Assembly (NCBI GenBank): GCA_016183775.1
Contig: JACPDY010000035.1
Location: 1-36,031 of the forward strand
Source: Bacteroidota bacterium
Lineage (GTDB): Bacteria; Bacteroidota; Bacteroidia; JABDFU01
DNA: 36,031 nucleotides
Direction: 5' to 3'
Positions within the stretch are counted from its first letter, which is position 1; the number at the start of each line of letters is the position of its first letter. The notes under the pieces are model-generated. The model was given only the letters and a program-made list of their open reading frames with translations. It had not been told where the DNA came from and ran no database searches. Below are positions 1-36,031 of the stretch, in pieces. The position numbers and the translations under genes were made by a program.

Positions 1-60
1 AAATATCAGGAAGGTGAAGATAAAAAGGAGGATGGAACTTCAAACCTGAAATTGTTTTGA
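1..60 (+). CDS. C-terminal tail of an unidentified protein (partial)
   Basis: Frame 1 is open from the first base to a TGA at 58-60 and encodes 19 residues, rich in Lys, Glu and Asp and ending NLKLF. The other two frames close earlier or look less protein-like. Two hairpins follow at once, as expected for a gene end. The gene begins outside the window, so no function can be given. It converges with the barrel protein encoded on the opposite strand. Confidence 0.4.
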   Translation, partial: KYQEGEDKKEDGTSNLKLF

Positions 61-66
61 GACCAA

Positions 67-113
67 CCTCCCCGAAGGGGGTAGCAAACAAAAGCCCCCA
101 CCTTTGGTGGGGG
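67..113. terminator. Tandem hairpins between convergent genes, probable bidirectional terminator
   Basis: The first hairpin pairs CCCC (70-73) with GGGG (77-80) over a GAA loop. The second pairs CCCCCACC (95-102) with GGTGGGGG (106-113) over a TTT loop and is followed by ATTATTT. They lie between the stop of the + strand partial gene (60) and the stop of the minus-strand gene (143), so one structure could end transcription from both sides. Confidence 0.7.
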
Positions 114-142
114 ATTATTTACTTACAATCAGTAATATGATT

Positions 143-1060
143 TTAGAATTTAGCCCTGATCTTACGTTTCTTGTTCTTCTTGCCAAACAGGCCTGGGTAT
201 CTTGAGCGATAGAAACTGCTCTTCCCCCTTATGACGTACATGTAGGTCACAGTATAAGTAAACCAAGTGTCCTTGCCTTTAGGGTCGCCTCTAAGGCCGG
301 TAGGCAGATAATTGTAACTAAGAAGTTCAAGTAGTTCGGGATCGTTGGTACTCACTTCACCACTTCTGTTCGCTAAAGCAACTGCTTCAGGACTGTTTAA
401 TGTTTTTGGATCAACATATGTTGTACTTACGTCATCTAAATAATCGGTAAAGGTTTTTCTGTAGCATATTTCAAATCCAACTCTATGTTTCCTGTTAAAG
501 GTAAAGTGCGAACCAACACCCATTGGAACTGAAATACCAAAAGAACTGTATGCTACCCCTTCAGTTTTTAAAGGTCTTAGATCGTACCATTTGCCGTTAA
601 GTTTGGCCTGTGGACTATGATAGAAAAATCCGATACCTGCAAAACCATAGGCCCTGAAATCGATACTCGTTTTGAATGTTTGTACCATACCCGGTATTTC
701 ATAAAAATAGCCTTCAGTAGTTAATTGCAGTTCAATAATATTGTTTCTGAAACTTAAATTTCTTCCTCTTCTTGGTAAATAAACAGAGTTCTTGTCATCA
801 CCAGATACCATGCTGTATGCCACACCAGCCTTGAAAGATATGAATGGAGATAATTTATACCTTCCATAAGCACCCAAACCAACCCGTGTGGCAGGCATAT
901 TGAGGTCCCCAATAAATTTTTTCGCAGGAGTGTCCTTGCCGCCGACATCACCTAAAAAGCTGGATGCGCCCACACTACCACCAAAATCCCAAAGATATTG
1001 GGCAGAGGAGGTAAAAGGTAAAATCAATAAAAAGGCTTTAAACAATAACTTTTTATGCAT
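143..1060 (-). CDS. PorG/DUF6089-type outer-membrane beta-barrel protein
   Basis: A 305-residue protein with a clear signal peptide (Met-His-Lys-Lys, a hydrophobic core, then SSAQ at about 18-21) and alternating amphipathic strands typical of an outer-membrane barrel. The N-terminal pattern GGSVGASSFLGDVGG, followed by a GDDKNS...RGRNLSFRNNI segment, resembles the DUF6089 family. That family includes PorG, an outer-membrane component of the type IX secretion machine. The C-terminus is strongly basic (KKNKKRKIRAKF), which is unusual for a barrel that ends in a beta-signal. The rest of the window is full of T9SS substrates, which fits, but other DUF6089 paralogues exist, so the PorG assignment is tentative. 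A consensus Bacteroidota promoter lies directly against the start codon. Confidence 0.7.
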   Translation of the reverse strand: MHKKLLFKAFLLILPFTSSAQYLWDFGGSVGASSFLGDVGGKDTPAKKFIGDLNMPATRVGLGAYGRYKLSPFISFKAGVAYSMVSGDDKNSVYLPRRGRNLSFRNNIIELQLTTEGYFYEIPGMVQTFKTSIDFRAYGFAGIGFFYHSPQAKLNGKWYDLRPLKTEGVAYSSFGISVPMGVGSHFTFNRKHRVGFEICYRKTFTDYLDDVSTTYVDPKTLNSPEAVALANRSGEVSTNDPELLELLSYNYLPTGLRGDPKGKDTWFTYTVTYMYVIRGKSSFYRSRYPGLFGKKNKKRKIRAKF

Positions 1061-1064
1061 GAGG

Positions 1065-1094
1065 CAAATATATAAAAAAAATGCTTTATACCAA
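1065..1094 (-). promoter_or_regulatory. Bacteroidota-type promoter, possibly giving a leaderless transcript
   Basis: On the minus strand TTG (1092-1094) is followed after 19 nt by TATATTTG (1065-1072). This is a perfect match to the -7 consensus TAnnTTTG with its usual -33 spacing. Only four bases separate the -7 box from the ATG of the barrel gene at 1060, so transcription would begin at or next to the start codon. Confidence 0.6.
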
Positions 1095-1152
1095 TGTATT
1101 TCAAATAAGAATAATAAATTCGTATGTTATTTAAAATAAGTAAGTTAGAGGC

Positions 1153-2100
1153 ATGGAAAATAAGGTAAAGAAGCTGTTCGGGATTGATCTCCCTGTTATT
1201 CAGGCCGGGATGATATGGTGTAGTGGCTGGAAACTGGCTTCCGCAGTAAGCAATGCAGGCGGTTTGGGTTTGATTGGGAGCGGATCTATGTACCCGGATG
1301 TACTAAGAGAACACATACAAAAATGTAAAAAAGCAACCGGTAAGCCTTTTGGTGTAAATATTCCCCTTCTTTATCCGGACATTGAGAAACATATCAATGT
1401 AGTTTTAGAGGAGGGCGTTAAGGTGGTTTTTACTTCCGCAGGAAATCCCAAAACATGGACATCTCTGCTTAAACAAAACGGAATTACTGTTGTTCATGTG
1501 ATTGCAAATACGAAATTTGCTTTGAAATCGCAGGATGCAGGCGTTGATGCTATAGTAGCTGAAGGTTTTGAAGCGGGTGGGCACAATGGCCGCGAAGAAA
1601 CTACAACATTATGTTTAATTCCCCAGGTAAAAAAGGTGTGTTCGGTTCCGTTGATCGCGGCAGGTGGTATTGGTACGGGTAGGGCCATGCTTGCCGCCAT
1701 GGCATTAGGTGCTGATGGGGTGCAGCTGGGTAGCCGCTTTGTTGCTTCTGAAGAATCCTCAGCTCATATTAATTTTAAAAAGGCGATCATAAATGTGAAT
1801 GAAGGTGATACACAATTAATTTTAAAGCAGCTTACACCGGTTCGCCTGATGAAAAATAAATTTTTTGAACAGGTTGCACAAGCCGAACAAAAGGGTGCAT
1901 CTGTTGATGAATTAAAACAATTATTGGGCCGGTCAAGGGCTAAAAAGGGTATGTTTGAAGGCAATCTGGATGAGGGCGAACTTGAAATAGGGCAGGTGTC
2001 GGCATTGGTTAAAGAAATAAAACCTGTCGCAAAAATTATTGAAGAAATAATGAATGAATATAAACTGGCGAAAGCCGAACTTTGCACAGGTAAAATATAA
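1153..2100 (+). CDS. FMN-dependent nitronate monooxygenase / FabK-like enoyl-ACP reductase
   Basis: A 315-residue TIM-barrel flavoprotein of the nitronate monooxygenase/FabK/2-nitropropane dioxygenase family. Visible hallmarks are the N-terminal LPVIQAGM strand, EGFEAGGHNG at about 137-146 (with the conserved His144), and the phosphate-binding AAGGIGTGRAMLAAMALGAD with GVQLGSRF just after it. Length is normal for the family. Members either oxidise alkyl nitronates to carbonyl and nitrite or reduce enoyl-ACP in fatty-acid synthesis; sequence alone does not separate these, although Bacteroidota often use such proteins without a known physiological substrate. It precedes the M16 peptidase pair by 103 nt and may be co-transcribed with it. 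It is divergent from the barrel gene. Confidence 0.8.
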   Translation: MENKVKKLFGIDLPVIQAGMIWCSGWKLASAVSNAGGLGLIGSGSMYPDVLREHIQKCKKATGKPFGVNIPLLYPDIEKHINVVLEEGVKVVFTSAGNPKTWTSLLKQNGITVVHVIANTKFALKSQDAGVDAIVAEGFEAGGHNGREETTTLCLIPQVKKVCSVPLIAAGGIGTGRAMLAAMALGADGVQLGSRFVASEESSAHINFKKAIINVNEGDTQLILKQLTPVRLMKNKFFEQVAQAEQKGASVDELKQLLGRSRAKKGMFEGNLDEGELEIGQVSALVKEIKPVAKIIEEIMNEYKLAKAELCTGKI

Positions 2101-2203
2101 AACAGATCACCCGGTAGCTTTTGCTGCAGGAGACCAAATAAAAAATAATAACAGTATCGCCGGGCTTAAGGCTGTATGCCGACCGGATAAAAAATAAAGT
2201 AGC

Positions 2204-3451
2204 ATGATAAAGTTCGATAAATTTACGTTGAATAATGGTTTGCGGGTAATTGTACATAACGATACCTCAACGCCAATGGTGTGCATGAACATTTTATATG
2301 ATGTCGGCGCGCGTGATGAAGACCCTGATAAAACAGGCTTTGCTCACTTGTTTGAGCATTTGATGTTTGGAGGATCGGTCAATATTCCCAGCTATGACGA
2401 GCCTTTGCAGAGGGTAGGCGGAGAAAATAACGCGTTCACCACAAATGATATAACGAATTATTATCTGACTTTACCCTCCAATAATATTGAAACAGCTTTC
2501 TGGCTTGAGTCGGATCGTATGCTGAGTCTTGGTTTTTCCGAAAAAAGCCTGGAGGTGCAACGGAATGTTGTTATCGAGGAGTTCCGGCAGCGTTACCTGA
2601 ATCAGCCTTACGGGGATGTATGGCTGTTATTAAAACCTATGGCATACAAAGTTCACCCGTATATGTGGGCCACAATTGGGAAAGAGATCAGTCATATTGA
2701 GAATGCAAGAATGGAAGATGTTAAAGCTTTTTTTCATAAGCATTACAAGCCTGTAAATGCCATTATGGTTTTATCCGGCGATATAACAACTGAAAAGGCG
2801 AAACCTCTTGCCGAGAAATGGTTTGGACCAATACCTGGCGGAGAACCGAATAAGCGTAATTTACCTGTGGAGCCTGTGCAGACGGAAGCTCGCAGTCTCA
2901 CGGTTGAAAAAGATGTTCCGGTTGACGCTATATATAAAGTGTACCACATGTGTTCAAAATACGATCAGGAATATTACACGGTCGACCTGATCTCCGATGT
3001 GCTGTCGCGGGGTAATTCTTCACGCTTTCATAATGAACTCCTGAAAAAACAAAAGTTGTTTTCTGATATCAATGCTTATGTTTCTGGCGATCTTGATAAA
3101 GGACTTTTTGTTGTTTCGGGTAAGCTGGTAAAGGGCGTGAAAATGGAAGATGCCGAAAAAGCGATCGATGCCGAACTGGATAAACTGAAGACGCAGCTTG
3201 TTGATGAGAAAGAGTTGACCAAAGTGAAAAATAAAATGGAGTCAGCGCTGGTGTTCTCTGAAATGGATATTATGAATAAAGCCATGAACCTTGCTATATC
3301 AGAGCATCTTGGCGATGCGGACATAATCAACCACGAAGTAGAAAAGTACAATGCCGTAACAGCTTCCGGTATTCAGGAGCAGGCAAAAAAAATATTTACG
3401 AAGCAAAACAGTTCTGTATTATATTATCTTTCCAAAAAGACGAAAAAATGA
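2204..3451 (+). CDS. M16 family zinc metallopeptidase, catalytic subunit
   Basis: A 415-residue inverzincin-type peptidase. The zinc motif HxxEH is present as H48-L-F-E51-H52, and the downstream acidic ligand lies in VVIEEFRQR (E125/E126). The protein has the usual two-domain M16B fold: an active N-terminal half and a C-terminal half that begins around residue 225. There is no obvious signal peptide, so a cytoplasmic location is most likely unless an unrecognised export route is used. Its stop overlaps the start of the next gene by 4 nt (ATGA), so the two are translationally coupled. The second protein lacks the zinc site, an arrangement like the beta/alpha subunits of mitochondrial processing peptidase and the bacterial YmxG/YmfF-type pairs. 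Confidence 0.9.
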   Translation: MIKFDKFTLNNGLRVIVHNDTSTPMVCMNILYDVGARDEDPDKTGFAHLFEHLMFGGSVNIPSYDEPLQRVGGENNAFTTNDITNYYLTLPSNNIETAFWLESDRMLSLGFSEKSLEVQRNVVIEEFRQRYLNQPYGDVWLLLKPMAYKVHPYMWATIGKEISHIENARMEDVKAFFHKHYKPVNAIMVLSGDITTEKAKPLAEKWFGPIPGGEPNKRNLPVEPVQTEARSLTVEKDVPVDAIYKVYHMCSKYDQEYYTVDLISDVLSRGNSSRFHNELLKKQKLFSDINAYVSGDLDKGLFVVSGKLVKGVKMEDAEKAIDAELDKLKTQLVDEKELTKVKNKMESALVFSEMDIMNKAMNLAISEHLGDADIINHEVEKYNAVTASGIQEQAKKIFTKQNSSVLYYLSKKTKK

Positions 3452-4743
3452 GCCAGGTACTTGATAGAAAAACAGCTCCAGAATCGCATGCGCTGGAGAA
3501 AATACTGATCGCGCAGGCGAAAACCCTGAAGCTTGACAATGGGATCCCTTTAAGTATTATAAATGCAGGTACTCAGGACCTTGTTAAAATCGAATTTATA
3601 TTTAACGCGGGGGTGTGGTATCAACCCGTATCATTGCAGGCTTCCTGTACCGGTTCAATGCTTGATGAAGGAACTAAAACACGTAAAGCCGCTGAAATAG
3701 CTGATGGCATTGATTACTATGGTGCCTATCTCGAACAGGAGGTTGATCAGGATTGGGCGTACATCACCTTGTATACGCTGAATAAGCACCTGGCAAGTGT
3801 GCTGCCTGTGTTGGAAGATGTACTGAAAAATCCGGTATTCCCTGAAAACGAATTAAATATTTTGTTGCAAAATAAACGCCAGACATTTTTGGTTGATAAT
3901 GAAAAGGTGGCGCATATCGCCCGTACACGGTTCAGCGCGTTGATATTCGGGAATGAATTTCCGTATACATACAGACTAAAAGTTGAAGATTTTGAGCTGC
4001 TAAAGCGCGATCACCTTGTGGATTTTTTTAATGCATATTACAAATCGGATCAATGTAAAGTGGTGGTTTCCGGTAAAGTGGATGATTCAGCAGTAAAGTT
4101 GATCAATAAGCATTTTGGTGGAAATGATTGGGGCATTAAGAATCATAAGCCTGATATAGTAAGCGGCAATATCAGATCTGACGCGAATAATAAACATTTT
4201 ATCATGCGTGATGACGCGGTTCAATCCGCTATCCGGATCGGGCGTATATTGTTCAATAAACTGCATCCCGATTATCATGCAATCAAAGTGTTGAACACTG
4301 TGCTTGGGGGGTATTTCGGTTCCCGGCTTATGGCGAATATAAGGGAAGAAAAGGGATACACTTACGGTATAGGCTCAAGGATCATATCATTACGAAACGC
4401 TGGCTATTTCTTTATTTCAACCGAAGTGGGGGCTGATGTATGTAAGCCCGCAATAAAAGAAATTTATTCAGAAATAAAACGTTTGTGTGATGAACTGGTG
4501 CCTGACGATGAGTTAGCGTTAGTTAAAAGTTATATGCTGGGCGATTTTGTGCGATCGGTTGACGGTCCCTTTGCGCTGGCCGAAAAGTTCAAAAAGATCA
4601 TGCTGTATAACCTCGGTTACGATTACTACGATACATTTGTTGATACCATCAGGAATGTTACATCTCAACAACTTCGCGATCTTGCAGGCAAATACCTTAT
4701 TGAGAACCAGTTACATGAATTAGTAGTGGGTAAAATGCAATAA
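3448..4743 (+). CDS. M16 family peptidase-like protein without a zinc site (partner subunit)
   Basis: A 431-residue M16B homologue. Where the zinc motif is expected the sequence reads LQASCTGSMLDEGT, so HxxEH is absent. The C-terminal half keeps the family signature around GGYFGSRLMANIREEKGY and TYGIGS (about residues 290-312), which in active heterodimers helps bind substrate. The gene starts inside the stop of the catalytic M16 gene. The inference is a heterodimer in which this chain is non-catalytic, as with the alpha subunit of mitochondrial processing peptidase. The N-terminus has no signal peptide. Confidence 0.88.
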   Translation: MSQVLDRKTAPESHALEKILIAQAKTLKLDNGIPLSIINAGTQDLVKIEFIFNAGVWYQPVSLQASCTGSMLDEGTKTRKAAEIADGIDYYGAYLEQEVDQDWAYITLYTLNKHLASVLPVLEDVLKNPVFPENELNILLQNKRQTFLVDNEKVAHIARTRFSALIFGNEFPYTYRLKVEDFELLKRDHLVDFFNAYYKSDQCKVVVSGKVDDSAVKLINKHFGGNDWGIKNHKPDIVSGNIRSDANNKHFIMRDDAVQSAIRIGRILFNKLHPDYHAIKVLNTVLGGYFGSRLMANIREEKGYTYGIGSRIISLRNAGYFFISTEVGADVCKPAIKEIYSEIKRLCDELVPDDELALVKSYMLGDFVRSVDGPFALAEKFKKIMLYNLGYDYYDTFVDTIRNVTSQQLRDLAGKYLIENQLHELVVGKMQ

Positions 4744-4800
4744 ATATTGCAATTGCACGTTAATTAAGGTAATTTTATTGGTTACGTGTATCAAATATTA

Positions 4801-6855
4801 ATGCCTTTAAGAAAGATCATTAGTTTAGGAGTTTTTTGTTTTTTTCTTCAAAATTTTGAGGAAGGGATGTATGCTGCCTGCGACCCTTCACCTGCGATTA
4901 AATGTATAAGCGTTGCTGCCAATGGAGAGATCACTATTTCATGGCAAAATCCTTCGCCCCTTCTCAATTTTAACAAGCATTTTATTTACAGTTCTTCAAG
5001 TCTGAATGGGCCCTATGGTGTTGTTGACAGTATTTTTAATTCAGCAACGACGAGCTATACACACATAGGTTCGAATGGAAACACGGCGCGGCTTTATTAC
5101 TATATGAAAAGTAATTGCGGAGGTTCTTTAGATACCGCGGCAGCGGATACTGTAAGTTCAATATTTATGAAAGTTGTAAATCCGGGTAATGGTACTGCGC
5201 AGCTAAGCTGGAATTCAATACATACGCCTTCTTTGACCACTTCGATGGGCTGGTACCGTGTTTTCCGGGAGTATCCGGCCGGAACATGGATGCTGATCGA
5301 TTCCACTCAAAGCCTCACTTATACGGATACAATAACCATTTGCCGCGCCCAGCTTAATTACAGGGTTGAGATCGGTGATAATACCGGTTGTGTGTCGGTA
5401 TCTTCTGCCGCAGGCAATCTTTTTAGCAATATGATCGTGCCAGCAGTGCCTTTGCTTGATTCGGTAAGTGTTGATAACACCGGCAAGGCTATTTTGGGAT
5501 GGAAGCCAGGTTCTTCAAAAGATACCGAAGGTTATATCATTTACCAGATGATAAGCGGTATCTGGCAGAGCATTGATACGGTATGGGGGATTAATAATAC
5601 ATTCTTTAATAATGTTAATTCGCTCGCGGGTTCAACTATAGAGAATTACAGGATAGCCGCATTCGACAGCTGTAAGAATACAAGCCCGATGGGGGTGCCT
5701 CACAATACGGTCCTTGTTAAAAGCACCCCAAATGCATGTGCCCGTTTAAACACACTTAACTGGAACGCATATACTAATATGTCATCAGGCATAAATCAGT
5801 ATGATATTTATGTAAGTACCAATGGGGGAGCATATGCATTTCTCGCAACAACGCCTTCTTCAATAACCTCATATGTACACACTAATCTGCAGCAGACTTT
5901 TGTCTATTGTTATATTGTCATTGCACGGGATATATCGGGTACGCGGTCCTCAACATCGAATAAGTATTGTTATACTGCCAATATTCCGGCTATGCCGACT
6001 TTCTCCTATTTGAAAACGGCAACAGTGTCCTCTGACAATACCGTTAAAGTATATTGTTATGTTGACATTGCCGCGGAGATCTCGAAATACAAAGTATTGA
6101 GAAGCGAGAGTCCGTCAGGGCCCTTTAAATTGATCGGGGCAATTCCATTTACAGGAAGCCCGATCGTTAGTTATACGGATAATACCGCCAAAACAACTGA
6201 GAAAAGTTATTATTACAAAACTGTTGCTGTTGACACCTGCGGTAATGATACTACAGTTACAAATGTTGGCCGGACAATTTTGTTGACCGCGGTAGCCAAT
6301 GATGACCTTACTAATACATTGACATGGAATGATTATGAATTGTGGTTGGGTTCGGTAAATTCATACAATATATATAGGGCTGTTGATGGTGTTTGGGGTG
6401 CGGCACCCATTGCAAATGTTATTTACGCTGCGTCCGGCACAAATACTTTCACAGATGATATTTCCCCTTTGTTCAAGGGAGAAGGTCAGTTTTCATATTA
6501 TGTTACGGCGCTTGAAGATGCAGGAAATCCTTATGGAATCAACGATTCCAGCCGATCAAATGTAGCGGACGCTTTACAGGACGCGAAAGTATTTATTCCG
6601 AATGCCTTTATCCCCGCAGGAAGAAACAATGTATTTATACCCGTGACTTCCTATATTAATAAAACGGAATACGATTTTAGAATTTTTGACCGCTGGGGCG
6701 AGCAGGTTTTTCAGACGAATGACCCTTATGAACCCTGGGATGGAATAATAGATGGAAAAAAGGGTCCGGAAGGTATATATGTATATCTCCTGAAGTTTAA
6801 AACCGCTTATGGTCAATATATCGAACGAAAAGGAATTGTAACGTTACTGCGTTAA
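4801..6855 (+). CDS. Large secreted surface protein with T9SS type B (gliding-motility) C-terminal domain
   Basis: About 684 residues from the ATG at 4801; a GTG at 4786 is in frame, but the ATG gives a normal signal peptide (MPLRKIISLGVFCFF...). The body contains several repeated beta-sandwich modules of fibronectin III character (recurring Y-x-I/V-Y/F strands such as YIIYQMISG, YDIYVSTNG, YNIYRAVDG). The last 90 residues, FIPNAFIPAG..., then FRIFDRWGEQVFQTND, WDG and GPEGIYVYLLKF, are the gliding-motility-associated C-terminal domain recognised by T9SS (type B sorting). The protein is therefore expected to be exported through the outer membrane and attached to the surface or released. It lies between the M16 pair and guaB, 57 nt after the M16 stop. 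Its ligand or function is unknown. Confidence 0.85.
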   Translation: MPLRKIISLGVFCFFLQNFEEGMYAACDPSPAIKCISVAANGEITISWQNPSPLLNFNKHFIYSSSSLNGPYGVVDSIFNSATTSYTHIGSNGNTARLYYYMKSNCGGSLDTAAADTVSSIFMKVVNPGNGTAQLSWNSIHTPSLTTSMGWYRVFREYPAGTWMLIDSTQSLTYTDTITICRAQLNYRVEIGDNTGCVSVSSAAGNLFSNMIVPAVPLLDSVSVDNTGKAILGWKPGSSKDTEGYIIYQMISGIWQSIDTVWGINNTFFNNVNSLAGSTIENYRIAAFDSCKNTSPMGVPHNTVLVKSTPNACARLNTLNWNAYTNMSSGINQYDIYVSTNGGAYAFLATTPSSITSYVHTNLQQTFVYCYIVIARDISGTRSSTSNKYCYTANIPAMPTFSYLKTATVSSDNTVKVYCYVDIAAEISKYKVLRSESPSGPFKLIGAIPFTGSPIVSYTDNTAKTTEKSYYYKTVAVDTCGNDTTVTNVGRTILLTAVANDDLTNTLTWNDYELWLGSVNSYNIYRAVDGVWGAAPIANVIYAASGTNTFTDDISPLFKGEGQFSYYVTALEDAGNPYGINDSSRSNVADALQDAKVFIPNAFIPAGRNNVFIPVTSYINKTEYDFRIFDRWGEQVFQTNDPYEPWDGIIDGKKGPEGIYVYLLKFKTAYGQYIERKGIVTLLR

Positions 6856-6932
6856 TTTCCTTTTGTCGGACGGCATTTTTCTTTCTTTTACGGGAATTTT
6901 TACCGTACTAAAAATTCAAACCACTCCTTCTT

Positions 6933-8405
6933 ATGGCCGCTGATTCTTCAAAATTTATGGGTGAGGGTTACACCTATGATGATGTTCTACTGGTACCTGC
7001 CTATTCAGAGGTACTTCCCCGCGAAGCAGATATCACTACGCAGTTTACGAAAAAAATAAAAGTGAATGCTCCTATCGTTTCATCCGCTATGGATACGGTT
7101 ACTGAGTATAAAATGGCTATCGCACTCGCGCAGGAAGGTGGAATAGGCGTGTTGCATAAAAACATGACGATCGCGCAGCAGGCCGACCAGGTGCGTAAAG
7201 TAAAGCGCTCTGAAAGCGGAATGATCAGCGATCCCGTTGTGTTACTTGAAGTTGCAACAGTGGCTGACGCGCTTGGTTTAATGAAGGAGTTTAAAATAGG
7301 AGGTATTCCGGTAGTATCAAAGACACGTCATTTAGTTGGTATTGTAACAAACCGTGATCTGCGTTTCGAAAAAAATATGAAGCGTCCGGTGCGGGAAGTA
7401 ATGACGAGCCAGGATATAATCACAGCTAAACAGGGTACAGATCTGAAAAAAGCTGAACAGATATTACAGAATTATAAAATCGAAAAGCTTCCTGTTGTTG
7501 ACAAGGACAATGTTTTGGTCGGGTTGATTACATATAAGGATATTTTGAAAGTAAAAGTTAACCCAAGAGCCTGCAAGGATGTTCTGGGCCGCTTACGTGT
7601 TGCCGCGGCCGTTGGAGTTACACAGGATGTGATGGAAAGAGTGGCGGCGCTGGTGAAGGAAGATGTGGATGCAGTAGTAATTGACACCGCGCATGGTCAT
7701 TCAAAGGGAGTGATCGATACCTTGAAAAAAGTAAAGGCAGAATATCCCGATTTACAGGTTATTGTAGGAAATATTGCAACAGGTGAAGCCGCCCTTGCGC
7801 TTGTTAAAGCGGGAGCCGACGCGGTTAAGGTCGGGATCGGACCCGGCTCAATTTGTACAACACGTGTAATTGCAGGTGTTGGGGTGCCGCAGCTTACAGC
7901 CATTACCGAAGTGGCTAAAGCGTTGAAAGGGAAAGGCGTTCCCTTGATCGCGGATGGAGGAATTCGCTTTACCGGTGATATTGTAAAAGCAATAGCCGCG
8001 GGAGCCAGTACAGTGATGATGGGCTCCATGTTTGCGGGAGTGGAGGAGTCGCCGGGTGAGACAATTATTTACGAAGGACGTAAATTTAAATCATACCGGG
8101 GAATGGGTTCGATTGAAGCCATGCAACAGGGCTCTAAAGACCGCTATTTCCAGGATGTAGAAGATGATATTAAAAAGCTTGTTCCCGAAGGTATTTCTGG
8201 CCGGGTGCCCTATAAAGGCAATTTGTCCGAAGTGATCTATCAGCTTATAGGCGGTTTGCGTGCCGGCATGGGTTATTGCGGTGCAAAAAACATTGAAAAA
8301 TTACAGGAGGCGAAATTCATCCGCATCACAAATGCGGGTATTCGTGAAAGTCATCCTCATGGAATTGTTATTACCAGGGAGGCGCCGAATTATACAAGTA
8401 GGTAA
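6933..8405 (+). CDS. guaB: IMP dehydrogenase
   Basis: A 490-residue enzyme that oxidises IMP to XMP with NAD+, the first committed step of GMP synthesis. The catalytic loop GPGSICTTR places the active cysteine at residue 308. Two CBS domains occupy about residues 97-205 ([17 protein letters not shown]... and [17 protein letters not shown]...), and the flap/C-terminal segment [18 protein letters not shown] is intact. Length and motif order are normal for bacterial IMPDH. The gene stands alone, 77 nt after the T9SS type B gene. In Bacteroidota guaB often lies just before a group of PPIase genes; here that group follows after an intervening MITE and an SprB-repeat gene. Confidence 0.97.
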
Positions 8406-8537
8406 TATTTCCTGAATCTTTTATTTAAGCTAATTGCTTTTCATGAGCAATATAGGGGTGTTTGACTATAGAATATTGTCATTTGTCGATTTTTTGATTA
8501 CTTCTCTATAAAACCTTCCTTATTTTCGCACAACTTA
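8406..8537. other. Spacer downstream of guaB
   Basis: No gene is seen. A weak hairpin pairs ATTGCT (8433-8438) with AGCAAT (8446-8451) and could end guaB transcription. TATTTTCG at 8521-8528 is one mismatch from the -7 consensus, with TTTG at 8493-8496, but the 24-nt spacing is long. If used, this promoter would start transcripts just before the MITE. Confidence 0.3.
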
Positions 8538-8686
8538 GAAACTGTTTAAAATTTATCTATTTGAAATGTTATATGTCGCCCCTACAGGGCTTTAAAAATT
8601 ATTTATTTTTTTCTACCAAGATTCCATCCCTACGGGATTTTAATAGCTCCGTTAGGAGCGAAATCTTGGTAGATTTAAACAGTCTC
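8538..8686. mobile_element. 149-bp MITE-like element with IS5-family ends
   Basis: The element is bounded by GAAACTGTTTAAA (8538-8550) and its near-perfect inverse TTTAAACAGTCTC (8674-8686), 12 of 13 pairing. Both sides are flanked by TTA (8535-8537 and 8687-8689), a 3-bp duplication of the TNA type known from the IS1031 group of IS5. The left 20 nt, including the A before the repeat, are identical to the end of the IS5-family element at 35845-35864. There is no coding frame inside, so it would be non-autonomous. The interior holds a composite palindrome described separately. Confidence 0.7.
8612..8673. repeat. Cloverleaf-like composite palindrome inside the MITE
   Basis: A 12-bp outer stem pairs TCTACCAAGATT (8612-8623) with AATCTTGGTAGA (8662-8673). 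Inside are two smaller hairpins: ATCCC-TAC-GGGAT (8626-8638) and GCTCC-GTTA-GGAGC (8646-8659). A further small hairpin, GCCC-CTACA-GGGC, precedes it at 8578-8590. The arrangement predicts a three-way junction in single-stranded DNA or RNA. Similar CCCTACGGGA / CTCCGTTAGGAG repeats are, from memory, common in Bacteroidota genomes. Confidence 0.75.
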
Positions 8687-8717
8687 TTAAAGTAGTTCTA
8701 ACTAAAATATATACACT

Positions 8718-9995
8718 ATGAAAAATCAATACGCAAAACGAGTTAAATGGGTAAAAACATTTATTATTTGTTCAGGAGTTTTATTAATATCAGTAATTCC
8801 GCAGTCTTTTTCACAATGCTTTACCGCAACGGTAAATTCTGTGAACCTTACTTGTAATGGAGTTTGTACAGGTTCGGCAACGGCTATTCCGCAAGGTGGT
8901 TCAGGTTCCTTTGTTTATGCATGGAGCAACACTTCGAATTCCCCAACTATTACGGGGTTATGTGCCGGTACTTATTCCGTTACTATAGCTGATGCTGTGA
9001 ATACCACTTGCACTAGAGTATTGACTGCTGTGATTTCAGAACCTCCCGCAATAACTGCCACTATTACAACCATGCCTGCCACTTGCGGATTATCTAATGG
9101 AAGCGTGGCTGTTAACAGTACTGGCGGCACGGGAACATTCACATATAGCTGGACAACCGGTGCGACGAGTCAGACGATTTCCGGCCTTGTTGCAGGTACA
9201 TATACAGTAACTGTTAAAGATGCAAACAGCTGCACAAAATCGGCTGTTGCAACTGTCGGTAACAATCCTTCTCCGGTTATTTCAAATCTGAGCAGCGTAA
9301 ATGAGTTATGCAATGGAGGTGGCAGTGGTTCCGCAACAGTAACTGCCAATGGGGGAACAGGCACTCTGACTTATAGCTGGAGCAATGGAATTACAGCAAC
9401 CACAATGGCCACTGGTTTGACAGCTGGTAGTTATTCTGTAAGTGTTACTGATGCCAATGGTTGTGTAGTAACCAGTGCGGTAACTATAACGGAACCTGCG
9501 GCATTAAACATTCAATTCACAGTGGTTAATACAACCTGTGGACAAAGTACCGGTTCCGCGTCTGCTAATGTTACCGGTGGGGTTCCTGCATACACCTATG
9601 CATGGAGTAATGGTTCATCGGCACAGACAGCAAATAATGTTGCAGTCGGATCATATACTGTTACGGTTACGGATGCAAATGGTTGTTCCAAGGTTAACGT
9701 TGCAACTGTGAATTGTACTACAGGCATTGATGAAACTCCCAATTCCTTATTTATGAATATTTCACCAAATCCTTCACATGGAAGTTTCGTTCTTGAATGC
9801 AAGTTTGATAGGACAGGCGGAACAGTAATTTCATTAACAAATATTTTGGGTGAAATGGTAATGCTTATCGATAATGTCCAGCAAGCCGGAGTTTATAAAA
9901 AACAAGTAGATACTGAACAATTGTCCAACGGAATTTATTTCCTGGTAGTCCAGCAAAATAATGAACGATTAGTGAAAAAGGTAATTATACAATAA
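8718..9995 (+). CDS. SprB-repeat secreted protein with T9SS type A sorting domain
   Basis: A 425-residue protein. Residues 1-33 form a signal peptide ending ...VIPQSFSQ. Four tandem SprB-type repeats follow, each with the pattern C-x(2-4)-G-S-A...GG(T)G...Y-(A/S)-W-S-N-G...GxYxVTVTDANGC; the third and fourth are the most regular. The last 80 residues (NISPNPSHGSFVLE..., LTNILGEMVM, LSNGIYFLVVQ) are a typical type A T9SS sorting domain with the PNP motif. SprB repeats occur in the mobile surface adhesin of gliding Flavobacterium, but this protein is far shorter, so a general surface or secreted role is the safe call. It sits directly downstream of a MITE and ends at a strong terminator. Confidence 0.88.
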   Translation: MKNQYAKRVKWVKTFIICSGVLLISVIPQSFSQCFTATVNSVNLTCNGVCTGSATAIPQGGSGSFVYAWSNTSNSPTITGLCAGTYSVTIADAVNTTCTRVLTAVISEPPAITATITTMPATCGLSNGSVAVNSTGGTGTFTYSWTTGATSQTISGLVAGTYTVTVKDANSCTKSAVATVGNNPSPVISNLSSVNELCNGGGSGSATVTANGGTGTLTYSWSNGITATTMATGLTAGSYSVSVTDANGCVVTSAVTITEPAALNIQFTVVNTTCGQSTGSASANVTGGVPAYTYAWSNGSSAQTANNVAVGSYTVTVTDANGCSKVNVATVNCTTGIDETPNSLFMNISPNPSHGSFVLECKFDRTGGTVISLTNILGEMVMLIDNVQQAGVYKKQVDTEQLSNGIYFLVVQQNNERLVKKVIIQ

Positions 9996-10016
9996 GTATC
10001 TGGTTGTCAATTTTTT

Positions 10017-10050
10017 AGGGGCCTGTCGAAAATTTTTCCGACAGGCCCCT
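10017..10050 (+). terminator. Strong intrinsic terminator after the SprB-repeat gene
   Basis: A 12-bp perfect stem AGGGGCCTGTCG (10017-10028) / CGACAGGCCCCT (10039-10050) with an A/T-rich loop lies 21 nt after the stop codon and is followed by GATTTTTGAT. It separates the surface-protein gene from the PPIase operon. Confidence 0.85.
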
Positions 10051-10054
10051 GATT

Positions 10055-10086
10055 TTTGATACATCCTGAAAGATTGATTACATTTG
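10055..10086 (+). promoter_or_regulatory. Consensus Bacteroidota promoter of the PPIase operon
   Basis: TTTG (10055-10058) is followed after 20 nt by TACATTTG (10079-10086), a perfect TAnnTTTG -7 box at standard spacing. It lies just after the terminator and 56 nt before the ATG at 10143, leaving a leader of roughly 50 nt. Confidence 0.75.
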
Positions 10087-10142
10087 TGTCCTGAAAATTA
10101 AATGTAGTTTAAAACATTCTAATCCATTTAAATCGAAAACCA

Positions 10143-12110
10143 ATGAACACAAAAGCAATAAGTTTTTTAACATTGGCAGTATTTGTTTTGGGTTCAACCG
10201 CAATTGTTGCCCAATCAAATAAAGATGCTGTTTTAATGACAGTTGGTGACTCCAAAGTTACTGTGGCCGAGTTTGAAAATGTGTATAAAAAGAACAGCGG
10301 GAAGGAAAGTGCCACCGAAAAAAAATCATTGGATAATTATATTGAATTGTTCACCAATTTCAAATTAAAGGTTAAAGAAGCCGAGGAAATGAAGCTTGAT
10401 ACTTCAGCTGCATTTAAAAATGAGCTTTCAGGTTATCGCAAACAATTAGCACAGCCTTATTTAACTGACAAAGACGTAAATGAAAAATTGTTAAAGGAAG
10501 CATATGAACGCATGCAAACGGAGATACGTGCCAGTCATATTTTAATTAAATGTGCTGAAAACGCCTTGCCTAAAGATACTTTGGCTGCCTTTACAAAGAT
10601 CATGAGTTTACATGATCAACTATTGGGTAAAAAGGGTGCCGCAAAGGCCGATTTTGGTGTATTGGCAAAAGCTAATTCAGAAGACCCATCAGCAAAAGAC
10701 AATGATGGCGATCTTGGTTATTTTACAGCTCTCCAAATGGTTTATCCGTTCGAAAATGTTGCGTACGCTACCAAGGTTGGTGAAATATCAATTCCTGTTC
10801 GTACAAAATTCGGATACCACCTGATTAAAGTGGCCGACCGCAGGCCGGCTCAGGGTGAGATACTTGTGGCACATATCATGATCAAAACTCCAAAAGACAT
10901 GACTAAGGAGGATTCGATAAATGGTGTGAAAAAAATCGAAGAGATCTATCAAAAGGTAAAAGCCGGCGAAAATTTTTCGGAACTGGCCAAGCAGTTTTCC
11001 GATGATAAGGCTTCAGGCACAAAAGGTGGCGAGCTGCCCTGGTTTGGTACAAACCGTATGCCTGCCGAATTTGAAAAGGAATCATTTGCCCTCAAAAACA
11101 ATGGTGATTTTTCTGGGATATTCAGAACCCGTTTTGGCTGGCATATCATTAAACGTATTGATAAAAGAGGCGTGGCTGCCTTTGATGATATGAAAGGCGA
11201 CCTTAAGTCAAAAGTGACACGCGACAGTCGTTCCCAAATGGGACGCACATCTATGATCGCGAAAATAAAGAGTGAGTGTAAGTTTAAGGATAACGTGAAA
11301 TTACGTGATGAGTTTTATCCTGTTATCGATACCAACTTCTTTAACGGAACCTGGAAATCGGAAAAAGCGGCAAAGCTGAATAAGGTGATGTTTGCGCTGA
11401 ATGATATGAAATATACGCAGACTGATTTTGCCAGATATTTGGAGTCCCATCAGAGCAGGCGCGCTAAATCCGATGTAAAGCCTGCCATTGATGCTATGTA
11501 TAAACAGTTTGTGGATGAAACATGTATTGCTTATGAAGAATCACGTCTTGATCAGAAGTTTCCTGAGTTCAGGGCACTTATGCAGGAATACCGCGATGGT
11601 ATCCTGTTATTCGATCTGACTGATAAAAAAGTATGGTCTAAAGCTGTAAAAGATACTTTGGGTTTGAAAGAGTTTTATGAGAAGAACAAACAAAATTACC
11701 TGTGGGAGCAGCGTGCTGAGGCATCTATTTATACCTGCGCCGATGAAAAGGTCGCTAACGAAGTAAAAGCGATGCTGAAGAAGAATAAAACACAAAAAGA
11801 GATTCTTGATGTGGTAAACAAAAAATCCCAGTTAAACCTGCAGGTGGAATCGAAACTGTTTTTGCCAAAAGAAAATAGTTTTGTTGATGCCAATTGGAAT
11901 CCCGGTATTTCGGCCAACAAAAAGGAGAATGGAAAAATTATGTTTGTTGAAGTGAAAAAGTTGCTGAAGCCGGAGCCAAAAGCGTTTAATGAATCAAAAG
12001 GACTTGTAACTGCTGATTACCAGAACTACCTGGAGAAGGAGTGGATCGAATCGCTTAAAAAGAAATATCCTGTAACAGTTAACAAGGAAGTATTGTCGAC
12101 CATTCAATAA
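10143..12110 (+). CDS. Periplasmic peptidyl-prolyl isomerase with two rotamase (parvulin) domains
   Basis: A 655-residue SurA/PpiD-like foldase. The signal peptide ends at ...STAIVAQ (about residue 24). An N-terminal chaperone segment is followed by two parvulin domains at about 127-230 and 236-337; both carry the usual features: ASHILIK / VAHIMIK strands, FxxLAKxxSxD...GGxLGxF-type loops, and FGYHLIKV / FGWHIIKRI. The 300-residue C-terminal part is less conserved and lacks a third rotamase domain. The likely role is folding of outer-membrane and secreted proteins in the periplasm. It is the first gene of a run of five same-strand genes and has its own promoter. A hairpin with T-run follows its stop. 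Confidence 0.88.
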   Translation: MNTKAISFLTLAVFVLGSTAIVAQSNKDAVLMTVGDSKVTVAEFENVYKKNSGKESATEKKSLDNYIELFTNFKLKVKEAEEMKLDTSAAFKNELSGYRKQLAQPYLTDKDVNEKLLKEAYERMQTEIRASHILIKCAENALPKDTLAAFTKIMSLHDQLLGKKGAAKADFGVLAKANSEDPSAKDNDGDLGYFTALQMVYPFENVAYATKVGEISIPVRTKFGYHLIKVADRRPAQGEILVAHIMIKTPKDMTKEDSINGVKKIEEIYQKVKAGENFSELAKQFSDDKASGTKGGELPWFGTNRMPAEFEKESFALKNNGDFSGIFRTRFGWHIIKRIDKRGVAAFDDMKGDLKSKVTRDSRSQMGRTSMIAKIKSECKFKDNVKLRDEFYPVIDTNFFNGTWKSEKAAKLNKVMFALNDMKYTQTDFARYLESHQSRRAKSDVKPAIDAMYKQFVDETCIAYEESRLDQKFPEFRALMQEYRDGILLFDLTDKKVWSKAVKDTLGLKEFYEKNKQNYLWEQRAEASIYTCADEKVANEVKAMLKKNKTQKEILDVVNKKSQLNLQVESKLFLPKENSFVDANWNPGISANKKENGKIMFVEVKKLLKPEPKAFNESKGLVTADYQNYLEKEWIESLKKKYPVTVNKEVLSTIQ

Positions 12111-12129
12111 ATAATTTTATAAACTCAGG

Positions 12130-12175
12130 GAGGTATGGGCGGGTTTACTCAAGCTCATACCTCTCTTGATTTTTA
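12130..12175 (+). terminator. Intercistronic hairpin, possible attenuating terminator
   Basis: GAGGTATG (12130-12137) pairs with CATACCTC (12156-12163), followed by TCTTGATTTTTACC. The structure lies in the 72-nt gap between the double-rotamase PPIase and the lipoprotein gene. It could reduce read-through or stabilise the upstream message. Confidence 0.5.
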
Positions 12176-12182
12176 CCATATA

Positions 12183-13034
12183 ATGTTTCGGTACTTTTAT
12201 ATAGTTTTCCTGTTTAGCTTGTTTTTGTTGGCTTGCAAGAGTAAGACCGATCCGCAGGAAGGCGCGATCGCGCGCGTATATGAAAGTTATTTGTATGCTG
12301 AAGATGTTAAGAGTATTGTACCCAAAAACATCAAAGCGGAAGACAGTCTTGCTCTCATAAAAAAATACATCAATAACTGGATCACCGAAGCCCTTATTCT
12401 TCATAAGGCCGAGCAGAATTTGACGGAAGAGCAAAAAGATGTGGAAAAACAATTGAAAGATTACCGGAACTCATTGATTACATTTGCATATGAGCGTGAG
12501 CTCGTGAATCAAAAGTTAGATACTGTGGTTTCTGATTCGGCAATAGTTGAGTATTATAACCAGAATAAGAATAATTTTGAACTTAAAGACAATATTATCA
12601 GGGTGTCGTATGTTAAGGTGAGCAAAAAGGCGCCTGATCTTCAAAAAGTCAGGTTGTTATACCGTTCTGAAGTTTCGAAGGATAAGGAAGCATTGGAGAA
12701 CTATTGTCATCAGTATGCCGAAAATTTTTACCTCGATGATAATGCCTGGCTGTTATTTGATGATCTGTTGAAGGAAATACCCATTCAACCGACGTATAAT
12801 AAAGAGCTTTTCCTTCAAAACAACCGTTTTATTGAAGTGAATGACTCCACAAGTTTGTATTTTGTCAACATAAAGGGTTTTCAGATAAAAAACAGTATTT
12901 CGCCGCTTTCTTTTGAAAAGGAGAACATAAAAAACATAATTTTAAACAAAAGAAAACTTGAGCTCATCAATAAAATGAAAGAGGAAGCTTTTAACGAAGC
13001 ACGAAATAACAAAGATGTTGAAGAGTTTAAATGA
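12183..13034 (+). CDS. PPIase-like lipoprotein
   Basis: A 283-residue protein. The ATG at 12183 is preferred over an upstream in-frame ATG at 12135 because it directly gives a lipoprotein signal, MFRYFYIVFLFSLFLLAC, with the lipobox LLAC and Cys18 as acylation site. Helical segments (EALILHKAEQNLTEEQKDVEKQL, YERELVNQKLD...IVEYYNQNKNNFEL) resemble the N-terminal chaperone part of SurA/PrsA-type foldases, and the C-terminal half looks like a degenerate parvulin domain without convincing catalytic loops. It lies between two PPIase genes and ends 9 nt before the SurA-like gene, so a folding-accessory role is likely. In Bacteroidota such a hypothetical gene is commonly found between the two PPIases. 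Confidence 0.72.
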   Translation: MFRYFYIVFLFSLFLLACKSKTDPQEGAIARVYESYLYAEDVKSIVPKNIKAEDSLALIKKYINNWITEALILHKAEQNLTEEQKDVEKQLKDYRNSLITFAYERELVNQKLDTVVSDSAIVEYYNQNKNNFELKDNIIRVSYVKVSKKAPDLQKVRLLYRSEVSKDKEALENYCHQYAENFYLDDNAWLLFDDLLKEIPIQPTYNKELFLQNNRFIEVNDSTSLYFVNIKGFQIKNSISPLSFEKENIKNIILNKRKLELINKMKEEAFNEARNNKDVEEFK

Positions 13035-13043
13035 TATTGGCTG

Positions 13044-14417
13044 ATGAATCTTAAAGAAAAATATCGATCTGTTTTTTTTGCAGTGCTGCTGTTGAGCACC
13101 TCTCTTTTTACTTTTGCCCAATCGGGGGTAATTGACAAGGTTATAGCTGTTGTAGGGAATAACATTGTCACAAAATCACAGCTGGAGTCGCAGTATCTGC
13201 AATATGCCTCCGCCGGTGATAAAACAGATCCACAGCTCATTCGCTGTAAATTGCTTGAGCAGCTCATGTTTCAGCGGTTGCTTCTTACCCAGGCTCAAAA
13301 GGACAGTATTGTAGTAACCGATGCGCAGGTTGAACAGGAATTGGACAGGCGCATCCGCTATTTCATCAGCCAGTTTGGCTCGGAGCAAAAGTTCACGGAG
13401 TTTTATGGGAAATCAGTGGAAGAATTTAAAAGTGATTTAGGCAGTGATATTAAAGACCTTTTGTTGGCACAGAAAATGCAGGCTAAGGTCACAGAAGAGA
13501 TGGCAGTAACGCCTTCCGAAATAAGGAGTTATTATGATAAGATACCGAAAGATAGTTTGCCATTTATTAATGAGGAAGTTGAAATAGGACAGATCATTAA
13601 AAAACCTCCTGTTTCTGCCGAAGCAAAAAAGGAGGCCAAAGACCGTGTGCAGGCTTTAAGAGATCGTATTGTAAATAAAGGAGAGGACTTTGCTGTATTA
13701 GCGGCTTTGTATTCTGAAGATCCGGGTTCGGCATCCAAGGGTGGAAGGTATGATACGTTAAGACGAGGAGCTTTTGTTCCGGAATTTGAAGCTGCGGCTT
13801 TTACACTTAAAGTAAATGAAGTTTCTCCTGTATTTGAAACAAGTTATGGATATCATATTGTTGAATTGCTTGACAAACGTGGCGAGGAGATCAGCGTACG
13901 TCATATTCTTATATCGCCCAAATCTTCTCCGAATGACCTGGTAAAAGCCGGAACTATTCTTGACAGTATTTATAAGGTTATCATGCGTGATTCTATTTCT
14001 TTTCGTGAAGCGGCATCCCGTTTTTCGGATGATGAGGAAAGCCGCCAGAACGGAGGGCTTGTGACCAACCCGATCAATGGCCTTACAAAATTTGAGAAAG
14101 CCGACTTAGGTCAGTTTGACCCAACACTTGCTTTCACAATTGACCGTATGAAACCCGGTGAAATAACAAAGCCGAGTATTACAACAACCAGGGACGGGAA
14201 ACAAGTATATAGAATTTTAAACCTGAAAAGCCGGTCGGAGCCACATGCCGCTAATTTAAAAGATGACTATCAGAAAATTCAAGCGGCGGCATTGAATGAA
14301 AAACAACAGAAAGCAGTCGCTACCTGGATACGCAAACATCTGGCCGGAATATACATTCGTATTAATGATGAATACAAAGGCTGTAAATTTGATATAAATT
14401 GGTTGGCAAACCAGTAA
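13044..14417 (+). CDS. SurA-like periplasmic chaperone / peptidyl-prolyl isomerase
   Basis: A 457-residue protein with signal peptide MNLKEKYRSVFFAVLLL...TFAQ. Its mature start, GVIDKVIAVVGNNIVTKSQLE, is the classic SurA N-terminal signature. The SurA_N helical chaperone module covers about 30-170. Two parvulin domains follow at about 176-280 (YSEDPGSASKGGRY, YGYHIVELLDKRGE) and 282-388 (SVRHILISPK, FSDDEESRQNGG). It would escort unfolded outer-membrane proteins, including T9SS components, to the BAM complex. The gene is 9 nt after the lipoprotein gene and 13 nt before the MoxR gene. The surA symbol is withheld because Bacteroidota carry several paralogues. Confidence 0.9.
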   Translation: MNLKEKYRSVFFAVLLLSTSLFTFAQSGVIDKVIAVVGNNIVTKSQLESQYLQYASAGDKTDPQLIRCKLLEQLMFQRLLLTQAQKDSIVVTDAQVEQELDRRIRYFISQFGSEQKFTEFYGKSVEEFKSDLGSDIKDLLLAQKMQAKVTEEMAVTPSEIRSYYDKIPKDSLPFINEEVEIGQIIKKPPVSAEAKKEAKDRVQALRDRIVNKGEDFAVLAALYSEDPGSASKGGRYDTLRRGAFVPEFEAAAFTLKVNEVSPVFETSYGYHIVELLDKRGEEISVRHILISPKSSPNDLVKAGTILDSIYKVIMRDSISFREAASRFSDDEESRQNGGLVTNPINGLTKFEKADLGQFDPTLAFTIDRMKPGEITKPSITTTRDGKQVYRILNLKSRSEPHAANLKDDYQKIQAAALNEKQQKAVATWIRKHLAGIYIRINDEYKGCKFDINWLANQ

Positions 14418-14430
14418 ACTAAATAGTACT

Positions 14431-15396
14431 ATGAGTTATAAATCGGATGTAGAAGCAGTAGATGCTTTTAATATAAAATATAAAGAATTAACAAAAGAGA
14501 TCGCCAGGGTTATTGTCGGACAGGATGAAGTGGTGAAAGATGTATTGATCTCGGTATTCAGTAAGGGGCATTGCCTGTTAATCGGGGTGCCCGGACTGGC
14601 AAAGACACTTTTGGTAAATACTATTGCAGATGTATTAGGACTTACTTATAACCGCATACAGTTCACGCCCGATCTTATGCCTTCGGATATTATTGGTACA
14701 GAGATACTGGACGAAACCCGCCATTTCAAATTCATAAGAGGTCCTTTATTCGCTAATATCATCCTCGCCGATGAAATTAACCGTACTCCGCCCAAAACAC
14801 AGGCTGCTTTGCTGGAAGCTATGCAGGAACGCGCAGTAACAACAGCAGGAAAGCGTTATGAACTGGATCTGCCATTTTTTGTTTTGGCTACGCAAAATCC
14901 AATAGAGCAGGAGGGAACTTATCCATTGCCTGAAGCACAGCTTGACCGTTTTATGTTCAATGTGCTGCTTGATTATCCAAAGTATGAAGAAGAAATTATG
15001 GTAGTAAAAAATACCACATCGGATGCTAAAGTGCAGTTAGAAAAGATACTTACCATAAACGAGATTGTTTATTTCCAGAACCTGGTAAGACGTGTTCCTA
15101 TTACCGATAATGTGTTGGAGTATGCTGTTAAACTGGTGCGCCAGACACGCCCGGAGGGTAATGAAGCGCCGGAAATGGTAAAAAATTATATTTCATGGGG
15201 AGCAGGCCCGCGTGCATCACAGTTTCTTGCAATAGGAGCAAAGTGCAATGCTATTTTAAACGGCAAATACGCGCCCGACATTGAAGATGTGAAATCTGTG
15301 GCGCTTGCCATACTTCGCCACCGCATGGTACGCAATTACAAAGCCGAAGCGGAAGGCATCAGCATTGATACGATCATTACCAGCCTGCTTAAGTAA
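14431..15396 (+). CDS. MoxR-family AAA+ ATPase
   Basis: A 321-residue single AAA+ domain. Walker A is G52-VPGLAKT, Walker B is IILADEIN with D114-E115, followed by RTPPKTQAALLEAMQE; sensor 1 is LATQNPIEQEGTYPLPEAQLDRF, and the C-terminal lid contains ISWGAGPRASQFL. MoxR ATPases act as chaperones in assembling enzyme complexes or envelope functions and usually sit beside DUF58 and von Willebrand A genes. None follow here: the next gene, 5 nt away, is bshC. Co-transcription with three foldases is the only context clue, and the client is unknown. Confidence 0.93.
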   Translation: MSYKSDVEAVDAFNIKYKELTKEIARVIVGQDEVVKDVLISVFSKGHCLLIGVPGLAKTLLVNTIADVLGLTYNRIQFTPDLMPSDIIGTEILDETRHFKFIRGPLFANIILADEINRTPPKTQAALLEAMQERAVTTAGKRYELDLPFFVLATQNPIEQEGTYPLPEAQLDRFMFNVLLDYPKYEEEIMVVKNTTSDAKVQLEKILTINEIVYFQNLVRRVPITDNVLEYAVKLVRQTRPEGNEAPEMVKNYISWGAGPRASQFLAIGAKCNAILNGKYAPDIEDVKSVALAILRHRMVRNYKAEAEGISIDTIITSLLK

Positions 15397-15401
15397 ATTG
15401 T

Positions 15402-17000
15402 ATGAATAAGTCAACAATAAGCATCAGCCAAACCGGCGTGTTCTCCGATATTTTTGTTGATTACATTGAAGGCCAACCTGCTCTCAAGCCCTTTTATAAA
15501 TACACTCCTGACGTTTCTTCCTTTAAACAGGCTATTGCCGATAAAAGCAAAGAGTCAATAGATCGTAAACTTTTGGTTGAGGTTTTGCAGGAACAATATT
15601 CCGCTTTTAACCTGAAACCTGAAACCTTAAACCTTAAACAGCTCGAAGAGCCGAACACGTTTACCGTTTGTACCGGCCATCAATTATGCCTGTTCACCGG
15701 CCCGCTTTATTTTATTTATAAAATTATCAGTACCATTAATCTCGCTGAAGAATTAAAAAAAAGCTATCCCGCTTACAACTTTGTACCTGTTTACTGGATG
15801 GCTACTGAGGATCACGATTTCGAAGAGATAAATCACGCGAATATTTTTGGAAAGAAAATTGTTTGGGATAAGGAATCCGCTGTGGGAAACAGGCATATTG
15901 CCGCCGGCCGTATTGGGACCGGATCACTTACAAAAGTTATTGAGGAACTTAAACTCATTGTTGGTGACACAGCCAGCGCGAAACAGCTCATTACACTAGT
16001 TGAACAGTCATATTTGAGCAACAGTAACCTTGCGGATGCGACGCGTTATCTGGTACATAACCTGTTTGGGAAATACGGACTTATTATTGTTGACGCGAAT
16101 GATACAAGACTTAAAAAACAATTCGCTGAAATAATTAAAGACGATCTGGTTAATCAGAAAAATTATAAGATCGTTAACTCAACAATCAAACAACTAAGTG
16201 GTTTAAAATATAGATCACAGGTCAATCCGAGAGAGTTGAATTTTTTTTACCTGAAAGATGGAGAACGCAGGCGAATTGTAAATGCCGGTTTGACGTCACT
16301 GGATGGTAATACAGAAGTTGCGTTGACCCCGGAAATGCTTAAAGAAATTGATACAAACCCGGAACGTTTTAGTCCCAATGTTGTATTGCGCCCTTTATAC
16401 CAGCAAAAAATATTACCTAACCTGGCTTATGTGGGCGGGCCGGGAGAAATAGCCTATTGGCTGGAGTATAAAGCCATGTTCGAATATCATAAAATCAATT
16501 TTCCGGTATTAGTGCCGCGTAATTTTGTAATGATCATTGATCATAAATCTGCATTGCAATGGAATAAATTGGGTTTTAAATCCGAAGATTATTTTCGGGA
16601 TGCAGACGGTCTCATAAAGGAACATATTTTAAAGCACTCTCAGATCCAATTATCACTTGAAGCTGAACAAAAACAATTGGAAGGACTATATGCTAAAATT
16701 GCCGCTCAGGCGGAGCAAATTGATCCTACATTAAAAACGGCAGTTTTGGCTGAACAGCAAAAGGGGATCAATGCCCTTAGATCTATAGAAGCAAAATTGC
16801 TGAAAGCAGAAAAGCAAAAAAGTGAAATAGTCGTCAATCAAATAAAGAAAATAAAAGAGAAGTTGTTTCCCGGCGGAGTATTGCAGGAGCGGTACGATAA
16901 TTTTATTGCTTATTACCTTATTTATGGTGAGGAATTTATTGATATACTTAAAAAGGAACTAACTTCTTTTGATGCAAAGTTGATTGTGCTTTCAGAATAA
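15402..17000 (+). CDS. bshC: Bacillithiol biosynthesis cysteine-adding enzyme BshC
   Basis: A 532-residue protein, the usual BshC length. It joins cysteine to glucosaminyl-malate in the last step of bacillithiol synthesis, the low-molecular-weight thiol of Firmicutes and many Bacteroidota. Recognisable conserved blocks are TGHQLCLFTGPLYFIYKI (about residues 88-105), VPVYWMATEDHDFEEINH, YVGGPGEIAYWLEYKAMF and PVLVPRNFVMIID. A coiled-coil near the C-terminus (about 420-495) is also typical. It begins 5 nt after the MoxR stop. A short run of heptamer repeats lies within the coding region just before the GHQL block, apparently in a variable linker. Confidence 0.93.
   Translation: MNKSTISISQTGVFSDIFVDYIEGQPALKPFYKYTPDVSSFKQAIADKSKESIDRKLLVEVLQEQYSAFNLKPETLNLKQLEEPNTFTVCTGHQLCLFTGPLYFIYKIISTINLAEELKKSYPAYNFVPVYWMATEDHDFEEINHANIFGKKIVWDKESAVGNRHIAAGRIGTGSLTKVIEELKLIVGDTASAKQLITLVEQSYLSNSNLADATRYLVHNLFGKYGLIIVDANDTRLKKQFAEIIKDDLVNQKNYKIVNSTIKQLSGLKYRSQVNPRELNFFYLKDGERRRIVNAGLTSLDGNTEVALTPEMLKEIDTNPERFSPNVVLRPLYQQKILPNLAYVGGPGEIAYWLEYKAMFEYHKINFPVLVPRNFVMIIDHKSALQWNKLGFKSEDYFRDADGLIKEHILKHSQIQLSLEAEQKQLEGLYAKIAAQAEQIDPTLKTAVLAEQQKGINALRSIEAKLLKAEKQKSEIVVNQIKKIKEKLFPGGVLQERYDNFIAYYLIYGEEFIDILKKELTSFDAKLIVLSE
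15609..15636 (+). repeat. Four tandem heptamers within bshC
   Basis: AACCTGA, AACCTGA, AACCTTA, AACCTTA run without gaps. Because 7 is not a multiple of 3, they are read in shifting frames, giving the residues NLKPETLNLK. They fall in the linker just before NTFTVCTGHQL, where BshC homologues vary. Similar heptamers are familiar from Bacteroidota intergenic repeats. Confidence 0.65.
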
Positions 17001-17171
17001 TTGTTGATCAGGTTGAATTTTATAATAAATAGCCAACGCACCATTTCGACTACGCTCAATGTGGCCAGGTGTGGTGGGCAGTCTGAACACAACGGAAAAC
17101 TGTGCTGATGTATATTTTATTTCGCAAACAAATTAATGATCCTTTCCATTTGCAGAGGATTTAGGTGAGGC
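17001..17171. other. Spacer between bshC and prmC with a repeat-like segment
   Basis: No gene is visible. CATTTCGACTACGCTCAATG at 17043-17062 resembles a short dispersed repeat seen in Bacteroidota spacers (from memory), and pairs weakly with itself at its ends (CATT/AATG). No clear terminator or consensus promoter was found. Confidence 0.3.
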
Positions 17172-18077
17172 ATGCGTATCCCCAGCAACCATATCAGATC
17201 AATTACCCGGTTTTTTCACGATGAGCTTGCCGGCTCGTATTCTGCAGAGGAGGTCGAAAATTTTATTTTTTACTCTTTTGAACATTACCTTGGTTTTTAC
17301 CGAACCGATCTTTCGTTAAAAGCAAACGACACAATTACAGAATCTGAGCTTCTTAAATTCAATGATGTTGTAAAAAGGTTAAAGCGACAGGAGCCGATTC
17401 AATATATTTTGGGTGAAACATGGTTTTATGGGTTGAAGTTGAATGTAAATCCTGCTGTATTGATACCTCGTCCCGAGACAGAAGAATTAGTGGATTGGAT
17501 TGTTAAGGAAGTCGGAAGCCTGCCTGCCGGACAGGCAGGTCGGAAGTCGGAAGGCCGAAGTGTTGGAAGTATTTTGGATGTTGGAACAGGGAGCGGGTGT
17601 ATTGCTATTGCATTGAAAAAAAATATTCCGAATGCTGAAGTGTTTGCTTTGGATATTTCAGAGGAGGCGCTTGATGTAGCCCGGCAAAACGCGACAATTA
17701 ATAATGTCGATGTAAATTTTATTCAGACGGATATTCTTGAAAATAAGCTGTTATTTCAACATTTCAATTCCTTTGATATTATCGTTTCCAATCCTCCTTA
17801 CATACTCAGGTCCGAAAAACAGTCTATGGAGGCCAATGTGTTAGAGCATGAACCGCATGTAGCATTATTTGTGAATGACAATGACCCCTTGTTGTTTTAC
17901 AGAACAATTGTTCAGTTTACTCAAAAACATTTAGCTGATGCCGGAAAATTATTTTTTGAGATCAATGAAGCCCAAGCTGATGAGGTAAGAAACCTTTTAT
18001 TGCAAAGTGGTTTTAAAAATGTTGTGGTAAAGAAAGATTTAAGTGGGAAGGAGAGGATGGTCAGAGCTGAGAAATAG
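17172..18077 (+). CDS. prmC: Release-factor glutamine N5-methyltransferase PrmC (HemK)
   Basis: A 301-residue SAM-dependent enzyme that methylates the GGQ glutamine of release factors RF1 and RF2. An N-terminal helical domain (about 1-75) is followed by the catalytic domain. SAM motif I is ILDVGTGSGCIAIAL (134-148) and the substrate-binding NPPY is at 207-210 in IVSNPPYILRSE. PEPIQYILGETWFYG-like and IPRPETEELVDW blocks are also present. Residues 114-132 (VGSLPAGQAGRKSEGRSVG), between the ETEELVDWIVKE helix and motif I, are an insertion encoded by a palindromic repeat, so the protein is somewhat longer than usual. The reading frame stays open, and all catalytic motifs are intact. Confidence 0.94.
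   Translation: MRIPSNHIRSITRFFHDELAGSYSAEEVENFIFYSFEHYLGFYRTDLSLKANDTITESELLKFNDVVKRLKRQEPIQYILGETWFYGLKLNVNPAVLIPRPETEELVDWIVKEVGSLPAGQAGRKSEGRSVGSILDVGTGSGCIAIALKKNIPNAEVFALDISEEALDVARQNATINNVDVNFIQTDILENKLLFQHFNSFDIIVSNPPYILRSEKQSMEANVLEHEPHVALFVNDNDPLLFYRTIVQFTQKHLADAGKLFFEINEAQADEVRNLLLQSGFKNVVVKKDLSGKERMVRAEK
17511..17566 (+). repeat. Palindromic repeat plus GTCGGAA heptamers inserted in frame in prmC
   Basis: CCTGCCTG (17519-17526) pairs with CAGGCAGG (17532-17539) around a CCGGA loop. GTCGGAAG flanks it on the left (17511-17518) and appears twice on the right (17539-17553), followed by degenerate copies. The segment adds about 19 codons without breaking the frame. Related palindromes occur at 26184-26215 and 31747-31766. 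Confidence 0.8.
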
Positions 18078-18371
18078 TTGGGTTTAATTTGATTTTTATA
18101 TTTTACCTGTACCAAAGATAAATGAATTCTACTGCCGTCTTTACCATTGATGGTAATGTGAAGCAAAGTCCGCATTAAAGTCTGCGAAGTTAAAGGATTT
18201 TGAAACGAAAAAGTTAAAGAATTATCAAAATTGTCTACCGTGTAAGAATTTACTTAGTCGCCCCTCAAATAGTCCAATATAATAGAGTATCATTGAGCAT
18301 TGTTGAAAAAAAGCAGTGATAAAATCTGCAAGAAAACGGCAAAGAAGCTTTAAAATCTTGCAGATTTGTTC
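18078..18371. other. Non-coding spacer upstream of transposase remnant
   Basis: No convincing gene is present. The stretch is A/T-rich, carries the short direct repeat AAGTTAAAG twice (about 18189 and 18210), and ends with the hairpin listed separately. It probably contains the left end of the decayed IS, but no matching terminal inverted repeat was identified. Confidence 0.35.
18322..18367 (+). promoter_or_regulatory. Perfect 12-bp hairpin just before the transposase start
   Basis: AAATCTGCAAGA (18322-18333) pairs fully with TCTTGCAGATTT (18356-18367) across a 22-nt loop. The stem ends 4 nt before the ATG at 18372. Such structures upstream of IS transposases can hide the ribosome-binding site when transcripts enter from outside, limiting transposition. 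Confidence 0.55.
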
Positions 18372-19166
18372 ATGTTAAATAAACCAAAAGACAAAAGTCA
18401 ACTGGGCTTGTACAGCACATTTGAAGAGCAATTAAATTCTCAACATGGCCTTTGCAAATTGGCCAATGTGATTGATTGGGACTTTTTCGATGATGCATTT
18501 TCAAAAACATTACAGTGCCACGCAAGGCAAGCCAGCTAAGCCCATCAGGCTGATGGTATCATTGTTAATACTGAAACAGGTCAGAAATTTAAGTGATGAA
18601 TCAGTAGTGGAGCAGTGGGCCGAGAACAGCTACTACCAATACTTTAGTGGCGAAATTTTTTTTGTTCAAACTACCCATGTGTTCCAACTGAATTGGTGGA
18701 GTTCCCCAAACGTATTGGAACAGAAGGGGTGGAGTTGATATTGAAAGAAAGCATTCGGGTTAATGGTGATGATGCAAATGACAGTAACTTCAGCGGTGAT
18801 ACCACCATACAAGAAAAAAACATCACCTACCCAACCGACGACAAACTGTACAAGAAAATTATTCATAAATGTCAATCGATAGCAGAACAAGAAGAAATAG
18901 AACTGCGACAAAGCTACACTCAAACAAACAAGAAGCTGAGCATAGTTCAGTGCTTACGCAAAAATAAAGGAGGTGATGTAAAGGCACGCAAAGCAAGTAA
19001 AAAGGTTAAAACAATTGCAGGCAGATTGGTAAGAGAGATTGAGCAAAAGCTTTCACTACAGTCGTTGCAACATTATGCTAACGATCTTGCCCTTTACACT
19101 CACAGAACAAAGCATAAAAAAAACATGTGGATTTGGGTATGTTTTTTCAAATATAAATTGGACTAA
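18372..19166 (+). pseudogene. IS5-family transposase, frameshifted and truncated
   Basis: Three frames together give one IS5-type transposase. Frame A (18372-~18505) encodes MLNKPKDKSQLGLYSTFEEQ...NVIDWDFFDDAFSK. A shift in the A5 run at 18503-18507 leads to frame B (to ~18676): HYSATQGKPAKPIRLMV..., LSDESVVEQWAENSYYQYF. A second shift near 18676 leads to frame C: VPTELVEFPKRIGTEGVEL..., DTTIQEKNITYPTD, ending with TAA at 19164-19166. The first catalytic Asp region (DTTIQEKN) is present, but the part after THRTKHKKN is shortened and the later DDE residues are missing. The element cannot make an active transposase. Its DNA does not resemble the second IS at the right end of the window. Confidence 0.85.
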
Positions 19167-19188
19167 TTAATATTTATAATTGGTATAA

Positions 19189-19326
19189 CTTGTCATCAAG
19201 CCTAACAAAATAAACCGTGGACTTGATGGCTTGGTTGGTATTATGCCACGCGTATTTGGTATTCCTGTTAGCGGGCAGGTATCAGATTCTGTTATGCAGA
19301 TCCCCGGAGTTTCCTTGCCAAAATAG
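19189..19326 (+). pseudogene. Unidentified gene fragment without a start codon
   Basis: A 45-codon open frame follows a stop at 19186 and ends at TAG 19324-19326. It encodes a protein-like sequence containing GLDGLVGIMPRVFGIPVSG and QVSDSVMQIPGVSLPK. It has no plausible start and lies between the decayed transposase and the giant gene, so it looks like the 3' end of a gene destroyed by the IS or by deletion. The family is not recognised, and a chance open frame cannot be excluded. Confidence 0.3.
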
Positions 19327-19345
19327 TGTCGATGTAACCTGAATG

Positions 19346-22300
19346 TTACTTTGAAAGGAGTATTTTCTTTGTCAAATACAATTCGTCAGAGGTGAACTCA
19401 ACAAGATATATTCCGGTTTCAATATAAGGGAGTGTAAATTTAACTTTACCAGGAATATTTTTTTCGTTGTACTCAACGATTTTTTGTCCTGCAGCATTGT
19501 AAATGTTTACGACCGTGTTCTTTGTTACACGATCTTTAAATTCAATAATAATATCAGACCCACTATTATATATGTTAATATTATCATGGCCGGACGGTCG
19601 TTTAATATTGGTTAATTGATCATTCAAAACAACTATACTTTTAATAACGGTATCACTGCATAATTTATTGGAGGTAATCAACCGGATCGGGTAAACCCCC
19701 GTAGCAGAATAGCTATACGGCATAGGCAACGGTTGCGTTGAATTTGTTCCGTCACCAAAATCCCATGCATAAAAACTTGCATCACTAACGTATGTGATTT
19801 TAAGTGGTAATCCTGCCGGGATGAACAAGGTGTCATTATCAATGTTAAAATCAGCCACTAACCAGTCGTCAGAAGGAATTATTTCCCCATTGGCAGTAAT
19901 TGAGCAATTATTGCTGTCGGTTACCTGTACAAAGTAACTGCCTAATGACAATGAAGAAATAATTGATGCAGTTGAGCCATTGCTCCATAAGTAAGTGTAT
20001 GGCTGTGTTCCTCCTGAGATATTTAGGCTCAATTTGCCGTCATCCGTTCCTTTACAGCTTACTTTAGTTGATGTAATTGCAGGAATCAAAGGGGAAGGTT
20101 CACTGATTGAAATAGCTTGTGTGGATGAACCGCACATTCCATCGGTTCTCTCAGACGTTATAAAATATTCTCCTGCTGTCAATCCGGTTATAGTATCTGC
20201 CTGTGAAATGTTTAAATCAGAATGGATGGTATTTCCAATGCTGTCTTTTACCATATAATTCAGGGTAAAATTATCCGGGCTGTTCAAAACAATAGAACCA
20301 TCATTGCTGGTATTACATGTTGGCTCCTGTATTGCAATGTTAGTTGCAACAGAAGGGTATATGTGGAGTATAAATCTGTTAACGGGGACCGGTGAAGATG
20401 GCAAATTGAATGTGTAGGGATTAATTCTGATATCCGCCTCATTGCCGGTTGCCAGATCTTTCAGGATCAAACAGGCATCTGCCGGTATATTCATAAGATT
20501 GTTAACAGAGATCGTGTATGATCCCCCGATTGCTGATTTCACAAATAAAGGAATGCTCATTTTTTGATTTAACTCCGGGAGTGAATTAACACTCAATACA
20601 ACGGAGTCGCTAGATTTCGATGAAATATAAGGTACGTTTGTGTTGGTGCTTTCAATTTTAAACGCGTCAAGGTCCGCGTCTTTATTTACTGTAGCGCTTT
20701 CCATGAATCTGATCAGCGTTTCATCTACAAAAGAATTAGAAGAGCCGGAAATTTTTAGTGACAAATAAGATGCCGGGGTTGGTGCAAGTTTCCAAAAAGA
20801 AGGGGAGGGCTCACTATTCACTTTTACATTTTCGGTTATGTTTAGAGCCGGGCCTGCCGCATTCGTTTTCACCATGAAGGCTTGGGAGGAAGCAATATAT
20901 TGTGTGCCGCCATTTATTCCCGGGCCGCCTGCCGGATAACTCGCGTAATTTTGGGTAATATTGTTCCATGCATAATAAGTGTTTCCCTGGATATTTGTTC
21001 TGGTCCAGCCGGAAGCATCCCAGTCAATTGTGGAAGGATAGGGGTTGCTTACTAAATTCCATCCATCATCAGCATTTCCCGAGTTGTTGTATGTTACCGG
21101 TAGAGTTTGATTTCCTTTATTAGGACTTCCGGGAATATCAAGTGTAACGGGAATATTTGTTGAATAAACATAAACTGCAAATCCTTTTCCTGCAGTAAGT
21201 GGATTGGTAATATTTGTCGCGTTTTTCCAGCCAGTCGAGAAAGCTCCTGCTACTGATTCATCATATGTATATGTATTACACCAATAGGTAGGCTGGGTAC
21301 TTCCGGGAAATCCGTCAAAACGCAATTCCGGTGTCAGGTCGCTCAGTGTGCCACCCACTGCCGAACCAATATAACGATAGCCCTGGGAGCCGGACAGATA
21401 GCGTTGCATTGTAATGTTGCCAACAAAGTTTGCAGGTGTAGATAAGGCCGCTATGTTCGCTGTTTTTGATGAGGTAGATAATAATGTAAATTGGTTATTC
21501 GTATTGAATGTTCCCGTTCCATTCAGGGAAATGGTGCCTTTTAGCCTTTGAGCGCTTGAAAGTGTAACAGCTGCACCTGTTGAAATATTGAGGTTGTAGA
21601 AATCGGCAATACTACTGCCGGAAATTGTTTGGGTACTTCCATTGAAATTAACAGTTCCGGTTCCGGAGGTAAATGTTCCGCTGTTACTCCAGTTTCCTTC
21701 AATATTAATTGTGTTTGCTCCCGCGTCCAGCACAGAACCAAGTGTGAGATTTCCAATAACTGTAATGTTATTTGCAAGTGTTTTGGTTCCGGAACCTGAA
21801 AAAGAAATATTATTAAAAGTTTCGCCTCCGCTTTTTGTTATGGCTTGTGAAGAACTTCCGTTTAACGTAACAGTTCCAAACCGTGATTGAAAAGTTCCGC
21901 TATTGGTCCAGTTTCCATCAACACTTAACGAATAATTCGATGAACTTACATCCAATGTGGATCCGCTAATGGATATATTTCCGTTAACAACCGTAGTTCC
22001 GCCTAAAGTTTTTGTTCCGGAACCCGAAAGGCTGAGGTGGTAGTAAATTATATTTTTTATTGTTTGTGCAGAAGATGACCCATAACTGGCTGTATTGCCG
22101 GATGCATTTGCGATCAGCCCTGTAAGTGAAAATACCGGGGAATTAATGTTTAGCGTAGCCCCGGCAGCATTCACAAGTGTGTCCGATCCGGCCAGCGTTC
22201 CGGTTACTGTTAGTGTTCCATTATTGGTTGTGCGGACATTAATAGTGAGTTTGGCCAATGATCCTGTTCCGCTTATAGATTGACCGGAAGTTGTTTGGAG

Positions 22301-25300
22301 AACGATGCCGACTGTAGAGCTGGTTAAAGTGGAACCAAGAGTCAATCCCCCTGTACTTGTAAGTACTCCGGCAACAGAACCTGTAATGTCTCCCGTTCCG
22401 TTTATTATAATCCCGGATAGCCCGACATTTGTCGTGTTTGCTGCTGTCCAGTTAGCGGTCCCATCAATAGTAAGTTTTGTACAGGCCCCGGGGTTTCCAT
22501 TCATTGTTATAGTATGCCCGGAAGCTATCTGGACAAAATCAGCTGATGTCGGGGCAATACCGCCAACCCACGTTGCATCTGTAGTCCAGTTGCCTGAGCC
22601 TGCACTTACAATAACTGAGCGGATAGTTACCGGTAAATTTACTACATCGCTTCCTGCACATAACCGGGTAGTGGTAACCTGTACATTGCCCGCCCCGGCT
22701 GCACCCCAGTCAACAGTAATCGAATTAGAAGTACCTCCGCTTGCCTGTGTTCCTCCTGTTATCGTCCAGGAATAGGTATATCCGGGGGTGGCTGTTACAG
22801 AATAGGTAATACCGGTTTGAGATGCAGCAACTGATGTTAACCCGGATATGGCTGAAGTCGCTATAGGGTTAACATAAACAGGCAAAATAACCGGGGTGTT
22901 GTTGTCGCCGCAATCATTTGTTTCGGTTACCTGAACGCTTCCAAACATACCTGTGGCACCCCAGTTTACGGTAATTGAATTAGTTGTTCCTCCTCCGGCC
23001 TGAGTACCTCCGGTTATTATCCATGTATAAGTGTTGCCTGTTGTGTTTGTTACGGAATATGCTTCACCACTTGCATTCGTACAAACTGAAGCGGATCCTG
23101 TAATACTTGATGCACTGAAAGGAGAACAGGAAGTATTACCCAGTGCAAATTGCGCAGATAATCCGCTCATTAAAGTGCGTTTTGCCGTTGATCCGCTTGC
23201 ACTTGTGTGGGTTCCATCAATAGTCCAGGGGTTACCGGATGCAGACCTTTTAATGATCCTGGTAGATGATTTTATGGTATAACTGGTAAACCCATTTCCC
23301 GTTAGCTCAAGGTTATAATCAGTACTTGCAAGGCCATCAGCGGCTGTTAAATCCCAGTAACCTTCTGTAAATTGGTTTGTAATTGAAAAACCACCGTCAG
23401 CAAGTGGCAGGCCATTGTTTCCTGGATCAGTACCGGTAAATTGAACAGTAAGCGACCCGCTTGTAAGATTTGTAAACGTAATTAATGTAAGCCGGTTATA
23501 ACCGGATGTACCCACGGGGAAAGAAATTCCGGTACCGGTAGCATTAATCCATCTTTTAAATTTTCCAATGATCGTTCCAGTGCTGTATGACATAGAACCT
23601 GCAGAAACAATACTTGTTCCCAGTGTTAACGTGTTTGATCCGCAATCAATATTTCCAGCGGTTTGTGTAAGCGAATTAGTAGCAGTGACATCATTGATGA
23701 GTGTAAGAGTGCCGCCGGATTTATTAATGGAAAGATTATAAAATGTTTCACCTCCGATTTTAGTTATATTTTGCGTTCCAGATCCATTGAAAGTTACCGT
23801 TCCGGTACCAGGTGTAAATGTACCGCTGTTAGTCCAGTGACCGCCAACAGTAAAATTAAAGCCATTAGCATTCAGAGCGCCTGCAGTTACAGTAAAATGA
23901 TTAAATACCTGTAGGTCGGCCGAGAGTTGTGCGGTAGCGTTTAAACTGTTTGTAGTAAAATTAGCGAGGGCTACTGCCGAGTTAACCAGAATAGTTTGCC
24001 CGGCAGGGGTTGATGCATCGCCTATCTGTAAGGTGCCGTCAGTAACATTAAATGTACCGTCCGATGTTGTAAAGCCAAGGTTACCCGCTCCGGCCCGTTC
24101 AATTATTATAGTACCACCAGACATGGAAAACAAAGAACCTACTACATCCATTGTGAAGGGCGCTAAGGCCGCTGTAGTGGAACCTATGGTTGGAGCAGTC
24201 AACGTGCCTCCTGACATAGTAAAACTGGTAATTGTAATATTGTTAACCCGGTCAAGACGTCCGGCAATGTTTAAAGCACCACCGGTAATTTCGACAGAGC
24301 CACCATAAGAAGTAATATTTTCATTAGTTGCATTGCCAACATTTAAGGTACCCGCACTTACTTTAATACCGCCATACAAAGAAGCTGTTCCCTGCATATT
24401 TACCGTTGCGGAAGGGTTATTTATCCATATCCTTCCGTTTGCAGGAATGGTAGAATTGCCCGTATATGGAGTTATAGTTCCTGAAGTGGAAAATTTAAAT
24501 GTTCCGTTAGTTAATGTAAGCAGATTATTGGGCATTGAAAAATTAGTGGAAGTAATATCCAGCATGTTGTTCTGCGAAGAGCCCATATTAACGGTAACTC
24601 CGTTGAAATTGGTAAGGGTGCCACTGCCACTTACCGTTTGATTACCATTGTTGTTGAATGTAACATTGCATAAACTGCCGGCATCGGTTGCCATATTAAA
24701 GGTTCCGTTGTTTGTTATGTTTCCTGTAAGATTGAATATATGCGTAGTGTTAGAAGCCGCATTCACCTCAAAGGTTGCTCCTGAAGCAATTGTAACATTT
24801 CCTGTAACAGTAAGTGTTCGGGCTGTATTATTACTACCTATTCGTAATATTCCGCTTGTTCCCTGCCCAACCGTAAGATTATAGCAGGAAGCATTGGCAT
24901 TTATAGTTACAGTATGACCATTCGCGATCGTAACATTATCACTTGTTGTCGGAACCACCCCGGTATTCCATGTGCCACCGGTATTCCAGTTTCCTGTTGC
25001 TACTGACACAATGTTGCCTGCATTATTAGTTATTTGATTTCCGGAAAGGGCGGCACTTAAGGCTCCTTCTGTTACCGCGTATACTTTCCAGTAATAAGTT
25101 GTGCTGGGCAATAGCCCGGTAATGTTTGAAGATATCGCGTTGGCTGCGGTTTGACTGCGGTAACTATAAGTAATATTATCCGTTGATTGATAAATGGCAT
25201 AACCCACTTCATTACTCGCCCAATTGGCCCAGTTAAGTGTCATGGCTGAACTGGTTACTCCTGTAAAAGTCAGTGAGCCTCCGGGATTTGCAGGAGTAAG

Positions 25301-26062
25301 AGGTGTGAAAGTAATTTTGGAATCGGATGCAGGTATAGCAGAAAGACCATTTTGTACAGCATTGCTGAATGTAGCAGTATTCGCAGTTTGTTGTGTCAGA
25401 AGTTGAGCTGTAGTGGGTGACGCGCTTATTGTACCGGCATTTATTCCGCATGAATATGACCAGGTCGCGGTGCCGGCCGTCATTGTACCATATATAAATT
25501 CGATAACACCTGTAGTTTCATATATTTTTACCTGGAAATTGAGGTTCGGCGTGGTATTTCCATATACAGCCATGTTGATCCACTCTACAGTAAGAATTCT
25601 GTTGGGGGCTGATCCGCTTAATTCATACTTAATACTTCCTCCCAGGGGGTCGCCCCCGCCCTGAGTGGTCATATCATCATACATAGGTGCAAGCGCTAAA
25701 CCGGTAGGGGTTGTACTTGAAAATCTTGTATTCTGATATCCATATGCGCCGGTGGTAGGCCCTCCGTCGGCGGCAGAAGACGAAAAATCAAGATAACCAT
25801 TCGTGGAAACACTGATTTGAGTATAGCGGGTACCATTGTACCAGAAATCAAAACCTATATTTGTAGCTATACTTCGGTTATCATCCTGGCTAAACCCACC
25901 TGAATAACGCCAGCCACTGAATGGAGAGCCCGTTGAAACAATGGAAGTGTATGTTATTCCCGTACTTCTTGATGCGGAATAATTACCAACACTTTGCGAA
26001 AAAACAAAGTGCTGAACCAGCAAAAAAACAATTGCGATAAATATGCCTTCCCGAATTCTCAT
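19346..26062 (-). CDS. Giant modular T9SS-secreted surface protein
   Basis: A 2238-residue protein. Signal peptide: residues 1-23 (MRIREGIFIAIVFLLVQHF...SQ). About 24-258 form an N-terminal beta-rich domain (IGFDFWYNGTRYTQISVSTNG, APMYDDMTT). A fibronectin III-like domain covers about 260-345. Two blocks of beta-helix-like repeats (about 350-860 and 1150-1540) begin with GNWNTGGTWNTGVVPTTSDNV and GNWTTDATWVGGIAPTSADF and contain units such as NGSGTQNITKIGGETFYNL. Two Ig/PKD-like domains lie at about 985-1150 (TYTWIITGG, TYSWTITGG). A jelly-roll-like region follows, then SprB-like repeats at about 1905-2055, a PKD domain with WDFGDGT near 2100, and a type A sorting domain over the last ~80 residues (NIYNAAGQKIVEY, IETGIYLVEFTSDE). 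The PNP motif usual at the start of type A domains is absent. The function is probably adhesive or structural. Confidence 0.88.
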   Translation of the reverse strand: MRIREGIFIAIVFLLVQHFVFSQSVGNYSASRSTGITYTSIVSTGSPFSGWRYSGGFSQDDNRSIATNIGFDFWYNGTRYTQISVSTNGYLDFSSSAADGGPTTGAYGYQNTRFSSTTPTGLALAPMYDDMTTQGGGDPLGGSIKYELSGSAPNRILTVEWINMAVYGNTTPNLNFQVKIYETTGVIEFIYGTMTAGTATWSYSCGINAGTISASPTTAQLLTQQTANTATFSNAVQNGLSAIPASDSKITFTPLTPANPGGSLTFTGVTSSAMTLNWANWASNEVGYAIYQSTDNITYSYRSQTAANAISSNITGLLPSTTYYWKVYAVTEGALSAALSGNQITNNAGNIVSVATGNWNTGGTWNTGVVPTTSDNVTIANGHTVTINANASCYNLTVGQGTSGILRIGSNNTARTLTVTGNVTIASGATFEVNAASNTTHIFNLTGNITNNGTFNMATDAGSLCNVTFNNNGNQTVSGSGTLTNFNGVTVNMGSSQNNMLDITSTNFSMPNNLLTLTNGTFKFSTSGTITPYTGNSTIPANGRIWINNPSATVNMQGTASLYGGIKVSAGTLNVGNATNENITSYGGSVEITGGALNIAGRLDRVNNITITSFTMSGGTLTAPTIGSTTAALAPFTMDVVGSLFSMSGGTIIIERAGAGNLGFTTSDGTFNVTDGTLQIGDASTPAGQTILVNSAVALANFTTNSLNATAQLSADLQVFNHFTVTAGALNANGFNFTVGGHWTNSGTFTPGTGTVTFNGSGTQNITKIGGETFYNLSINKSGGTLTLINDVTATNSLTQTAGNIDCGSNTLTLGTSIVSAGSMSYSTGTIIGKFKRWINATGTGISFPVGTSGYNRLTLITFTNLTSGSLTVQFTGTDPGNNGLPLADGGFSITNQFTEGYWDLTAADGLASTDYNLELTGNGFTSYTIKSSTRIIKRSASGNPWTIDGTHTSASGSTAKRTLMSGLSAQFALGNTSCSPFSASSITGSASVCTNASGEAYSVTNTTGNTYTWIITGGTQAGGGTTNSITVNWGATGMFGSVQVTETNDCGDNNTPVILPVYVNPIATSAISGLTSVAASQTGITYSVTATPGYTYSWTITGGTQASGGTSNSITVDWGAAGAGNVQVTTTRLCAGSDVVNLPVTIRSVIVSAGSGNWTTDATWVGGIAPTSADFVQIASGHTITMNGNPGACTKLTIDGTANWTAANTTNVGLSGIIINGTGDITGSVAGVLTSTGGLTLGSTLTSSTVGIVLQTTSGQSISGTGSLAKLTINVRTTNNGTLTVTGTLAGSDTLVNAAGATLNINSPVFSLTGLIANASGNTASYGSSSAQTIKNIIYYHLSLSGSGTKTLGGTTVVNGNISISGSTLDVSSSNYSLSVDGNWTNSGTFQSRFGTVTLNGSSSQAITKSGGETFNNISFSGSGTKTLANNITVIGNLTLGSVLDAGANTINIEGNWSNSGTFTSGTGTVNFNGSTQTISGSSIADFYNLNISTGAAVTLSSAQRLKGTISLNGTGTFNTNNQFTLLSTSSKTANIAALSTPANFVGNITMQRYLSGSQGYRYIGSAVGGTLSDLTPELRFDGFPGSTQPTYWCNTYTYDESVAGAFSTGWKNATNITNPLTAGKGFAVYVYSTNIPVTLDIPGSPNKGNQTLPVTYNNSGNADDGWNLVSNPYPSTIDWDASGWTRTNIQGNTYYAWNNITQNYASYPAGGPGINGGTQYIASSQAFMVKTNAAGPALNITENVKVNSEPSPSFWKLAPTPASYLSLKISGSSNSFVDETLIRFMESATVNKDADLDAFKIESTNTNVPYISSKSSDSVVLSVNSLPELNQKMSIPLFVKSAIGGSYTISVNNLMNIPADACLILKDLATGNEADIRINPYTFNLPSSPVPVNRFILHIYPSVATNIAIQEPTCNTSNDGSIVLNSPDNFTLNYMVKDSIGNTIHSDLNISQADTITGLTAGEYFITSERTDGMCGSSTQAISISEPSPLIPAITSTKVSCKGTDDGKLSLNISGGTQPYTYLWSNGSTASIISSLSLGSYFVQVTDSNNCSITANGEIIPSDDWLVADFNIDNDTLFIPAGLPLKITYVSDASFYAWDFGDGTNSTQPLPMPYSYSATGVYPIRLITSNKLCSDTVIKSIVVLNDQLTNIKRPSGHDNINIYNSGSDIIIEFKDRVTKNTVVNIYNAAGQKIVEYNEKNIPGKVKFTLPYIETGIYLVEFTSDELYLTKKILLSK

Positions 26063-26246
26063 TTGAAACTATTTACCCGGATGATAAAAATGCCCGGACT
26101 TTTTCACTAATACTAATATTTGCTAATCACCTGGATAAAATTCTTGTATACCGGTTCTTAGTCAATTTAAGGATTTTTTATCCGCCAAACCTGCCTGACC
26201 GGCAGACAGGTTGGCTTAGAACCGTATATGCCGAGGCTCAAAATCC
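26063..26246. repeat. Spacer with nested inverted repeats
   Basis: The core palindrome pairs GCCAAACCTGCCTG (26184-26197) with CAGACAGGTTGGC (26203-26215), with one bulge and one mismatch. Around it, TATACCGGTTCTTAG and CTTAGAACCGTATA form a second inverted pair, and TTTAAGGATTTT / AAAATCCTTAAA a third. The whole may fold into a long hairpin between the small gene and the giant gene and could act as a terminator or processing site. Confidence 0.55.
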
Positions 26247-26477
26247 TTAAAAATCAGGTTTTATATTTTGCTTATATGTTTTAACCAGGACTAACATAAG
26301 TCCTGCTGCAATTAAAAAAACAATATGATCATCAACAGGAACACAGGGGGGGATCGGACATGAGGGATCTGGTGGCGGACCCTGTGAAAATAATGATAGA
26401 GGAAGAGCGCACAAATACAGGAAAGATAAAATCTGCCTTTTGCATCCTTTCTTTTTTATTTCAAAAAATAAGTCCAT
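26247..26477 (-). CDS. Small membrane-anchored protein with a possible PID-CTERM-like tail
   Basis: A 76-residue protein: a signal peptide ending at about residue 32 (CALPLSLFSQ), a Pro/Cys-rich linker (GPPPDPSCPIPPCVPVDD), a hydrophobic helix (HIVFLIAAGLMLVLV) and a short basic tail (KTYKQ). The layout of a Pro-rich spacer, PVDDH, then an AAG-containing helix and Lys, resembles short Bacteroidota proteins said to end in a PID-CTERM-type sorting anchor. That assignment is from memory and tentative. No exosortase lies in the window. It starts 30 nt after the Wzc-like gene on the same strand, so it may be co-transcribed and linked to polysaccharide export or attachment. Confidence 0.55.
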   Translation of the reverse strand: MDLFFEIKKKGCKRQILSFLYLCALPLSLFSQGPPPDPSCPIPPCVPVDDHIVFLIAAGLMLVLVKTYKQNIKPDF

Positions 26478-26507
26478 GAATCAGTATAAATTTATTCTTT
26501 TTAACCG

Positions 26508-28817
26508 TCAGGACGCTTTCGCGTACCTGTAATTTTCATATTGTTTGGAATAGTACTGCAGCCTTCTGATCCTGACTTTGTTCAGGATCAGGTGAATTTT
26601 AAAGCGATTCTTTTCTATAATCTCATCCACTTGAGTCAGCGAATTTTGATATGGAGCTATGGCATTTAGAATGTAAATATTTAAATCAGTAAACTGCATC
26701 AGTGTCATCGCATCAGAAATAATACCTACAGGCGGGGTATCTATAATAACGTAATCAAAATTGTCCTTCCCGTATTCAATGATCTTCCGGGTTGTTTCAT
26801 TCAGTATTTTTTCTGAGGCTTCACTTATGGTTGTTTTTGATATTATTGCAAAAAGATTCTCAATTTTAGTATTAATAATTGTTTCCGGTATACTTAGTTT
26901 TTCTTCAAATATTTCGTTCATGCCGGTTTCTTTATTTCTTAATCCCAATACATTGGCAAGGTTGGGTTTATGGAAGTCCATGTCCAATAGCAAAACTCTT
27001 TTTTTTGTTTTTGCCAGTATTGCCCCCAGGTTAACCGCATTAAAAGTTTTTCCCTCTGCCGAATTATGGGAGGTTATAAGAATAACTTTTGTTTTTTTTC
27101 CGGCAAGTTCAAATTAAAGGTTTGTACGAATCGATCCTAAAAGAGATGATCCCAGCGGGTGATTAAGGGTGTCATAAATAGTATTGAGTTTTTTCTTGCT
27201 TAATTCGATAAATGGCATTTCCCCCAAAATAGGTATGGCGGTTTTTGATTTCAAATACTCCATAGTTTCTATAGATTCATAAAAAAAGTTTTTGATATAT
27301 ATGATGCCTGCGGATATGGCTAAAGCAAGGATGATATAAAAAAATAATTTCCCATTATCGGCCGGCATACTTCTTTCAATGATATGTGCGGATTCAAATA
27401 TCTTGTATTCGGGTGCCATGGCAGCCTGGGCAATAAGTATATTGTTCCTTTTTTCTAAAAGGTTCATGTACATTGCTTCATTTACTTTCAATTGCCGCTT
27501 CAGATCCATTAAATACATCTGATTGTTGTTAAACAGGTTTCCTTTTTCAGAAGGTTCATCAATAGCTGTAATTTGCTTCTGGAAGTATGCTATTTTGTCT
27601 TCAACCGTTTTCTGGCCGTTTTGTATATACTTAAGCAGGTCGTTTTTCCTGTTCTCGTAATTATTATCTATTTTATGTATAACTATGCTTTTTTCTGTGG
27701 CATCAAATAAGTTTTCGTTTTTATCTAAGTGCATGTCATATAATTCCGATAAGCTGGTTTGCAGAAAATTGTCATCAATTTCGCCAAAGTAGGGTGGAGG
27801 AAGGCCTTTGTTGTTTTTGTTCTCAACAATATATTTTTCCAGATCAGCAAGCATAATTCGCTGCAATTCAAGTTTTCTTTTGTCGATCATCAGGTTGGTT
27901 AATTCCGAAACATATTTCTGTTCGGCAATACTTTCATTCATCATTCCGGTTTTCATGCTGTATTTACGCAGACTGTCTTCAACATTTCTTAAAATTCCTT
28001 CAGTTCCGCGCAGCAGCTTGTCGATCCCGTTAACCATTTTATAATTCCGTTCGATCTGTGATTTAATGGTATTGTTGAGATATACCTTTGCAAGTGTGTC
28101 AAGGAACGCTACTGCTCTTGCCGGAAAAATATCCCTGTATGTGACCTGTAATACAGCCAGGTCCTTTGTGAGCTGAGTGCTTAACATAGATTGGTACTTT
28201 CCGACAAGAGACGATTTGTCGTGTATCTGAACAAAATAATCAGTTTGTTTCACCTGATTTGTGAGGGTATCTCCAGGGAACTTTTTTTCTACAAGAAGTT
28301 TTATCTCCGGATCTGTTATAGCACTGTCAAAAAAGCAACGATTCTTAATAGTTGTTTTCAGTTTGTCGTAGCTATATTCGAACTCGTTTTCATTGATAAC
28401 CCTGAACTTAATAAACTGTTCATGCAGCGCGGGATCTATAAGGACTGTTATTATATTAAAGGGCTGAGTGCCATAGATCTCTACATAATTTTTATTTTCT
28501 TTTATATAATAGGAAACATCCAGATTAAGGCTTTCAATGGTTTTTTGCATTATACTGGGAGCATTTATCCCGGTCATTTCATCAGAGTAATCAGTGTAAT
28601 TTTTGGCATTAGCTTCATTATACTTAAGTGAGATTTGTAATTGCGCAAGTGCACCTTCCACACGGGTGGCGGTATAATAGATATAACTGCTTATTGCCAC
28701 AACCAAGGCAATTGCAACTATATACCAATTATTAACAAACAACTGCCAGGCTCTCCTCACTGTACTCAACTGGATCTTGGCCTGTTCATTTAGCTTGTTT
28801 TGATTTATTATTTGCAT
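26508..28817 (-). pseudogene. Wzc-like polysaccharide co-polymerase / tyrosine kinase, interrupted by an in-frame TAA
   Basis: One continuous frame of 770 codons, with a TAA at 27114-27116 (codon 568). Upstream 567 residues: transmembrane helix 1 (about 31-50), a Wzz-type periplasmic region with coiled coils, transmembrane helix 2 (about 495-515), and TAIPILGEMPF. Downstream: Walker A SAEGKT (586-591), Walker A' LLLDMDFHKPN, Walker B YVIIDTPPVG, and a tyrosine-rich tail YYSKQYENYRY typical of BY-kinases. The frame does not change across the stop, and no ATG, GTG or TTG lies between the stop and Walker A, so a separate kinase with a complete P-loop could not start normally. The stop may be a recent mutation, a sequencing error, or a read-through site. 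If it is real, polysaccharide export regulated by this kinase is lost. Confidence 0.82.
26566..26591. repeat. 10-bp inverted repeat inside the kinase coding region
   Basis: CTGATCCTGA (26566-26575) pairs with TCAGGATCAG (26582-26591) around a 6-nt loop. It encodes LILNKVRI, which matches the expected protein family pattern, so it may simply reflect codon choice. Confidence 0.4.
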
Positions 28818-29159
28818 TTACAGAAAAATATTAAACATACTTGGCCTTAATCAAATTCGTGTTTAAAATTAAGTAATATTCTTAGTTATAAGTATTTGCT
28901 AAAAATCTTACATATGTAATTATTTGTATTGATACGTAATATTCTATATAAAGTTGCAATTATTCGTTCTTTTATATGTGTATACATGTAAAAATTCGAC
29001 ATAAGTGGAATTCGCCTACCTTAAACAGGTGTTAATCTCGTCCAAAAAGTATAAAAAAACATCCAAAATCATTGATAATGAGTTTGTTTCCGCTTTATCG
29101 GTGGAGCGGGGATTTTGCTAACTTTATCGTTTGTTTTCCACTATTATTTAAAGCAATTT
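28818..29159. promoter_or_regulatory. Divergent A/T-rich control region between the Wzc-like gene and gldF
   Basis: The 342-nt spacer serves two genes transcribed away from each other, so it must hold both promoters. It contains a perfect 12-bp palindrome TTACATATGTAA (28908-28919), a possible operator. No perfect TAnnTTTG box at correct spacing was found for either gene. No coding frame is supported. Confidence 0.35.
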
Positions 29160-29891
29160 ATGCTTGTACTCTTAAAAAAGGAGATCAATTTATTTCTTAA
29201 TTCATTTGTCGGCTATCTGGCTATTGTGTTTTTTTTGCTGAGCACAGGACTCTTTTTATGGGTGTTGCCTGTGGATTTTAATATTCTGGATAATGGTTTT
29301 GCCAACATCGATGCACTGTTTTTAATTGCTCCATGGGTATTTTTATTTCTGATACCGGCTATTACCATGCGTACATTTGCCGATGAAAAAAAAGGTGGCA
29401 CCATTGAACTTTTATTGACAAGTCCGCTTACCGATCTGAAGATCATTCTGGCGAAATATTTCGCTGGTGTCATCCTCGTTATCATTTCTTTACTTCCTAC
29501 ACTCACTTATTATTATTGTGTTTCTCATCTGGGAAACCCTCCCGGGAATATTGATACCGGCGGCATGTGGGGTTCATATATTGGCCTGCTGTTTTTGGCT
29601 TCGGCCTTTGTGGCAATAGGTGTATTTGCTTCGGCTATAACCAGTGACCAGGTAACGGCGTTTATCACGGCTCTGTTTTTATGCTTTTGCTGTTATACCG
29701 GATTTGAGTACATAAGTTCACTTGAGTTATTTGGAAAAATTGACAGTGTGATTATTTCTCTCGGCATTAACGATCACTATATCTCTATGAGCCGCGGTGT
29801 TATTGATACGCGTGATGTTATTTATTTTGCAAGTCTGATCACTGTATTTATTATTTCAACACGTACTGTACTCGAAAGCCGGAAATGGTAA
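29160..29891 (+). CDS. gldF: Gliding motility ABC transporter permease GldF
   Basis: About 243 residues from the ATG at 29160 (MLVLLKKEINLFLNSFVGYLAI, the normal GldF start); a TTG 45 nt upstream would add an unusual extension. Six hydrophobic segments are visible. The motif MRTFADEKKGGTIELLLTSPLTD after the second segment is typical of ABC-2 type permeases such as GldF. With GldG and the ATPase GldA (not in this window), it forms a transporter needed for gliding in Flavobacterium. Its stop overlaps the GldG start by 7 nt (29885-29891), so the two are translationally coupled. Confidence 0.93.
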   Translation: MLVLLKKEINLFLNSFVGYLAIVFFLLSTGLFLWVLPVDFNILDNGFANIDALFLIAPWVFLFLIPAITMRTFADEKKGGTIELLLTSPLTDLKIILAKYFAGVILVIISLLPTLTYYYCVSHLGNPPGNIDTGGMWGSYIGLLFLASAFVAIGVFASAITSDQVTAFITALFLCFCCYTGFEYISSLELFGKIDSVIISLGINDHYISMSRGVIDTRDVIYFASLITVFIISTRTVLESRKW

Positions 29892-31600
29892 AAGATAACA
29901 TAAACATACGGCCGCAAAAAAGACGTGATATACTTAACCTGATGTTGAGTATGATAATAATTATTTTGCTGAATTATATATGTTCATTTGTTTTTTACCG
30001 CATTGACCTTACTTCTGAAAAACGATTTACACTCACATCCGGTTCGGTTCAGCTTGCCAAAGATCTTGATGATGTGGTGTTTGTTAAGATATACCTCGAT
30101 GGAGATTTTCCGGGAGCACCCGGATTTAAAAGACTTCGGGATGCCACTAAAGAGCTGCTTGATGAGTTCAGGGCTTATTCAGGTGACAATATTGAGTATG
30201 AATTTGTAGACCCCAATGCTATAACCGACAAAAAACAGCGCGGACAGCTATATGAACAGTTGGATAAGAAAGGCCTGCAAGCCACCAACCTTGAGGTAAA
30301 AGGAGAAAAAGGTGTTAGTCAGCAGATCATTTTTCCTGGTGCAATTGTTACCTTTAAAGGTCGTGAACTGCCATGGCAACTCCTTAATACCCAAACAGGA
30401 GTCGATCCGAATGAGCAATTGAATAATTCGGTGCAAACACTGGAGTATGAGTTTTCCAACACGATACGCCGGCTTAACAAGGGTATAAAACCCCGCATAG
30501 CATTTATTGACGGACAACATGAGATTGATTCACTCCAGGTAGCCGATGTAGCGATGGACCTTAGTGAATACTACGATATTGAGCGTATCACAATAAACAA
30601 TCAGTTGAAAAGTCTTGATGGCTTAAAAGCTATTATCATTGCCAGGCCGGATAGTGCATTTGATGAAAAGGATAAGTTTATTATTGATCAATACGTTATG
30701 AATGGAGGGAATGTTTTCTGGTTGATCGATCCTGTTTACGTGAGTTACGACAGTTTACGGAAAAGTGCTGCCACATTAGGTTTAGAGAATCAGCTTAATT
30801 TAAAAGATCAGCTTTTTAAATACGGAGTCCGTATCAATGCTAATCTTATCCAGGATCTGCAATGTTCCGCTATACCGGTTAACAAAGCACTTGTAGGCCA
30901 GCAGCCTCGTTTCGAGTTGATGCCGTGGTTCTTTAGTCCGCTGATCATTTCGAGCGAACAACACCCCATCGTAAAAAACCTCGATCTTATAAAGTTTGAT
31001 TTTGTAAGTTCGATCGATACCATCAGGACAGAAAATGTGCGTAAAACTATTTTACTGAAAAGTTCACGTTACACCAAATTGATAAATTCACCGGTGCGCA
31101 TTAATCTGGCTATGGTCAATATTCGTCCGGATGAAAATCAATTCAAAAAATCATTTCAGCCTGTGGCTGTGTTATTAGAGGGTAAATTCGAATCATTATT
31201 TAAGAACCGTATTCCTCCGAGTATCGCAAAGGATAGCGCTATTGGCTTTAAGGAAACAGGAAAGCCGGCGAAGATGATCATAGTTTCGGATGGAGATGTT
31301 ATCAGGAATCTTGTTGACCGCAACGGGCAGCCAATGCCTTTAGGTTATGATGTTTATACCCGCAAAATGTATGGTAATAAAAATTTCATACTTAATTGCA
31401 TGAACTGGCTGTGTGATGATTCGGGCTTGATGTCGGCACGCGCACGTGACATTAAATTACGGATGCTTAACAAAAAGAAGATCGTTGCCGAACGGGTAAA
31501 ATGGCAGGTGATCAATACTTCGCTGCCGATAATATTTATTGTTATATTGGGTGTTGTACTGTATTTTATAAGGAAAGGAAAGTATGCATCTAGAGGGTAA
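29885..31600 (+). CDS. gldG: Gliding motility ABC transporter auxiliary protein GldG
   Basis: A 571-residue protein with one N-terminal transmembrane helix (about 20-40, MLSMIIIILLNYICSFVFY), a large periplasmic ABC_transp_aux-type domain (RFTLTSGSVQLAKDLDDVVFVKIYLDG, GVDPNEQLNNSVQTLEYEF, PRIAFIDGQHE), and a C-terminal transmembrane helix (about 545-562). It partners GldF. The last codons (tail ...YASRG) and stop lie inside a 24-nt segment identical to an internal part of the same gene at 31176-31199, so the natural C-terminus may have been altered. A strong palindrome follows. Confidence 0.92.
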   Translation: MVKDNINIRPQKRRDILNLMLSMIIIILLNYICSFVFYRIDLTSEKRFTLTSGSVQLAKDLDDVVFVKIYLDGDFPGAPGFKRLRDATKELLDEFRAYSGDNIEYEFVDPNAITDKKQRGQLYEQLDKKGLQATNLEVKGEKGVSQQIIFPGAIVTFKGRELPWQLLNTQTGVDPNEQLNNSVQTLEYEFSNTIRRLNKGIKPRIAFIDGQHEIDSLQVADVAMDLSEYYDIERITINNQLKSLDGLKAIIIARPDSAFDEKDKFIIDQYVMNGGNVFWLIDPVYVSYDSLRKSAATLGLENQLNLKDQLFKYGVRINANLIQDLQCSAIPVNKALVGQQPRFELMPWFFSPLIISSEQHPIVKNLDLIKFDFVSSIDTIRTENVRKTILLKSSRYTKLINSPVRINLAMVNIRPDENQFKKSFQPVAVLLEGKFESLFKNRIPPSIAKDSAIGFKETGKPAKMIIVSDGDVIRNLVDRNGQPMPLGYDVYTRKMYGNKNFILNCMNWLCDDSGLMSARARDIKLRMLNKKKIVAERVKWQVINTSLPIIFIVILGVVLYFIRKGKYASRG

Positions 31601-31614
31601 ATTCGAATCATTAT
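31591..31614 (+). repeat. Ectopic 24-nt exact copy of an internal gldG segment
   Basis: Positions 31591-31614 repeat 31176-31199 without mismatch, beginning TAGAGGGTAA and ending AATCATTAT. In the internal copy it encodes part of the conserved LLEGKFESLF; in the second copy it is read in another frame and provides the gldG stop codon. Confidence 0.9.
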
Positions 31615-31626
31615 AGCCCATAACCC

Positions 31627-31673
31627 AGCGTATAACCCTGACAGAGTTTTAAACTCTGTCAGGGTTATACGCT
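31627..31673. repeat. 47-nt perfect palindrome, probable terminator or mobile palindromic repeat
   Basis: Two 23-nt arms (31627-31649 and 31651-31673) pair perfectly around a single central T. The arms contain CCCTGACAGAGTTT and AAACTCTGTCAGGG. It lies 27 nt after the gldG stop. There is no long T-run after it, so it may be a mobile palindromic repeat that also ends or stabilises the gldFG message. Confidence 0.85.
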
Positions 31674-31746
31674 AAAGTTTAATATAAATATGAAATAGCC
31701 ATGATACCTTCAGTATCAAAAACACGGATGAATATCATGGGTGTTC

Positions 31747-31766
31747 CCTGTCTGCCGACAGGCAGG
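31747..31766. repeat. Third copy of the CCTG(C/T)CTG palindrome
   Basis: CCTGTCTG (31747-31754) pairs with CAGGCAGG (31759-31766), one G-T mismatch, around CCGA. It matches the core of the palindromes in prmC and at 26184-26215. It lies in the spacer before the DUF4340 gene. Confidence 0.7.
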
Positions 31767-31801
31767 CATCCGACAATCAGAAACTTTAAAAATATATACG
31801 T

Positions 31802-32842
31802 ATGAAACGTAATAAAGTGGCCATTGTACTTGTTGTACTCCTTGGTAGTATCAGCTTTTGGTTCATTGTGAATAATAAAAAAAGCACCCTAAGAAAGGGC
31901 TTACGTGATTTTGCATTGGAAGATACCGCGGGTGTAACTAAACTTTTTTTAGCCGATAAAAATAACAGAGCAATCACTCTTGAAAAACAACGGCCCGGAC
32001 TTTGGCGTTTAAATGATAAATTTTATGCGCGGAACGATGCTGTGAATATGTTGCTTGAAACGATGAAGCAGATTGAAGTGAAAAGTCCGGTCAGTAAAAA
32101 TGCGCAGGAAAACGTTATTAAATCACTGGCTGCCGGTGGAATTAAAATTGAAGCATACAAAGGTGATAAGCTGATAAAGATCTACTACGTGGGTTCTGAA
32201 ACCCAGGACATGTTAGGCACATACATGCTATTGGCTGATCCGGAAACAATGGAGAACTCGACGGTTCCCTATATTACCTATATTCCTGGTTTTGATGGAT
32301 ACCTTACCACCCGTTATTTTACGAATGAAACGGATTGGCGCGACCGATCAGTGTTCCGCTACACTCCTCCTGAAATAAAGTCGGTAAGGGTCGAGTTTCC
32401 GTCGAAACCCGATGATGGTTTCGAAATTAACAATTTACCGGGTGTAAAATTCGAGGTGCGATCATTGTTGGATAATATTCCTCTGACTGCCATTGACACA
32501 ATGACTGTTAAGCAATACATCAGTTATTTTCAAAATATTCAATATGAACTGATTGAGAAACTTGAAAAAAGTCTTATAGATTCAGTTTCTGTTTCAACCC
32601 CGATCAATATTATAACAGTTACAGATGTAAAGGGAAATAAAAATGTTGTAAAACTATTTTATAAGAGTGCAGCTCCCGGCGCAGTCGACCATATTACAGG
32701 CAAACCTGCCGTATACGATAAAGACCGTATTTTTGCACTTATTAACAATGGGGCCGATTTTGTCACTGTCCAATATTTTGTTTTCGGTAAGCTGCTGCAG
32801 CCGATTACCTATTTTAGTCCAAAGGACAATGTTAAAAAATAG
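31802..32842 (+). CDS. DUF4340-domain membrane-anchored protein
   Basis: A 346-residue protein with an N-terminal transmembrane/signal anchor (KVAIVLVVLLGSISFWFIV, about 5-23) and a periplasmic region. The pattern LEDTAGVTKLFLADKNNRAITLEKQRPGLWRLND is typical of DUF4340, whose members follow gldG in many Bacteroidota. The order gldF-gldG-DUF4340-dnaN is known from that phylum, so a supporting role with the GldFG transporter is plausible, though not shown. It is separated from gldG by 201 nt holding three repeat elements, so co-transcription may be weakened here. Confidence 0.75.
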   Translation: MKRNKVAIVLVVLLGSISFWFIVNNKKSTLRKGLRDFALEDTAGVTKLFLADKNNRAITLEKQRPGLWRLNDKFYARNDAVNMLLETMKQIEVKSPVSKNAQENVIKSLAAGGIKIEAYKGDKLIKIYYVGSETQDMLGTYMLLADPETMENSTVPYITYIPGFDGYLTTRYFTNETDWRDRSVFRYTPPEIKSVRVEFPSKPDDGFEINNLPGVKFEVRSLLDNIPLTAIDTMTVKQYISYFQNIQYELIEKLEKSLIDSVSVSTPINIITVTDVKGNKNVVKLFYKSAAPGAVDHITGKPAVYDKDRIFALINNGADFVTVQYFVFGKLLQPITYFSPKDNVKK

Positions 32843-32968
32843 TGCATAACTATTTATTTTAAAAACAGGTCTAATCCTTCTCAATAAGCTACATTTACTC
32901 GTCAGCTGCTTATCAATTTTTAGGGGTAAGGGCATGTTTTACTAATAATTTAAACTCAATTTTTAAAT

Positions 32969-34090
32969 ATGAAATTTATTGTATCCAGTTCTGCTCTTTT
33001 AAAACAATTACAAGCTCTTGCCGGTGTTTTAAATACCAACAATACCTTACCGATCCTCGATAATTTTTTATTTGAAATTGAAAAAGGTCAGTTAACGATC
33101 TCTGCATCTGATCTTGAAACAACAATGACGACCATTGTTTCTGTTGAATCAAAAGACAGTGGCAGTATTGCGATCCCAGCCAAACTGTTGATCGACACAT
33201 TAAAAACATTTCCGGAGCAGCCGTTGACATTCACGATTGATAAAAAGAAGTTTGGTATTGAAATAAGTTCGGATTATGGAAAATACAAACTGACCGGGCA
33301 AAATGGCGACGAGTTCCCAAAGATCCCGAGTATACAATCGGCCTCTTCAATTGAAGTGGATGCAGCAATTTTAGCCGAAGCGATCAATAAAACTATATTC
33401 GCAACAGGTAATGACGAGCTGCGTCCTGTTATGTCAGGTGTATTTTGTCAACTTGCCGCCGACAGTCTCACGTTTGTTTCTACTGACGCGCATAAATTAG
33501 TTCGTTATCGCAGGAATGACGCTAAGTCTAAGGCAGCAGCTTCATTTATTTTACCCAAAAAGCCCTTGAATCTTCTGAAAAATATTTTACCAAATGTGGT
33601 TGAGAAAGTGAAGATCGAATACAATAATACCAATGCATTTTTCTCTTTTATCGGTACAACGATCATCTGTCGTTTAATAGATGGCAAATACCCGAACTAT
33701 GAGGCTGTTATCCCTGCAAGTAACCCTAACAAACTTACAGTTGATCGTATGGCATTTTTAAATTCGATCAGGCGTGTGGCTATTTTTTCCAATAAAACCA
33801 CTCACCAGGTACGTTTTAAAGTAGCAGGCAGCGAGTTGAGCATATCCGCCGAAGACCTTGACTATTCAAATGAAGCGAGCGAGCGTCTTACCTGTCAATA
33901 TGTGGGTGAGGATATGGAAATCGGATTCAATTCCCGTTTTATTTTAGAAATGCTTACCAATATTGACAGTGAAAGTGTAACATTGGAAATGTCGGCTCCA
34001 AACCGTGCGGGTATTTTATTGCCATCCGAGCATGACAATAAAAAAACAGATACACTAATGTTGGTAATGCCGGTTATGTTGAATAACTAG
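32969..34090 (+). CDS. dnaN: DNA polymerase III sliding clamp, beta subunit
   Basis: A 373-residue ring-forming clamp that tethers DNA polymerase to the template. The N-terminus MKFIVSSSALLKQLQALAGVLNTNNTLPILDNFLFE, the central PVMSGVFCQLAADSLTFVSTDAHKLV and the C-terminal EMLTNIDSESVTLEMSAPNRAGILLP and LMLVMPVML are characteristic, in the usual three-domain order. Length is normal. TACATTTA (near 32889) is one mismatch from the -7 box but lacks a good -33. dnaA is not in this window, as expected when dnaN is away from the origin in Bacteroidota. Confidence 0.97.
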   Translation: MKFIVSSSALLKQLQALAGVLNTNNTLPILDNFLFEIEKGQLTISASDLETTMTTIVSVESKDSGSIAIPAKLLIDTLKTFPEQPLTFTIDKKKFGIEISSDYGKYKLTGQNGDEFPKIPSIQSASSIEVDAAILAEAINKTIFATGNDELRPVMSGVFCQLAADSLTFVSTDAHKLVRYRRNDAKSKAAASFILPKKPLNLLKNILPNVVEKVKIEYNNTNAFFSFIGTTIICRLIDGKYPNYEAVIPASNPNKLTVDRMAFLNSIRRVAIFSNKTTHQVRFKVAGSELSISAEDLDYSNEASERLTCQYVGEDMEIGFNSRFILEMLTNIDSESVTLEMSAPNRAGILLPSEHDNKKTDTLMLVMPVMLNN

Positions 34091-34206
34091 GTCTCATTCC
34101 TGAAACCACCGAAACGGAAAATAAGAATCAATTAAATTAACTTCACCAATCGGTATCGGAAATCGGCTTTTAGAGGTGTCCTTATAAAACCGAAGGTTTC
34201 AAAAAA

Positions 34207-35784
34207 ATGAACCAAACAATTAACTCAGGACACAAATCAGTTTTTAGAAGGGTACTTCTAACACTTCTTGTATTCTTCGGTATTGTATTTCATATATACC
34301 CGCAGGCATTTTGGAGGGTGTGCGATTCTCTTCCTATAGCCGAACAAGGAAGGCGACAGGTGGTCAGCTTTTCGATTGGCAGCAAAGGCTATATATTAAC
34401 CGGTAATGGTTCATCATCCGCGGTGCTTAAAGAGTTATGGGAATGGGATTCCGCAACTACAGCCTGGTCGCGAAAAGCAGATTTTCCAATTTCCGGACGG
34501 AACAATGCGGTTGGTTTTTCTATTGGAGCCAAGGGCTATATCGGTACGGGTGATACAACAAATGGAGGTGCTGCGGCTAAAGATTTTTACGAATGGGATC
34601 AGGCGACAGATACATGGACACGAAAGGCAGATTTTGGGGGTGCGGCAAGATATCAGGCTGTTGGATTCTCTATTGGCACCAAGGGGTATATTGGAACAGG
34701 TGTGAACAGCTCAGGGAGGAAGGGAGATTTTTGGGAATGGGATCAGGCAACAAATATCTGGAGTATGAAAGACAGTATTATATCGGCAGGTGGAACGCAA
34801 AGAAATTCCGCTGTAGGTTTTTCTATCGGGACCAAGGGGTATATTGGTACCGGATTTGATGGAGTGCGTTTGAATGATTTTTATGAATGGGATCAGGCAA
34901 CGAATGTGTGGTCCGCAAAAGCGAATTTTCCTGGCGAGGCAAGGCAGGTCGCTTTAGGATTTTCGATCAAATCTACTGCTATTGGGATTGGGGCTATTGC
35001 CAAAGGCTACATAGGTGCAGGCGATGGTGCTACAGGTGCGTTGTCCGATTTCTATGAATGGGATCAGGCTACAGATGTTTGGACGGCCAAAGACCCCTAT
35101 CTTGGTGGTCAGAGAAGGGCTGCAACCGGCTTCTCTATAGGAAATTGCGGGTACGTTGGAATGGGAAGGAATGGATCGGGTTTTCGTTCCAAAAGTTTTT
35201 ACAGATATTGTCCTGATTTTGAATTGCCAATAACCTTATTGTCGTTTACCGGCCAATTGCTAGACGGAATTGTTCAGCTTAAATGGGTAACCGCAAGTGA
35301 AATCAATAACGATTATTTCACTGTTGAAAAATGTGATGATCGAATTCATTTTAAGGATGTGTTGAAAGTGAACGGTGCAGGCAATAGTAGTGCTAAGTTA
35401 CATTACGCTGCAACAGATGAAGATATTACCACCGATGTTTCTTATTACAGACTCAGGCAAACTGATTTTGACGGAACAACAACCTATTCCGGTGTTATTG
35501 CGATCGGTAATAATTCATCCTCCCGGGAGAATATGATTATTTATCCAAATCCTGCTTCCGGAGAAAACAAAATTAATCTCAACATCACAACCATAAATAA
35601 TAAACCTATACTGGTTGTTATAAGGGATATGCTCGGCCAGGAATTTTATTCCAAAGTTGAACTGCTTGATAATGTAAGTGCCCTTATCGTATTAGATCCT
35701 GATGGTAAACTATGTTCAGGTGTCTACCTGGTGACCGCATCATGCGAAAATAAAATTTACAAGAGAAAATTGGTGATCAGGTAA
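34207..35784 (+). CDS. Kelch-like beta-propeller protein with T9SS type A sorting domain
   Basis: A 525-residue protein. A hydrophobic signal region (about 14-35, VLLTLLVFFGIVFHIYPQA) is followed by six propeller-like units of about 48 residues, each with (A/V)xGFSIG(T/A)KGYIGTG...DFYEWDQAT(D/N)xWxxKA. Unit 5 carries an 11-residue insertion, KSTAIGIGAIA. A linker and a beta-sandwich module (ITLLSFTGQLLDGIVQLKWVTASEINNDYF) precede the type A sorting domain with IIYPNPASGENKI and CSGVYLVTAS. A complete Kelch propeller may close with six or seven blades; unit 6 ends in a short, divergent strand. It is probably a secreted or surface carbohydrate- or protein-binding protein. A small AAACC-GAA-GGTTT hairpin (34187-34199) precedes the A-rich leader. 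Confidence 0.87.
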   Translation: MNQTINSGHKSVFRRVLLTLLVFFGIVFHIYPQAFWRVCDSLPIAEQGRRQVVSFSIGSKGYILTGNGSSSAVLKELWEWDSATTAWSRKADFPISGRNNAVGFSIGAKGYIGTGDTTNGGAAAKDFYEWDQATDTWTRKADFGGAARYQAVGFSIGTKGYIGTGVNSSGRKGDFWEWDQATNIWSMKDSIISAGGTQRNSAVGFSIGTKGYIGTGFDGVRLNDFYEWDQATNVWSAKANFPGEARQVALGFSIKSTAIGIGAIAKGYIGAGDGATGALSDFYEWDQATDVWTAKDPYLGGQRRAATGFSIGNCGYVGMGRNGSGFRSKSFYRYCPDFELPITLLSFTGQLLDGIVQLKWVTASEINNDYFTVEKCDDRIHFKDVLKVNGAGNSSAKLHYAATDEDITTDVSYYRLRQTDFDGTTTYSGVIAIGNNSSSRENMIIYPNPASGENKINLNITTINNKPILVVIRDMLGQEFYSKVELLDNVSALIVLDPDGKLCSGVYLVTASCENKIYKRKLVIR

Positions 35785-35845
35785 AATGTGTGATCAAATT
35801 GCTAATTAGCGTAAAAAATGACACAAACAAAAGCAGCCACAATAA

Positions 35846-36031
35846 GAAACTGTTTAAAATTTATTCAATAATATTTTTATAGCTGCAAAATGAATCATTG
35901 CCTCACTTGTTTCAAGCAAATATTCAAAATCTTTACTCAATCTTCGTTGGTTTTCAAACCAAGAAAAAGTTTTTTCAATAATCCATCGTTTGTGAACCAC
36001 TTTAAAACCTGGTTCATTATCAGTTCTCATT
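35846..36031 (-). mobile_element. Right part of an IS5-family insertion sequence, cut by the window end
   Basis: The terminal repeat begins GAAACTGTTTAAA at 35846, preceded by TAA (35843-35845), which fits a TNA target duplication. The 20 nt AGAAACTGTTTAAAATTTAT (35845-35864) are identical to the left end of the MITE at 8537-8556. The element continues beyond the window. Confidence 0.75.
35854..36031 (-). CDS. IS5-family transposase, C-terminal part
   Basis: The last 59 codons, read from 36030 to the TAA at 35854-35856, contain FKVVHKRWIIEKTFSW and NQRRLSKDFEYL, the classic C-terminal block of IS5-family transposases, including the catalytic Glu in RWIIE. The stop codon overlaps the terminal inverted repeat. 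The visible part has no frameshift, so the copy may be active; the N-terminal part is outside the window. Confidence 0.85.
   Translation of the reverse strand, partial: MRTDNEPGFKVVHKRWIIEKTFSWFENQRRLSKDFEYLLETSEAMIHFAAIKILLNKF

Follow-up and report, generated by a model that had tools for sequence, protein, structure and literature searches.

A single in-frame TAA interrupts an orphan Wzc-like tyrosine kinase gene in a Bacteroidota genome

The window analysed here, a stretch of 36,031 nucleotides from a Bacteroidota bacterium, carries on its minus strand (26508-28817) an orphan gene of the Wzc-like PCP-2a / BY-kinase type, a class of polysaccharide co-polymerases and tyrosine autokinases. 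Read from 28817 to 26508, translation yields one Wzc-like frame of 769 codons plus a final TGA. The product of 28817-26505 runs M...SIRTNL, a stop, FELAGKKTKVILITSHNSAEGKT...YAKAS and the terminal stop, with no frameshift along the way. The internal stop is the only one in the frame, a TAA at minus-strand positions 27116-27114 (codon 568), and it lies 22 codons ahead of the Walker A lysine. The part before it (27117-28817, minus strand) encodes 567 residues with two transmembrane segments, recognised by eye, a periplasmic region and a GNVR-like segment, and ends in SIRTNL. The part behind it (26511-27113, minus strand) is the kinase half, 201 codons that are probably untranslated. Here the P-loop kinase domain of a Wzc-type BY-kinase is preserved with intact Walker A (SHNSAEGKT), A' (VLLLDMDFHKPN) and B (YVIIDTPP) motifs, followed by a C-terminal tyrosine cluster, YYSKQYENYRY, that is also present in a 43% identical homologue.

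Pfam and NCBIfam profiles recognise both sides of the interruption, with GNVR/Wzc similarity upstream of the stop (residues 430-543) and AAA_31 and eps_fam tyrosine autokinase matches downstream. The AAA_31 match to the post-stop part reaches 1.4e-18, and the eps_fam model TIGR01007 scores 115 bits, above its cut-off of 108.05. Since the family matches lie on both sides and a same-genus orthologue with 91% identity is open across the site, the interrupted frame is not a chance overlap of unrelated reading frames. The next in-frame ATG, GTG or TTG after the TAA is a TTG at 26993-26991 of the minus strand, 40 codons downstream. It lies 19 codons beyond the Walker A lysine, so that a product begun there would be without the P-loop. 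Two near-cognate codons precede Walker A, an ATT at 27083-27081 (codon 579), which follows an A-rich stretch, and an ATA at 27077-27075. An earlier note on this DNA had described a single in-frame TAA at 27114-27116 in an otherwise unshifted frame, two halves that read as one protein, the absence of an ordinary start before Walker A and an undamaged kinase half. That observation is correct in every checked detail: the translation bears out the stop and the frame, domains on both sides and 744 collinear residues in one frame of a same-genus species bear out the unity of the protein, the first ordinary start lies beyond Walker A, and the kinase motifs are intact and under constraint.

The overall layout of the gene resembles that of E. 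coli Wzc and Etk (PDB 9xgv, 7nhr, 3la6, 3cio), with a membrane anchor, a periplasmic part, a GNVR-type segment, a second membrane helix, a P-loop tyrosine kinase and a tyrosine-rich tail in the same order. Solved Wzc structures match residues 428-766, spanning the stop. However, whereas Gram-negative proteins of this type carry the membrane activator and the kinase on one chain, and the relatives of the window gene form one open frame, the window gene is interrupted by the TAA at codon 568. Also unlike the E. coli systems, no wza, wzb or glycosyltransferase gene was recognised among its neighbours, and the EX2RX2R motif of the oligomer interface (helix alpha 2) is degenerate in both the window gene and its uninterrupted relative. 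The motif, at residues 556-564 of the window protein, reads SSLLGSIR in both, with one more residue than the usual TESF-RSIR, and it is already altered to SVFLRSIR in the 43% homologue (L005). Judged by these motifs, there may be a subfamily of orphan Wzc proteins with a possibly different ring assembly.

The window gene is flanked by a large T9SS-type surface protein and by gldF/gldG-like genes, both named by eye; for an ABC-2 membrane protein on the gldF/gldG-like side there is support from a profile search. Neither wza nor sugar genes were recognised in the window. The adjoining surface protein (19346-26062) has 2238 residues with PKD and fn3 domains and a type IX sorting tail. Beyond it, at 18472-19166, two overlapping frames hold transposase remnants (DUF772, 2.7e-11), apparently a decayed insertion element that separates the surface protein from a prmC-like gene. 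In a congener (G001) an adhesin-like surface-protein gene adjoins gldF with no Wzc gene between them; the frame directly beside gldF there (L068:10623-17489) is similarly giant, with 28% identity over part of its length. Because the Wzc gene is missing from this spot in the congener, we regard it as accessory in the genus. The genome of the window encodes two other complete, uninterrupted Wzc-like kinases, on contigs C1 and C3. The C1 paralogue directly follows the sole Poly_export/Wza gene found in the genome and precedes a frame that, by eye, reads like an rfbC-type sugar epimerase.

Homologues were searched for in 198 related genomes, with matches in 171. Apart from the window's own, none of the roughly 150 matches listed contains an internal stop. 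The nearest relative, from the same genus (G002, JAEUTS010000088.1), is 91% identical at the protein level over 744 residues and its frame is open up to the end of its contig. The earlier note had proposed comparing the codon of the closest relatives, and this comparison gave a Glu codon at the stop position in the nearest relative and a sense codon in all 31 further homologues that could be aligned across it, two paralogues from the genome of the window included. The residue in these 31 is Glu or Gln except for one Asp and one Gly. Two of the search records (L004 and L037, the latter being the nearest relative) are the same and were counted once, and the close-relative comparison consists of one genome, G002, whose contig ends within the gene. 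On these alignments, the TAA is private to the window assembly among the genomes compared.

Comparing the window gene with its G002 orthologue reveals strong constraint on both sides of the stop. The dN/dS is 0.053 before it (95% bootstrap range 0.035-0.074) and 0.045 after it (0.022-0.083), with overlapping ranges. When changes are assigned to branches with the 43% homologue and others as outgroups, the post-stop part shows five amino-acid changes on the window branch, five on the sister branch and one undecided, and the pre-stop part shows 27 against 22. Neutrality of the kinase half throughout the branch would predict about 131 changes where five are observed; even without any baseline, the 95% bound confines relaxation to about 8-9% of the branch. 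An old pseudogene is ruled out by this constraint on the kinase half. Given such constraint, the stop would have to be very recent, unless the base is an error or unfixed or the kinase is still made.

A survey of stops in 2.02 Mb (45% of the genome) shows how common such interruptions are in this assembly. With at least 100 open codons required on each side, 117 stops were found, 11 of which are coding-like on both sides and are followed by at least 15 codons free of starts. Neighbouring genes account for most of the 11, and at most three look truly split, the window Wzc included. Apart from the Wzc gene, one of the 11 is clearly split, on contig C100 (L166:14174, minus strand): 1942 open codons lead up to a TGA inside a PKD domain, the rest of that domain and a CHU_C type IX secretion signal are cut off, and the 38 codons that follow contain no start. 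Contig C94 (L160:7934, minus strand) holds another possible case, an in-frame TGA flanked by two coding-like stretches, of 209 and 101 codons, that match nothing in Pfam. Nonsense splits of this sort turn up a few times per genome here, whether their source is mutation, a mixture of strains or an error in the consensus.

This last origin has to be weighed for the window gene itself. The TAA could be a consensus error, an assembly error being among the options of the earlier note, or an artefact of a metagenomic strain mixture, in which case the dominant genotype would carry a sense codon and the gene would be intact. The assembly is fragmented into 164 contigs, the TAA is the sole lesion in the gene with an unrelaxed kinase half behind it, and an error would be expected to leave just such a lone difference in a gene that is otherwise perfect. 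However, single-base errors are rare in deep short-read consensus, and such splits are not widespread in the assembly, with just two or three in 2.02 Mb. We consider an error or mixture possible, although rather unlikely. The intact and constrained kinase half would also fit read-through at a useful rate, which would give a mix of kinase-less and full-length protein and set the dose of kinase; to this extent the constraint also speaks against a nonsense mutation, as it would fit full-length synthesis by this route. The conserved stop of programmed read-through is lacking here, as the position is not a stop even within the genus and is sense in the 32 other aligned homologous genes. TAA is moreover the commonest stop in this genome, ending 385 of 741 long frames in the 2.02 Mb sampled (TAAT occurs 109 times), and this usage rules out a genome-wide reading of TAA as sense. 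Folding of the local RNA is no better than that of shuffled sequences (z = 0.16), Rfam has no match anywhere in the window, and no suppressor tRNA was found by ARAGORN in 45% of the genome, a weak test with 14 tRNAs in all. Read-through at a useful rate is, on this evidence, very unlikely. The earlier note had reasoned from the absence of other damage to either a recent event or read-through; a recent event does predict an undamaged kinase half, but read-through does not follow from it.

In Staphylococcus aureus CapA/CapB (PDB 3bfv, 4jlv, 4jmp) the membrane and kinase parts are separate chains, as the two parts of the window gene would be, and CapA/CapB chimera structures match residues 512-758 of the window protein. 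A new split pair could have arisen if the kinase were begun separately at the near-cognate ATT of codon 579 and worked together with the shortened membrane protein in the manner of CapB and CapA; an A-rich stretch precedes this ATT at 27083, and a product from there would keep Walker A. However, ATG, GTG and TTG are absent before Walker A, and because the A-rich stretch consists of Lys codons that are found in the uninterrupted relative too, it is no new start signal. The break point also differs. In CapB of S. aureus the EX2RX2R helix belongs to the kinase chain and residue 55 is the catalytic lysine (PMC3795738), which places the CapA/CapB boundary upstream of that helix and about 54 residues before the lysine. 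In the window gene the corresponding helix lies ahead of the break, the lysine follows 22 residues after it, and the kinase half has no ordinary start. The start codon and the break point rule out a natural CapA/CapB-like split, in line with the doubt about such a pair voiced in the earlier note, and make a newly formed pair exceedingly improbable. Phase variation by slippage or inversion that toggles the frame is scarcely credible either. A-runs do lie nearby (A6 at 27194-27189 and A8 at 27099-27092), but the frame is unshifted, so slippage cannot remove the stop, and a compensated double slip would hit stops in both other frames; because these stops lie between the A-runs, the runs cannot carry a ribosome round the TAA. 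No close inverted or tandem repeats were found at the site. With no frame change, closed alternative frames and no repeats, slippage and phase variation of this kind are ruled out. The read-through or phase-variable control that the earlier note had listed among its options has gained no positive support, given an unconserved stop, ordinary RNA, blocked +1 and +2 frames and no repeat or homopolymer at the site. We consider it highly improbable that the TAA is read through, or a near-cognate kinase start used, at a controlled rate, and that this lineage has only just begun to convert a one-chain Wzc into a split BY-kinase with a membrane part and a scarce kinase.

The most probable reading, which we favour with some confidence, is that a nonsense mutation arose very recently in an orphan Wzc gene that the organism can do without. 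A single disabling change, a sense codon in the relatives and little or no relaxation characterise a recent pseudogene, and the window gene displays all three. This was also among the options of the earlier note, and it gains from the sense codon of the nearest relative and from the undamaged, constrained downstream half. A single-base nonsense change, very recent in evolutionary terms, would have turned codon 568 into TAA. Ribosomes should halt there and release a 567-residue membrane protein with neither the kinase domain nor the tyrosine tail, and the kinase half should go unmade for want of a usable start. A nonsense mutation of this kind presupposes that the TAA base is real in the organism and that termination at it is efficient, and it would entail that the function is lost and the loss tolerated. 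Tolerance is probable given the accessory status of the gene in its genus and the two other complete Wzc-like kinases of the genome.

A comparable route of gene loss is known from evolution experiments with Klebsiella, in which non-capsulated clones arose through premature stops or altered reading frames in the genes wcaJ, wzc or rfaH (PMC9376106). A premature stop in wzc, the type of lesion seen in the window gene, is one of the routes by which these mutants lose the capsule. The Klebsiella mutations affect the capsule locus itself, whereas the copy in the window is an orphan and belongs to an uncultured bacterium; capsule loss in Klebsiella serves here as a comparison and not as evidence on the window organism. 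The interruption of the Wzc gene looks like an ordinary event rather than a new form of gene control, and bears on no open recoding question. If the base is real, it would represent ordinary early-stage gene decay in an accessory polysaccharide regulator and would suggest that the orphan Wzc is dispensable in this lineage.
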